Notes under the pieces: model-generated | Told to the model about the DNA's origin: nothing | The model's input: only the letters and a program-made list of their open reading frames with translations | Databases searched by the model: none | Made by a program: the position numbers and the translations under genes | From: Zoogloea sp. | Lineage (GTDB): Bacteria > Pseudomonadota > Gammaproteobacteria > Burkholderiales > Rhodocyclaceae | Reading direction: 5' to 3' | DNA length: 56,116 nt | Assembly: GCF_017302315.1 (NCBI RefSeq) | Contig: NZ_JAFLDT010000017.1 | Coordinates: forward strand, 1 to 56,116 | Part shown: piece by piece, positions 1 through 56,116 of the stretch | How the letters are laid out: each line of letters begins with the position of its first letter | Position numbering within the stretch: the stretch's first letter is position 1

Positions 1-1564
1 CCGAGGTGCCACCGGAGAAGCGGCCGTCGGTCAGCAGGGCACAGCTCTTGCCCAGCCCCTTGGACTTCAGGTAACTGGTCGGGTAGAGCATCTCCTGCAT
101 GCCAGGGCCGCCCTTCGGGCCTTCGTAGCGAATCACCACGACGTCACCCGCCACGATCTGGTCGCCCAGGATGCCCTCCACTGCGGCCTCCTGGCTCTCG
201 AACACGCGAGCACGCCCGGTGAAGGTCCAGATGGACTCATCCACGCCGGCGGTCTTCACGATGCAGCCCTTTTCGGCGATGTTGCCGTACAGCACGGCCA
301 GACCACCATCCTGGCTGAAGGCATGAGCCTTGTCGCGGATGACCCCCTTGCTGCGGTCCATGTCCAGCTCGTTCCAGCGGCGATCCTGGCTGAAGGCGAC
401 CTGGGTCGGCACACCGCCCGGCGCGGCCTTGTAGAAGTTGAACACACCGCTGTCGTGGGCCTGCATCACGTCCCAGCTAGCCAGAGCCTCGGCCATCGTC
501 CTGGTATGGACAGTGGGCAGATCCGTGTGCAGCAGCCCGGCGCGATTGAGCTCCCCGAGGATGGCCATGATGCCGCCGGCACGGTGCACATCTTCAATAT
601 GCACGTCGGCCACGGCGGGCGCCACCTTGCACAGGCAAGGTACTTGGCGCGAGATACGATCAATGTCCTTCATGGTGAAGTCGACACCGGCTTCCTTGGC
701 CGCCGCCAGCAGGTGCAGCACCGTGTTGGTGGAGCCCCCCATGGCCACATCAAGGCTGATGGCGTTCTCGAAAGCCCTGAAACTGGCGATGGAGCGCGGC
801 AGGACGGATTCGTCATCCTTCTCGTAGTAGCGGCGAGCCATGTCTACGATGGCGCGGCCGGCACGCAGGAAGAGCTGCTCGCGATCTGCGTGGGTGGCAA
901 GCACGGTACCGTTGCCCGGCAGAGACAGGCCAAGGGCTTCGGTCAGGCAGTTCATGGAATTGGCGGTGAACATGCCGGAACAGGAGCCACAGGTCGGGCA
1001 GGCAGAGCGCTCGATGGCGTCCACCTCTTCGTCCGAGCAGCTACTGTCGGCAGCCTTGACCATGGCGTCCACCAGATCAAGGGAGATCACCTTGGCCTCC
1101 CACTTCACCTTGCCGGCCTCCATCGGGCCGCCGGACACGAAGATCGCCGGGATGTTGAGGCGCAGGGCAGCCATCAGCATGCCCGGAGTGATCTTGTCGC
1201 AGTTGGAGATGCACACCATGGCATCCGCCGTGTGGGCGTTGCACATGTACTCCACGCTGTCGGCGATCAGGTCGCGGCTGGGCAGGCTGTAGAGCATGCC
1301 GCCATGGCCCATGGCAATGCCGTCATCGACGGCGATGGTGTTGAATTCCTTGGCAACACCACCGGCCTTCTCGATCTCGCGCGCCACCAGCTGGCCCAGA
1401 TCCTTGAGATGTACGTGACCGGGAACAAACTGGGTGAAGCTGTTCACCACCGCGATGATCGGCTTTTCGAAATCGCCGTCCTTCATGCCGGTGGCGCGCC
1501 AAAGGGCGCGGGCGCCGGCCATGTTGCGACCGGCGGTGGAAGTGCGGGAACGATACTGGGGCAT
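1..1564 (-). CDS. ilvD: Dihydroxy-acid dehydratase IlvD, 3' end outside window
   Basis: Catalyses dehydration of 2,3-dihydroxy acids to 2-keto acids in valine, leucine and isoleucine synthesis (cytosolic Fe-S enzyme). 521 codons are visible from the ATG at 1564; the reading frame runs off the left edge inside the RFSGGTSG motif, so about 95 C-terminal residues are missing compared with the usual ~616. Cluster cysteines are present: Cys122 in [10 protein letters not shown] and the CPTCGSC group at about 189-195; the DDGIAMGH motif lies near 80-87. The start is supported by a GGAG 9-10 bases upstream. A TAGAAT -10-like box lies on the minus strand at 1611-1616. The gene is divergent from a Liv-type transporter, which fits a branched-chain amino acid theme. 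Identity is secure. Confidence 0.96.
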
Positions 1565-1671
1565 CTCGAGGACTCCGTCTTGAAACGAATGAATGTGTTG
1601 CCAGCCTTCCATTCTAGCCCGACAGAAGGGCCGGTGCCGCCACTCGCTACTTGCCGGTACAGCCGGGGCAG

Positions 1672-1687
1672 CTTACGCGAGCGTAAG
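1672..1687. promoter_or_regulatory. Operator-like palindrome in the ilvD/liv divergent region
   Basis: CTTACGC-GA-GCGTAAG is a perfect 7-bp inverted repeat with a 2-base centre, located about 60 bp upstream of the ilvD -10-like box and before the liv operon. Symmetry and position suggest a regulator site. The shape is like dyads bound by MerR-family regulators of branched-chain amino acid catabolism (LiuR type), but this assignment is a guess. Confidence 0.4.
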
Positions 1688-1865
1688 TTCGGGTAATCCC
1701 CCATTGGCCGCCAGCGGCGATGGCCCCTTAATAGGCTTGCATAGAGCAACACGCACAACGCTCCTGCCCCGAGCGCAGCCGCACCATTCGTTACATTTGA
1801 GAAAAGGTTTGGACACGCAGGGGCACTAGGCTTGGCGCAATAAGAAACACAACGGAGACCTCGCA

Positions 1866-2003
1866 ATGAGCCCATTGCCCATCCTGGCCTTGATCCTCAC
1901 GGTCAGCCTCGCCCTCGCCGTTGCGCACAGACTTGCAGCTGCCCGCCAGCAGCGCGCGCGCCTGCGCAAACAGCCCCTCTCCTCCACCCGGGCGAAGCAC
2001 TGA
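1866..2003 (+). CDS. Small membrane protein of 45 residues, unknown
   Basis: An ATG at 1866 preceded by GGAG (spacing about 8) opens a 45-codon frame that stops 24 bases before livG. The product has a hydrophobic N-terminal segment (roughly residues 3-22: leucine/alanine/isoleucine rich) followed by a basic tail rich in Arg and Gln, as in small single-pass membrane proteins. It is co-directional with livGFKHM and could be the first gene of that transcript. I recognise no family. It may be a leader ORF; no run of Leu, Ile or Val codons typical of an attenuator peptide is evident beyond normal hydrophobic content. Confidence 0.45.
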   Translation: MSPLPILALILTVSLALAVAHRLAAARQQRARLRKQPLSSTRAKH

Positions 2004-2027
2004 TTTCGCCCCCAACCGGGAAGTCCC

Positions 2028-2795
2028 ATGAGCGAGTTCATCCTGGAAACTGCCGGCCTGACGAAGGAGTTCAAGGGCTTTGCGGCGGTATCCAACGTCG
2101 ATCTGAAGGTCCGTCGCGGCCATATCCACGCCCTGATCGGCCCCAACGGCGCCGGCAAGACCACCGTATTCAACCTGCTGACCAAGTTTCTGCCTCCCAC
2201 CCGCGGCAGCATCGTCTTCGATGGGCAGGACATCACCCGTGAAGCGCCAGCCGTCACGGCGCGCCGGGGGCTGGTCCGTTCCTTTCAGATCTCGGCAACA
2301 TTTCCGCACCTGACAGTAATGGAGAACGTCCGGATCGGACTACAGCGGAAGCTGGGTACCGAGTTCCATTTCTGGCGCTCCGAGAAGAGCCTGGATGTTC
2401 TCAACGGCCGCGCCATGGAGTTGCTCGAATCCGTGGATCTGGGGAGCTTTGCCGACACGATCACAGCGGAGATGCCCTATGGCCGCAAACGTGCCCTGGA
2501 GATCGCCACAACCCTGGCTCTCGAACCTACGATGATGCTCCTGGACGAACCCACCCAAGGCATGGGTCACGAGGACATCGGACGGGTGGTTGATCTGATC
2601 CGCAAGGTATCCGCCAATCGCACCATCCTGATGGTCGAGCACAACCTCTCCGTAGTAGCCAACCTGTGCGACCGCATCACCGTGCTTCAGCGAGGCAGCA
2701 TATTGGCGGAAGGCCCTTACGAGGAGGTCTCGAAAAACCCGCAGGTGCTCGAAGCCTATGTGGGCTCCAGCGACATGAACGACGCCCACCACTGA
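2028..2795 (+). CDS. livG: Liv-type ABC transporter ATP-binding protein (LivG-like)
   Basis: First ATPase of a hydrophobic/branched-chain amino acid-type (HAAT) importer, acting at the inner face of the cytoplasmic membrane. 255 residues. Walker A GPNGAGKTT at 38-46, a signature region MPYGRKRALE rather than a strict LSGGQ, Walker B LLDEPTQGM, and an H-loop in MVEHN. These variants are common in LivG proteins. Start ATG at 2028 has GGAAG just upstream. It is followed after 13 bases by livF and forms the operon livG-livF-livK-livH-livM. Substrate cannot be fixed from sequence: HAAT systems move Leu/Ile/Val but also amides, urea and aromatic compounds. Confidence 0.9.
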   Translation: MSEFILETAGLTKEFKGFAAVSNVDLKVRRGHIHALIGPNGAGKTTVFNLLTKFLPPTRGSIVFDGQDITREAPAVTARRGLVRSFQISATFPHLTVMENVRIGLQRKLGTEFHFWRSEKSLDVLNGRAMELLESVDLGSFADTITAEMPYGRKRALEIATTLALEPTMMLLDEPTQGMGHEDIGRVVDLIRKVSANRTILMVEHNLSVVANLCDRITVLQRGSILAEGPYEEVSKNPQVLEAYVGSSDMNDAHH

Positions 2796-2808
2796 CCGGA
2801 AGCGATCC

Positions 2809-3531
2809 ATGACCAGCGCCTTCGACCCCAAGCCCGAGATGCTGCGGATCCATGATCTGCATGCCTTCTACGGCGAGTCCCATATCCTCCACGGCATCGA
2901 CCTGAATGTCGGTCGCGGTGAATGCATCACCCTCCTTGGCCGCAATGGCTCCGGCCGCTCCACCACCCTCAAGTCCATTCTCGGCCTGGTGGGTCGACGT
3001 ACCGGATCGATCATGGTGAATGGCAAGGACGTCATTGCCGAGCCCACTCACCGCATGGCCCGCTACGGCATCGGCTACGTCCCCGAGGAACGCGCGATCT
3101 TTGCCTCCCTCTCCACCGAGGAGAACCTGATGCTGCCACCCCAGGTGGCGAGCGGCGGGATGAGTGTGGACGAGATCTACGGGATGTTCCCAAACCTGCT
3201 GGAGCGCCGCAGCAGCCCCGGCACCAAGCTGTCCGGCGGCGAGCAACAGATGCTCGCCATGGCCCGAGTACTGCGCACCGGCGCAAAGCTGTTGCTCCTC
3301 GACGAGATCACTGAGGGTCTGGCACCGGTCATCGTCAAGAAACTGGGTGAAGTCATCGTAGAACTCAAGAAACGTGGCTTCACCATCGTGCTGGTGGAGC
3401 AGAACTTCCGCTTCGCCGCCCCCCTGGCCGACCGCCACTACGTACTGGAGCACGGCGAGATCATCGCCACGATCACCAAGGAAGAACTACCCGGAAAGAT
3501 GGACTGGCTGCACCAAACCCTCGGCGTCTGA
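2809..3531 (+). CDS. livF: Liv-type ABC transporter ATP-binding protein (LivF-like)
   Basis: Second ATPase of the importer, 240 residues. Signature LSGGEQQMLAMAR and Walker B LLLLDEITEGLAP are intact, and the H-loop region VEQN is present. The Walker A reads GRNGSGRST at 44-52, so the lysine that normally contacts the nucleotide phosphates is Arg50. I recall the same substitution in some betaproteobacterial LivF proteins, so it need not mean loss of function, but ATP hydrolysis may rest mainly on LivG. Gap to livG 13 bp, to livK 32 bp. Confidence 0.9.
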   Translation: MTSAFDPKPEMLRIHDLHAFYGESHILHGIDLNVGRGECITLLGRNGSGRSTTLKSILGLVGRRTGSIMVNGKDVIAEPTHRMARYGIGYVPEERAIFASLSTEENLMLPPQVASGGMSVDEIYGMFPNLLERRSSPGTKLSGGEQQMLAMARVLRTGAKLLLLDEITEGLAPVIVKKLGEVIVELKKRGFTIVLVEQNFRFAAPLADRHYVLEHGEIIATITKEELPGKMDWLHQTLGV

Positions 3532-3563
3532 GCCGGCTCGACACAACAACGAAGGAGAGAGAC

Positions 3564-4778
3564 ATGACCATGAAAAAAGCGATTTCCATCGCCTGCACCA
3601 CCGCCCTTGCCACCCTGTCCGCAGGCGCCCACGCGCAGGTGTCCGGGGGAGTGGTGAAAATCGGCGTGCTGACCGACCTGTCGGGCACCTATTCCGACTT
3701 GGCCGGCTCCGGCGCCGTACTCGCCACCAAGATGGCGGTTGAGGACTTCATCGCCAAGGAAAAGCCCAGCTTCAAAATCGAGGTGGTGAGCGCCGACCAC
3801 CAGAACAAGGCCGACATTGCCTCCAACAAGGCCCGGGAATGGTTCGAACGTGAAGGCGTGGATACCGCCACTGAGCTGGTCACCACCTCCGTCGCCCTTG
3901 CCGTCATGAAGGTGGCCAAGGAGAAGGACCGCATCGCCCTGATGAGCGGCCCGGCCTCCACCCCCATCACCAACGAGCAGTGCAACGACGTTACCGTCCA
4001 CTACACCTACGACACCTACGCGCTGGCCAACGGTACGGCCAAGGCCGTGACCAAGCAGGGCGGCAAGAGCTGGTTCTTCCTGACCGCCGATTACGCCTTC
4101 GGCCAAGCCCTCGAAAAGGACGCCTCGGCCGTGGTCACCGCCAACGGAGGCAAGGTGCTGGGCTCCGTCCGCCACCCCTTCCCCGGCTCCGATTTCTCGT
4201 CCTTCCTGCTCAAGGCCCAGTCCTCCGGCGCCCAAGTGATCGGCCTCGCCAACGCCGGTGCCGACACCACCAACGCCATCAAGCAGGCCGCCGAGTTCGG
4301 CATCACCCCAACCCAGTCCCTGGCCGGCCTGCTGATGTTCATCACCGACATCCACTCTCTCGGCCTCAAGACCACCCAGGGTATGTACCTGACCGAAGGC
4401 TTCTACTGGGATCTGAATGACGAAACCCGCGCCTGGTCGAAGCGATTCTTCGGCGTGCAGAAGAAGATGCCGACCATGGTCCAGGCCGGGCAGTACTCCT
4501 CGGTGTATCACTATCTGAAAGCGGTGAAGGCCGCCGGCACGGATGACACCAAGAAGGTCATGGCCCAGATGAAGAAAACGCCGATCAACGACTTCTTTGC
4601 CAAGAACGGCCAGATCCGGGAAGACGGCCGGATGGTTCATGACATGTACCTGATGCAGGTGAAGAAGCCCGCCGAGTCCAAGTACCCGTGGGATTACTAC
4701 CATGTGCGCCAGGTGATCCCGGCGGCCGAGGCCTTCCAGCCCCTGGCCCAGTCCCGCTGCCCGCTGGTTAAGAAATAA
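3564..4778 (+). CDS. livK: Periplasmic substrate-binding protein of the Liv-type transporter
   Basis: Binds the substrate in the periplasm and delivers it to LivH/LivM. 404 residues with a Sec signal peptide (MTMKKA start, hydrophobic core, cleavage after AHA at about 24-25). The mature start VVKIGVLTDLSGTYSDLAGS is typical of type I periplasmic binding proteins of the Peripla_BP_6 family. A strong AAGGAGAGAGAC lies directly before the ATG at 3564; a second in-frame ATG at 3570 is possible. Third gene of the operon and probably the most highly expressed. Whether the ligand is a branched-chain amino acid or another small acid is not decided by the sequence. Confidence 0.88.
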   Translation: MTMKKAISIACTTALATLSAGAHAQVSGGVVKIGVLTDLSGTYSDLAGSGAVLATKMAVEDFIAKEKPSFKIEVVSADHQNKADIASNKAREWFEREGVDTATELVTTSVALAVMKVAKEKDRIALMSGPASTPITNEQCNDVTVHYTYDTYALANGTAKAVTKQGGKSWFFLTADYAFGQALEKDASAVVTANGGKVLGSVRHPFPGSDFSSFLLKAQSSGAQVIGLANAGADTTNAIKQAAEFGITPTQSLAGLLMFITDIHSLGLKTTQGMYLTEGFYWDLNDETRAWSKRFFGVQKKMPTMVQAGQYSSVYHYLKAVKAAGTDDTKKVMAQMKKTPINDFFAKNGQIREDGRMVHDMYLMQVKKPAESKYPWDYYHVRQVIPAAEAFQPLAQSRCPLVKK

Positions 4779-4799
4779 AAGCCGCTGCAACCACGATCC

Positions 4800-4824
4800 C
4801 CGGAGCGGCCCCGCACCGCTCCGG
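4800..4824 (+). repeat. Intercistronic hairpin between livK and livH
   Basis: CCGGAGCGG / CCGCTCCGG, a 9-bp perfect stem with a 7-base loop, directly after the livK stop and before the livH ribosome site (TGGAGTGACCC). No T-tract follows, so it is more likely an mRNA-stabilising or attenuating hairpin that lets livK exceed the membrane genes than a full terminator. Confidence 0.55.
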
Positions 4825-4838
4825 CCCTGGAGTGACCC

Positions 4839-5720
4839 ATGGAAATATTAGGCGTCCCATCCGCCCTGCTGGGCAGCCAGTTGCTGGTCGGGCTGATCAA
4901 CGGCTCGTTCTACGCCATCCTCAGCCTAGGGCTGGCGATCATCTTCGGCCTGCTCAACATCATCAACTTCGCCCACGGCGCCCAGTACATGATGGGTGCC
5001 TTCATCGCTTGGCTGGCATTGACCAAGTTCAACGTCAATTACTGGGTGGCCCTAATTGCAGCCCCCCTGCTGGTCGGCCTGTTCGGGGTCATCCTCGAAC
5101 GCACCATGCTGCGCAAGCTCTACAAGCTCGACCACCTCTACGGGCTGCTTCTGACCTTCGGTCTGGCCCTGATCATCGAGGGCGTCTTCCGTGATCAGTT
5201 CGGCATCTCCGGTGAGTCGTACGACGTTCCGGATGCCCTCGCCGGAGGCATCAATCTGGGCTTCATGTTCCTGCCCATCTATCGGGCCTGGGTCATCGTC
5301 GCATCCCTGACCGTTTGCTTCGGCACCTGGTACATGATCGAGAAGACTCGCCTGGGCGCCTACCTGCGCGCCGGTACCGAGAACTCCCAGATGGTCCAGG
5401 CCCTGGGCATCAACGTGCCCCTGTTAATCACCTTTACCTACGGTTACGGCGTCGCCCTGGCAGCTTTCGCCGGCGTACTGGCGGCCCCCGTCTTCCAGGT
5501 CAATCCGCTGATGGGCTCCAACCTGATCATCGTCGTGTTCGCCGTGGTGGTCATCGGCGGCATGGGCTCCATCCTGGGCTCCATCGTCACCGGTATCGGG
5601 CTTGGTCTGATCGAAGGCCTGACCCGGGTCTTCTACCCGGAAGCCTCCGCCGTCGTCGTCTTCGTCATCATGGTCATCGTCCTGCTGGTACGGCCTGCGG
5701 GTCTGTTCGGCAAGGCTTGA
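4839..5720 (+). CDS. livH: Liv-type ABC transporter permease LivH
   Basis: Integral membrane permease, 293 residues with about eight hydrophobic segments. The N-terminal pattern LINGSFYAILSLGLAIIFGL and the following NIINFAHGAQYMMGA are hallmark LivH sequences; VVIGGMGSILGS near residue 240 is the conserved cytoplasmic loop that meets the ATPases. Start ATG 4839 has TGGAG eight bases upstream. It pairs with LivM to make the membrane channel. Confidence 0.93.
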   Translation: MEILGVPSALLGSQLLVGLINGSFYAILSLGLAIIFGLLNIINFAHGAQYMMGAFIAWLALTKFNVNYWVALIAAPLLVGLFGVILERTMLRKLYKLDHLYGLLLTFGLALIIEGVFRDQFGISGESYDVPDALAGGINLGFMFLPIYRAWVIVASLTVCFGTWYMIEKTRLGAYLRAGTENSQMVQALGINVPLLITFTYGYGVALAAFAGVLAAPVFQVNPLMGSNLIIVVFAVVVIGGMGSILGSIVTGIGLGLIEGLTRVFYPEASAVVVFVIMVIVLLVRPAGLFGKA

Positions 5721-5731
5721 AAGGACACTCC

Positions 5732-6688
5732 GTGAGCACAACCAAGCAACCCTCCGCCCTGATCAAGACCGAGGCCTTGTACACCGCCCTGTTCGTCGTC
5801 GGGCTCATTGCGCCCTTCGCGGTCTATCCGACCTTCCTGATGAAGTTGTTCTGCTTCGCCCTTTTTGCCAGCGCCTTCAACCTGCTTCTTGGCTTTGCCG
5901 GCCTCCTGTCCTTCGGTCACGCCGCCTTCCTGGGCACGGCCGGCTACGTCTGCGGGCTGATGGTGCGCGACATGGGCGTTACTCCGGAAGTGGGCATCAT
6001 CGCGGGTACCGCAGCAGCCGGCCTGCTCGGCTGGCTGTTCGGCGTACTGGCCATTCGTCGCACAGGCATCTATTTCGCGATGATCACCCTGGCCCTGGCC
6101 CAGATGGTCTACTTCATCGTGCTGCAGGTAAAGGCCACCGGCGGTGAAGACGGTCTGCAGGGTGTCCCCCGCGGCCACCTCTTCGGCCTGGTGGACCTGT
6201 CCGACAACATTGCCATGTACTACCTGGTCTACGCCGTGTTCAGCATTGGCTTCTTCATCATCTACCGGACCATCCACTCACCCTTTGGCCAGATTCTCAA
6301 GGCCATCCGCGAAAACGAACCAAGAGCGATCTCCCTCGGTTACGACGTGAACAAGTTCAAGCTCATGGCCTTTGTGATCTCTGCGTCGCTGGCCGGCCTG
6401 GCCGGTGCCACCAAGACCCTCGTGTTCCAGCTCACCTCTCTCTCGGATGTTCACTGGCACATGTCGGGTGAAGTGGTGCTGATGACGCTGCTGGGTGGGT
6501 TGGGCACCATTCTCGGCCCGGCGGTCGGATCGGCCACCATCGTCACCCTGCAGAATGAACTGGCCGACAAGGTCGGCTCCTGGGTGACGGTGATCATGGG
6601 CTTGATCTTCGTCGTCTGTGTGTTGGCCTTCCGGCGTGGCATCGTCGGCGAAATCCAGGCTTTGATCCAACGCGCGGGCATCCGCTGA
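5732..6688 (+). CDS. livM: Liv-type ABC transporter permease LivM, GTG start
   Basis: Second permease, 318 residues from a GTG at 5732. The frame is open further upstream inside livH, but GTG 5732 follows AAGGA by six bases and gives the usual LivM length, so I choose it. Conserved segments: FNLLLGFAGLLSFGHAAFLG (substrate channel region), FAMITLALAQM, RAISLGYDVNKFKLMAFVIS and the ATPase-contact loop LLGGLGTILGPAVG. Last gene of the operon; it ends 30 bases before a strong terminator. Confidence 0.93.
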   Translation: MSTTKQPSALIKTEALYTALFVVGLIAPFAVYPTFLMKLFCFALFASAFNLLLGFAGLLSFGHAAFLGTAGYVCGLMVRDMGVTPEVGIIAGTAAAGLLGWLFGVLAIRRTGIYFAMITLALAQMVYFIVLQVKATGGEDGLQGVPRGHLFGLVDLSDNIAMYYLVYAVFSIGFFIIYRTIHSPFGQILKAIRENEPRAISLGYDVNKFKLMAFVISASLAGLAGATKTLVFQLTSLSDVHWHMSGEVVLMTLLGGLGTILGPAVGSATIVTLQNELADKVGSWVTVIMGLIFVVCVLAFRRGIVGEIQALIQRAGIR

Positions 6689-6718
6689 GCCGCGCTGCGA
6701 GGCTTGCCGCAAACAAAA

Positions 6719-6744
6719 ACGGACGGCCAAGGCCGTCCGTTTTT
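6719..6744. terminator. Bidirectional terminator between livM and the chemoreceptor gene
   Basis: ACGGACGGCC-AA-GGCCGTCCGT followed by TTTT on the plus strand and preceded by AAAA (T-tract for the minus strand). It lies between two convergent genes and can serve both. Confidence 0.85.
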
Positions 6745-6756
6745 CTTGAATCGGCC

Positions 6757-8379
6757 TCAGACCCGGAATCGGGACACAGTCTGATGAAGCTGGGTAGCCA
6801 GATCTTCCATGTCGTGTGCCGCGACTGCGGTGGACTCGACAGCCTCAGTATTCTCCCGCGCCATCGCCGCAATCGACTCGATGCTATCCGCGACCGCGGC
6901 GCTGGCCGTGCGCTGCCGCTCGGTGGCATCGGCAATTTCATCAAGGCCGCGCCCGACATCCGCCACCGACTCGTTGGCCGCTGCAATCGCGCTCGAAACC
7001 GAGGCCACCGCGGCGCGGCTTGAGCCCAGGTGGCCCAAACCCTCATCAATCGCCTTGCGCACAGCGACCGATTGCCGGGAAAGTTGCGATGTCACGGCGT
7101 CGATCTCGCCTGCCGAACGGGCCGACTTCTCCGCCAGCTTGCGGACTTCGTCCGCCACCACGGCAAACCCGCGCCCTTGCTCACCGGCTCTGGCGGCCTC
7201 GATGGCCGCATTGAGCGCGAGGAGGTTGGTCTGTTCGGCAATCTCCCTCACCTCCTGGGTCATTGAGGTGATGGACGACGTGGACTGGACAAACTCCTCG
7301 ACGGAAACGGCCATCTGACGCACCGCATCCTCGGCAAGCCCCACCTCGGCCACCAGCGATTCGAGTGTCCGCCCCCCCTCCTCGGCCCTCCGCAGGCTTT
7401 CCTGCGAACGCTGATGCACCCGCTCGGCACTACCTGCCACGTTGGCAATATTGGTCGCCATGTGCTCAACGGCCGCTGCAGCACTCACGGACTGATCGTT
7501 CTGCCGCCGCGATCCTTCCGCGACCCGTCCCGCGCTCGTTGCCAGTTGATGGGCCGAACCGGTCACCCGGGAGGCCGACTCGGACACATGGCGCACCAGC
7601 TTGGCAATGGTCCCGAGCATCTCGTTGAACGTGGCAGCCGTCTGACCGATCTCGTCCCTGCCGGCCACCTCGAGGCGACGGGTCAGATCACCCTCGCCTT
7701 TCGCAATCTCGGCAAGGCTCCGATTCATCTCGGCCAGGGGGCTGACGACGAACTTGCGAATGAAAAAGACCACGAAGGCGATCAGGGGAAGCGACAGGGC
7801 CAGGGCGCTGACGATGCTTTTCCACATGAAGGAATCGACCGCTGCGTTCACCTTGTCGAGGGACACCTTCATGCTCACCAGCCCAAGTGTGCTTCCCACC
7901 GGAACCTGGTGGCAACCAACGCAGTTCTTCCCCAGGTAGTTCTCGGATGCGAGGGCAGGTTTGACGACCCGCAGATACTCTCCAGCCTGGGGGTCGCGCT
8001 CCACGCGCACCAGCTCCTTGCCGCTGGCCAACACAGCCTTTTCGTCCACATCCAGCGGCGGAGGTGGCCGATTCCCGGCGCCAAACTGCTGCGTGACGGC
8101 GTCGCCCCGGATCACCACCAGATCCTTGATCACCGATAGCTGCTTGATCTGGTCGAGAAAGACCTCGCGCTGCCCGACCGTTCCGGTAATCATCATCCCG
8201 GTCAGGCCCGCCATGGTCATTTCATGGATGGCATGGGCGAAATCCTCCGCCTGGTCAATGGCCGTTTCCCGATTGACCCGGGTTTCCCAGGCGATCATGC
8301 CGCCCCAGGCGATGATCAACATCAGCCAGATGGCACCGGTCAGTCGAAGCCAAATGGGTGTGTTGGCGAGTTTGCGCAT
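6757..8379 (-). CDS. Methyl-accepting chemotaxis protein with haem-c motif in sensor domain
   Basis: Transmembrane chemoreceptor of 540 residues. TM1 about 10-30; periplasmic domain 31-185; TM2 about 188-208; HAMP about 209-262; signalling domain with the conserved tip [20 protein letters not shown]. The periplasmic part holds NCVGCH at 152-157: a CxxCH c-type haem attachment site, so the receptor probably senses redox state, oxygen or NO. A GTG-like/ATG start 15 bases upstream is possible, but GGAGGG sits 7-10 bases before the ATG at 8379, which decides the start. There is no C-terminal CheR-tethering pentapeptide. The gene stands alone, next to pth. Confidence 0.93.
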
Positions 8380-8484
8380 GGTGTGACCCTCCATACAGCC
8401 AGGATCGCAACGTCCCGGTCTGTGATGCTAGTGGGCGGTTTACGGCAGGGACATTGTGCGCCTTAAGGCTGCGGCGGGAAAATA

Positions 8485-9072
8485 TCAGGCGGGTGCCGCG
8501 CGGGCATTGAGACGTTGGGTAGCGGCGTTCCAGTCGGCCCTGGCCAGCAGGGGCCAGGCCAGAAGGGCACGATCCAGGGAAGCATCGATCAGGGCGGACT
8601 CTTCACGCCGAGGTGGCTTGAGGACGAAGTTGACCACTTCATTGCGGTCACCGGGGTGGCCGATACCCACCCGAAGACGCCAGAAGTCCTGGGTGCCCAG
8701 GTGGGCAGTGATGTCCTTGAGGCCATTGTGCCCCCCCAGACCACCACCGAACTTGAGCCGGAGCTGCCCGGGTGGAATGTCGAGTTCGTCATGGACGACA
8801 AGGATTTCCGCAGGGGCAATGCGGTAGAAACGGGCCAGCGCGGCCACCGACTGGCCGGAACGGTTCATGAAGGTCTGGGGCATCAGCAACCACACCCCGT
8901 CGGCACGAGCATTGGCTGCCAGGCCATGGAAACGGGCTTCCTTGCTAAACGCCGTACCTAGCTCACGGGCGAGGCGCTCACAAAACCAAAACCCGGCGTT
9001 ATGCCGGGTTTCAGCGTACTCACTCCCCGGATTACCGAGGCCGACGACAAGCTTTGGTGCGGGCTGACTCAT
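8485..9072 (-). CDS. pth: Peptidyl-tRNA hydrolase
   Basis: Recycles peptidyl-tRNA released from stalled ribosomes by cleaving the ester between peptide and tRNA. 195 residues, normal length. Conserved [20 protein letters not shown] with catalytic His24, the MNRSG loop and VVHDELD (catalytic-site Asp). Last gene of the ispE-prs-rplY-pth block, 29 bp after rplY, which is the usual order in beta- and gammaproteobacteria. Confidence 0.96.
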
Positions 9073-9101
9073 CGTTCAGTGGCCTCGCTATCCGCGAAGA
9101 A

Positions 9102-9698
9102 TCAGGCAGCCGGGGTTTCCTCGGCAGCATCGTCGCCACCACGGACAGCCAGGACGGTAGCCACGACCGGGTCTTCACCGTGGGTGAGGGCCTTCACGCC
9201 CTTCGGCAGGGTCAGGGCGGAAACGTGGATGGAGGCGCCGCTCTTCAGATCCTTCAGGTCCACTTCGATGAACTCGGGCAGGTCGCCAGGCAGGCACTCG
9301 AGGTCGAGTTCGGTCATCGGATGGGAAACCATGCCGCCTTCGAGCTTGACGCCCGGCGCGATGTCCGCATTGATGAAGTGCAGGGGCACCTTCACGTGGA
9401 TCTTGTGGGTTGCATCCACGCGCTGGAAATCCATGTGCAGAACCTGCTGCTTGTACGGGTGCCACTGGGTGTCCTTGAGGATCACGGACTGGTTGGCACC
9501 ATCCAGGACCATGGTCAGCACGGAGGCGTGGAAGGCCTCGTTGCGCAGGGCATGGAAAATCTCGTTGTGATCCACTTCGATCTGGGCGGGAGCGCCAGAA
9601 CCGTAGACGATGGCGGGGACACTGCCAGCGCGACGCAGGCGGCGGCTCGCACTCGTGCCCTGCAGAACGCGCGTTTTGGCGTTGAATTGAATGGTCAT
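9102..9698 (-). CDS. rplY: 50S ribosomal protein L25/general stress protein Ctc
   Basis: Binds 5S rRNA in the large subunit. 198 residues: an N-terminal L25 domain ([21 protein letters not shown] about 13-33) plus the longer C-terminal TL5/CTC domain ending in an acidic Ala-rich tail. The frame continues upstream, but ATG 9698 with GGAG eight bases before gives the family N-terminus [10 protein letters not shown]. It sits between prs and pth, though a terminator-like hairpin separates it from prs. Confidence 0.95.
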
Positions 9699-9742
9699 TT
9701 TCACTACTCCAGTTGATGGGCCCGGCCGCGACCAGACGGGCG

Positions 9743-9773
9743 AAAAAGCCGGCGGGCTCGCACCCACCGGCTT
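9743..9773 (-). terminator. Terminator-like hairpin between prs and rplY
   Basis: On the minus strand AAGCCGGTGGG and CCCGCCGGCTT pair (one mismatch) around a short loop and are followed by TTTTT. It lies just after the prs stop. It would reduce read-through from prs into rplY, so rplY-pth probably also have their own promoter in the remaining ~45 bp. Confidence 0.65.
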
Positions 9774-9786
9774 GAAAACAGATGTC

Positions 9787-10737
9787 CTACTCGTTGAACA
9801 GCGAACTGACAGACTCTTCGTTGCTGATCCGCAGAATGGTATCGGCGAGGAGTTCGGCAATCGACACGAACCGGATCCGCTTGCAGGCCTTGGCCTCATC
9901 GGAAAGCGGAATGGTGTCGGTCACCACCAGCTCATCCAGATCGGATTCATTGATCCGGCTGATGGCGGGGCCGGACAACACGGCATGCGTACAGTACGCC
10001 ATCACACGCTTGGCGCCGTTCTCCTTGAGTGCCTGGGCCGCCTTGCACAGGGTGCCGGCGGTATCGACGATGTCGTCCATGATCACGCAGGTACGGCCCT
10101 CGACTTCACCGATGATGTTCATCACCTCGGACACATTGGCCTTGGGACGGCGCTTGTCGATGATGGCCAGGTCGCACTCGAGGCGCTTGGCGAAGGCACG
10201 GGCCCGCACCACACCGCCCACGTCCGGCGATACGACCATCAGGTCTTCGTACTTCTGCTTTTCCAGGTCATCGAGCAGCACGGGCGCCGCGTAGATGTTA
10301 TCCACGGGAATGTCGAAGAAACCCTGGATCTGGTCGGCGTGGAGGTCAACCGTGAGCACACGCTGAACGCCGGCTGCCTGGAGCATGTTGGCCACAACCT
10401 TGGCGGTAATGGGCACACGGGCAGAACGGGGGCGCCGATCCTGACGGGCGTAACCAAAATAGGGAATCGCTGCTGTGATGCGACCGGCGGAAGCCCGCTT
10501 AAGCGCATCCACCATGATCAGCAACTCCATGATGTTGTCGTTGGTGGGAACGCAGGTCGGCTGCAGGACGAAAACATCCTTGCCACGCACGTTCTCGAGA
10601 AGTTCGACATTGACTTCGCCGTCCGAGAAACGACCAACCGTGGCCGAACCCAAAGACTTCCCAAGGCGGCGCACCACATCTGCGGCCAGTTTGGGGTTGG
10701 CGTTGCCGGTGAAAACCATCAGGCTGCCCGAAGCCAT
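9787..10737 (-). CDS. prs: Ribose-phosphate pyrophosphokinase
   Basis: Makes PRPP from ribose 5-phosphate and ATP, feeding purine, pyrimidine, His, Trp and NAD synthesis. 316 residues. Conserved [21 protein letters not shown] (ATP loop), and the PRPP-binding motif [13 protein letters not shown] choose ATG 10737 (AGAGG five bases upstream) over an in-frame GTG two codons earlier. It is preceded by tRNA-Gln and ispE, the classical arrangement. Confidence 0.96.
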
Positions 10738-10773
10738 GATCACCTCTCGTTACTGCGAAGTAGAACCGCTTGA

Positions 10774-10803
10774 AACAAAACGGGCAGGTTTTTGACCTGC
10801 CCG
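10774..10803 (-). terminator. Terminator after tRNA-Gln
   Basis: CGGGCAGGT / ACCTGCCCG, a 9-bp perfect stem with a 5-base loop, followed on the minus strand by TTTTGTTTC. It begins 7 bases past the CCA end of the tRNA and precedes prs. Confidence 0.8.
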
Positions 10804-10810
10804 CTGAATT

Positions 10811-10887
10811 TGGCTGGGGAAGAAGGATTCGAACCTTCGAATGCCGGAATCAAAATCCGGTGCCTTGACCAACTTGGCGACTCCCCA
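10811..10887 (-). tRNA. tRNA-Gln (anticodon UUG)
   Basis: 77 nt including an encoded CCA. Acceptor TGGGGAG pairs with TTCCCCA (one G-T wobble), D stem GCC/GGC, anticodon stem CCGGA/TCCGG with loop TTTTGAT (anticodon TTG), T arm GAAGG-TTCGAAT-CCTTC. It lies 16 bp after the ispE start-distal end and before prs, as in many betaproteobacteria. Confidence 0.96.
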
Positions 10888-10903
10888 ATATCGTCATCAC
10901 AAC

Positions 10904-11767
10904 CTACACAAGCCATCCCTGCAACGGATGCCTGTCCAGCCCTGAGGCTACCCAGACCACCCAACCCTGCGGGGCTGCTGCAGCAACCTGATCTGCTTCC
11001 TCCTTCGAGTTGAAGGGGGCAAAGATGCAGGCACCTGAACCACTCATTCTTGCTGCCCCATGCTGCGACAACCAGACCAGCGCTTCAGCCACTTCGGGAA
11101 ACCGTCTGCAGACCGTTGGCTGCATGTCGTTCCGCGTTGTGTGTGTTGCGAAGGCGCGCATTATTATGGGTTCGGTGTCCCGCGTCAACTCTTCGGCCGA
11201 AAAAATTTCCGCGGTCGGCACCACGACCTGGGGCGCCACCATCACATACCAGGCCGGCGCCACTTTCAAGGACTGGAGCGCCTCTCCGACGCCCTCGGCG
11301 AAAGCGGTCTCGCCGAAGATGAAGAAAGGCACATCGGCGCCCAGGGCCAGCCCCAGCTCCCGAAGGCGCTGTCCGGAGAGGTTGCAGCCCCACATCCGGT
11401 TCAGGGCGATCAATACGGTGGCCGCATCCGAACTGCCGCCACCCAGCCCGCCGCCCATGGGGATCCGCTTGCATACCCCGATGTCGACCCCCTTCGTTGA
11501 ACCCGTGGCCTGCTCCAGGGCACGGGCTGCACGCACGACAAGATCCGCCTCGGGGGCCACCCCGGGCACATCCGTGGTGCGCAGGATGCGCCCGTCGGTA
11601 CGGCACCTGAGATGGATCTCGTCACCCCAGTCCAGCATGCGAAAGGCCGTCTGGAGCAGATGGTAACCATCCGGACGACGGCCGACGATGTGCAGGAAGA
11701 GATTGATCTTGGCGGGCGCCGGCAGACGCAGGTCCGTGGCCGCCGGATCGAAGGCAATGGGGTGCAT
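10904..11767 (-). CDS. ispE: 4-diphosphocytidyl-2-C-methyl-D-erythritol kinase
   Basis: GHMP kinase of the MEP isoprenoid pathway; phosphorylates CDP-ME at the 2-hydroxyl. 287 residues. N-terminal PAPAKINLFLHIVGRRPDGYH is diagnostic, the ATP loop PMGGGLGGGSSDAA lies near 102-115, and the third GHMP motif MSGSGACIFA is near 240. Start codon is one base after the lolB stop (TGA-C-ATG), so the two are translationally coupled. Confidence 0.96.
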   Translation of the reverse strand: MHPIAFDPAATDLRLPAPAKINLFLHIVGRRPDGYHLLQTAFRMLDWGDEIHLRCRTDGRILRTTDVPGVAPEADLVVRAARALEQATGSTKGVDIGVCKRIPMGGGLGGGSSDAATVLIALNRMWGCNLSGQRLRELGLALGADVPFFIFGETAFAEGVGEALQSLKVAPAWYVMVAPQVVVPTAEIFSAEELTRDTEPIIMRAFATHTTRNDMQPTVCRRFPEVAEALVWLSQHGAARMSGSGACIFAPFNSKEEADQVAAAAPQGWVVWVASGLDRHPLQGWLV

Positions 11768-11768
11768 G

Positions 11769-12332
11769 TCAGGGATTCCAGGAATCGACGATCAGGCGCA
11801 GGCGCGTATCGCCACGATGGATGTCAATTTTGCGGGGCAGGTCATCCGGCGCCCCGCCCACATAATCGATGTAGTCGATGCTCCAGCCACCGTCGACAAC
11901 CTTGAGGGGGCGCCCAAGAGCATCGAGCGTGCGCACCTCCGCCTGGGGCCGGACACGTGCCGTCACCCAGCGGGGAAGCTCCTCCAGGGGCGCACCGACG
12001 CCCAGCACGCTCTCCGCAAGCTCGGCGGCCGTGCCGGCAATGACCTGGCGACCGTCGGACAGGATCATCCGCGCGCCCCCTCCTGCCTTGCTCTCGATGC
12101 GGGCCAGCCCTTGCCCCAGGGGCCCCGTGAACAGCCAGGAATCAAGTTCCGGCGCATGCTCCCAATACACACCGACAGCGGCGCTACGCTCACCGTCCCG
12201 CACCTGCAGACGGCCTTCAAGTTGAAAACGCGGAAGCTCGGGGGCACCCCGCAGCGCTACGGCGGGCGGCAAGTCCGGCACGGTGGCACAGGCGGCCAGA
12301 GCCATCACACACGCCAGGAAAAGTGCTCTCAA
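11769..12332 (-). CDS. lolB: Outer membrane lipoprotein LolB
   Basis: Receives lipoproteins from LolA and inserts them in the outer membrane. 187 residues with signal peptide and lipobox LAAC (Cys15). FQLEGRLQVRDGERSAAVGV and the C-terminal segment LPRKIDIHRGD.RLRLIVDSW fit the LolB fold. Its ATG overlaps the stop of the upstream TPR gene by 4 bp, and ispE follows directly. Confidence 0.93.
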   Translation of the reverse strand: MRALFLACVMALAACATVPDLPPAVALRGAPELPRFQLEGRLQVRDGERSAAVGVYWEHAPELDSWLFTGPLGQGLARIESKAGGGARMILSDGRQVIAGTAAELAESVLGVGAPLEELPRWVTARVRPQAEVRTLDALGRPLKVVDGGWSIDYIDYVGGAPDDLPRKIDIHRGDTRLRLIVDSWNP

Positions 12333-14056
12333 GGCTTGAACTTCTTGATCACGTCGGCGAGCACAGTGCTTTCGGGATGGGCCTTCGCCGCATCCCTCCA
12401 GGTGCGGGCGGCTTCGTCACGCCGCCCCATCATCCACAGCACTTCCCCGAGGTGTGCAGCGATCTCCGGGTCGGCGCGCAGCTCGAAGGCGCGCTGGAGC
12501 TGTGCGAGGGCTCCGCCCAGATCTCCACGCCGGTACAGGGCCCAACCCAGACTGTCGAGGATGAACGCATCATTCGGGGCAATTTCGAGACCCTTGCGGA
12601 TCAGGCGCTCCGCCTCATCGAGGCGCATGTTGCGATCGGCCAGCGAGTAACCCAGGGCATTGTAGGCATGTGCGTGATCGGGCTTGATGACGATCAGCTT
12701 GCGCAAGCGGCCCTCCATCACCTCGGGACGTCCGATCCTTTCTGCCATCAGGGCCGACTCATACAGAATCTCGACGTTGTCCGAATCGCGGCGCAGGGCC
12801 TCATCCAGCACGTTGAAGGCCTCTTCATTACGACCGGCCTCCCGCAGGATCTGCGCTTCCGCAAGGACAAACTGCTGGCTCTCGCCCGGCGCAGCATCGC
12901 GCGCCAAGGCCTGCAGATGCTGGCGTGCATCCGGGATCCGCCCGCTGACCACCATAACCTGTGCAACCCGCACCTGGGCCGCGACGAAGCGGCTGCCCGG
13001 CGCCACGGACTTGTACCAGCCGATGGCCTCATCGTAGCGCTTCGCCTCCTCGGCGATCTGCCCCAGGTAGGTGCGGATGCTGTCCGGCTCAGCGAACCCC
13101 AGATCGAGCAAATGCCGGAAATGCGCCTCGGCGGTGCCCCTGTCACCAAGCTGCATGGACAGCAGACCCGCGGCATGGACGGCGTCCTTGTCGTCCGGGG
13201 CACGCAGGAGTATCTGTTCAAACTGCGCCCTGGCAGGCGCAAACTGCTTGGCCGCCACCAGCAGGCGAGCCAGGGTGATGCGCGGCTCGCGCGCCTCCGG
13301 GTGTTGATCAACATACATCTGCAGCGCCCGGATGCCGGAACCCGGCGCGGCTTCCTCCTGGAACTGGGCCTTCAGCACCACAGCCTGCTCCCAGTCGGGA
13401 CGCAGACGCAAGGCCCCGTCCAACGCATCCGACGCTGCAATGTTGTCACCGCCGACAAAAGCCGCGTTGGCACGGGCGAACCAGGCCTCCGGGTGAGCCA
13501 GATAGGGCTCGGTCAACTCGCCCACCAAGCGGCGGATCAACGCCTTGTCGGGAATCCGGGCCAAACCCCGGTTCAGTCCCATCAGGGCCGGCCCGATGGC
13601 ATCGCCCTGACGGGCCAGGGCCTCGGCCAGGTGAGTGCGCAACTCATCAATCCGCGCCCCACTGGCAAGCGTGCCCGAAGCCAGCTGCTGGGCCTGCACC
13701 GAGCCGGGCTCAAGCTCAAGCCAAAGCCGGGATGCTTCGCCGGACATGTCGGCGTCGCGGGCAAACAAGGCCATCTCGGCAGCGCGGCGGGCAATGCGCC
13801 CATCCCGGGTACGCCGCGCCAGGTCCAGATAGGAGCGGGCGGCCATGACCGTCTGCCCCCTGGCTGCCGCCACCTCGGCAAGCATCATCTGGTGAAGGAT
13901 CTGGGGGGTCAGCTCCTGGGAAGGGTAGATCGGCTTTGCCACCTCATCGCCGGCCCCATCCTGTTGAGCCTGGGCAAGGCCCGAAAGCAGGCTGGCCGAA
14001 ACAAGCAGGGCAGCCAGCAAGCGGGCCGGCTGAGCATGGCGGAAAATAGGTTTCAT
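12329..14056 (-). CDS. Tetratricopeptide-repeat protein, exported
   Basis: 575 residues from ATG 14056 (AGAGAG five bases upstream); the frame is open further but this start gives a proper Sec signal peptide (MKPIFRHAQPARLLAALLVS...AQA). Multiple TPR units, Ala/Leu/Arg rich, are spread over about 60-575; the most typical, with AYNALGYSLADR and FILDSLGWALYRRGD, lie near 480-545. Probably a periplasmic scaffold. It is the first gene of the TPR-lolB-ispE operon (ATGA overlap with lolB), which suggests a link to envelope lipoprotein traffic, but no specific role is known to me. Confidence 0.9.
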   Translation of the reverse strand: MKPIFRHAQPARLLAALLVSASLLSGLAQAQQDGAGDEVAKPIYPSQELTPQILHQMMLAEVAAARGQTVMAARSYLDLARRTRDGRIARRAAEMALFARDADMSGEASRLWLELEPGSVQAQQLASGTLASGARIDELRTHLAEALARQGDAIGPALMGLNRGLARIPDKALIRRLVGELTEPYLAHPEAWFARANAAFVGGDNIAASDALDGALRLRPDWEQAVVLKAQFQEEAAPGSGIRALQMYVDQHPEAREPRITLARLLVAAKQFAPARAQFEQILLRAPDDKDAVHAAGLLSMQLGDRGTAEAHFRHLLDLGFAEPDSIRTYLGQIAEEAKRYDEAIGWYKSVAPGSRFVAAQVRVAQVMVVSGRIPDARQHLQALARDAAPGESQQFVLAEAQILREAGRNEEAFNVLDEALRRDSDNVEILYESALMAERIGRPEVMEGRLRKLIVIKPDHAHAYNALGYSLADRNMRLDEAERLIRKGLEIAPNDAFILDSLGWALYRRGDLGGALAQLQRAFELRADPEIAAHLGEVLWMMGRRDEAARTWRDAAKAHPESTVLADVIKKFKP

Positions 14057-14119
14057 GTGACTCTCTGGAAAGGCTTGCGGGTTCCGGTCGGCCACCGTCC
14101 CGACAAGCTCGCAACGGCG

Positions 14120-14149
14120 CGACATGCTCTTGGATCGCGCGGCTACAAT
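14120..14149 (+). promoter_or_regulatory. Candidate sigma-70 promoter of mutM
   Basis: CGACAT (14120-14125), 18-base spacer, TACAAT (14144-14149), about 67 bp before the mutM ATG in the divergent TPR/mutM spacer. The -10 is good, the -35 weak. Confidence 0.45.
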
Positions 14150-14215
14150 AGGGTTCGCCGGATGTTAGGCGGTTTCCCCAAGCCCAGCAAGCGAGCCTCT
14201 CGGCCCCCCTTTTTC

Positions 14216-15025
14216 ATGCCCGAATTGCCCGAAGTCGAAACCACCCGCCGGGGAATCGCCCCGGCGCTGATCCATCACGTCAGCACCGGCGCCGTCGTTC
14301 GCAATCCCCGTCTTCGCTGCCCCGTACCGGACGATCTGGACACCCTCCTCCGGGGCCAAGAGCTCCAGGCCGTGGAACGCCGCGCCAAGTACCTGCTCCT
14401 GCGCTTTGCCACCGGCAGCCTGCTGATCCACCTGGGCATGTCGGGAAGCCTGCGCATCGTGCCTGCCCAGGCCGCGCCGGACAAGCACGACCACCTCGAC
14501 ATCCTCTTCGACGACACGGCCCTGCGCCTGCGCGACCCACGCCGCTTCGGGCTGGTGCTGTGGCAAGACGGCCCGGTGCCGCACCCGCTGCTTGCCAAAC
14601 TCGGCATCGAACCCCTGAGTGACGGCTTTGACGGCCCCTGGCTGCAGCGGGCCGGGCGCGGCCGCAAGACGCCGGCCAAACTCTTCCTGATGGACGGGCA
14701 CCAGGTGGTGGGCATCGGCAACATCTACGCCTCCGAAAGCCTCTTCAGGGCGGGCATCGACCCGGTGACACCCATCGGTGAGCTGGGGCCGCGACGCTGC
14801 GCACGCCTGGCCGCCTGCATCCGCGAAACCCTCAACGACGCATTGGCTGCCGGCGGCAGCACCCTGCGGGACTTCGTCAGCAGTAATGGCACCCCCGGCT
14901 ACTTCCAGCAGCAGTACTTTGTCTATGGGCGGGAGGGTGAGCCCTGCCGGAAATGCACCACCCCCATCCGCAAACGGATCATGGGGCAACGGGCCAGCTT
15001 CTACTGCCCCCGCTGCCAGCGTTGA
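14216..15025 (+). CDS. mutM: Formamidopyrimidine-DNA glycosylase
   Basis: Bifunctional glycosylase/AP lyase that removes 8-oxoguanine and FaPy lesions. 269 residues. The N-terminus MPELPEVE carries the Pro2 nucleophile and Glu3; the C-terminal zinc finger CRKC...CPRC (about 245-268) is intact, as is the YASESLFRAGI helix region. The frame is open for 630 codons upstream, antisense to the TPR gene, but the catalytic Pro2 fixes the start at ATG 14216. The next gene starts 103 bp later on the same strand. Confidence 0.97.
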   Translation: MPELPEVETTRRGIAPALIHHVSTGAVVRNPRLRCPVPDDLDTLLRGQELQAVERRAKYLLLRFATGSLLIHLGMSGSLRIVPAQAAPDKHDHLDILFDDTALRLRDPRRFGLVLWQDGPVPHPLLAKLGIEPLSDGFDGPWLQRAGRGRKTPAKLFLMDGHQVVGIGNIYASESLFRAGIDPVTPIGELGPRRCARLAACIRETLNDALAAGGSTLRDFVSSNGTPGYFQQQYFVYGREGEPCRKCTTPIRKRIMGQRASFYCPRCQR

Positions 15026-15128
15026 AACGGTTTCGGTCGGCCTCGTTCCCGTTTATGCTAACCATCTTGACGATTTCCGCCGGCTTAGCGGCTCCCATCC
15101 AGGAATGAAGCCCGTGAAGGACGCACAC

Positions 15129-17084
15129 ATGCTTGCCGAACACTTCTCTGCCTATACCCAGTGGCGGGGAAATGTCGCCTCCGGTATCGGAGAACTGCGC
15201 AAATGGCTGCAACTGAACGAGATCGGTGACGCCCAATCCGATCTGCGCCTGCAATACCTCCTCGACCGCCTGCGCGAAGACAAACTGATCGTCGCCTTCG
15301 TTGCCGAGTTTTCGCGGGGCAAGTCCGAGCTCATCAACGCCGTCTTCTTCGCCGGCTACGGCAACCGCATCCTGCCTTCAAGCGCCGGACGCACCACCAT
15401 GTGCCCGACCGAGCTGCAGTGGAAGGAGGGCGACAAGCCGGAAATCCGCCTGCTGCCCATCGAGAGCCGCAAGACCAACGCCAGCATCACCGAACTCAAG
15501 CGCTACCCCGAGGAATGGCAGATCCGCCCCCTTGACACCAGCTCGGCCGAAAGCCTGCAGCAGGCCCTCGCCCAGGTCGGCGAAACCCGGCTGGCCAGCC
15601 TGGCCGAGGCGGAAGAGCTGGGTTTTCCCATCGATGCAAGCGGTGATCACGGCATCCGTCCCGATGCGGAAGGCCGCCTGGAGATCCCGCGCTGGCGCCA
15701 CGCCATCATCCAGTTTCCCCATCCGATGCTCGAACAGGGCTTGGTGATTCTCGATACGCCGGGCCTCAATGCCATCGGCGCAGAGCCCGAGCTTACCCTC
15801 AACCTGCTGCCCAACGCCCATGCAGTGCTGTTCATCCTGGCCGCCGACACCGGCGTCACCCAGAGCGATCTGGCCGTATGGCGGGAGCACGTCAATGCCG
15901 GGCGCCGGCAGCGGGGGCGCATCGTCGCCCTCAACAAGATCGACGGTCTGTGGGATGGCCTTCGCAGCGAGGAGGATATCGAGAGGGAGATCTCCAATCA
16001 GGTCAATAGCGTCGCCAGCACACTGGAAGTCGATGCATCCCAGGTCTATCCGGTTTCGGCCCAGAAGGGCCTGGTGGCCAAGGTCAATGACGATCAGGAA
16101 CTGCTGGAGCGCAGCCGCATCGTCGGCCTCGAACGGGCCCTATCCACCGAACTGCTCCCCACCAAGCGCGACATCGTCCGCGACAACACCCATGGTGACG
16201 TCACCGACATTGTCGGCCGCAGCCGCGAGTTGCTGAACGCACGCCTCACCGGTCTGCGCGAGCAGCTTCAGGAACTCACCGATCTGCGCGGCAAGAACCA
16301 GAACGTCATCGAATACATGATGCGCAAGGTTCGCTCCGAAAAGGACGAGTTCGAGCAGGGCCTGCAGAAGTACTACGCCGTACGCAGCGTCTTCTCCAAC
16401 CTCTCCAACAACCTCTTCGGCCATCTGGGTCTTGATGCCCTGCGCGATGAAACCCGCCGCACCCGCGAAGCCATGCTCGATGCGGCCTTTTCCCGCGGCC
16501 TGCGGGAAGCGATGAAGGGCTTCTTCGCCCATCTGCGCGGCAACCTGAAGAAATCCACCGACGAGATCGGCGAGATCTCCAAGATGCTCGACGCCATGTA
16601 CAAGCGCTTCACCGTCGAGCACGGCCTCAAGCTGGCTGCCCCTACCGCGTTCTCGACCCTGCGCTACGAAAAAGAGATCGAACGCCTGGAAGAGGCCTTC
16701 AACAACCAGTTCAACACGGTGCTGACCATTGTCACCACTGAAAAGCACACCCTGACCCAGAAGTTCTTCGAAACCGTGGCCGTCCAGGCCCGCCGCACCT
16801 TCGAAGTGGCCAACCGGGATGCGGAACAGTGGCTGCGTGCCGTCATGGCCCCCCTGGAAACCCAGGTACGCGAATACCAGCTCCAGCTCAAGCGCCGCCT
16901 CGAAAGCGTGAAACGCATCCACCAGGCCACCGACACCCTCGAAGACCGGGTGCGGGAACTGCAGCAGGCGGAAGATCTGCTCGTCCAGCAGGTCGCCCAG
17001 CTCAATGCCTTGGCAGAACGCATCGAACGGGCTCTCGAAATGCCGACGGAGGGGGTGGACGTGCCCTCCGCCTTGGCGGCCTGA
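15129..17084 (+). CDS. Bacterial dynamin-like GTPase
   Basis: Large GTPase likely acting on membranes. 651 residues from ATG 15129 (AAGGA seven bases upstream); an in-frame ATG at 15105 has its AGGA too close. G1 AEFSRGKSELIN (Lys65), G3 LDTPGLNA (Asp209), G4 LNKIDG (Asn269) are visible; residues ~370-630 are long amphipathic helices with coiled-coil character, including two predicted stalk-like stretches. No clear transmembrane segment is seen. Such proteins occur in many betaproteobacteria and their roles (membrane repair, fission, defence) are unsettled. It follows mutM and ends at an exceptionally strong hairpin. Confidence 0.85.
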   Translation: MLAEHFSAYTQWRGNVASGIGELRKWLQLNEIGDAQSDLRLQYLLDRLREDKLIVAFVAEFSRGKSELINAVFFAGYGNRILPSSAGRTTMCPTELQWKEGDKPEIRLLPIESRKTNASITELKRYPEEWQIRPLDTSSAESLQQALAQVGETRLASLAEAEELGFPIDASGDHGIRPDAEGRLEIPRWRHAIIQFPHPMLEQGLVILDTPGLNAIGAEPELTLNLLPNAHAVLFILAADTGVTQSDLAVWREHVNAGRRQRGRIVALNKIDGLWDGLRSEEDIEREISNQVNSVASTLEVDASQVYPVSAQKGLVAKVNDDQELLERSRIVGLERALSTELLPTKRDIVRDNTHGDVTDIVGRSRELLNARLTGLREQLQELTDLRGKNQNVIEYMMRKVRSEKDEFEQGLQKYYAVRSVFSNLSNNLFGHLGLDALRDETRRTREAMLDAAFSRGLREAMKGFFAHLRGNLKKSTDEIGEISKMLDAMYKRFTVEHGLKLAAPTAFSTLRYEKEIERLEEAFNNQFNTVLTIVTTEKHTLTQKFFETVAVQARRTFEVANRDAEQWLRAVMAPLETQVREYQLQLKRRLESVKRIHQATDTLEDRVRELQQAEDLLVQQVAQLNALAERIERALEMPTEGVDVPSALAA

Positions 17085-17110
17085 AGCCGCCGCCGGCCAC
17101 GCTCAGGCGT

Positions 17111-17165
17111 CAGAAAAGAAGAGAGCCTGGCACCCTGATGGGGTGCCAGGCTCTCTTCTTTTCTG
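17111..17165. terminator. 25-bp perfect hairpin, bidirectional terminator
   Basis: Left arm 17111-17135, loop 17136-17140, right arm 17141-17165: 25 consecutive base pairs without mismatch. It separates the convergent dynamin-like gene and ferredoxin gene; the outer arms contain CTTCTTTTCT-like T-rich sequence in both directions, so it can end both transcripts. Confidence 0.8.
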
Positions 17166-17180
17166 CTTGCGCCAGATCGC

Positions 17181-18510
<1,330 letters not shown>

Positions 18511-18514
<4 letters not shown>

Positions 18515-19848
18515 CGGGCAGCTCCACCGCGGGCATCGGGTTTGTCCCCATCCCCCCCCACCACCACAGTCACCAGGCGCTCGGGCAACACATGACGCCG
18601 GAAGGCATCGCGGATCTGGGCCGCCGTGACAGCCGAAACCTTGGTCCGATAGGTATCCAGATAGTCGAGGGGCAAACCGTAACTACCGATTACCGCCACC
18701 TGCTCCAGCATCTTGCGGTTGGAGTCGAGACGCAGGGCGAAGCCATTGATCAGGTTCTCCTTGGCCGCCTTCAGCTCACTCTCGGTCGGCCCATCCTTCA
18801 CGAAGGCGGCCACGGTTTCGGAAACCACCTTGAGGGCATCATCGGTCTGGCTGCCCTTGGTCTGCAGCCCGATCTGGAAGGGACCGACGCTGCGTTGCGG
18901 CGAAAAATAGCTGTACACGCTGTAGGCGTAGCCACGCTTCTCCCGCACTTCCCGGGTCAACCGGGAGACGAAGCCTCCCCCACCCAGGATGTAATTGCCC
19001 ACCACGAGCGGGAAGAAGTCCGGATCGCCGCGACGGATGCCGGGTTGGCCCACGGCAATGTGCGCCTGCGCCGACGGATTTGGCACACGGATCGTGCCTC
19101 CCGCGGGGGGGGCTGCATCGACGGGCGGCGCCGGCAACACGCCCGCGGGCAGGGCGCCGGTGAGTCGGACCGCGATGGCCTCGGCGTCGCTACGCGAGAC
19201 ATCGCCGACGATGCTGACCACCGCCCCGGCCGCCGTGTAGTGCCGACGATGGAAATCCACCAGATCCTCACGGGTGAGGGAGGTCATGGTGTCCACCGAC
19301 GGCAGGCGTCCATAGGGATGGTCGGAGAACACGGCCGCCGCAAAACGGCGCGACAGGATGGCATCGGGCTGGGTGTCGGACTCCTTCAACCCGGCAATAC
19401 TGCGCGCCTTCTCGCGCTCCACCGCAGGCGCAGGGAAGGTGGGTTGCTGAATCAGGGTGGCCAGCAGGTCCACCGCCCCCTCCCGTTCGACCGCGCTGCT
19501 GAGGGTCCGCAGGGACACCGACGCACGATCCATGTCGACACCGCCACCGATCTGCGCCCCCAGGTCGGCCACCCGATTGGCGATGGCGTCCTCGTCAAGA
19601 GTGCCTGCACCGGCATCGAGGAGGCCACGTGCCAGGCCCGCCAGCCCCGCCTTGCCCACGGGAGCCTCGGCGCCACCGGCACGGAAGTCCACCTGCACGT
19701 CCACAATCGGCAAGGCCCGGCTCTCGACAAAGTACACCCGGACGCCATTGGCTGTCGTCCAGTTCTGAATGGTCAGCCCGGCCTGGGCCGATAGCGTTGC
19801 GAAGGTCAGCGCAAGGGCCAGCCCCACACGTTTGCATTGGGAAATCAT
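18511..19848 (-). CDS. M16 peptidase-like subunit lacking the zinc motif
   Basis: 445 residues with a signal peptide (MISQCKRVGLALALTFATLSAQA). Pitrilysin-fold sequence with C-terminal half LTREVREKRGYAYSVYSYF typical of the family, but in place of HxxEH the N-terminal half reads LAGLARGLLDAG, so it is a non-catalytic partner. ATG 19848 has GAGG eight bases upstream. Together with the next upstream gene it should form a periplasmic heterodimeric M16B protease. 25 bp separates the two; rsmD overlaps its end. Confidence 0.9.
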
Positions 19849-19873
19849 CAATCAACCTCGAATTCAGGAGCGG

Positions 19874-21244
19874 TCAGTGGCGGTGGGGAGCAACGGCCTT
19901 GGCGCGGGCCTGGGGATCCACCGGCAAGGGGTCGAGCTGGGCGACGGTCAGGGTCTCGTCGCGGAAATACTTGCGCGCCACCGCCTGCACCTCGGCAGCC
20001 GTCACGGCGCGGATGCGCTCCAGCATCAGGGCGTCGTCTTTCCAGGAATGGCCGACCATCTCGTCCATGCCGATTTCCATGGCCTGCCCCATCAACGAGT
20101 CACGCTTGTAAACCTGACCCGCCACCGCCTGGGCCTTGACCCGGCGCAGTTCGTCCTCGGACACCCCTTCGTTCTGGATGCGCACAATCTCGGCTTTCAG
20201 GGCCGCCTCCACATCGGCCGGCGTCCGGCCCGCAGCCGGCGCGCCATCGAGATAGAACAGGGACTCGCCGCGGGCCGTCCCGTCATAGCCGGCCCCCGCA
20301 GTCACGGCAATCCGGCTGCCGCGCACAATGTTCTTTGCCAGCCGGGCACCTTCGTAGCCGTCCAGCACGGCCGCCAGCACCTGCAAGGCGTAGAAGTCAC
20401 TGTCCGCCTTCACATCCCGCAGGCTGGGCACCCGCCAGGCCAGGGCTACATAGGGCAGCTCCGCCGGCGCCTTGACCACGGTGCGGCGGGAGCCGGTCTG
20501 CTCGGGCTCGATCAGGGGCTTGCGCACCGGCAGGGGCCGGGCCTTGACCCGCCCGTAGGTGGCCGCGGCCTCCTTGAAGACAGCCTGATGATCCACATCA
20601 CCCACCACCACCAGCGTGGCGTTGTTCGGCACGTACCAGCGCTGGTACCAATCGCGTGCGTCCTGGGCCGTCATGTTCTCCAGGTCGCTCATCCAGCCGA
20701 TGACCGGCCGGCGGTAAGGATGCGCCTGGAAGGCCGTGGCCATCAGCTGCTCAATCACCAGGGAGCGGGGCTTGTCATCCGTGCGCAGGCGGCGCTCCTC
20801 CTTGACTACCTCGATCTCCTTCCTGAACGAGGCTTCGGTGATCTGCAGGTGGGCCATGCGATCGGCCTCCAGGGCCATCATCCGGCCGAGGGCCTCCCGG
20901 GGCACCTGCTGGAAGTACGCGGTGTAATCGTGGCTGGTGAAAGCGTTATCCCGCCCCCCTGCCGCAGCAACCTGCTTGTTGAACTCCCCCGGGCCGAGCT
21001 TCTTCGTACCCTTGAACATCATGTGCTCAAGGAGGTGGGCAACCCCCGAGGTGCCATCCACCTCATCCATCGCCCCCACCCGATACCACACCATATGCAC
21101 CACGGACGGTGCCCGGCGATCTTCCTTGACGATGAGCTTCATCCCGTTGGGAAGCGCCGTCTCGAAGGGATTGGCCCACACCGGCCCGGCAAGGGCGGCG
21201 GCAAGGGCAAGGGCACTACGGGCGACCCTCAATCTGCGATTCAT
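19874..21244 (-). CDS. M16 zinc peptidase, catalytic subunit
   Basis: 456 residues with signal peptide ending VWA. Zinc motif HLLEH at 70-74 with a downstream EVVKEERR supplying the third ligand; a C-terminal inactive half completes the clam-shell. Start chosen at ATG 21244 (AAGAG suitably placed); ATG 21247 and a further in-frame ATG at 21262 are alternatives. Proteases of this class degrade small peptides in the periplasm; the substrate here is unknown. Divergent from ftsY. Confidence 0.92.
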   Translation of the reverse strand: MNRRLRVARSALALAAALAGPVWANPFETALPNGMKLIVKEDRRAPSVVHMVWYRVGAMDEVDGTSGVAHLLEHMMFKGTKKLGPGEFNKQVAAAGGRDNAFTSHDYTAYFQQVPREALGRMMALEADRMAHLQITEASFRKEIEVVKEERRLRTDDKPRSLVIEQLMATAFQAHPYRRPVIGWMSDLENMTAQDARDWYQRWYVPNNATLVVVGDVDHQAVFKEAAATYGRVKARPLPVRKPLIEPEQTGSRRTVVKAPAELPYVALAWRVPSLRDVKADSDFYALQVLAAVLDGYEGARLAKNIVRGSRIAVTAGAGYDGTARGESLFYLDGAPAAGRTPADVEAALKAEIVRIQNEGVSEDELRRVKAQAVAGQVYKRDSLMGQAMEIGMDEMVGHSWKDDALMLERIRAVTAAEVQAVARKYFRDETLTVAQLDPLPVDPQARAKAVAPHRH

Positions 21245-21406
21245 CATAGGCTCTTGAAGCATCTGGTAAAATTCGAAAACGGTGGCCGCAGGCCGGCGTG
21301 TGGCGCGGCATCATAGCGGCATTCCGGCGGCTCGGCCAACCGGGCAAAGCGGGGGTATTCCCCCCCGGCCTCGTCCCGATCGACCCACTTTCAGACTCAC
21401 CACTCC

Positions 21407-22513
21407 ATGTTTGGTTTCCTCAAGAAAGCCCTGAAACCGGGCGATGCGCCCGCGCCAGAGCCCGAAGCCCCGGCAACCGCCCCAGTGCTCCCCGAGGCTG
21501 TTCCGGCGCAGGCCGCAGCGGCCCCGGCGCCTTTGCCCGTGGCCAGCCCCCCCGAGCCCGAAAAGAAACGCTCCTGGATGGACCGGCTGCGTGCCGGCCT
21601 TTCCCGCACCCGGGAGCAGATCGGCGGCGGTCTCGGCGGCCTGAGCAGCCTGTTCTCCCGTCGCAAGATCGACGAGGAGCTCCTCGAAGAGCTGGAAACC
21701 ACCTTGCTGATGGCCGACTGTGGTGTTGAAGCCACCCAGCATCTGCTCAAGGAACTGCGCCTGCGCTGGAAGCGCGACAAGCTGGAAACAGCCGACCAGC
21801 TCCAGGGTGCCCTGTCAGAAGGCCTGCTGAACATCCTGGCCCCCCTCGAACGGCCCCTCGAGATCAGCGGCCACAAGCCCTACATCATCATGATCGCGGG
21901 CATCAACGGCTCCGGCAAGACCACCTCCATCGGCAAGCTGGCCAAGCACTTCCAAAGCCAGGGCAAGAGCGTGCTGCTGGCCGCGGGTGACACCTTCCGC
22001 GCCGCCGCCCGTGAGCAGCTAATGACCTGGGGCGAACGCAACGGCGTGTCGGTGATCGCCCAGGAATCCGGCGACCCGGCCGCCGTGGTCTTCGACGCCA
22101 TCAGCGCCGCCCGCGCCCGCAACATCGACATCGTGCTGGCCGACACCGCCGGCCGTCTGCCCACCCAGCTACACCTGATGGAGGAGATCGCCAAGGTACG
22201 CCGGGTGATCCAGAAGGCCGAACCCAGCGGCCCCCACGAGGTGCTGCTGGTGCTCGACGCCAACATCGGCCAGAACGCCATCCAGCAGGTCAAGGCCTTC
22301 GATTCGGCCATCGGCGTCACCGGGCTGGTGCTCACCAAGCTCGACGGCACCGCCAAGGGCGGCGTGGTTGCCGCCATTGCCCGCCAATGCCCCAAGCCCC
22401 TGCGCTTCATCGGTGTCGGCGAACAGATCGACGATCTGCAAGTGTTCCGCGCCAGGGAGTTCGTGGATGCCCTGTTCACCCCGATCGGCGGGAGCACCGA
22501 CACCCCGGGCTGA
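21407..22513 (+). CDS. ftsY: Signal recognition particle receptor FtsY
   Basis: SRP receptor GTPase at the cytoplasmic membrane. 368 residues: Pro/Ala/Glu-rich A domain 1-55, helical N domain about 60-150, G domain with GINGSGKTT, the DTFRAAAREQL element, DTAGRLPT and TKLDGTAKGG, and a final GVGEQIDDLQVF. The usual synteny rsmD-M16-ftsY is kept. No ftsE/ftsX follow. Confidence 0.97.
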   Translation: MFGFLKKALKPGDAPAPEPEAPATAPVLPEAVPAQAAAAPAPLPVASPPEPEKKRSWMDRLRAGLSRTREQIGGGLGGLSSLFSRRKIDEELLEELETTLLMADCGVEATQHLLKELRLRWKRDKLETADQLQGALSEGLLNILAPLERPLEISGHKPYIIMIAGINGSGKTTSIGKLAKHFQSQGKSVLLAAGDTFRAAAREQLMTWGERNGVSVIAQESGDPAAVVFDAISAARARNIDIVLADTAGRLPTQLHLMEEIAKVRRVIQKAEPSGPHEVLLVLDANIGQNAIQQVKAFDSAIGVTGLVLTKLDGTAKGGVVAAIARQCPKPLRFIGVGEQIDDLQVFRAREFVDALFTPIGGSTDTPG

Positions 22514-22527
22514 AGCCTGCCCAACCC

Positions 22528-22550
22528 GCCGCGGGGCAATGTCCCGCGGC
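22528..22550 (+). terminator. Hairpin after ftsY, no T-tract
   Basis: GCCGCGGG / CCCGCGGC, 8-bp perfect stem with a 7-base loop, 14 bases past the ftsY stop. Lacks a T-run, so termination would need Rho or be weak. Confidence 0.45.
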
Positions 22551-22673
22551 ACCATACCCTTCCCGGGCATCCCATCCGGGCGTGCATCACCCCCCCCCAT
22601 TCGCTTATGCTTGCGCAATGAAGGGGCGACACAGCTTTCAATGCATCCCGCCTCCTCACCAGGAGCGTCGTGG

Positions 22674-23176
22674 ATGTCATCCCCAGTCAGCCCCCCACCC
22701 CCCGCATCGACAACAACCCGGTCGCTTCCTCCCGCCCGCTGGCTGCGCATCGGCCTCCTGCTCTTTGCCGCCCTGACCCTGGCCCTCGGCCTGCAGGCCC
22801 TGCTGCTGGTCCACAAGGAGGGCGAGCTGCTCAGCGCCCTCACCGCCTCGCGGATCGGCATCGCCGCCGATGAAGTCAACGCCACCTTCCGCCGCGGGGC
22901 GACCAACGGCCTGACCCTTGCCGAGTCCCGGGGAATCGGGCGGATGCTGCCCCGCCCCACCTCAGCCTGCGCCTGACCGGCCCCCGGGTGAACCTTGCCG
23001 GCATCGAACGCACGCTTGATCCGGACAACCCCGAGCGGCTGCACTGCGTTGCCCATTGCCTGATCCGTGGCGAACTGGAAACCAGCCTGACCCTCGGGGA
23101 GCCCGATCCCCAGGGGCGCATCAGCAAAGTGGACGTGGCGCTACACCTGCCATCCCGGCCGCCATCCGGCGGCTGA
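22674..23176 (+). pseudogene. Probable frameshifted membrane sensor-like protein
   Basis: ATG 22674 with GGAG eight bases upstream opens a 100-codon frame (stop at 22976): a Pro-rich start, a transmembrane helix RIGLLLFAALTLALGLQALL and then HKEGELLSALTASRIGIAADE, which looks like the outer part of a sensor. A second coding-like stretch in another frame, readable from about 22940 to the stop at 23176 (LSLRLTGPRVNLAGIERTL...), continues without its own ribosome site. A single shift near 22930-22960 would join them into about 165 residues. It may instead be a short intact gene plus a leftover. I do not recognise a family for the second part. Confidence 0.4.
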
Positions 23177-23197
23177 GCGCCACGCCGCCCGAAAAGC

Positions 23198-23241
23198 AAA
23201 ACGGCGGATGTTGCGAATCACATCGCAACATCCGCCGTTTT
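23198..23241. terminator. 19-bp perfect hairpin, bidirectional terminator
   Basis: AAAACGGCGGATGTTGCGA pairs exactly with its complement at 23223-23241 around a 6-base loop; A- and T-runs at both ends give a T-tract in each direction. It ends the wecB transcript (minus) and the broken sensor gene (plus). Confidence 0.85.
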
Positions 23242-23260
23242 CACCCGTACGGGGTAATCG

Positions 23261-24367
23261 TCAGGCCAGCAGGCGGTCCAGGTCGGCCACAATGCGCTCG
23301 GCGGCCTTTCCGTCCCACAGGGTGGGGCGGCGCCCCTGCTTGCCCTGACCGGCCAGCACCTTGGCGGCCTCCTCAAGGATGCGGGCAGGATCGGTCCCCA
23401 CCAGCACGTTGCTGCCTTCATCGATGGTCACCGGGCGCTCGGTGTTCTCACGCAGGGTCAGGCAGGGAACACCGAGGGCGGTGGTCTCCTCCTGCAGGCC
23501 GCCGCTGTCGGTCATGATCAGGGCTGCATCCTTCCACAGGTTGAGGAACTCCATGTAGGACTGGGGCTTGGTCAGCACCACGTTGGGGCCCAGGTCGAGG
23601 CCGAACTTTTCGAGGTTGCCGCGGGTACGCGGATGCACCGGGAAGATCAGCGGCAAGTCGGCGGCGATCTGCTTGAGAGCGCCGGCAATACCGCGCAGAT
23701 TGGCTTCGTCGTCCACGTTGGAGGGGCGATGCAGGGTGACCACGCCATACCTGGGGTACTGGGCCTTGATGGCCTGCGTCTCCATGCCGGCCTTGTCGGA
23801 GGCGTCGAGTTTGTCGCGCTGGAACAGCAGGTTGTCCACCATCACGTGTCCCACGTGAAAGACCACGTCCTGGCCCTTGCCTTCACGCAGCAGGTTATCC
23901 ACGCCCGCCGGCTCGGTACAGAAGAACCAGTCGGAGATGCTGTCGGTGACGAGGCGGTTGATCTCCTCGGGCATGCGCATGTCGCCGCTGCGCAGGCCAG
24001 CTTCCACGTGGGCCACCGGAATGTCGAGCTTCTTGGCGTCGATGGAGCAGGCCAGGGTGGAGTTCACATCGCCGACCACCAGCACACAGTCGGGGCGGGC
24101 CTTCTGGCAGATCTCCTCGAAGGCCACCATGATCTTGGCGGTCTGGGTGGCGTGGCTGCCGCCACCGGCTTCCAGGTGGTAATCGGGCTTGGGAATGCCC
24201 AACTCATCGAAGAAGACATCGCTCATTTCCCGGTCGTAGTGCTGGCCGGTATGGATGATGCGGAAGTCGAAGCGATCAGCCCGCGCCTGCAGGGCTCGCA
24301 CGATCGGCGCGATCTTCATGAAATTGGGACGCGCGCCGGCGACGAGGTAGATGAGGGAACGGGACAT
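23261..24367 (-). CDS. wecB: UDP-N-acetylglucosamine 2-epimerase (non-hydrolysing)
   Basis: Interconverts UDP-GlcNAc and UDP-ManNAc for surface polysaccharides. 368 residues. VAGARPNFMKIAP at the N-terminus, HTGQHYDREMSDVFF, the HRPSNVD segment and TDSGGLQEE near 280 are typical. ATG 24367 has GGAG six bases upstream; an in-frame GTG four codons earlier lacks one. It lies downstream of rfbC but after a 222-bp gap with its own possible promoter. Confidence 0.94.
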   Translation of the reverse strand: MSRSLIYLVAGARPNFMKIAPIVRALQARADRFDFRIIHTGQHYDREMSDVFFDELGIPKPDYHLEAGGGSHATQTAKIMVAFEEICQKARPDCVLVVGDVNSTLACSIDAKKLDIPVAHVEAGLRSGDMRMPEEINRLVTDSISDWFFCTEPAGVDNLLREGKGQDVVFHVGHVMVDNLLFQRDKLDASDKAGMETQAIKAQYPRYGVVTLHRPSNVDDEANLRGIAGALKQIAADLPLIFPVHPRTRGNLEKFGLDLGPNVVLTKPQSYMEFLNLWKDAALIMTDSGGLQEETTALGVPCLTLRENTERPVTIDEGSNVLVGTDPARILEEAAKVLAGQGKQGRRPTLWDGKAAERIVADLDRLLA

Positions 24368-24389
24368 GCAGGACTCCACGGGCGGAATG

Positions 24390-24408
24390 TCAGGCGCGCA
24401 TTATTGCG
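24390..24408. repeat. Small inverted repeat upstream of wecB
   Basis: CGCGCA-TTAT-TGCGCG, 6-bp arms, about 25-40 bp before the wecB start in the 222-bp spacer. The remaining spacer to rfbC (24409-24589) holds no gene that I can support. Role unknown; could be an operator or a weak hairpin. Confidence 0.3.
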
Positions 24409-24589
24409 CGGGGGATGCTGGGCTCACAAAGAAATAATTGTCAGACGCATGCCAATGGCAGCAAACCGAGCCCGTGAAGAAATCGTGGCGAGCGGACGGG
24501 GTCCGCTGCCCGACACACCACCGGACCCGGCCCCCAGTGCCGCGTCACAGGGATGAAAGAGGGGGCACAGCCGATTTGCTGACGCTCAA

Positions 24590-25135
24590 TCAGGGAAAGG
24601 TCTCGCATTCTCCCAAGGGCTTGCCAGCCACATCCTTGGCCGACAGCAGGGGGGCTCCGTCGAGGGGCCAGACCACGCCCACATCGGGGTCGTTCCAGGC
24701 CAGGCTGCGCTCGTGCTCGGGCGCGTAGTAGTCGGTGGTCTTGTACAGGAAATCGGCGCTGTCGCTGGTCACCAGGAAACCATGCGCAAAGCCCGGCGGG
24801 ATCCAGAACTGGCGGTTGTTCTCCTCGCTCAGGGTCACGCCCACCCACCGGCCGAAGGTCGGTGAGCTGCGGCGAAGGTCCACGGCCACGTCGAAGACGC
24901 TGCCGCGCACCACCCGCACCAGCTTTCCCTGGGCCTGCTGGATCTGATAGTGCAGGCCGCGCAGCACCCCCTTGGCGGAGCGGGAGTGGTTGTCCTGCAC
25001 GAAATCCACGTTCAGCCCGGTGGCTTCGTGAAAGCTCCGGGCATTGAAGCTCTCCATGAAGAAACCCCGGGCGTCACCGAAGACCTTGGGCTCGAGGATC
25101 AGCAGGTCGGGGATGGCGGTTTCAATCACCTTCAT
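24590..25135 (-). CDS. rfbC: dTDP-4-dehydrorhamnose 3,5-epimerase
   Basis: Third step of dTDP-L-rhamnose synthesis. 181 residues. Cupin fold with DARGFFMESFN, the catalytic RGLHYQ (His near 62) and FWIPPGFAHGFLV. Its ATG overlaps the rfbA stop by one base (TGATG). Last of the rfbBDAC run. Confidence 0.96.
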   Translation of the reverse strand: MKVIETAIPDLLILEPKVFGDARGFFMESFNARSFHEATGLNVDFVQDNHSRSAKGVLRGLHYQIQQAQGKLVRVVRGSVFDVAVDLRRSSPTFGRWVGVTLSEENNRQFWIPPGFAHGFLVTSDSADFLYKTTDYYAPEHERSLAWNDPDVGVVWPLDGAPLLSAKDVAGKPLGECETFP

Positions 25136-26019
25136 CAGAACACCTTTTCCTGGAGGAGGCGCACGAGGTATTGCCCATAACCGTTCTTGGCCAGGGGAGC
25201 GGCGAGCTTTTGCAGCTGTTCGGCATCGATCCAGCCGGCGCGCCAGGCGATCTCCTCGGGGCAGGCGATCTTGAGGCCCTGGCGCTTCTCGATGGTCTGG
25301 ATGAACAGGCCGGCTTCGAGGAGGCTTTCATGGGTGCCGGTGTCGAGCCAGGCGTGGCCGCGGCCCATCACCTGCACATCGAGCGCGCCCCATTCGAGGT
25401 ATTGGCGATTGACGTCGGTGATCTCCAGCTCGCCCCGCGGGCCGGGCTTGAGGTCGCGGGCAATGTCCACCACCCGGTTGTCGTAGAAGTAGAGGCCGGT
25501 CACGGCGTAGCGGCTTTTGGGGGCCTTGGGCTTCTCTTCGAGGCTGATGGCCCGGCCGGCGGCGTCGAACTCGACCACGCCATAGCGCTCGGGGTCATGC
25601 ACCGGGTAGGCGAAGACGGTGGCGCCGTCGGTCTGCTTGGTGGCCTCCCGCAGGCCGCTGGCGAAGTCGTGGCCGTAGAATAGGTTGTCGCCCAGCACCA
25701 GCGCGCTCGGGCCGCTGCCGACAAAGTCGGCGCCGATCACGAAGGCCTGGGCCAGGCCGTCGGGGCTGGGCTGCACGGCGTATTGCAGGTTGAGGCCCCA
25801 CTGGGCGCCGTCGCCGAGCAGTTGCTGGAAGCGCGGGGTGTCCTGGGGGGTGGAGATGATGAGGATGTCGCGGATGCCCGCCAGCATCAGGGTGCTGAGG
25901 GGGTAGTAGATCATCGGCTTGTCGTACACCGGGATGAGCTGCTTGGAGACGGCCAGGGTGGCCGGGTGCAGCCGGGTGCCGGAGCCGCCGGCGAGGATGA
26001 TGCCTTTGCGTTGGGTCAT
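25135..26019 (-). CDS. rfbA: Glucose-1-phosphate thymidylyltransferase
   Basis: Makes dTDP-glucose from glucose 1-phosphate and dTTP. 294 residues from ATG 26019, giving the family start [19 protein letters not shown]. An ATG four codons upstream (26031) directly follows the rfbD stop and may be the real coupled start; ribosome sites are weak for both. Conserved [19 protein letters not shown] and EEKPK are present. Confidence 0.96.
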
Positions 26020-26031
26020 GGGGAGGTCCAT

Positions 26032-26925
26032 TTACAGAATTTCGGTGAGCATGCGGTCGACGCCCTGCTGCCAGGCCGGCAGGCTGAGCCCGAAGGCCTG
26101 CCGGAGCTTGCGGGTGTCGAGCCGGGAGTTGGCCGGGCGGGCCGCGGGCGTCGGGAAGGCGCTGGTGGGCACCGGGAGGATGGCCTCCGGGGCGACCTTG
26201 ACGGGGCGGCCTTGGGCCCGAGCGAACTCGATGACGTGGCGGGCGTAGGCGTACCAGGTGGTTTCACCACCGGCTACCAGGTGGTAGGTGCCGGCCAGGG
26301 CGGCGTCGGCCAGGGTCATGCGGGCCGCGTGGGCGGTGACGTCGGCCAGCAGGTCGGCTCCGGTGGGGGCGCCGTGCTGGTCGTTGATGATGGTCAGCCG
26401 GTCGCGCTCGGCGGCAAGCTTGAGCATGGTCTTGGCGAAGTTGCCGCCGCGGGCGGCATACACCCAGCTGGTGCGGAAGATGAGGTGGCGGGCGCCGCTC
26501 CGGCGGATGAGCTCTTCGCCTTCGAGCTTGGTGCGGCCATACACGGACAGGGGGCCGGTGGGGGCCGCTTCGTCCCGGGACGTTTCACCGCTGCCATCGA
26601 AGACGTAGTCGGTGGAGTAGTGCACCAGCAGGGCGCCCAGGGTGGCGGCTTCACGGGCGAGGACACCGGGGGCCAGGGCGTTGAGGGCGCGGGCGAAGTC
26701 GGGCTCGCTCTCGGCCTTGTCCACGGCGGTGTGGGCGGCGGCATTGACGATGAGATCGGGCGCTACCGCACGCACGGTGGCGGCGAGGCTCTCAGGGTCG
26801 GCAAAGTTGCCGGAGAGGCCCGGGGCGCCGTCATGATCAAGGGCGATGAGCTCACCGAGCGGGGCGAGGCTGCGCTGCAGCTCCCAGCCCACCTGGCCGT
26901 TCTTGCCGAAGAGGAGGATCTTCAT
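26032..26925 (-). CDS. rfbD: dTDP-4-dehydrorhamnose reductase
   Basis: Final, NAD(P)H-dependent step to dTDP-L-rhamnose. 297 residues. Rossmann start MKILLFGKNGQVGWEL, catalytic YGRTKLEGE (YxxxK) and STDYVFDG. ATG 26925 has AAGGA eight bases upstream; the frame is open further upstream as a shadow inside rfbB. Gap of 11 bp to rfbB. Confidence 0.96.
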   Translation of the reverse strand: MKILLFGKNGQVGWELQRSLAPLGELIALDHDGAPGLSGNFADPESLAATVRAVAPDLIVNAAAHTAVDKAESEPDFARALNALAPGVLAREAATLGALLVHYSTDYVFDGSGETSRDEAAPTGPLSVYGRTKLEGEELIRRSGARHLIFRTSWVYAARGGNFAKTMLKLAAERDRLTIINDQHGAPTGADLLADVTAHAARMTLADAALAGTYHLVAGGETTWYAYARHVIEFARAQGRPVKVAPEAILPVPTSAFPTPAARPANSRLDTRKLRQAFGLSLPAWQQGVDRMLTEIL

Positions 26926-26936
26926 GGTGGGCGTCC

Positions 26937-27998
<1,062 letters not shown>

Positions 27999-28032
27999 GG
28001 GAGGTCCTCAGGGTTTCACGGAGATGCGCCAC

Positions 28033-28080
28033 CCGGAGGCGACGCCGGAAGCGGCCGGACTCGAACCGGGGCGCCTCCGG
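28033..28080. repeat. Inverted repeat in the rfbB leader
   Basis: CCGGAGGCG (28033-28041) and CGCCTCCGG (28072-28080) pair perfectly over 9 bp around a 30-base loop that itself is GC-rich. It lies between the rfbB start and its candidate -10, so it would be in the mRNA leader and might affect rfb expression. Confidence 0.35.
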
Positions 28081-28237
28081 AAAGCGCGCCGATTATGACA
28101 CCGCTGGATGATGAAGTCTGCGCACTGCGCCACCATCCGATGCAAGGGTCAAACTGCCGGCCCCGCTGCCGTTAAGCCAGTAGAAGGCCGGCCTCACCAC
28201 TCGGAAGGGGCACCGGCACACGGGAGACGGCAGGACC

Positions 28238-30184
28238 ATGCAGTTTGTTGCCAGGTTACTCACGCAGACACTGACAGCGGCCATCGCCACACCGACTCTG
28301 GTCGCCCTGGTGTTTGCGAGTGTGCTCGGCGTGATGGTCGTGGATCGCCTGGAGCAGGCCCGCGGTCAGTCCATTCGCAGCGCATTCGCCCAGGACACGG
28401 GGGAAATCACCCTGCGCATCGAAGAGCGCCTGAGAACCTACAGGCAGGTGCTGAAGGGGGCTCACGCCCTCTTCCAGGCATCGGAGACGGTTTCCCGAGA
28501 TGAATGGCGGCGCTACGTGGCGGCCCTGAATCTGCCCGCGGAATATCCGGGCATCCAGGGCGTCGGTTTTGCGGCGCATATACCCGCCGACCAGCTGGCC
28601 CGCCATGAGCGCGCCATGCGTGCGGAGGGCTTTCCCGACTACCGGGTCAGCCCGCCCGGTTCGCGCGACGAATACAGCGCGATCATCTATCTTGAGCCCT
28701 TCGACTGGCGCAACCAGCGCGCCTTTGGCTACGACATGCTGTCCGAACCGGTACGTCGGCAGGCGATGACCCAGGCACTGCACTCAGGCTTGCCGGCCCT
28801 GTCAGGCAAGGTGCGGCTGGTCCAGGAGACCGCCATCGACCCCCAGGCGGGTGTGCTGCTTTACATGCCGCTGTTCCGTCGCGGAGCAGACCTGGGAAGC
28901 CCGGCACGCCGGGAGCACGCCTTGCTTGGCTGGGTCTATGGCCCCTTCCGCATGAACGACCTTGTCGCAGGCGCGCTTGCCGAAACCGGGCCGCGCATCC
29001 GCCTGCGCATCCATGACGGCCATGACACCACACCCGCGACCCTGCTCTTCGACAGCCACCCGGACGGGGACAACACCCCGGACCTGAGCGACAGGAAGCT
29101 CCTCGAACTCGACGGCCGAGTATGGACCCTGGTCTTTGAGGACTCCCCGGGGCCCGGCGCACGTCCAACGGCCCACTGGCTGGAGACCGGGGCCGTAGTG
29201 CTCATCTGCAGTCTGCTCGTCCTGCTGACCGCCGCCGCGGCCGCGGCGCGCTCCCGGGCCCACGCACTCGACCGGATCAGTTCGTCCCTGCGCAGCAGTG
29301 AGGCACGCTACAGCACCCTGGTGAATCTGTCCCGGGACGGTATCGCTGCGCTCGACGCCAAGCTCAATTTTTCCTTCGTCAACCCACGGCTGGCCCGCCT
29401 GCTCGGCTACCCGGAAGACAGCCTGATCGGCACGCCCTTCAGCAAGCTGTGGCCGCCCGGCGAGCCCGCCGTTCGCAACCGCCTCCTCACCCGCCTGCAG
29501 CGTGGCGAGCCCTCCAGCTACGAGCAGGATCTGCTCACCGCTGACGGACGCACCCTGACGGCCATCGTCACCGATGCGCCCCAGCGGGACAAGGACGGCG
29601 GCCTGCAAGGCGTCATTCTCAGCGTCACGGACATCTCCGAGCGCAAGGCGTCGGAAGAGCGCATCCGTTACCTTGCCACCCACGACTCCCTGACCGGACT
29701 GTCCAACCGCGCCAGCTTCCTCGAGCAGATGAATACCAGCCTGCTGATGGCGCGTCGGCAGCACAGCCGCTTCGCGCTGCTCTACCTGGATCTGGACCAC
29801 TTCAAGGAGATCAATGACAGCCTCGGCCATGCCGCCGGCGACGCGCTGCTCATTGAAACAGCCCAGCGCCTGCGCCACTGCCTGCGCGCCAGCGACCTGC
29901 TTGCCCGCCAGGGCGGTGATGAGTTCATGGCCCTGCTCCACGACATGGCCGGCATGAACGAAGCCCTTGCCGTTGCCGAGAAGATCCGTCGGGCGGTCGG
30001 CGCCCCGATCGTCCTGGAAGGTCATGAAGCCCTGGTCTCGGTCAGCATAGGCGTCGCCCTCTATCCGGACCATGGCACCGACCTCGACAGCCTCACACGG
30101 CGCGCCGACGCGGCCATGTACCGCAACAAGTCTTCCGGCCGCACGGGCGACGGCAGCGCCGTCACCCGGCCGGCAGGACAATGA
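28238..30184 (+). CDS. CHASE-PAS-GGDEF diguanylate cyclase
   Basis: Membrane-bound cyclic-di-GMP synthase, 648 residues. TM1 about 12-35; periplasmic CHASE domain about 60-290 (YPGIQGVGFAAHIP); TM2 about 312-332; PAS about 350-475; GGDEF about 485-640. The active-site motif GGDEF is intact at 559-563 and the allosteric RxxD site is present (RASD 550-553, five residues before). No EAL domain. Likely an active, feedback-inhibited cyclase responding to an outside ligand. Its context next to rhamnose genes hints at biofilm control, which is inference. Confidence 0.93.
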   Translation: MQFVARLLTQTLTAAIATPTLVALVFASVLGVMVVDRLEQARGQSIRSAFAQDTGEITLRIEERLRTYRQVLKGAHALFQASETVSRDEWRRYVAALNLPAEYPGIQGVGFAAHIPADQLARHERAMRAEGFPDYRVSPPGSRDEYSAIIYLEPFDWRNQRAFGYDMLSEPVRRQAMTQALHSGLPALSGKVRLVQETAIDPQAGVLLYMPLFRRGADLGSPARREHALLGWVYGPFRMNDLVAGALAETGPRIRLRIHDGHDTTPATLLFDSHPDGDNTPDLSDRKLLELDGRVWTLVFEDSPGPGARPTAHWLETGAVVLICSLLVLLTAAAAAARSRAHALDRISSSLRSSEARYSTLVNLSRDGIAALDAKLNFSFVNPRLARLLGYPEDSLIGTPFSKLWPPGEPAVRNRLLTRLQRGEPSSYEQDLLTADGRTLTAIVTDAPQRDKDGGLQGVILSVTDISERKASEERIRYLATHDSLTGLSNRASFLEQMNTSLLMARRQHSRFALLYLDLDHFKEINDSLGHAAGDALLIETAQRLRHCLRASDLLARQGGDEFMALLHDMAGMNEALAVAEKIRRAVGAPIVLEGHEALVSVSIGVALYPDHGTDLDSLTRRADAAMYRNKSSGRTGDGSAVTRPAGQ

Positions 30185-30231
30185 TGGGGAGACGCCGGAG
30201 CAGCCCGGATGTCATCACGAGGCCTGGCCCC

Positions 30232-30241
30232 TTGTTAGAAT
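30232..30241 (+). promoter_or_regulatory. Extended -10 promoter of pyk
   Basis: TTGTTAGAAT: a TGn element joined to TAGAAT (30236-30241), about 47 bp before the pyk start. No good -35 at 17-18 bp. The same arrangement precedes fba. Confidence 0.45.
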
Positions 30242-30287
30242 CTCGACCGAGAACAGGCCCTGAAGGCCACTACAACCTGGAGACCCC

Positions 30288-31733
30288 ATGTCCCGCCACA
30301 CCAAGATCGTCGCCACCCTCGGCCCCGCTTCGTCCGACCTCCCCACCCTCGAACGCCTTGTCCACGCCGGCGTGGACGTGGTCCGCCTGAACTTCTCCCA
30401 CGGCAAGGCGGAAGACCACATCGCCCGTGCCAACCAGATCCGCGAGGCGGCCCAACTGGTGGGGCGCCCGGTGGGCATCCTGGCCGACATGCAGGGCCCG
30501 AAGATCCGTGTCGGGAAGTTCGAGGAAGGCAAGATCACCCTGACCAAGGACGCCGCCTTCATTCTGGACGCCGCCCTGACCACACCCGGCAACCTCCATC
30601 GGGTAGGCCTCGACTACAAGGATCTGCCCCGGGACGTGAAACCCGGCGATGTGCTGCTCCTTGACGACGGCCGTCTCAAGCTGAGCGTGGATCGCGTCCT
30701 CGGCCACGAGATCCACACCCGGGTCAAGGTGGGCGGCGAGCTCTCCAACAACAAGGGCATCAACCGCCAGGGCGGTGGCCTCACGGCACCCGCCCTGACC
30801 GCGAAGGACATGGACGACATCAAGACCGCCGCCCTGATCGGGGTGGACTTCGTCGCCATCTCCTTCCCCAAGGGGGCTGCCGACATGTACATGGCCCGCC
30901 AGCTACTGCGCGCGGCCGGCAGCAGCGCCCTGCTGATCGCCAAGATCGAGCGCACCGAAGCGGTGGCCAACCTGGAGGAGATCCTCGATGCCTCGGATGG
31001 CATCATGGTTGCGCGTGGCGACCTGGCGGTGGAAGTGGGTGATGCCGCGGTGCCGGCCCTGCAAAAACGCATGATCCGCCTCGCCCGGGAGCGCAACAAG
31101 CTCGCCATCACCGCCACCCAGATGATGGAGTCCATGATTCACAGCCCGGTACCCACCCGCGCCGAAGTGTCGGATGTGGCCAATGCGGTGCTCGACGGCA
31201 CCGACGCCGTGATGCTGTCGGCCGAAACCGCCTCGGGCAAGTTCCCGGTGGAAGTGGTCGAGTCCATGTCGCGGATCTGCCTCGAGGCCGAGAAGTCCGC
31301 CGAAGTCACCATGGACCGGGACTTCCTCGACCGGATCTTCACCCGCATCGACCAGTCCATCGCCATGGCGGCGATGTGGACGGCCTATCACCTCAAGGTC
31401 AAGGCCATCGCCTCCCTCACCCAGACCGGCTCCACCGCCCTGTGGATGAGCCGCCTGAACAGCGGCGTACCCATCTACGCGCTCACACCGGAGATCTCCT
31501 CGCGCAACCAGATGACCCTCTACCGGGAGGTCTATCCCCTGCTCATGTCCCAGGTCCATGCCGACCGGGACGTGCTGCTGTGGGAGGCCGAACAGATCCT
31601 GCTGGAGCAGGGTGTGGTGGAATACGGCGACCTCATCGTGCTGACCATCGGCGAACCCATCGGCGCCTCCGGCGGCACCAACACCATGAAGATCGTGCGC
31701 GTCGGCGACACCCCCAAGCCCGGTCCGGTGTGA
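30288..31733 (+). CDS. pyk: Pyruvate kinase
   Basis: Converts PEP and ADP to pyruvate and ATP. 481 residues. N-terminal MSRHTKIVATLGPASSD, substrate-site KIERTEAV, MVARGDLAVEVG and ATQMMESM (family signature) are intact, and a C-terminal allosteric domain (about 345-475) is present. ATG has TGGAG seven bases upstream. It is followed by fba after 119 bp, a pairing common in betaproteobacteria. Confidence 0.96.
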   Translation: MSRHTKIVATLGPASSDLPTLERLVHAGVDVVRLNFSHGKAEDHIARANQIREAAQLVGRPVGILADMQGPKIRVGKFEEGKITLTKDAAFILDAALTTPGNLHRVGLDYKDLPRDVKPGDVLLLDDGRLKLSVDRVLGHEIHTRVKVGGELSNNKGINRQGGGLTAPALTAKDMDDIKTAALIGVDFVAISFPKGAADMYMARQLLRAAGSSALLIAKIERTEAVANLEEILDASDGIMVARGDLAVEVGDAAVPALQKRMIRLARERNKLAITATQMMESMIHSPVPTRAEVSDVANAVLDGTDAVMLSAETASGKFPVEVVESMSRICLEAEKSAEVTMDRDFLDRIFTRIDQSIAMAAMWTAYHLKVKAIASLTQTGSTALWMSRLNSGVPIYALTPEISSRNQMTLYREVYPLLMSQVHADRDVLLWEAEQILLEQGVVEYGDLIVLTIGEPIGASGGTNTMKIVRVGDTPKPGPV

Positions 31734-31791
31734 TCGGCAACACAATCCCTGGCACGTGGGTGCCTGTCGATCACTCAGGCCCCATGCCGGC

Positions 31792-31801
31792 TTGGTAGAA
31801 T
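31792..31801 (+). promoter_or_regulatory. Extended -10 promoter of fba
   Basis: TTGGTAGAAT, with TGn joined to TAGAAT (31796-31801), followed by a run of eight T at 31804-31811 in the initial transcribed region. No clear -35. Confidence 0.45.
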
Positions 31802-31852
31802 CCTTTTTTTTATGTCTTTACCAGGCCGGCCCCGGCCTCCGGAGAAAAAACC

Positions 31853-32917
31853 ATGTCCCTCGTTTCCATGCGCCAGCTTCTCGACCATGCCGCCGAAAAC
31901 GGCTACGGCCTGCCCGCGTTCAACGTCAACAACCTCGAACAAGTCCAGGCCATCATGGAAGCCGCTGCGGAAACCGACAGCCCGGTGATCATGCAAGCCT
32001 CCGCCGGCGCCCGTAAATACGCCGGCGAAGCCTTCCTGCGCCACCTCATCGACGCGGCCGTCGAGGCCTACCCGCACATCCCGGTGGTCATGCACCAGGA
32101 CCACGGCCAGTCCCCCGCCATCTGCCTGGGCGCCATCCGCTCCGGCTTCTCGTCGGTGATGATGGACGGCTCCCTGATGGAAGACGGCAAGACCCCGTCC
32201 TCCTACGAATACAACGTGGACGTGACCCGCAAGGTGGTCGAGATGTCCCACGCCATCGGCGTCAGCGTCGAGGGCGAGCTGGGCTGCCTGGGCTCCCTGG
32301 AAACCGGTCAGGCCGGTGAGGAAGACGGCGTCGGCGCCGAGGGCACCCTGGACCACTCCCAGATGCTCACCGACCCCGATCAGGCCGCCGACTTCGTCAA
32401 GCTCACCAACGTGGACGCCCTGGCCATCGCCATCGGCACCAGCCACGGCGCCTACAAGTTCAGCCGCAAGCCCACCGGTGACATCCTCGCCATCGAGCGC
32501 ATCAAGGCCATCAACGCCCGCATCCCTAACACCCACCTGGTCATGCACGGCTCCTCGTCGGTGCCCCAGGAGCTGCTGGAGATCATCCGCCAGTACGGCG
32601 GTGACATGAAGGAAACCTACGGCGTGCCGGTCGAGGAGATCGTCCAGGGCATCAAGTACGGCGTGCGCAAGATCAACATCGACACCGACATCCGCCTGGC
32701 CATGACCGGTGCGATCCGCAAGTTCTTCGTGGAGAACCCCTCCAAGTTCGATCCGCGCGAGTTCCTCAAGCCGGCTCGCGAAGCAGCCAAGCTGGTGTGC
32801 AAGGCCCGCTTCGAGGCCTTTGGCACTGCCGGCAACGCCAGCAAGATCAAGCCCATCGGCCTCGACAAGATCGCCGCCAGCTACAAGAGCGGCGCCCTCA
32901 ACCAGATCATCCGCTGA
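31853..32917 (+). CDS. fba: Fructose-bisphosphate aldolase class II
   Basis: Zinc-dependent aldolase of glycolysis/gluconeogenesis, 354 residues, of the Calvin-cycle-type subgroup found in betaproteobacteria. Zinc and active-site motifs: [27 protein letters not shown]-terminal [18 protein letters not shown] is typical. CCGGAGAAAAAACC precedes the ATG. Ends at a UUCG-loop hairpin. Confidence 0.96.
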
Positions 32918-32931
32918 TCCGGCAGCCGGCC

Positions 32932-32965
32932 AGATGATGCAGCCCCTTCGGGGGCAGCATCATCT
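32932..32965 (+). terminator. UUCG-tetraloop hairpin after fba
   Basis: AGATGATGC-A-GCCCC, loop TTCG, GGGGC-A-GCATCATCT: 14 pairs with one A-A mismatch. No T-run follows; the very stable tetraloop suggests mRNA 3'-end protection and/or termination. Confidence 0.65.
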
Positions 32966-32998
32966 GAAGCCTGACGCGCCGCTCCAGAAGCACCAGAC

Positions 32999-33379
32999 AT
33001 GCCCCTTCCCTGGTCAACGCTCGTCAAGGCCATCCCCTGGTCCGACGTCATCGCCAAAGCCCCTGACATCGCCCAGGGTGCCCGCAAGCTCTGGCAGCAG
33101 GTCAGCACCCGGGACACCGCCCACAGCGCAGGGACACCGGTTCCGGGCGACGCTTCCGCACCCGACGCACGCCTCACCGCCCTGGCGGCCCAGGTGGCCG
33201 AGATGAGCACCCGTCAACAGGAAAGCGCCGAGCTCCTCAGCGCCCTTGCCACCCAGAACGCCGAGCTGGTCGCTGCCGTGGCAGCACTCCGCCAACGAAA
33301 TCGTCTGCTCGCAGCCGCGACCGGCGTGGCAACGGCCATCGCCTTGGCGGCGCTAGCCCTGTCCATTGGTTCATCCTGA
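32999..33379 (+). CDS. Hypothetical coiled-coil protein with C-terminal membrane anchor
   Basis: 126 residues, no recognised family. Residues 1-35 are amphipathic (PWSTLVKAIPWSDVIAKAPD), 55-100 form a likely coiled coil (LAAQVAEMSTRQQESAELLSAL), and 103-124 are a hydrophobic Ala/Leu helix at the end, so it resembles a tail-anchored inner-membrane protein facing the cytoplasm. Coding is supported by codon pattern and position between fba and the DUF3422 gene on the same strand. Ribosome site is weak. Confidence 0.7.
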   Translation: MPLPWSTLVKAIPWSDVIAKAPDIAQGARKLWQQVSTRDTAHSAGTPVPGDASAPDARLTALAAQVAEMSTRQQESAELLSALATQNAELVAAVAALRQRNRLLAAATGVATAIALAALALSIGSS

Positions 33380-33395
33380 TACACCTGGGCCGATT

Positions 33396-33412
33396 TTGTT
33401 GCAGCGCAACAA
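33396..33412. repeat. Inverted repeat between hypothetical and DUF3422 genes
   Basis: TTGTTGC-AGC-GCAACAA, 7-bp arms with a 3-base centre, 17 bases past the hypothetical gene's stop. Operator-like rather than hairpin-like. A further CACCGCCC-CC-GGGCGGTG dyad follows at 33432-33449. Confidence 0.35.
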
Positions 33413-33526
33413 CGCGCCGTGACAGGCCGCACACCGCCCCCGGGCGGTGAGCTTGCCAGCGCACCTTCCGTAGCGGCAAGATAAGCGCCCGATCACACCC
33501 GGCGCACCACCCGTACGCCCGAGCCC

Positions 33527-34828
33527 ATGACCCTGCCCGACCATTTCGCCGAGCACGACCTGCGCCAGGCCCTCAACGACGAGTTCCATGCCCGTCCGCC
33601 GGTTCCCCTGGAAAGCCCCCAGCTGATCAGCTATCTCGCCCTGCACCACGAGGGCGAGGCACCGGGCGCCGCCCAGCAGCATCTCATTGCACTGGGCAAA
33701 CTCCTCGGACGCCCCATCGATGCCGCCGGCACCCACAGGTTGATCGACTTCGGCACCTTCCAGCTCAAGTGGGAACTCCACAACGAGTTTTCCAGCTATA
33801 CCTTCTTCCGCTCCATCCCCCGGGGCGAAGGGCTGGACTCGGACACATCGGCCCTCGCGGTGGTACCCGACGCCTGGCTGAAAAGCCTGCCCGGCAAGCT
33901 CATTGTCGCCACCCATGTCGAACTGCGCTCGGCGGCCGAAGTGACGCCGGAGAGCGTCATGGCCCAGCTCTCCCCCACCGGACGCCAGATGGTGGGCGCC
34001 ACCGTGGCCGACGGCGCGGCCTGGGTGTTCACCGACTTTCTGTTCGAGGACGGTTTTTCCCGCTTCCTGGTCATCGACGTGTCCCTGACCCGCCGTCAGG
34101 CCGGCCGCACCGTGCAGCGGCTGGTGGAGATCGAGACCTATCGATTGATGGCCTTGCTGGCCTTTCCGGTGGCCAAGGAGGTCGGCCGGCTGCTGGGCGC
34201 GAGCGAGCAGCGCCTCGCCGACCTGATGGACCGCACCGGCTCCGCGCGCAACACCGAGGACGAACGCAGCGTGCTGGCCGATCTCACCACCATGGCCGCC
34301 GAGGTCGAGCACTCCGTGGCCCGCACCACCTTCCGCTTCGGCGCCGCCCGGGCCTATCACAGCCTGGTGATGCAGCGCATTGCCGAGTTGCGCGAGCGCC
34401 GCATCATCGGTCTGCCCACCTTCCACGAGTTCATGGAGCGCCGCCTGCTCCCGGCCATGAACACCTGCGAGACCATGGCCCGCCGCCAGGAAGACCTGTC
34501 CAGCCGCGTGGCCCGCAACAGCCAGCTGCTGCGCACCCGCGTCGAAGTGGAGCTGGAACGCCAGAACCAGGAACTCCTCGGGCAGATGAACCGCCGCGCC
34601 AAGCTCCAGCTCCACCTGCAGCAGACCGTGGAGGGCCTGTCGGTGGTGGCCATCACCTACTACGCCTCGCAACTGGTGCAGTACATGGCGAAGGGTCTCA
34701 AGCACCAGATCGAGCCCCTCACGCCGGAGGGCATCACCGCTGCCGCCATCCCGTTGATCGCCGGCTTCGTCGCCTTCGGCCTGCACCGCATGCGCAAGCA
34801 TCTGGCTGCCGCCGATGCGGGACACTGA
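33527..34828 (+). CDS. DUF3422 family protein
   Basis: 433 residues matching the DUF3422 family as I know it (N-terminal [10 protein letters not shown] is its hallmark). Residues 1-200 form a mixed domain; 230-370 are highly helical with coiled-coil character ([20 protein letters not shown]); two hydrophobic segments at about 372-390 and 405-422 anchor it in the inner membrane at the C-terminus. Function unknown. Only a weak ribosome site (CGAG) precedes ATG 33527. Its stop lies 52 bp before purC. Confidence 0.85.
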
Positions 34829-34853
34829 CCGACCCCTGCCACCCCGCTATAAT
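34825..34853 (+). promoter_or_regulatory. Promoter of purC
   Basis: CTGACC (34825-34830), 17-base spacer, perfect TATAAT (34848-34853), 27 bp before the purC start. It overlaps the 3' end of the DUF3422 gene. Confidence 0.65.
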
Positions 34854-34880
34854 CGCGTTTTGACCGACGGACCCCAGACC

Positions 34881-35813
34881 GTGACCACTCCGCTCTTCGA
34901 ATCCTCCCTTCACAGCCTGACCCTGCTGGGTCGCGGCAAGGTGCGCGACATTTACGCCGTCGACGCCGACACGCTGCTCATCGTCACCTCAGACCGGCTG
35001 TCCGCCTTTGACGTCATCCTCCCGGATCCGATTCCGCGCAAGGGTCAGGTACTCACGGCCATGGCCAACTTCTGGTTCGCCAGACTCGGTCACATCGTCC
35101 CCAACCAGCTCACCGGCATCGACCCCGAGAGCGTGGTGGCCGCCGACGAGCGGGATCAGGTGCGCGGCCGTGCGCTGGTGGTCAAGCGCCTCACCCCGCT
35201 CCCCATCGAGGCCGTTGTGCGTGGCTACGTCATCGGCTCCGGCTGGAAGGACTACCAGGACACCGGCGCCATCTGCGGCATCGATCTGCCCGCCCACCTC
35301 AAGCAGGCCCAGAAGCTCCCCTTCCCTATCTTCACCCCGGCCAGCAAGGCCGACGTGGGCGATCACGACGAGAACATCAGTTTCGAGCAGGCCCAGGCCC
35401 GCACCGCCAGCGTCCTCGCCGAGGCCCTCAAGGGCACCGGCAAGACCGGTAGCCAGCTCGTGGCCGAAGCCCGTGACGCGGCCATCCGCCTGTACTCCGA
35501 GGCCGCCGACTATGCGGCCACCCGCGGCATCATCATTGCCGACACGAAGTTCGAGTTCGGCATTGATGCGGCCGGCACCCTGCACCTGATCGACGAAGCC
35601 CTGACCCCCGACTCGTCCCGCTTCTGGCCTGCCGACAGTTACGCCGAAGGCATCAGCCCGCCCAGCTACGACAAGCAGTACGTGCGCGACTACCTCGAGA
35701 CCCTCGACTGGGGCAAGGTCGCCCCCGGCCCCCGGCTGCCGGATGAGGTCATTGCCCGCACTGCCGCCAAGTACGTCGAAGCCTACGAGCGCCTCACCGG
35801 CCAGCACCTCTGA
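34881..35813 (+). CDS. purC: SAICAR synthetase (phosphoribosylaminoimidazole-succinocarboxamide synthase), GTG start
   Basis: Purine synthesis: joins aspartate to CAIR using ATP. 310 residues from GTG 34881, which gives the family start [25 protein letters not shown]; no ATG lies nearby and only a short leader separates it from the promoter. [13 protein letters not shown]-type segment, [14 protein letters not shown] and [13 protein letters not shown] are conserved. Longer fungal/betaproteobacterial-type PurC rather than the 240-residue E. coli type. Confidence 0.95.
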
Positions 35814-35834
35814 ACGCTGCCTTCGGGCACCGCA

Positions 35835-35874
35835 TGAATGCAGATGACCCGCCAAGGCGGGTCATCTGCATTCA
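35835..35874. terminator. 40-base near-perfect palindrome between purC and HDOD gene
   Basis: 19-bp perfect arms (35835-35853 and 35856-35874) with a 2-base centre, between two convergent genes. Functions as a two-way terminator or mRNA end block; no long T-run. Confidence 0.7.
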
Positions 35875-35895
35875 CTGGAGGCCTGCAATCGGGAA

Positions 35896-36762
35896 TCAGC
35901 CGACCTTAAAGAGGTCGATCAGCGACTGCCGCTCTTCGGCGGATTCCGTCAGAGCCTCCTCAAGACGGACGGGATCCAGGCCAAGGGTCGCCGCCCGGGC
36001 CAGCCCTTGACGAAAATCCTCGTCCTCGGGCGAAAACGGGTTGCGCGACTCAACCACCAGGTTCGCAACGAAGATCAGGTCGGGGATCGTGGCTGGCGGC
36101 CACTCACCCCCATAGATCTCGGGATTGTCCACCGCATCCACCAGCTCCCGCGGCATGCTCATGGCCGCCAGCACCGCCCGCCCCACCGGGGCATGCCAAA
36201 CCCGCACCAGATCCGAAAGAGGGCTCTCCTCGCTGAGCATCTCCGGGTATTCCCACACCCGGGCCAGCAGGAAGAACTGGCCGATGTCATGCACCATGCC
36301 GGCAAAGAAGGCGGCATCCCGATCCTGCCCGGTACACCGCCGTGCGAGCACACTTGCCGTCGCGGCCACATCCACGCAGTGGGCCCAGAGCTTGCGGATC
36401 AAGGGCTGGTAGGGGCCGAGCATGTCCCTGTGCATCAATTGCTCCGCGGCCACCGCCATGGAAAGCGCCCTCAACTTGCCAAAGCCGATACGAACAAGGG
36501 CCTTCGGCACATCCGTGACCACGCGACCGCTCGGGTTGTACCAGGCGGAATTGGCCAGCGCCACGGTACGTGCCGCCAGCAGCGGTTCAGCGGATACCAT
36601 GGTCGACAATCGGCCCAGGTCCATGTCCGGATCATCCAGGGCCTCCATCACCCGCATGGTCACTTCCATGGAAGTCGGAAACCGCAGCTCGCCACGCTCC
36701 AGTTCCTGGGTAATGGTATGCAGGAACGCCTGCTCCGCCAGATTCAACGCTTTGTCGCTCAC
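35896..36762 (-). CDS. HDOD-domain signalling protein, GTG start
   Basis: 288 residues. HDOD domain about 25-225 (LRFPTSMEVTMRVMEALDDP, LANSAWYNPSG, GFGKLRALSMAVAA) including an HD pair in GMVHDIGQ. Such proteins work in chemotaxis/type IV pilus or c-di-GMP-linked signalling without proven enzymatic activity. I choose GTG 36762 (AAGGGGACGGG upstream); the frame is open for 21 more codons without family sequence. Divergent from prlC. Confidence 0.88.
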   Translation of the reverse strand: MSDKALNLAEQAFLHTITQELERGELRFPTSMEVTMRVMEALDDPDMDLGRLSTMVSAEPLLAARTVALANSAWYNPSGRVVTDVPKALVRIGFGKLRALSMAVAAEQLMHRDMLGPYQPLIRKLWAHCVDVAATASVLARRCTGQDRDAAFFAGMVHDIGQFFLLARVWEYPEMLSEESPLSDLVRVWHAPVGRAVLAAMSMPRELVDAVDNPEIYGGEWPPATIPDLIFVANLVVESRNPFSPEDEDFRQGLARAATLGLDPVRLEEALTESAEERQSLIDLFKVG

Positions 36763-36872
36763 GCCCGTCCCCTTTGCACATGTCCGTCGTCCTGCCCCGG
36801 ATCGCCGATAGAGGCGACACTCCACGCGGATTTCGGCAAAATGAATCCACTCAACTGACAGCCTTCAAAAAA

Positions 36873-38942
36873 ATGACTACCACCCCCGCCACCTCGCCCC
36901 TGCTCGACCTCTCCGGCCTGCCACGCTTCGACGCGATTCAGCCGGCCCACGTGGAGCCCGCCGTGCGCAGCCTGCTTGAGGCCCTGCGCAACACTGTCGA
37001 ACGCCTCCAGGACGACCCTGCCGTGCCCACCTGGGCCACCTTCGTCGAGCCCATCGAAAACGAGAGCGAGCGCCTCGGCCGTGCCTGGGGGATTGCCGTC
37101 CACATGCACAGCGTCATGGACACCCCCGAATGGCGCGAGGCCTACAACGCGATGCTGCCGGAGGTCACCCGTTTTTACGCCGAATTGGGGCAAAACCTTA
37201 AGCTTTTCGAAAAATATAAAGCCATTGCCCACGGCCCCGAATACGCCACCCTCAGCCCGGCCCGCCGGCGCATCATCGACAACGAGCTGCGTGGTTTCCG
37301 CCTCTCCGGTGCCGAGCTGCCCGACGACCGGAAGCCCCGTTTCCAGGCCATCCAGGAAGAGATGGCCAGCCTGGGGGCCAAGTTCTCCGAGAACGTCCTC
37401 GATGCCACCAATGCCTTCAGCCATCTGGTCACCGAGGCAGGCGATCTCGCCGGCCTGCCCGAAGATGTGATCGCAGCCGCGCAGGAGGCTGCCGAAAAGG
37501 CCGGCCAGGATGGCTGGCGCTTCGGACTCAAGATGCCCTCCTACCTACCGGTGATGCAGTACGCCGACAGCCGCAGCCTGCGCGAGGCCCTGTACCGCGC
37601 CTATGCCACCCGCGCCGCCGAGATCGACAACGGCTACAGCAAGCCCGAGTGGGACAACGGCCCGCTGATCCAGCAGCTCCTCGCCCTGCGTGCCGAGGAA
37701 GCCCGCATGCTTGGCTACCGCAACTTTGCCGAGGTTTCGCTGGTCCCGAAAATGGCCGACAGCCCGGATCAGGTGCTGGGCTTCCTGCGCGAGCTGGCGG
37801 TCAAAGCCAAACCCTTCGCCGAGCGCGATCTGGCCGAACTCCGCACCTTCGCCCAGGAGCAACTGGGTCTCTCACCCCTCGAACCCTGGGATGTGGCCTA
37901 CGCCTCGGAAAAACTGCGTGTTGCCAACTACGCCTTCTCCGAACAGGAAGTGAAGGAGTACCTGCCCGAGCACAAGGTGCTGGACGGCCTCATCCAGGTC
38001 GTCGAGAAGCTCTACCAGGTCAGCATCAAACCGGACACCGGCCCCGTCTGGCACCCGGACGTGCGCTTCTTCCGTATCGAGCGGGCCGGCCAGTTGGTCG
38101 GTCAGTTCTACCTCGACCTCTACGCCCGTGACACCAAGAAGGGCGGCGCCTGGATGGACTCCGCCATCACCCGGCGACGCCTGCCCAGCGGCATCGAGAC
38201 CCCGGTGGCCTACCTGGTGTGCAACTTCCCCGGCCCCGTGGGTGGCAAACCCGCCACCTTCAGCCACGACGACGTGATCACCCTGTTCCACGAGACCGGG
38301 CATGGTCTCCACCACCTGCTCACCCAGGTGGACGACCTGGCCGTCTCGGGCATCCACGGCGTCGAGTGGGACGCCGTGGAGCTCCCCAGCCAGTTCATGG
38401 AGAACTTCTGCTGGGAATGGGATGTGGTGCGCGAAATGACCGCCCACGCGGAAACCGGCGAGCCTCTGCCCAGAGCCCTCTTCGACAAGATGCTGGCCGC
38501 CAAGAACTTCCAGAGCGGCCTGCAGACCGTGCGCCAGTTGGAGTTCTCCCTGTTCGACCTGCTGCTGCACATGGATTTCGACCCGGCCACCCAGGGCTAC
38601 ATGGATCTCCTCGCGGAGGTCCGCAAGGAAGTCGCCGTGCTGGTGCCGCCAGCCTGGCACCGTTTCCCCAACAGTTTCACCCACATCTTTGCCGGGGGCT
38701 ACGCGGCCGGCTACTACAGCTACAAGTGGGCTGAAGTGCTGTCGGCCGACGCCTTCGCCGCCTTCGAGGAAGAAGGCCGGCCCAAGGGCAGCGTGCTCGA
38801 CACCGCCACCGGCCTGCGGTTCTGGAACGAGATCCTCGCCGTCGGCGGCAGCCGCCCGGCCCTCGAATCCTTCAAGGCCTTCCGCGGCCGCGAGCCGCAG
38901 GTGGATGCCCTGCTGCGCCACAGCGGCATGGTGCCGGCATGA
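36873..38942 (+). CDS. prlC: Oligopeptidase A (M3 metallopeptidase)
   Basis: Cytosolic zinc peptidase that degrades short peptides, including cleaved signal peptides. 689 residues, family length. Active site LFHETGHGLHHLL (HExGH) near 472-484 and the M3 motif GVEWDAVELPSQFMENFCWE just after. ATG 36873 gives the family start; the ribosome site is poor (A-rich leader). The next gene overlaps its stop by 4 bp. Confidence 0.96.
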   Translation: MTTTPATSPLLDLSGLPRFDAIQPAHVEPAVRSLLEALRNTVERLQDDPAVPTWATFVEPIENESERLGRAWGIAVHMHSVMDTPEWREAYNAMLPEVTRFYAELGQNLKLFEKYKAIAHGPEYATLSPARRRIIDNELRGFRLSGAELPDDRKPRFQAIQEEMASLGAKFSENVLDATNAFSHLVTEAGDLAGLPEDVIAAAQEAAEKAGQDGWRFGLKMPSYLPVMQYADSRSLREALYRAYATRAAEIDNGYSKPEWDNGPLIQQLLALRAEEARMLGYRNFAEVSLVPKMADSPDQVLGFLRELAVKAKPFAERDLAELRTFAQEQLGLSPLEPWDVAYASEKLRVANYAFSEQEVKEYLPEHKVLDGLIQVVEKLYQVSIKPDTGPVWHPDVRFFRIERAGQLVGQFYLDLYARDTKKGGAWMDSAITRRRLPSGIETPVAYLVCNFPGPVGGKPATFSHDDVITLFHETGHGLHHLLTQVDDLAVSGIHGVEWDAVELPSQFMENFCWEWDVVREMTAHAETGEPLPRALFDKMLAAKNFQSGLQTVRQLEFSLFDLLLHMDFDPATQGYMDLLAEVRKEVAVLVPPAWHRFPNSFTHIFAGGYAAGYYSYKWAEVLSADAFAAFEEEGRPKGSVLDTATGLRFWNEILAVGGSRPALESFKAFRGREPQVDALLRHSGMVPA

Positions 38943-39424
38943 AGCTCCCCGCCCCCCGCGCCGTCCTGCCCCTGCTGTTGGCGATGCTCGCCGGTGCAGG
39001 GCCGGCAACGGCTCAAAACGCCTACCGCTGGGTGGACGAGCAGGGTCGCGTGCAATACAGCGACCAGCCGCCCCCCCAGGCCATCAAGAAGTTCGAGGAG
39101 CGCAACGTCCAGCCCAACCGGGGCAACGCCCAGACGCCCTTCCTGACCCGCAAGGCCGCTGCCAGCTTCCCGGTGACCTTGTACACCAGCAAGGATTGCG
39201 GCAAGCCCTGCGAGGACGCACGCGCGCTGCTCCAGAAGCGGGGCGTCCCCTTCAGCGAAACCGCCATCGACAGCACCGAGCAGGTCGAAGCCTTCAAGGC
39301 CCGCTTCAGCAAGGAGCCCTTCGTTCCCACCCTGGTGGTCGGCCGCACAGTGGAAGCCGGCCTCGCCGAACCCCTGTGGCATAGCCTGCTGGACAACGCC
39401 GGCTACCCGGCCGGCAAGCGCTGA
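38939..39424 (+). CDS. Exported DUF4124/glutaredoxin-like protein
   Basis: 161 residues. Signal peptide 1-25 (cleavage near ATAQ), DUF4124-like segment 27-60 (AYRWVDEQGRVQYSDQPPP), then a glutaredoxin fold about 78-155 with VTLYTSKDCGKPC and the cis-Pro segment FVPTLVVG. The redox centre is Cys87-x3-Cys91 rather than CxxC. Probably a periplasmic thiol-disulphide protein. Coupled to prlC by ATGA. It is the last core gene before the accessory island. Confidence 0.88.
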   Translation: MKLPAPRAVLPLLLAMLAGAGPATAQNAYRWVDEQGRVQYSDQPPPQAIKKFEERNVQPNRGNAQTPFLTRKAAASFPVTLYTSKDCGKPCEDARALLQKRGVPFSETAIDSTEQVEAFKARFSKEPFVPTLVVGRTVEAGLAEPLWHSLLDNAGYPAGKR

Positions 39425-39524
39425 GACGATCACATCGGGTCAAACCATCTGCAGAATATCTCGGAAGCCTTCGCTCGAGAACAAACTATTTGCTTCATGC
39501 CCTCACTCCGGCCCCGCTCTTGCG

Positions 39525-40052
39525 TCAGCCTCTCGACACCATCTTCGTCAGACTCCCGCAGCCGTAAACCACCTTGGTTGTTGCCGTGTCATCCTTAGGC
39601 CCGCGACTACAGGTACAGAGATGCTTCGCTTGGGTTTCCACGAACACGCCTTTCGCCCCCAACACCCGCATGATGTCCTCGGCGATGTCCCTCGTGAGGA
39701 TCTCCTGAATCTGTAGCCGTCGGCCATGCACGTCCCGAACAAGCCTGATGATCTTCCCGAGGCCTGTGATGATCTCCGCCGGCTCATAGGTAACGGACGC
39801 CGTCCCAAGAAACGGAGCGAAATGGTGCTCGCAGAACGAATAGAAGTTGATGTCTGCGACGGTGACCAGCCCAGTGTAATTGGACACATGGATAACATCG
39901 TTGAGGACATCCTCAGCGCGTAACCCGTAACCAGAAAACAGTTCCTTGAAGGACCTGCGTATCCGGTCTTCCGACACTGCCAGTTTCTGGCGTATATGCT
40001 CATCGGTAATAAATCCGAACAAGCCGTCCTCCTCTGTCGCACCCGTCTTCAT
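39525..40052 (-). CDS. folE: GTP cyclohydrolase I-like protein, short
   Basis: Would convert GTP to 7,8-dihydroneopterin triphosphate, the entry to folate, pterins and 7-deazaguanines. 175 residues against ~220 in E. coli: the N-terminal helices are trimmed. Zinc ligands are kept: Cys74 and His77 in FCEHHFAPF, Cys146 in KHLCTCSRG; GLGKIIRLVRD and RRLQIQEILT are conserved. Last gene of a minus-strand operon (4-bp overlap with the methyltransferase gene). Lower G+C than flanks, so likely acquired. With a queuosine-precursor transporter beside it, a deazaguanine or pterin role is plausible. Gene symbol is by homology only; probably not the housekeeping copy. Confidence 0.85.
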   Translation of the reverse strand: MKTGATEEDGLFGFITDEHIRQKLAVSEDRIRRSFKELFSGYGLRAEDVLNDVIHVSNYTGLVTVADINFYSFCEHHFAPFLGTASVTYEPAEIITGLGKIIRLVRDVHGRRLQIQEILTRDIAEDIMRVLGAKGVFVETQAKHLCTCSRGPKDDTATTKVVYGCGSLTKMVSRG

Positions 40053-40732
40053 CTTTGCCTCCTGAATAGCTTCACTCGCTCGTTGATGGCGAACGATGGT
40101 GTGTCTAATTGTCGCTCCAAGTACTTCACGAGCATCTGGTGCTTAGCTACTGGCAGTGCGCAGTCCATGAGAAAGCACACCTGCTCAGCCAAAGTGGGAA
40201 AATCCTTGCACTCCAGCCTTGCCGTAAAGCGGGTCTCCTCGCTAAGGACGTATCCCGCAGGGAACTCCGGAACATTCACTTCTGGATTGGCATCCTTTGA
40301 GTTGCTCGCGAACCACTCAACGAGTTCACCCATGAAGTAGTCGTTCGCGTTGTCAACGACTACCACGCACTCTGGATCAAGCTCCTTCACCTTCTCATTA
40401 AGTCTTGATATATCGTCGTCCAAGAACTGAAGAACGTGACATAGCAGCACCGTCCCGATGGCCTGGTCAGCCGGATCATAAGAAAAAAAGTCCGACTTCT
40501 CGCGGGAATGATTAACTGGAATCGGATGGTTCGAATAATCGAGAACATCCAGATGAATCACACGCTTTTCGGGAAACGCAGATGCCGAGATGTCGCCCAG
40601 ACCAGAGCCAACATCAAGGATGGGCTGGACTAGCGTCCTTGAGAAACGCTCACGCAAGATATCTGCAACCAGACAGTTCTCATTGCAGTGGACGCCCTTG
40701 AAGACGACCACCTCTTGCTTAGTGATTTTCAT
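40049..40732 (-). CDS. Class I SAM-dependent methyltransferase-like protein
   Basis: 227 residues. SAM-binding motif I PILDVGSGLGDISA at about 37-50, an acidic motif II near VIHLDVLDY (about 59-67) and a following VLLCHVLQFLDDD stretch agree with a Rossmann methyltransferase. Residues 130-227 do not match anything I recognise, so the substrate is unknown: nucleobase, pterin or a small molecule are all possible. Stop overlaps the GTP cyclohydrolase start; one base separates it from the transporter gene. Confidence 0.7.
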   Translation of the reverse strand: MKITKQEVVVFKGVHCNENCLVADILRERFSRTLVQPILDVGSGLGDISASAFPEKRVIHLDVLDYSNHPIPVNHSREKSDFFSYDPADQAIGTVLLCHVLQFLDDDISRLNEKVKELDPECVVVVDNANDYFMGELVEWFASNSKDANPEVNVPEFPAGYVLSEETRFTARLECKDFPTLAEQVCFLMDCALPVAKHQMLVKYLERQLDTPSFAINERVKLFRRQR

Positions 40733-40733
40733 G

Positions 40734-41456
40734 CTAAGAGCTCTTTACACCGCCTCCCTTGACCGGCTCGTCACCAATGTTGTTCCGAAGAACATGAAAC
40801 GGATTGAAGTCAGTGTCGGTATCGTAGTAGTCCTCGCCTTCTGCTTTTTTGAGAAAACGCACAACGACCATGGTAAAGGGAAGAGCCAGGACCTCCCAAC
40901 CAACCTTGAAGGCCCACCCGGACAGGGTAAGCGACACCAGTTCCGCCGTCGGAAAAATGCCAGCGAAGGCGATCAGCACGAACACTGACGTATCGATCGC
41001 CTGCCCTACCACCGTTGAGAGGACGAACCGCAGCGGCATGATCCGACCCTGCATACGCACCTTTATCTTGGCCAGGACGTATGAGTTGCAGAACTCACCC
41101 AGGAAATACGCGACAATCGATGCGAGCACTATGCGGGGCACCTTCCCGAGAATATGGTCATATGCCTGCTGGTCCGTCCAGAACGAGGCCGGCGGAAGTT
41201 GTCGCGCGATCTCGTAGGTAAGCACCATAAGGAGCAAGGAGAAGAAGCCAGACCAGATCACCTTGCGAGATGTGGCATAGCCATACACCTCCGTAAGAAT
41301 ATCGCCGAAGAGGTACGCGAGCGGAAACAGGATGATTCCGGCCGGCAACGCCAAGGAACCGAACGCAAAAATCTTCGTGTCGAGCGTGTTCGAGATTAGC
41401 AGCGTTGCTACGAATATCCCTGTGACAAAGGTAAGGTAACGGTATTCCTTTTTCAT
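40734..41456 (-). CDS. YhhQ/VUT-type queuosine precursor transporter
   Basis: Inner membrane protein of 240 residues with about six hydrophobic helices. The segment LPAGIILFPLAYLFGDILTE followed by VYGYATSRKVIWSGF is the hallmark of the YhhQ family, which imports preQ0/preQ1. Start overlaps the regulator stop by 4 bp. Together with a GTP cyclohydrolase I it points to 7-deazaguanine or related metabolism. The C-terminal 35 residues are acidic and hydrophilic, longer than usual. Confidence 0.88.
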   Translation of the reverse strand: MKKEYRYLTFVTGIFVATLLISNTLDTKIFAFGSLALPAGIILFPLAYLFGDILTEVYGYATSRKVIWSGFFSLLLMVLTYEIARQLPPASFWTDQQAYDHILGKVPRIVLASIVAYFLGEFCNSYVLAKIKVRMQGRIMPLRFVLSTVVGQAIDTSVFVLIAFAGIFPTAELVSLTLSGWAFKVGWEVLALPFTMVVVRFLKKAEGEDYYDTDTDFNPFHVLRNNIGDEPVKGGGVKSS

Positions 41457-42427
41457 GACGCGCTTACCTCACGCAGACGTTTCGTCCCTTGATGGTTTCC
41501 ATACCTCAGGACTTGAGCCTGTTCAGTAGTGATTAGTTCGCTCCCAATCGCTGTTTCGACAAAGCCCTCAAGGTAAGCGATGATCGGGAACAGTTCGTCC
41601 CTTTCTACGTGAAAGGCGTAGATCGGTTTTCCCTTCTGGCGGATGCACTGAAAGCCAACGGGTAACCCATCTGGGTCAAATGGGTTGCCTATTGCATAAT
41701 CCGCATTTAGCACCTTCAATTTCTCGTCTTCCACAGGAATCCCGAATACTTGGCCGACTTGCTTTCCGGCTTTCTTCTCGAGCCTTACTCTGAGGTTTGC
41801 AAAGGCGCTACCCGGCTTCAGCTCATGGGGTCTAACGAAGTACGTGTAGTTAACAGATTTCTTCAAGTTCTCCACAACGACGTCCTCCATCTCTTTGTCA
41901 TCGTTGTCCACGTAGTTCAAAGCGGCTATCCAGAAGACTTTGGCCTTTGGCAGTTCGCGTTCCCACGTGGCCAACCCCCGAACATCGAGCATCTGTTCAC
42001 ACGCCACAAGCCCAGCTTTTGCTTCGAGTTGAAGCTCCTCAAGTCTTTGAACGGTACTTGGGTCATCAATATCGCCAATATTGTCGAACCGTCTTAATGC
42101 TCCCTTGAACACATTCCAGCGGGCTTCATAGAGCACTCCCGTCGCGTCCGTTTCAGACTGCATTGGGAGGCGATACTTCTCTTTGCAAAGTTCGAGCACG
42201 AGCGCCATGTAGTCGACCTTGTAGAGTCGTGAGAGAGCAAGAAGAACCTTCGGATCGGGGTCCGCCACACCACCGTTCTCGTAGTTCGCCAACATGCTCT
42301 GCCCCAACCTGATGTCTCCGCCCGAGCTCAATTCTTCAGCAGCCAGCCGCTGGGACTTCCCTACATCTTTCCGAAGTTCGGCCAAGCATCTACCGAAGTT
42401 CTCGAACCGCCCCATGTCGACCACCAT
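41453..42427 (-). CDS. HTH (XRE-type) regulator with unknown C-terminal domain
   Basis: 324 residues. HTH domain about 10-78 (ELRKDVGKSQRLAAEEL, SMLANYENGG, LLALSRLYKVDY). Residues 90-160 are helical; 160-305 form a mixed alpha/beta domain (KVFWIAALNYVDND, NADYAIGNPFDPDGLPVGF, KPIYAFHVERDE) of no family known to me, possibly ligand-binding. First gene of operon A, and beside the divergent control region, so it likely regulates operon A and perhaps B. ATG 42427 and ATG 42415 are both possible starts; neither has a good ribosome site. Confidence 0.75.
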   Translation of the reverse strand: MVVDMGRFENFGRCLAELRKDVGKSQRLAAEELSSGGDIRLGQSMLANYENGGVADPDPKVLLALSRLYKVDYMALVLELCKEKYRLPMQSETDATGVLYEARWNVFKGALRRFDNIGDIDDPSTVQRLEELQLEAKAGLVACEQMLDVRGLATWERELPKAKVFWIAALNYVDNDDKEMEDVVVENLKKSVNYTYFVRPHELKPGSAFANLRVRLEKKAGKQVGQVFGIPVEDEKLKVLNADYAIGNPFDPDGLPVGFQCIRQKGKPIYAFHVERDELFPIIAYLEGFVETAIGSELITTEQAQVLRYGNHQGTKRLREVSAS

Positions 42428-42691
42428 GACTTAAAAGGATGTGATAACAAAACACTGCATGGCAAGTATAAGGCATCGCTCAGCAATCACCCAACACAAT
42501 CATTGCACACCATCTAATGATTTCTGAACCATTTATCGCGTGAAACGATCTGTTTTTGCAGTTGACTGATCATAATTTAATGATCTACGATCAACATAAA
42601 ATGATCTCCGGCAAGCGAACGCATCGGAACAGTCGCCTTGTCGTGAAGGGAAAGAGTGGCATATGTGCCATAACATCAAGGAGATAAGTCC
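42428..42691. promoter_or_regulatory. AT-rich divergent control region with repeated AATGAT(C/T)T boxes
   Basis: No gene here. The 60 bases 42541-42600 have only 18 G+C. AATGATTT at about 42516 and AATGATCT at 42579-42586 and 42600-42607 (21 bp apart, two helical turns) look like repeated operators. TTGACT (42562-42567), 18 bases, TACGAT (42586-42591) is a candidate promoter for operon B and overlaps one box. TGGCA-TATG-TGCCA (42657-42670) lies just before the operon B ribosome site AAGGAG (42678-42683). Confidence 0.5.
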
Positions 42692-43582
42692 ATGATCACC
42701 CCTGTCATGCGGATCAGCACATCGATCTACGCGAAGCTCGAGAACCTGCAACTGGGCGGCAGCCACAAGGCCCGGTCCGCACGCCAGATCATGATCGATG
42801 CGATCCGGGACGGGGACCTGACCCCGGGAATGACCGTGCTCGAGAGATCCGGGGGTAACCTGGGGATCGGTCTCGCCATCGAGGCTAACCGCAGGGGCTA
42901 CCCGCTGCACCTGGTGGTCAATCTGAATTTCAGCCAGCACAAGAGGAAAATCCTCAAAGCGCTCGGGGCGGAGTTGGTCGGACTCGAGTTTTTGCGCCGA
43001 GGTCTGACGACTCTCGACACGGTGCAGGAGGTTCTGGCGCGGCAGGAACGTCCATACTTCTTCCCCGACCAGTTTCGCAACCCCGCTAATCTCGCCGCGC
43101 ACGCCCTCCATACCGCTCCTGAGATTCTTAACTTCTTGGAATCGATTGCTTGCTCGTTCGATGACCAGATCGTTTTCGTCGGGGGTATTGGTACGGGCGC
43201 TTCGATCACGGCCATCGGCCGGGCGATGAAAGCCACCTTTCCGGCAACCGAGGTGGTCGCGGTCCAGCCAGAAAACGTCGACTTTCAGAACCACAGTTAC
43301 GGCCCCCATTCGATCCAGGGCACCGGTGTCGCCCGTCCGCCCCTATTCGACAGTTCGATCGTCGATCGCTACGTGCCATGCAGCCACGAACAAATGCTGA
43401 GTGCCCAGCAGTGGCTTATCCGCACACAGGGCCTGTTCGTCGGTTACTCGAGCGCGGCCAACGCTCATGTGGCGCGGATCCTGGAGGACGAGTGGACCGG
43501 CCGGCGCCAACGTCGAGGCAGGCGACTCGTGATCGTGACCTTGATTTACGACTGCGGCAGCTCATACATGGGTAGTAGTTAG
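42692..43582 (+). CDS. Cysteine-synthase-family PLP enzyme (operon B, gene 1)
   Basis: Fold type II PLP enzyme of 296 residues. IYAKLENLQLGGSHKARSA carries the Schiff-base lysine (Lys26); SGGNLGIGLAIEA (53-65) is the substrate loop; VFVGGIGTGASITAIGRAMK is the phosphate-binding glycine loop; YFFPDQFRNPANLAAH and HSIQGTGV also match CysK-type enzymes. Differences: it lacks about 20 N-terminal residues (no IGNTPLV), and the usual GSVKDR reads GSHKAR. So beta-replacement on an activated serine is expected, but the nucleophile is probably not sulphide as in CysK. AAGGAG eight bases before the ATG. Followed by alaX-like, SAT-like and GTPase genes. Confidence 0.85.
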   Translation: MITPVMRISTSIYAKLENLQLGGSHKARSARQIMIDAIRDGDLTPGMTVLERSGGNLGIGLAIEANRRGYPLHLVVNLNFSQHKRKILKALGAELVGLEFLRRGLTTLDTVQEVLARQERPYFFPDQFRNPANLAAHALHTAPEILNFLESIACSFDDQIVFVGGIGTGASITAIGRAMKATFPATEVVAVQPENVDFQNHSYGPHSIQGTGVARPPLFDSSIVDRYVPCSHEQMLSAQQWLIRTQGLFVGYSSAANAHVARILEDEWTGRRQRRGRRLVIVTLIYDCGSSYMGSS

Positions 43583-43642
43583 CATTCACCCCTTCCCGTT
43601 ACGAAAATCCTGGCCACCTACCACCACAAACGGAGATTCATG

Positions 43643-44422
43643 ATGGATTCGATCCAGCAGATCACTCGCGACCGCAAGACCGAAAAACTGTACATCCTGT
43701 CCCCGGACCTTAGGTGGGCGATTGCCACTGTGCGTGAGGTACGGCCCGACCGAGGAGTCAGGCTGGATCGCACCGTAGCCTACCCGGAAGGCGGCGGGCA
43801 GGAAGGCGACAGGGGCACAATTGAGACAACTTCCGGTCTCAGGCTGGCGTTCGATGACACGCAGCGCGGCCCCGGTCGCGTGCTGTTCATGGACGGCTTC
43901 AGCGGCGTCCATGTGGACGTCCCGATCTACCATCGCGTCACGCCCGAGGACGCGCATCACCTAGCGGTAGGCGACGAAGTCATCGTTTCGATCGATATGG
44001 ACAGGCGAGCCCAACTCTCCCTGAGCCACACCGCCGCACACATCCTGTACTTGGGCGTGAAGCAAGTGCGCCCGGAAGCGGTCAACTGGGTCATCGGCTG
44101 TCATATCAGGGAGGATCAGGCCCGGTTCGACCTTCGGGTCGACGAGCGCTTCATGCCGGACGATCTGGCCAGGATGGAGGAGTTCGCCACCGAGTTCATT
44201 TGCGCGGACCATACCATCAAAATCAGGGCGCATCCCGACGAACCCGAAGCCCTTTACTGGCTCTGCAACGACGAGGTCATCCCCTGTGGCGGCACCCACG
44301 TGTCAAGAACCGGCCTGGTGGGACGTATCCGCGTGCAACGTAAGAACATCGGCAAGGGCAAGGAGAGACTGATCGCCACGTTCGGGCCGTCGGATACCGA
44401 CCGGCTCGACAGAGGCGGCTGA
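43643..44422 (+). CDS. AlaX-type aminoacyl-tRNA editing protein (operon B, gene 2)
   Basis: Free-standing relative of the alanyl-tRNA synthetase editing domain, which hydrolyses mischarged Ser- or Gly-tRNAAla. 259 residues. RLDRTVAYPEGGGQEGDRGT is diagnostic; all four zinc ligands are present: SLSHTAAH (two His of HxxxH) and CGGTH (Cys and His). Start ATG 43643 has GGAG seven bases upstream, ATG 43640 only four. Within this operon it probably deacylates tRNA charged with the amino acid the neighbours make or with its serine-derived precursor; that is inference. Confidence 0.88.
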   Translation: MDSIQQITRDRKTEKLYILSPDLRWAIATVREVRPDRGVRLDRTVAYPEGGGQEGDRGTIETTSGLRLAFDDTQRGPGRVLFMDGFSGVHVDVPIYHRVTPEDAHHLAVGDEVIVSIDMDRRAQLSLSHTAAHILYLGVKQVRPEAVNWVIGCHIREDQARFDLRVDERFMPDDLARMEEFATEFICADHTIKIRAHPDEPEALYWLCNDEVIPCGGTHVSRTGLVGRIRVQRKNIGKGKERLIATFGPSDTDRLDRGG

Positions 44423-44486
44423 CGGCGGGCGGGTCTGCCACGCAATCCGTGGCCTCGCACTCACCCCCAAAACCGGAGAGTCGAAC

Positions 44487-45464
44487 ATGAGCAAGCTCGA
44501 AGACGACGACCTGAAGGGTCTCCACGACTACCTGCGCGACCGAACTGCGCCGTTCCGGCTGAGCCTGAGCGGACTCGGACTTGCCGATGCCGAGTTTGCA
44601 CCTTACTACAATACGGCTCTGCAACTGGCCATTGGCGATCTGGATGCCATGGTGTCCACCGACCCGGCGGCCCGACGTTCGCGCTCGTACGTGTTGGCCT
44701 CCTATAGCACCTACCGGGCCGTGGTCGATTACCGGATCGGCCACCAAATCCTTCGGTTCGGCCGCGCAACGAGGCATCCCGAGATCTTCGCCGCCGAGGC
44801 GCGTAGGATTTCGGAGGACGCAAAGGCTCGATCGGGCGTGGAGATCCATCCAGCGGCACGTATCGGAGAGCGGTTCAAGATCGATCACGGCGTAGGAACC
44901 GTGATCGGAGAAGATGTCCGGATCGGCGCGCGCTGCACGCTGATGCAAAGCGTCGTCCTCGGGGCCCGCGGCACCAGCGTAATGGACGGAAAGCGGAGAC
45001 ACCCGACGCTGGACGACGACGTTACGGTCTGCGCGTTCGCGATGATTCTCGGGCCGATCAGCATCGGCCGGGGCTGCTTTGTTGGCCCGCACGTGGTTCT
45101 GACCCAATCCCTAAAGGACTACGAGAGTGCCCGAGTCCAGAGTTCGACGATGATCCTATCCGGGGGAGGATCCCTTGCTTTTTATGGCATCGTGCCCCAC
45201 CCCCGGTTGCGGCGGCGGTGCAGGATCGATGGCGAGGATCTCCAGGGGTGGCGCCCGAGGATCGTCGATCCCCACGCGGAGAATTTCCCCGACCTCGTAT
45301 CATTCAACTATTCGGTCATGGGGGACCGGATTCTAATCTCGAATGCATACCGAATTCCGGGCCGCGCCGCTCGCAAGCCCGGCCTAATGCTCACGCACCC
45401 GGACGGCGCGGCCTGCCGCCTGATTGAGCATGTCGGGTTGACCCAATTCTATGAGCGCCTCTAA
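44487..45464 (+). CDS. Serine-acetyltransferase-like protein with extra C-terminal domain (operon B, gene 3)
   Basis: 325 residues. Helical N-terminal part 1-110, then a left-handed beta-helix of hexapeptide repeats about 117-215: GVEIHPAARIGERFKIDHGV, TVIGEDVRIGARC, RHPTLDDDVTV, ILGPISIGRG. The CysE catalytic pair is kept (Asp133-His134 and His172), so acyl transfer to serine or an analogue is likely. Residues about 228-325 (RLRRRCRIDGEDLQGW... to the end) form an added domain I cannot place. GGAG eight bases before ATG 44487. Stop lies 3 bp before the GTPase start. Confidence 0.85.
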   Translation: MSKLEDDDLKGLHDYLRDRTAPFRLSLSGLGLADAEFAPYYNTALQLAIGDLDAMVSTDPAARRSRSYVLASYSTYRAVVDYRIGHQILRFGRATRHPEIFAAEARRISEDAKARSGVEIHPAARIGERFKIDHGVGTVIGEDVRIGARCTLMQSVVLGARGTSVMDGKRRHPTLDDDVTVCAFAMILGPISIGRGCFVGPHVVLTQSLKDYESARVQSSTMILSGGGSLAFYGIVPHPRLRRRCRIDGEDLQGWRPRIVDPHAENFPDLVSFNYSVMGDRILISNAYRIPGRAARKPGLMLTHPDGAACRLIEHVGLTQFYERL

Positions 45465-45467
45465 AAC

Positions 45468-47060
45468 ATGAGTACACTATCTTCACCCAGGAACTTTGCA
45501 ATATTTGGGGCCGCCCATGCGGGCAAATCGAGTCTGGCAGGCTTTTGCACGCTCCGGACGGGCGGCCTTAATGGGACTTGGGAATCCTTCCTGCATCATC
45601 GCCGCGTCCAATTGGGGGCTCACTTCGACGTGAAGCAGAAGTTCGCCTACATCGTCGACCGCGGCCCTGACGAACAGATCCGACAGCACGATGGCATCGG
45701 GCAGTCGAGGCGCCTGCACCCCACGACCGCGCATCTGCGCATCGACGGCCGGGACGTGCCCATCAACATGATCGATACCCCCGGGGCGCAGCACGTGGAG
45801 CGCGAGACGTATTCGGGAATGTTCATGGGTGACATGGGCATCTTCGTCGCCGAGATCAACCGGCTGCTGGAAGACGGACTGGGCGGAAACAGGGAATTCC
45901 TCGCGCAACTGGTGACATGGATCGAGTTTAAGCGACGAGCGCGATTTCTCATCGTGCTAACTAAGTTCGACCAGTGCGGATATTCGCGCGACCGTTACGA
46001 CTCAGCCTTACACAAGATCGGGCAAATGCTCGAGCAATTGTTCCACGCGAGCCTTTGCTATGACGTCATTCCGACCGCCATCGACATGATCACCGAGTCC
46101 GACCAGAACGTCGTGACGCCCGCAATACAAATGCCTTGGTATAAGGGGCCGACGCTGCTCGAATGGATTCAGGATTCGATCCGCCGCCATGCCGTGCCAG
46201 CGTTCTCCGGGATGGGCAAACTCGCGTACGTCGAGGGCGAGTACCGGCGCAAGGCGCGGGAGGTCGGGGTTCCCATGCTGCTCCAGGGCAAGGTGCTAAA
46301 TGGCGGATTTTCCGTCGGAGACGTCGTGAAAATTGCGCCGGTCCGGCTCGGAGATGGATCGCACGGTACGGCGACTGCTCGGATACGAAGCCTGCGGCCG
46401 CAAGGGGGCGAAATAAGGGCCAATCTGGAAGCCAATGAACTGGGCGGCTTTGCTTTGACGTCGATCCGGGGTGGCGCCGACCTGCGGCTGTGCAAGAGCA
46501 CCTGCCTTTTCGGCGCTGCGGACAAGATCGCAGTGGGGCGCGCCATTGTCATGCGCCTCCAAGGCACCCACCGGCTGCCTTTTGTCGGCGAACTATTTAC
46601 CCTGATTTGGTTCGGCAAACTAATTAGCTGCCACTTAGTGGGCTGCACGGGCGCTGAGAAGGAACTCCATGTCTTTGAGGCAGCAGGAGCACCGGTTGCG
46701 CTAGCCTCGCCCTTCGACGCGCCTGCGCACAACGTCTTTTACTTGCGCAGGGGCTCACAAAACGACGCACCCAAGTTTATTCCGGCAACAGTTACGCAAA
46801 TCGGCGTGGTGTCCTCAATCTCGGTCACTATTCCGGATGCACTGTTGCGGGTTGGCACAAGACTTCAACGTCGAAAAATCCCGATAGAGCACATAGACGA
46901 CACAAGTCTGGAAGTCAGCTGCAAAGATTCAGCCATAAACACCGTCCGGCAAATCGAGCATGCACTGCTCCATGAGGCCAGTCTGGATGTGTCGGAAGCG
47001 GAGTTAAAAAAATGCGGGAGTTATATGGCAACGGTACACCCATCCCTTCAAGGCCCCTGA
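45468..47060 (+). CDS. EF1A-like translational-type GTPase (operon B, gene 4)
   Basis: 530 residues. G1 GAAHAGKS at 14-21; switch I region KFAYIVDRGPDEQIRQ resembles the EF1A KYAWVLDK..ERERG stretch; G3 DTPGA at 103-107; G4 TKFD at 165-168 with following QCGYSRDRYD as in EF1A/Hbs1; beta-barrel domain II from about 262 (VPMLLQGKVLNGGFSVGD), domain III to about 470. The EF-Tu/EF1A catalytic His (DxPGH) is Ala107 here, and the ERERGIT element is altered. Closer to EF1A/eRF3/CysN-type factors than to EF-Tu. No CysD partner nearby, so a sulphate-activating role is not supported. Translationally coupled to gene 3 (3-bp gap). Confidence 0.82.
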   Translation: MSTLSSPRNFAIFGAAHAGKSSLAGFCTLRTGGLNGTWESFLHHRRVQLGAHFDVKQKFAYIVDRGPDEQIRQHDGIGQSRRLHPTTAHLRIDGRDVPINMIDTPGAQHVERETYSGMFMGDMGIFVAEINRLLEDGLGGNREFLAQLVTWIEFKRRARFLIVLTKFDQCGYSRDRYDSALHKIGQMLEQLFHASLCYDVIPTAIDMITESDQNVVTPAIQMPWYKGPTLLEWIQDSIRRHAVPAFSGMGKLAYVEGEYRRKAREVGVPMLLQGKVLNGGFSVGDVVKIAPVRLGDGSHGTATARIRSLRPQGGEIRANLEANELGGFALTSIRGGADLRLCKSTCLFGAADKIAVGRAIVMRLQGTHRLPFVGELFTLIWFGKLISCHLVGCTGAEKELHVFEAAGAPVALASPFDAPAHNVFYLRRGSQNDAPKFIPATVTQIGVVSSISVTIPDALLRVGTRLQRRKIPIEHIDDTSLEVSCKDSAINTVRQIEHALLHEASLDVSEAELKKCGSYMATVHPSLQGP

Positions 47061-47099
47061 ACGCTCTCTCGAGTACGCGATCGATCAGTAATTCGCCCA

Positions 47100-47235
47100 G
47101 CGTACATGGTCGTGCGTGTTCGCGCGCATTGAATTTCAACCACCCGTGTGTGCTGAATTTTGACTACGATCAGGGTTTCTGACATAGCTCAAGAAAACGT
47201 TGATTCTTGTTTTGAGCAAGGCCATTCTATGAGCT
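47100..47235. mobile_element. Possible insertion-sequence end remnant
   Basis: Two related boxes, TTGAATTTCAACCAC (about 47129) and CTGAATTTTGACTAC (about 47153), are followed by an imperfect GCTCAAGAAAAC...GTTTTGAGC inverted repeat. Repeated GAATTTxxAC boxes are reminiscent of IS21-family ends, but no transposase gene is here. No protein gene is seen between 47061 and 47289. Confidence 0.25.
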
Positions 47236-47289
47236 ATCTATTTTGAACCACATAGCGGTATGCCATATCTGGAGTTGTCGCCTACACGC

Positions 47290-47815
47290 GTCTCCACTGA
47301 CAATCAAACCTGTGAGAACCCGGAACCAGTGCCGGACCATCGCGGCCCGCTACACGGTGGGCGAGTGGTGCTCCGATGATGGCGTCTCCGCCAAGGTGAC
47401 TGCGACCCAGTGGACGGGGCTGGAGGTGCTCCTCGCCAAAGTCCGGGAAGGTGACGTCTTTTGGTGGCGGCGATTGATAGGCTCGGGCTGAACACCCTTG
47501 ACGTGCCGAACACCGTCAAAGCCTTGAAAGCGACGGGTGCGTCCATGATCTCCGTGCGGGAGAGCGTTAGCCTGACCATCCCGCCGGGTAGGCGAATGCT
47601 CACCATGCCGGTCGCAGTAGCCGATCTGGCGTGAGAGAACACCGAAGCTCGCTACGTTCGAGCGGACCAGAGCCAAAGGCAAACGCCGGCGACGCTTGAC
47701 GATGCGGACGTGGTCGCACTGCGTGCCGAGAACAATGCCGGCATCACGGCAGCGGCCGAAAACGCCGGGATTTCGTTTGCGCGTGAAACGGGGCTGCTCG
47801 AAAGGACAACGGCAA
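47290..47815 (+). pseudogene. Decayed serine recombinase (resolvase/invertase family)
   Basis: Read over two frames: DDGVSAKVTATQ...GLEVLLAKVREGDV (to about 47458), a frameshift in CTTTTGG near 47458-47461, then LVAAIDRLGLNTLDVPNTVKALKATGAS, RRMLTMPVAVADL, a TGA at 47632-47634 where relatives have the LERENI helix, and ATLDDADVVALRAENNAGIT, the C-terminal HTH region. AAIDRLG.NTLDV is the classic small serine recombinase core. The catalytic-serine N-terminus (YARVS) is missing. Its place at the end of the accessory island suggests it is a relic of the element that brought part of the island. Confidence 0.8.
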
Positions 47816-47943
47816 ACCATAAACTCTGTGGCGATGTGGCTGGCACAATCATGCCAACCAAGCAGGGTTCTGTGTAACCCGGAGCCTAGCGAGTAGCACG
47901 ATTAACGACATCAACCCGCGCCACCACTGGATTTCAAGACCCC

Positions 47944-48702
47944 ATGAAGATCGCCACCTGGAACGTCAACTCCCTCAAGGTCCGCCTACCCCACGTGCTC
48001 GACTGGCTGGCGGCCCACCAGCCCGATGCCCTGTGCCTGCAGGAGCTCAAGTGCGAGAACAAGGCCTTTCCTCTGGCTGAAATCGAAGCCGCCGGCTATC
48101 AGGCCGTGTTCAACGGGCAGAAGACCTACAACGGCGTCGCCATCCTCAGCCGCAAGCCGCTGGAAGACGTCACCTGTGACATTCCCGGCTTTGCCGACGA
48201 GCAGAAGCGCATCATCGCCGGCACCCTCGACGGGGTGCGCATCGTGTGCGGCTACTTCCCCAACGGTCAGGCCGTGGGCTCCGACAAATTCGCCTACAAG
48301 ATGGCTTGGCTGGAAGCCCTCACCGCCTGGCTGAAGACCGAACTGCAGGCTACCCCGCAACTGGTGCTGGCCGGCGACTACAACGTTGCGCCGGAAGACC
48401 GGGATGCCCACCCGGACTGGAAGGACGAGATCCACGTGTCCGTGCCCGAACGGGCGGCCTTCCAGGCCCTCATCGACCTCGGGCTGAGCGACGCCTTCCG
48501 CCTCTTCGAGCAGGAGGAGCGCAGCTTCTCCTGGTGGGATTACCGGATGGGCGCCTTCCGTCGCAACTTCGGCCTGCGCATTGACCACCTGTTGCTGTCA
48601 CCTCCCCTGGTGGAAAGATGCGCGGCCTGCTACACCGACAAGGAACCGCGCAAGCTTGAGCGCCCCTCGGACCACACTCCCGTCGTTGTCGAACTCCGAT
48701 GA
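47944..48702 (+). CDS. xth: Exodeoxyribonuclease III
   Basis: AP endonuclease/3'-5' exonuclease of base excision repair. 252 residues. MKIATWNVNSLKVRLPHVL, LQELKCENKAFP (catalytic Glu), GDYNVAPEDRDAH and GLRIDHLLLS with SDHTPVV (catalytic Asp-His) are all intact. First core gene after the island. Overlaps the Crp/Fnr gene by 4 bp. Confidence 0.96.
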   Translation: MKIATWNVNSLKVRLPHVLDWLAAHQPDALCLQELKCENKAFPLAEIEAAGYQAVFNGQKTYNGVAILSRKPLEDVTCDIPGFADEQKRIIAGTLDGVRIVCGYFPNGQAVGSDKFAYKMAWLEALTAWLKTELQATPQLVLAGDYNVAPEDRDAHPDWKDEIHVSVPERAAFQALIDLGLSDAFRLFEQEERSFSWWDYRMGAFRRNFGLRIDHLLLSPPLVERCAACYTDKEPRKLERPSDHTPVVVELR

Positions 48703-49361
48703 ACACAGCCCCTGCCGGCGACACCCTGATCGCCCTCTACCCCATCCTCGCCACCCTGACCGCCCGCACGCGCCAGCGCCTGCAGGCCCGTGCCCAATTT
48801 CTCGAGTTGCCGGCGGGCACCACGGTCTTCGACGAACGCCAGGCATGCCGGGGCTTTCCCTTCGTGATTTCGGGCAGCATCCGGGTGGTCAAGGCTGCCC
48901 CGAACGGGCGGGAACTGCCTCTTTACCGCGTCACGCCAGGAGAAACCTGCATCATTTCCTCAGCCTGCCTGCTTGGCCAGGCGCCTTACAACGCCCGCGG
49001 CGTCACCGAAACCGACACCACCCTGCTGGTCGTGCCCAACGAGGACTTCCAGGCCCTGCTGGGCGAGCAGGCCTTCCGCGACTTCGTCTTCCAGTTGTTT
49101 TCCGAGCGCATTGCCGATCTGATGCAACTGATCGAGGAAGTGGCCTTCCGCAAGCTCGACCAGCGACTCGCCGCCCTGTTGCTGGGCAAGGGTCAGCGCC
49201 TCCATACCACCCACCAACAACTCGCCGACGAACTGGGCAGCGTGCGGGAAATCGTCAGCCGCCTGCTCAAGGGTCTGGCAGAGCAGGGGCTGGTCGCCCT
49301 CTCGCGGGAGCAGATCGAGATCCTCGACCCCGCCGGCCTGCGCCGCCTGGCCGGCGGCTGA
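48699..49361 (+). CDS. Crp/Fnr-family transcriptional regulator
   Basis: 220 residues. Cyclic-nucleotide-binding-type beta roll about 35-125 (LPAGTTVFDERQACRGFPFV, GETCIISSACLLG), dimer helix 125-155, winged HTH about 165-215 with recognition helix SVREIVSRLLKGL. The REIVSR pattern is like that of CRP (RExxxR). No N-terminal Fnr cysteine cluster; the few cysteines lie in the beta roll (including CxxF and ETC), so redox or haem sensing is only a guess. ATGA-coupled to xth and followed by a palindromic site and a DUF2892 gene, its likely target. Confidence 0.9.
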   Translation: MNTAPAGDTLIALYPILATLTARTRQRLQARAQFLELPAGTTVFDERQACRGFPFVISGSIRVVKAAPNGRELPLYRVTPGETCIISSACLLGQAPYNARGVTETDTTLLVVPNEDFQALLGEQAFRDFVFQLFSERIADLMQLIEEVAFRKLDQRLAALLLGKGQRLHTTHQQLADELGSVREIVSRLLKGLAEQGLVALSREQIEILDPAGLRRLAGG

Positions 49362-49373
49362 AGCCCCCCGGCT

Positions 49374-49391
49374 CTGTAACCAAGGTTACAG
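49374..49391. promoter_or_regulatory. Crp/Fnr-type operator upstream of the DUF2892 gene
   Basis: CTGTAACC-AA-GGTTACAG: 8-bp perfect arms with a 2-base centre, 12 bp after the Crp/Fnr stop and 62 bp before the DUF2892 start. Half-site TGTAACC compares with TGTGA of CRP sites. Probably bound by the adjacent regulator. Confidence 0.6.
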
Positions 49392-49453
49392 ACGCCCCCT
49401 GGCGACAGATGCTCCAATACGCCCACCTGAACCAATGTGCCGAGGAGGCGATC

Positions 49454-49648
49454 ATGAAAGCGAACGTGGGCGGTATCGACAAAGTATTGCGGATTGGTGG
49501 CGGCGTGGCCCTGGTAGCCTGGGCTGCCCTCCTGGGCGGACCGACCTGGGCCTGGATCGGCGTGGTGCCCCTGGCCACCGGTCTGACCGGCTTCTGCCCG
49601 GTCTACCCGCTGCTGGGCATGAACACCTGCCCGATGAAAAAGGACTGA
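49454..49648 (+). CDS. DUF2892 small membrane protein
   Basis: 64 residues: MKANVGGIDKVLRIGGGVAL, two transmembrane helices (about 12-30 and 33-50) and a CP motif-bearing end (GFCPVYPLLGMNTCP). This is the YgaP C-terminal-type DUF2892 domain, often linked to sulphur or nitric-oxide related stress genes. GAGGAGG lies six bases before ATG 49454. Under likely control of the upstream palindrome. Confidence 0.9.
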   Translation: MKANVGGIDKVLRIGGGVALVAWAALLGGPTWAWIGVVPLATGLTGFCPVYPLLGMNTCPMKKD

Positions 49649-49678
49649 TCTCCGGCGGCTCCACCTGGACTCATCCCG

Positions 49679-49714
49679 GCCCGGCCCCCGACACAGAAGG
49701 GCGCCGGGCTTTTT
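49679..49714 (+). terminator. Terminator after the DUF2892 gene
   Basis: GCCCGGC (49679-49685) pairs with GCCGGGC (49703-49709), followed by TTTTT (49710-49714). Confidence 0.7.
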
Positions 49715-49800
49715 CACGCCGCTGCGCACCCGCTGTCCCCGCAAGCGCAATCCCTTGTGCCGTGAGGCATGATCAGCACGCTAAGGCGTCTTTAAACCCG

Positions 49801-49819
49801 TGATCGATCAGATCGATCA
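49801..49819. repeat. GATC-rich palindrome over the ksgA stop codon
   Basis: TGATCGATCAGATCGATCA: 9-bp perfect arms, one central base, four GATC in 19 bp. The last three bases are the ksgA stop codon on the minus strand. Confidence 0.6.
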
Positions 49820-50617
49820 AGCGGCCGGCGTGATTCGGCCGGCCACGTGATTGGCGATGCGCACAAAGGCATCCACACCCAGCTTCTCACCGCGCAGGCC
49901 CGGGTCCAGCTCCAGAGCCGCATAATCGGACTCGTCCAGGAAATCCCGCAGGGTGTTGCGCAGCGTCTTGCGGCGCTGACCGAAGGCTGCCGTCACGATC
50001 TTGCCGAGCAGGGCGTAGTCGGACGCCGCGCACTCGGCCACGGGGCGCGGCACCATGCGCACAATGCTCGACATCACCTTGGGTGCCGGACGGAAGGCGC
50101 CCGGCGGCACATCGAAAAGCCGCCCCATGTTGAAGCGATACTGCAGCATCACCGACAGCCGCCCGTACTCCTCGGTACCGGGCTCGGCCACCATGCGCAT
50201 CACCACTTCCTTCTGCAGCATGAAGGTCATGTCCTTCACCTTCTCGGCGTAGTCGGCCAGGTGAAAGAGGATGGGCGTGGAGATGTTGTAGGGCAGGTTG
50301 CCGACCACCCGCAGGGGTGCGCCATCGGCGACCAGGCTGCCGAAGTCGAACTTGAGGGCGTCACCTTCGTGGATGGTCAGCTTCTCGGGGGAATGCGCCT
50401 CCTTCAGGCGGGCGATCAGGTCCCGGTCGATCTCGACCACATGCAGATGGGGCAGACGCGCCATCAGGGGTTCGGTCATGGCACCGAGGCCCGGGCCGAT
50501 CTCAACCATGCGATCCCCCTCGGCGGGGCGGATCGCCTCGATGATCTTGCGAATGATGTTGGGGTCGGACAGGAAATTCTGGCCGAAGCGCTTGCGCGCG
50601 AGATGGGGTTCGCTCAT
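49817..50617 (-). CDS. ksgA: 16S rRNA A1518/A1519 dimethyltransferase
   Basis: Dimethylates two adenines in helix 45 of 16S rRNA during 30S maturation. 266 residues. [18 protein letters not shown] motif [14 protein letters not shown], and catalytic NLPYNIS are intact. Lies 11 bp after a patatin-like gene at the end of the lptD-surA-pdxA cluster. Confidence 0.96.
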
Positions 50618-50628
50618 CCGGGGCTTTC

Positions 50629-51522
50629 TCAGGAATTCTTCTTTTCCCAGGCTGCCATCGCCTCCCGGACGCGGGGCACGGCGGCAAAGCCGACCCGTTC
50701 CCCCTCGAGAATGGCTTCATGGCGCTGCTGGAAGTTGGTGGCGGGAAGGCCCTTCAGATCGGGGCGGATAACCACGTCGGCACCGGCCAGTTCGTCTCGC
50801 CCCAGGGCGCCGCCCATGATGGCGATGGTGTCGAGCAGCACGTCCAGACTGCCCTGGTTTTTCTTGCCACTGGGACGACCCGATATATCCACCGCGATGA
50901 CGATGTCCGCACCAAGGCCACGGGCTTCGCGAACCGGAATCGGTGCCACCAGCCCCCCATCCACATACTCCCGCCCGTTGATGGGCACTGGTGGAAAGAC
51001 ACCGGGAATGGACGAGGACGCGCGGACCGCGGTGCCGGTGTTTCCCCTTTGGAAAACGATGGGCTGGCCGCTCTGCAAATCGGTGGCGACGGCGGCAAAG
51101 CGACGCTTCAAGCCCTCAATGGGCTTGTTGCCCACATGGGTGTTGATGAAGCGCTCCAGGGCTTCGCCCTTGATTACGCCCCGATCAAAGAGACTCCAGT
51201 CGGTGACGGCAGACTCATCCAGCTGGATGGCCAGTTTCTGCAGTTCAAAGGGCCCGTGCCCGGCGGCATAGAGGGCCCCGACCACCGCCCCGGCACTGGT
51301 CCCAACAATGAGATCGGGCACCAGACCCTGGGTCTCGAGAACCTTGATGACGCCGATGTGGGCAAAGCCACGGGCGGCACCCCCACCCAGGGCCAGGGCC
51401 ACCCGTGGCTTGCGGGCAACGCGAGGCACTGCGGGCTGCTCGGGCTTGTGGGTCAGGTCGGCGCAGGCAGCAAGTCCAAGGGCCGCAACACCACCAAGCA
51501 ACAGGCGACGCCTGCCGTTCAT
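50629..51522 (-). CDS. Patatin-like phospholipase, lipoprotein
   Basis: 297 residues. Signal peptide with lipobox LAAC (Cys20), so it should be anchored to a membrane from the periplasmic side. Patatin fold: oxyanion [12 protein letters not shown], nucleophile elbow GTSAG (Ser76), and the catalytic Asp in [11 protein letters not shown]. RssA-like subgroup. Overlaps pdxA by 4 bp and sits 11 bp before ksgA, i.e. inserted in the classical pdxA-ksgA junction; a role in phospholipid turnover alongside LptD/SurA is inferred. Confidence 0.92.
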
Positions 51523-52496
51523 GCCCGGGCCATGGAAATGGCGAGCCCGACGGCAGCAAACAGGCTGCCCGGGTCTGCGCGACCTGTCCCTGCCAGATCA
51601 AGGGCCGTACCGTGATCGACCGAGGTACGGATGATGGGCAACCCCAGGGTGACATTGACGCCCCCTCCGAAGCTGGCGTGCTTGAGCACAGGCAGGCCCT
51701 GATCATGGAACATGGCCAGCACCGCATCCCCCTGTTCCAGGGTATGGGGCACGAACAGGGTGTCCGCCGGCAGGGGACCACGCAGGTCCATGCCCTCGGC
51801 GCGCAGGGCCTCCAGCACCGGGTTGATCACGTCGATTTCTTCACGCCCCATGTGGCCCCCCTCCCCCGCATGGGGGTTGAGGCCGGCCACCAGGATACGT
51901 GGTGCCACCAGACCGAAGCGGTCGCGCAGATCCGCATGCAGGATGCGCAGGGTGTCGGTGAGCAGGCTGCGGGTGATGGCCGCGGACACATCCTTGAGGG
52001 GCAGATGGGTGGTGGCCAGCGCCACACGCATACCCCCGCCCACCAGCATCATCACCACCAGTGGTGTGCCGGTGGCTTCGGCCAGGTATTCCGTATGCCC
52101 CGAAAACGGCACGCCCCCATCGCAGATGATGCCCTTATGCACCGGTGCGGTGACCATGCCGGCAAACTCCCCTGATCGGCACCCGACGATGGCCCGGTCG
52201 AGCACATCGAGGACATAGCGGGCATTGGCCGCATCCAGCCGGCCCGGGGTGACCGGACGGGCAAGCGGCACATGAAGCACCTCCAGGCTGCCGGCCCGGG
52301 GGGTGTTGCCGACCGCGTAGTCGAGAATGCGAACGGAAGGCTCCACCGCATGGATGCGGGCGGCAATCATGTTGCGATCACCCAGGACGACAAGACGCGC
52401 GGGGCAGTCAAGGCGCGGCAGGGCGGCACACAGGTCGGGGCCGATACCGGCGGGCTCACCGCTGGTGATGGCAAGGACGGGAAGCGGGGAGGGCAT
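51519..52496 (-). CDS. pdxA: 4-hydroxythreonine-4-phosphate dehydrogenase
   Basis: PLP synthesis (DXP-dependent route). 325 residues. ITSGEPAGIGPDL, VTAPVHKG, the metal-binding HTEYLAEATG, GLNPHAGEGGHMG and HDQGLPVLK (metal His residues) are conserved. ATGA overlap with the patatin gene, and 83 bp from surA. Confidence 0.96.
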   Translation of the reverse strand: MPSPLPVLAITSGEPAGIGPDLCAALPRLDCPARLVVLGDRNMIAARIHAVEPSVRILDYAVGNTPRAGSLEVLHVPLARPVTPGRLDAANARYVLDVLDRAIVGCRSGEFAGMVTAPVHKGIICDGGVPFSGHTEYLAEATGTPLVVMMLVGGGMRVALATTHLPLKDVSAAITRSLLTDTLRILHADLRDRFGLVAPRILVAGLNPHAGEGGHMGREEIDVINPVLEALRAEGMDLRGPLPADTLFVPHTLEQGDAVLAMFHDQGLPVLKHASFGGGVNVTLGLPIIRTSVDHGTALDLAGTGRADPGSLFAAVGLAISMARA

Positions 52497-52579
52497 GGTG
52501 GGGGCGAGGCTGAAGGGGAGGAAGCGGCGCTGCTCAAGGGGTGCGGGCGACGGCGGACTGCGCCGCCCGCACGTCGGGT

Positions 52580-53878
52580 TCAGCGATCTTCGCTGCGGTA
52601 TTCCACGTAGGCCCGGTCACGCAACTGGCGCAGCCAATCCTGGTAAGCCTCGTCGGACTTGCGCTCGCGCAGCGCATTGCGGGCGGCACCCCGCTTGCGC
52701 TCGTCGGAGACATCCTGCACACGCCGGTCTTCAACGAGGATCAGATGCCAGCCAAAGGGCGACTGCACAGGCTGGCTGAGCTCACCGGGCTTGAGGGCAT
52801 CCATGGTCTGTTCAAACTCGGGAACGGTATCGCCCGGGTAGATCCAGCCCAGATCGCCCCCCTTGGATGCCGACAGGTCGGCGGAGTGGATGCGGGCCAG
52901 ATCGGCAAAGCTGGCACCGCCCTGGACCACCCGCTCGCGCAGATCGACAAGGCGGCGGCGGGCGTCTGCATCGGAGACCACCTCAGAGGTCTTGATCAGA
53001 ATATGACGGGCACGGGTCTGCTGGACCTGGGCGGGCACACCCGATGAGGCGCCGCCCTTGCGGTCGATCACGCGCACGATGTGAAAGCCCGCCGCGCTGC
53101 GCAGGATGGGCGTGGTCTCGCCGGGCTTGAGGCTGGCAACGGCTTCGGCAAACAGGCCGGGAAGGCGCTCGGCACTGCGCCAGCCCAGGTTGCCGCCGGT
53201 CAGGGCGTCGGGGGCATCGGAATAGCTGGCGGCCAGCTTGTCGAAGGGCTCGCCCCGCCCGATGCGGGCTGCCACGTCATCGGCCTTGGCGCGCAGGCGT
53301 GCAAGCTGCTCGGGGGTTGCCCCCTCCGGCGCCCGAAAGAGAATGTGGGAGAGGTTGTATTCATCCTGCCCCATGGCGTTCTCCGGATGGGCCAGGAAGT
53401 TGCTGACCTCCGCGTCCGACACCACGATACGGCCGTCCACCTCGCGCTCACGCACTCGGGTCAGCAGCATTTCGTTGCGCACCTCCTCCCGGAAGCGGTC
53501 CCAGGAGATGCCATCCCGCTCCAATGCCTTACGGAACTCGGTCATGGACAGGCGGTTATTGTCGGCAATACGTCCGACGGCCCGGTCCAGGGTCACGTCA
53601 TCAATGCGCAGGGAGGTCTCGGCGGCCAGCTGCAGTTGCAGCCGCTCCATGATCTGACGCTCCAGTACCTGCTTCTCGAGCACCTCGGCGGCGGGCAGCG
53701 GCGTGCCCTGGCGGCTGAGCTGGCGGGTCACCTGCGCCACCCGCATGCGCAGGTCGGAACGGGTGATGACTTCGCTGTTGACCACCGCCACGATGCGATC
53801 GACCTCCACCGGCCCGTTGGCGGCGGAAGCGAGGCTGGAAATGAGGGATGCGGCAAGCAGGGAGACGATGAATTTCAT
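52580..53878 (-). CDS. surA: Periplasmic chaperone SurA
   Basis: Chaperone/PPIase for outer membrane proteins. 432 residues from ATG 53878, giving the signal peptide MKFIVSLLAASLISSLASA. N-domain DRIVAVVNSEVITRSDL; two parvulin domains about 175-275 and 290-390 (LRSAAGFHIVRV, SPFGWHLILVEDR). The frame is open upstream into lptD but the signal peptide fixes the start. 16 bp after lptD. Confidence 0.95.
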   Translation of the reverse strand: MKFIVSLLAASLISSLASAANGPVEVDRIVAVVNSEVITRSDLRMRVAQVTRQLSRQGTPLPAAEVLEKQVLERQIMERLQLQLAAETSLRIDDVTLDRAVGRIADNNRLSMTEFRKALERDGISWDRFREEVRNEMLLTRVREREVDGRIVVSDAEVSNFLAHPENAMGQDEYNLSHILFRAPEGATPEQLARLRAKADDVAARIGRGEPFDKLAASYSDAPDALTGGNLGWRSAERLPGLFAEAVASLKPGETTPILRSAAGFHIVRVIDRKGGASSGVPAQVQQTRARHILIKTSEVVSDADARRRLVDLRERVVQGGASFADLARIHSADLSASKGGDLGWIYPGDTVPEFEQTMDALKPGELSQPVQSPFGWHLILVEDRRVQDVSDERKRGAARNALRERKSDEAYQDWLRQLRDRAYVEYRSEDR

Positions 53879-53894
53879 GGGTCGGGGCGCGCTT

Positions 53895-56116
53895 TCAGAA
53901 GTCGTCGTCACTGGAGAAGGGGTTTGAGCCATCATTGATGCGGTTGTAGCCGGGAACGCTGCGCCGGAGGACATTGAGCGGGCTGGAGCCAAGGCTGCCC
54001 GCACCGTTGAATTCCAACTGGAAGAAGAAGGCACGGGTCACGTCGGTGGCGCTGGTGGTGAGATGCTGCACCACGCCACGGAACACCCAGCAGCCGGCGT
54101 TGTACTCGACGCCGGCAATGCCCTGGGTCAGGCGGTGATCGCGCAGGTTGCGGTTGTAGCGCCCCACGCCATACCAGTTACCCCACAGGGGCCATTGGCC
54201 AGTGAGGTCGATGTCGCGGAAACCGTTGGGATTGGCGGCATCGGTGGAATAGTTGCGCCGATAGCGCCAGCTCACCCCGAGGGTGCGGGCATAGCCCGGC
54301 TGGTAACGGACGCCGAAATTGAAACGCTCTGTCCAGTTGTCCCTGGGGTTGTATTGCCAGGCCGTGTCGAGCGTGGTCTTGGGCGCCAGATTGATGCCGA
54401 GGGCAGCAAGCAGATCCGCCTGCTTGCCGGTCCGCGCCGGGGTGTCCTTGTTGAGGGTGACACGCTGGTCCACCAGATAGTAGCGCTGCCCCAGGGCCGC
54501 ACGCAGGGTCTCGGCCCCGGTCGCCGGGTCGATCAGGCGGCTCTGCACCGCAGTAGTGATCTGATTGGCGTTGGAGATGCGGTCACCGCCGGTGTAGACG
54601 TTCTCCGCGAAGATCTGCGCAAAGTTGAAGTCGTAAAAGCCCGTATCGAAGTTGGGAATGTTCGACTGGTCGCGGTAGGGTACGTAGAGGTAGTAGATCC
54701 GCGGCTCAAGGGTCTGCACGAAATCCCGCCCACCGAAGGTAGCCTCACGCTCGAAGGTCACGCCGCTGTCCACCGACAGGATGGGCAGGGTGCGGGTGGT
54801 GGAGTTGTCCCCCGTGCTCACCCTCCGGTCCAGCTCGTAGCGGGTGGCGTGCACCCCGATCTTGGGCGTGAAGTGGAAGGCTGCCGTCTGCAGAGGCAAC
54901 GAGAGCTGCGGATAGAAGGTCAGGCGGCGGCCTTCATCCTGGGTCGGGTGGCTGAAGGCGACGAATTCGCTGGCCAACTGGAAAGTGGTACCCCCCGGCA
55001 TGTCCGGGCGATTCGCCATCAACATCAACTGGGGCAGACGCTTGTAGGGCGTGCTGACGGGCGCGGCGCCGGTCTTGGGATCATCCAGGGTCTGAAAGGC
55101 TTGCAGCATGCCGGTGGCGGTCCACCAGCCGCCGCCCGCGTAGGTCACCGAGCCCTGGCGCAGCAGGTTCACCTGGGACGTCAAAGCCAGGCGCGTACTG
55201 AGGTCGATGAAGTAGCGCGGGTCGGAGACACCGTTGAAATTGATGTTGCTGGTCCAGCCACCACCGAAGTTGTGGTCATGGCGCACCGACCCCACGTAAC
55301 GACTACGCCCCTCCACCTGATCCTGGGGCATGTATTCCAGGTAGGTGATGCCCCGGTAGTTCGGATTGATGTAGCGCGCCTCGTTGCGGAACTGCAGTCC
55401 CCGGCGCCCCATCAGGCGGGTGGTGAGGGTGTCGTCGTAGTTCGGCGCGAGGTTGAAGTAGTAGGGCACCGACAGATCGAAGCCGACCTTGTTGGAGGTG
55501 CCGAAGGTGGGCGACAGGAGGCCGGACTTGCGGCTCTCACCGAGGGGGAAGTCAGCCCACGGCAGATAGGCCAGCGGTACGCCCTTGAACCACAGGGTGC
55601 CATGGCGCGCCTCGCCCACTTCCGTGTCGTAATCCAGATCCAGCTCCTTGGCCTGCAGGTACCAGTCGGGGCGAGCCGGCTTGCAGCTAGTCCATGAAGC
55701 ATTGGAGAAGCGGAACTGGTTTTCGCCCTCCAGCACGAGGGAATCGGCCGAGCCATGCCCGCTGATGGGCTGCTGGCTGGCGGGCAGGGCCTGACCGGGA
55801 AGCAGCGGCGCCTGGCCGGGACGCGGCGGTCGGGCGGGCCGGCTGATGGCATAGCTGGGTGAATCAAAGACCCCGGACTGTTCCTGCACCTTGATGCGGG
55901 CATGGGGACCGGTCATCTCGTCGGTGCCGCGCAGCACGCGCACATTGCCGGTGGCCTCAACCTCATCGGTGAGCTCGAAATACTGGAGGCGGTCACCATC
56001 AACGCGGGTGGCGTCGCGCAGCAGCGTGGCGTTGCCCTCGGCAACGGCATCCACATCCTGACGGCCGCTCACCCGGTCCGCGGTGATCCGGGTGGCGCCA
56101 GGCCCGGCTGCCGGGG
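53895..56116 (-). CDS. lptD: LPS-assembly protein LptD, 5' end outside window
   Basis: Outer membrane beta-barrel that inserts LPS, working with LptE. About 740 codons are visible; the frame runs off the right edge, so the signal peptide and first residues are missing. The N-terminal OstA domain (RITADRVSGRQD, GNVRVLRG) is followed by the barrel: WADFPLGESRKSGLLSP, FDLSVPYYFNLAPNYD, and the end FNGAGSLGSSPLNVLRRSVPGY. Cysteines for the interdomain disulphides are seen only in part (WTSCKPARPDW near the end of OstA). First of lptD-surA-pdxA. Confidence 0.95.
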   Translation of the reverse strand, partial: PAAGPGATRITADRVSGRQDVDAVAEGNATLLRDATRVDGDRLQYFELTDEVEATGNVRVLRGTDEMTGPHARIKVQEQSGVFDSPSYAISRPARPPRPGQAPLLPGQALPASQQPISGHGSADSLVLEGENQFRFSNASWTSCKPARPDWYLQAKELDLDYDTEVGEARHGTLWFKGVPLAYLPWADFPLGESRKSGLLSPTFGTSNKVGFDLSVPYYFNLAPNYDDTLTTRLMGRRGLQFRNEARYINPNYRGITYLEYMPQDQVEGRSRYVGSVRHDHNFGGGWTSNINFNGVSDPRYFIDLSTRLALTSQVNLLRQGSVTYAGGGWWTATGMLQAFQTLDDPKTGAAPVSTPYKRLPQLMLMANRPDMPGGTTFQLASEFVAFSHPTQDEGRRLTFYPQLSLPLQTAAFHFTPKIGVHATRYELDRRVSTGDNSTTRTLPILSVDSGVTFEREATFGGRDFVQTLEPRIYYLYVPYRDQSNIPNFDTGFYDFNFAQIFAENVYTGGDRISNANQITTAVQSRLIDPATGAETLRAALGQRYYLVDQRVTLNKDTPARTGKQADLLAALGINLAPKTTLDTAWQYNPRDNWTERFNFGVRYQPGYARTLGVSWRYRRNYSTDAANPNGFRDIDLTGQWPLWGNWYGVGRYNRNLRDHRLTQGIAGVEYNAGCWVFRGVVQHLTTSATDVTRAFFFQLEFNGAGSLGSSPLNVLRRSVPGYNRINDGSNPFSSDDDF

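What the first reader, a model, noticed from the sequence alone, without database searches (positions are those of the whole stretch)
42692..47060. Four-gene operon: CysK-like PLP enzyme, AlaX editing protein, SAT-like acyltransferase, EF1A-like GTPase
Seen: four co-directional genes, each with a clear family motif set, the last two separated by 3 bp. Known: SAT plus cysteine-synthase-family pairs make beta-substituted alanines from serine; AlaX hydrolyses wrongly charged tRNA; EF1A-like proteins carry aminoacyl-tRNA. Inference: the operon makes a non-standard (or protected) beta-substituted alanine and handles it at the tRNA level, either as self-protection or to deliver the charged tRNA to a ribosomal or non-ribosomal process. 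I know of no described system with this set.
Basis: partly seen in the sequence, partly recalled or inferred. Interest (0 to 1): 0.88.

Follow-up and report, generated by a model that had tools for sequence, protein, structure and literature searches.

The report
Mobile amino-acid cassette with tRNA editor
A horizontally acquired gene island pairs two enzymes that probably make an unusual alanine-like amino acid with a tRNA-editing enzyme that probably keeps it out of proteins, and relatives of the same three genes travel together on unrelated bacterial plasmids; the fourth gene, a GTPase, remains unexplained.

Summary
The four genes are real and correctly placed (42692-47060). They lie in an 8.5-kb island (39425 to about 47937) missing at this site in three of six same-genus stretches fetched. 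Three of the four recur together: a Salmonella India plasmid, a Xenorhabdus TH1 plasmid and an X. griffiniae contig carry AlaX, CysK-type and SAT-type genes. Trees and shared residues place the window's CysK and SAT with theirs. Its AlaX is of another lineage (one clade rejected, p-AU 1.5e-36). So one specialised CysK-SAT pair seems to have acquired an aminoacyl-tRNA deacylase twice, which argues for a functional link.

Most likely SAT makes O-acetylserine, the altered CysK-type enzyme joins it to a non-sulfide nucleophile, and AlaX clears tRNA charged with the product, as FthB does for fluorothreonine. The product is unknown and nothing was tested biochemically. Cysteine/serine homeostasis is the main rival.

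A second operon in the island (regulator, transporter, methyltransferase-like, FolE) may belong to the system.

The parts
42692..43582 (+). CysK-type PLP enzyme (296 aa); PLP lysine kept (GGSHKARS), substrate loop SGGNL where canonical CysK has TSGNT
43640..44422 (+). AlaX-M-type aminoacyl-tRNA deacylase (260 aa) with GGGQ, HTAAH and CGGTH motifs
44487..45464 (+). SAT-type hexapeptide acyltransferase (325 aa) with an unmatched C-terminal extension of about 110 aa
45468..47060 (+). EF1A/CysN-related GTPase (530 aa); PGH His replaced by Ala (DTPGAQH), switch-I GIT lost, TKFD for NKxD; function unknown
42428..42691 (.). intergenic region between the two divergent operons; probable promoter region (inferred)
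41453..42427 (-). XRE-type HTH regulator (324 aa), first gene of the divergent operon
40734..41456 (-). Vut_1 / queuosine-precursor-transporter family membrane protein
40049..40732 (-). class I methyltransferase-like protein (weak matches, below cut-offs)
39525..40052 (-). FolE-family GTP cyclohydrolase I (PF01227 over cut-off)
47300..47880 (+). broken serine-recombinase-like remnant (resemblance recalled, in pieces in more than one frame) at the right end of the island
39425..47937 (.). horizontally acquired island; the two flanks lie about 60-70 bp apart in three relatives

Best explanation
The operon is a mobile cassette that makes a non-standard beta-substituted alanine and protects translation from it. 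Inferred steps: (1) the SAT-type protein acetylates serine to O-acetylserine; (2) the CysK-type enzyme eliminates acetate and adds a nucleophile other than sulfide; (3) the product resembles Ala or Ser enough to be charged by an aminoacyl-tRNA synthetase, probably AlaRS; (4) the AlaX protein hydrolyses the mischarged tRNA in trans. Shown: the genes, their families, their catalytic motifs, the island, and association of this CysK-SAT lineage with AlaX proteins of two different lineages. Not shown: any reaction or product. The GTPase is an EF1A/CysN-derived accessory whose G motifs argue against a normal translational GTPase cycle; a regulatory or self-protection role is a guess. The divergent operon may supply a regulator, transporter and tailoring enzyme, as methyltransferase and AzlC genes may do on the Salmonella plasmid.
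For: AlaX/CysK/SAT together on a Salmonella India plasmid (adjacent), a Xenorhabdus TH1 plasmid and an X. griffiniae contig. CysK tree: window with these three, 99/99* in 17 rows, 100/100* on 292 well-filled columns, 18 rows. SAT tree: 97/97* in 13 rows, 99/97* on 174 columns. Residues exclusive to window plus these loci: SAT 8 (nine controls: 0-2), CysK 5 (13 controls: 0-3). The CysK ones include Gly in the substrate loop where the others have Ser or Ala, and Ser where the 13 others have Arg near the C-terminus. AlaX: a clade of window and Salmonella/Xenorhabdus AlaX is rejected, p-AU 1.5e-36. Own genome has two other CysK-type and two other SAT genes, so the island copies are probably not housekeeping. 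Exporter-type genes adjoin both plasmid CysK-SAT pairs and an extra ValRS lies near the Xenorhabdus one. Precedents: FthB in fluorothreonine clusters (passages); a beta-substituted alanine charged by human AlaRS and escaping its editing (passages).
Against: No product, reaction or expression known. Window CysK, AlaX and SAT share only 30, 30 and 43% identity with the Salmonella ones, and the window CysK and SAT branches are long (3.1 and 4.8 changes per column). Grouping window CysK with the Novosphingobium enzyme was not firmly rejected (p-AU 0.057). In Xenorhabdus AlaX is not next to CysK-SAT: about 7.4 kb away on the TH1 plasmid and 2.8 kb in X. griffiniae. AlaX also sits near a CysK-type gene in 9 of 18 AlaX loci, with an SseA-like gene in 6, where cysteine metabolism is the simpler reading; the other 9 have no CysK nearby, and none of the 18 has SAT. 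The nearest relatives of the window AlaX have no CysK or SAT nearby. No obvious exporter in the four-gene operon.
Confidence: 0.5

Rival explanations
1. Cysteine/serine homeostasis cassette: SAT and CysK supply extra cysteine (or use O-acetylserine), and AlaX clears Ser- or Gly-tRNA(Ala) formed when serine pools rise. No unusual product.
For: A CysK-type gene near AlaX in 9 of 18 fetched free-standing AlaX loci, with an SseA-like gene in 6; Sinorhizobium locus with CysK, AlaX, SseA and a nearby alanine dehydrogenase. AlaX is known for Ser-/Gly-tRNA(Ala) (passage).
Against: The window CysK and SAT group apart from the own-genome and alphaproteobacterial enzymes compared, with changed substrate-loop residues; two other CysK-type and two other SAT genes exist; plasmid cassettes carry exporter-type genes and an extra ValRS.
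Confidence: 0.27
2. One reading: the EF1A-like GTPase carries a specially charged tRNA to the ribosome or to a non-ribosomal ligase.
For: Remote homology to EF1A (51 bits; E 7e-8) and linkage to an AlaX gene.
Against: PGH His replaced by Ala and GIT switch motif lost; no Pfam match to EF-Tu domains 2 or 3 at E 0.1; no tRNA gene in the island and no synthetase or tRNA-dependent ligase family among its eight proteins.
Confidence: 0.05
3. Partly chance assembly: a CysK-SAT-AlaX module with an unrelated GTPase gene, brought together at an integration hotspot.
For: The site is variable among relatives and carries a recombinase-like remnant; the GTPase is in none of the stretches held of the three other loci.
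Against: SAT and GTPase are 3 bp apart and co-directional, typical of a coupled operon.
Confidence: 0.15

Closest known systems
AlaX, CysK and SAT genes of Salmonella India plasmid NZ_CP022016.1 and Xenorhabdus (NZ_CP147736.1; X. griffiniae NZ_LDNM01000085.1); annotated or sequenced, no description found in my paper searches
   Same: Same three enzyme families; CysK and SAT group with the window's; plasmid or transposase-rich context
   Different: AlaX of another lineage; no GTPase in the stretches held; instead methyltransferase + AzlC (Salmonella), or DMT transporter, SDH_alpha protein, ValRS, BrnQ, decarboxylase (Xenorhabdus)
FthB / fluorothreonine gene cluster of Streptomyces cattleya (passages in PMC11295145 and PMC7408626)
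   Same: Biosynthesis genes for an unusual amino acid beside an aminoacyl-tRNA deacylase that prevents its misincorporation
   Different: FthB is related to ProXp-ST1, not AlaX; different pathway; product known
CysE-CysK cysteine synthase pathway
   Same: SAT + PLP beta-replacement chemistry
   Different: Altered substrate loop; scores far below CysK and CysE cut-offs; SAT ends FYERL rather than in the Ile that docks into CysK (recalled)
Alphaproteobacterial CysK (PRK10717)-AlaX-SseA gene row
   Same: AlaX directly downstream of a CysK-type gene
   Different: Different CysK and AlaX lineages, no SAT nearby, followed by SseA
SbnA / DcsD-type enzymes (diaminopropionate, O-ureidoserine)
   Same: CysK homologues using non-sulfide nucleophiles (recalled); SbnA model scores 148.7 bits against a cut-off of 350; SGNLG-like motif (recalled)
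   Different: Below the SbnA cut-off; none of the island's genes looks like their partner genes (partners recalled)

Membership tests
CysK cysteine synthase | PLP lysine in SxK motif | tested here: met
   GGSHKARS aligns with GGSVKDR; role recalled
CysK cysteine synthase | canonical TSGNT substrate loop | tested here: not met
   window SGGNL; Salmonella/Xenorhabdus TGGNT; the 12 other rows TSGNT, TAGNT or SSGST; role recalled
CysK cysteine synthase | score over curated cut-off (TIGR01136 344 bits, TIGR01139 351) | tested here: not met
   185.7 and 172.4 bits
Serine acetyltransferase (CysE/EpsC) | hexapeptide fold with DHG and RHP motifs | tested here: met
   IDHG and RRHP present in alignment; roles of these residues recalled
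Serine acetyltransferase (CysE/EpsC) | score over curated cut-off (210.65 / 150 bits) | tested here: not met
   117.6 and 116.3 bits
AlaX-M trans-editing protein | GGGQ, HxxxH and CxxxH (zinc) motifs | tested here: met
   YPEGGGQ, HTAAH, CGGTH; roles recalled
AlaX-M trans-editing protein | equivalog cut-off NF040865 (300 bits) | tested here: not met
   104 bits; tRNA_SAD is over its own cut-off
AlaX-M trans-editing protein | hydrolysis of mischarged tRNA(Ala) | not testable with these tools
   needs assay
EF1A/EF-Tu aminoacyl-tRNA carrier | PGH catalytic His and GIT switch I | tested here: not met
   DTPGAQH and GIGQS; the 11 CysN-like rows printed have PGH, as do the three EF1A chains aligned; roles recalled
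EF1A/EF-Tu aminoacyl-tRNA carrier | domain 2 and 3 Pfam matches | tested here: not met
   only GTP_EFTU found at E 0.1
EF1A/EF-Tu aminoacyl-tRNA carrier | predicted fold | tested here: inconclusive
   single-sequence model, mean pLDDT 34.3
CysN (ATP sulfurylase GTPase subunit) | CysD partner beside it | tested here: not met
   no such family among the eight island proteins
Self-protected amino-acid antimetabolite cluster (FthB type) | unusual amino acid produced | not testable with these tools
   needs metabolite analysis
Self-protected amino-acid antimetabolite cluster (FthB type) | deacylase gene linked to amino-acid biosynthesis genes | tested here: met
   AlaX between CysK-type and SAT-type genes; adjacent on the Salmonella plasmid, within about 8 kb in two Xenorhabdus loci

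The most novel reading that the evidence does not exclude
A family of mobile cassettes makes an unknown beta-substituted alanine antimetabolite with translation-level immunity. AlaX deacylases were recruited separately to one CysK-SAT lineage, and this member adds a derived EF1A-like pseudo-GTPase as a new kind of translational self-protection.
Probability: 0.25. Interest if true: 0.85.

Novelty: new variant of a known kind. Interest (0 to 1): 0.6.

Why it matters
If right, the CysK-SAT-AlaX trio is a searchable signature for a class of small amino-acid antimetabolites that carry their own misincorporation control, the AlaX counterpart of FthB. It would give AlaX a secondary-metabolism role and could lead to new compounds that attack translation through AlaRS or related synthetases. 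The changed substrate loop makes the product question testable with a few genes in a laboratory strain.

Tried and rejected
GTPase homologues: sought in genome contigs (16 stretches matched a pattern, none confirmed), plasmids (ten haloarchaeal records annotated as EF1A, 23-25% identity), phages (none), viral contigs (none), 297 family, 398 phylum and 349 order genomes (apart from the window only weak matches of at most 34 bits, none at E 1e-8). The genome sets overlap and cover the window's own phylum only; other phyla were reached only.

Structure of the GTPase: one single-sequence model, mean pLDDT 34.3, no use; no fold search was made.

Riboswitch clue: no Rfam match up to E 1 in 39300-48000. 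Defence system: no PADLOC match for eight island proteins. Promoter-like (2, expected 1.8) and terminator-like (5, expected 3.6) sites are near the shuffled expectation.

Second ThrRS in the genome as self-resistance: not taken as a link. It sits beside a gene that looks like a COG0523-type protein (recalled), which suggests a zinc-limitation copy.

Left-operon homologues: no methyltransferase match in plasmids, viral contigs or 166 class genomes apart from its own; no regulator match in plasmids; none of the four in the trio loci.

More trio loci: sought by DNA in E. coli genomes (none) and plasmids (two records), by AlaX in 217 genomes of the X. griffiniae family (four matches including X. 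griffiniae; the other three have no SAT nearby), and by SAT and CysK alignments in viral contigs (none). The genome-contig scan with AlaX used only two patterns and gave four loci, three of them AlaRS.

Rows dropped or scored by hand: of 32 match rows, the window and 13 rows with open frames of 876 aa or more (read as AlaRS) were set aside, leaving 18 AlaX loci. L083-L085 proved to be AlaRS (876-886 aa) and were dropped from the 27-row label count, though they were in the tree and the clade test. L081 and L082 were scored as CysK- and SAT-adjacent although AlaX is 7.4 and 2.8 kb away; L113 was scored as not adjacent although a CysK-type gene lies 2.2 kb away. The CysK and SAT trees use a hand-picked subset of rows (13-18).

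Literature: PMC searches with AlaX or alanyl-tRNA editing terms plus cysteine synthase, SAT, gene cluster, self-resistance or antimetabolite terms found no description of such a cassette (listings only); many subscription papers are not in that library.
Full report
What is there. Four co-directional ORFs lie at the stated places: a CysK-type PLP enzyme (296 aa), an AlaX-M-type deacylase (260 aa), a SAT-type hexapeptide acyltransferase (325 aa) and an EF1A/CysN-related GTPase (530 aa), with gaps of 57, 64 and 3 bp. Each is a clear but divergent family member, below the curated cut-offs of the named NCBIfam models. The genome holds two other CysK-type genes and two other SAT genes at E 1e-5, so these are extra copies.

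The island. Close relatives match the window on both flanks (96% in the nearest). Of six same-genus stretches fetched, three (L102, L105, L106) join the two flanks with about 60-70 bp between them. L103 has about 0.7 kb of other sequence, L107 (a short stretch) matched the right flank and part of the recombinase-like remnant, and L104 matched only the right flank. The window therefore carries an insertion from 39425 to about 47937, G+C 0.569 against 0.66, with a broken recombinase-like remnant at its right end. It holds a second, divergent and tightly packed operon: XRE regulator, Vut_1 transporter, methyltransferase-like protein and FolE.

Same trio elsewhere. A Salmonella India plasmid has AlaX divergent from CysK-SAT-methyltransferase-AzlC, all adjacent. 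A Xenorhabdus TH1 plasmid has DMT transporter, SAT and CysK in a row, with an SDH_alpha protein, a second ValRS and AlaX further along, AlaX about 7.4 kb from CysK. An X. griffiniae contig has the same set with AlaX 2.8 kb from CysK and only a fragment of the ValRS matched. Between Salmonella and Xenorhabdus TH1 the proteins share about 56 (AlaX), 67 (CysK) and 60% (SAT) identity; window against Salmonella it is 30, 30 and 43%. Neither the GTPase nor the left-operon proteins match in these three loci at E 1e-3.

One CysK-SAT lineage, different AlaX lineages. The window CysK groups with the three trio CysKs at 99/99* among 17 rows and the SAT at 97/97* among 13. This holds on well-filled columns and with two models. 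Exclusive shared residues number 8 in SAT (nine controls 0-2) and 5 in CysK (13 controls 0-3). The window branches are long, the rows were hand-picked, and pairing the window CysK with the Novosphingobium enzyme was not firmly rejected (p-AU 0.057); pairing it with an own-genome CysK was (0.0015), and the window SAT with an own-genome SAT too (0.005). The AlaX tells a different story: the window AlaX groups with G342, Comamonas and Cetobacterium AlaX (100/98*), none of which has CysK or SAT in the stretch held, and a clade with the Salmonella/Xenorhabdus AlaX is rejected (p-AU 1.5e-36). On 27 AlaX rows, CysK linkage (13 rows) needs three changes and SAT linkage (4 rows) two. Separate recruitment of different AlaX proteins argues for function rather than shared descent of a gene block.

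Wider AlaX-CysK link. Among 349 phylum genomes, 31 (the window's own included) had a match at E 1e-10. Of 18 free-standing AlaX loci, 9 have a CysK-type gene beside or near them and none has SAT or the GTPase at E 1e-4 within roughly 6-8 kb. Six of the 9 share a further gene that looks like SseA; the Sinorhizobium record shows CysK, AlaX, SseA so annotated. The one example tested is a PRK10717-type CysK, so a cysteine-metabolism reading is natural there and is the main rival for the window too.

Chemistry. The PLP lysine is kept, but the substrate loop reads SGGNL instead of TSGNT. The Asp after the lysine is lost (KAR; KSR in the trio loci; KDR in the other 12 rows), and the Arg of the C-terminal xRY is Ser (SSY, RSY). 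These changes suggest another nucleophile (inference). SAT and AlaX keep their motifs. A beta-substituted alanine, BMAA, is reported to be charged by human AlaRS and to escape its editing (passages of PMC7904546), and FthB shows that an amino-acid producer can carry its own deacylase (passages of PMC11295145 and PMC7408626). I do not claim that this cassette makes BMAA; the product is unknown.

The GTPase. Its best PDB relatives are EF1A chains (E 7e-8) and its weak genome matches look like CysN. No close homologue was found. The PGH His is Ala, the GIT switch motif is gone and NKxD reads TKFD; the roles of these residues are recalled. This makes a normal translational cycle unlikely. The single-sequence model is useless (pLDDT 34.3). 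Its part in the system is unexplained.

Verdict. Observation confirmed; interpretation partly supported. The best reading is a self-protected beta-substituted-alanine cassette (0.5), with cysteine/serine homeostasis as main rival (0.27).

Noticed in passing
39525-42427: Divergent operon XRE - Vut_1 - methyltransferase-like - FolE, genes overlapping by 4 bp or 1 bp apart, G+C 0.51-0.55; no homologue of the methyltransferase or regulator in the collections searched for each.
   Followed up: partly
47300-47880: Broken serine-recombinase-like remnant at the right end of the island; part of it also matches relative L107.
   Followed up: partly
44487-45464 (C-terminal 110 aa): SAT C-terminal extension with no family match; absent from the Salmonella and Xenorhabdus SATs.
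   Followed up: no
L081 34-9059 and 34756-37745: Xenorhabdus TH1 plasmid: second ValRS, SDH_alpha protein, BrnQ and PLP decarboxylase around the trio; same set in X. griffiniae L082, where only a ValRS fragment is matched.
   Followed up: partly
L031 1-2034: Near the Salmonella trio: ThiF-rhodanese protein, a small protein without Pfam match and an adenylosuccinate-lyase-family gene.
   Followed up: no
L071-L073, L075-L080, L132: CysK-type gene beside AlaX, often with an SseA-like gene, in several families of the phylum; not searched for in the literature by name.
   Followed up: partly
L088 (G000:C107): Second ThrRS gene beside a probable COG0523 protein (recalled) in the window's genome.
   Followed up: no
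L029 9986-10741: Comamonas endophytica AlaX similarity (39.8%) runs past the annotated 164-aa gene through one in-frame stop, so the gene looks interrupted.
   Followed up: no
L063, L030: Two of the three nearest relatives of the window AlaX stand divergent from a MocR-like (GntR-aminotransferase or aminotransferase-family) gene.
   Followed up: no
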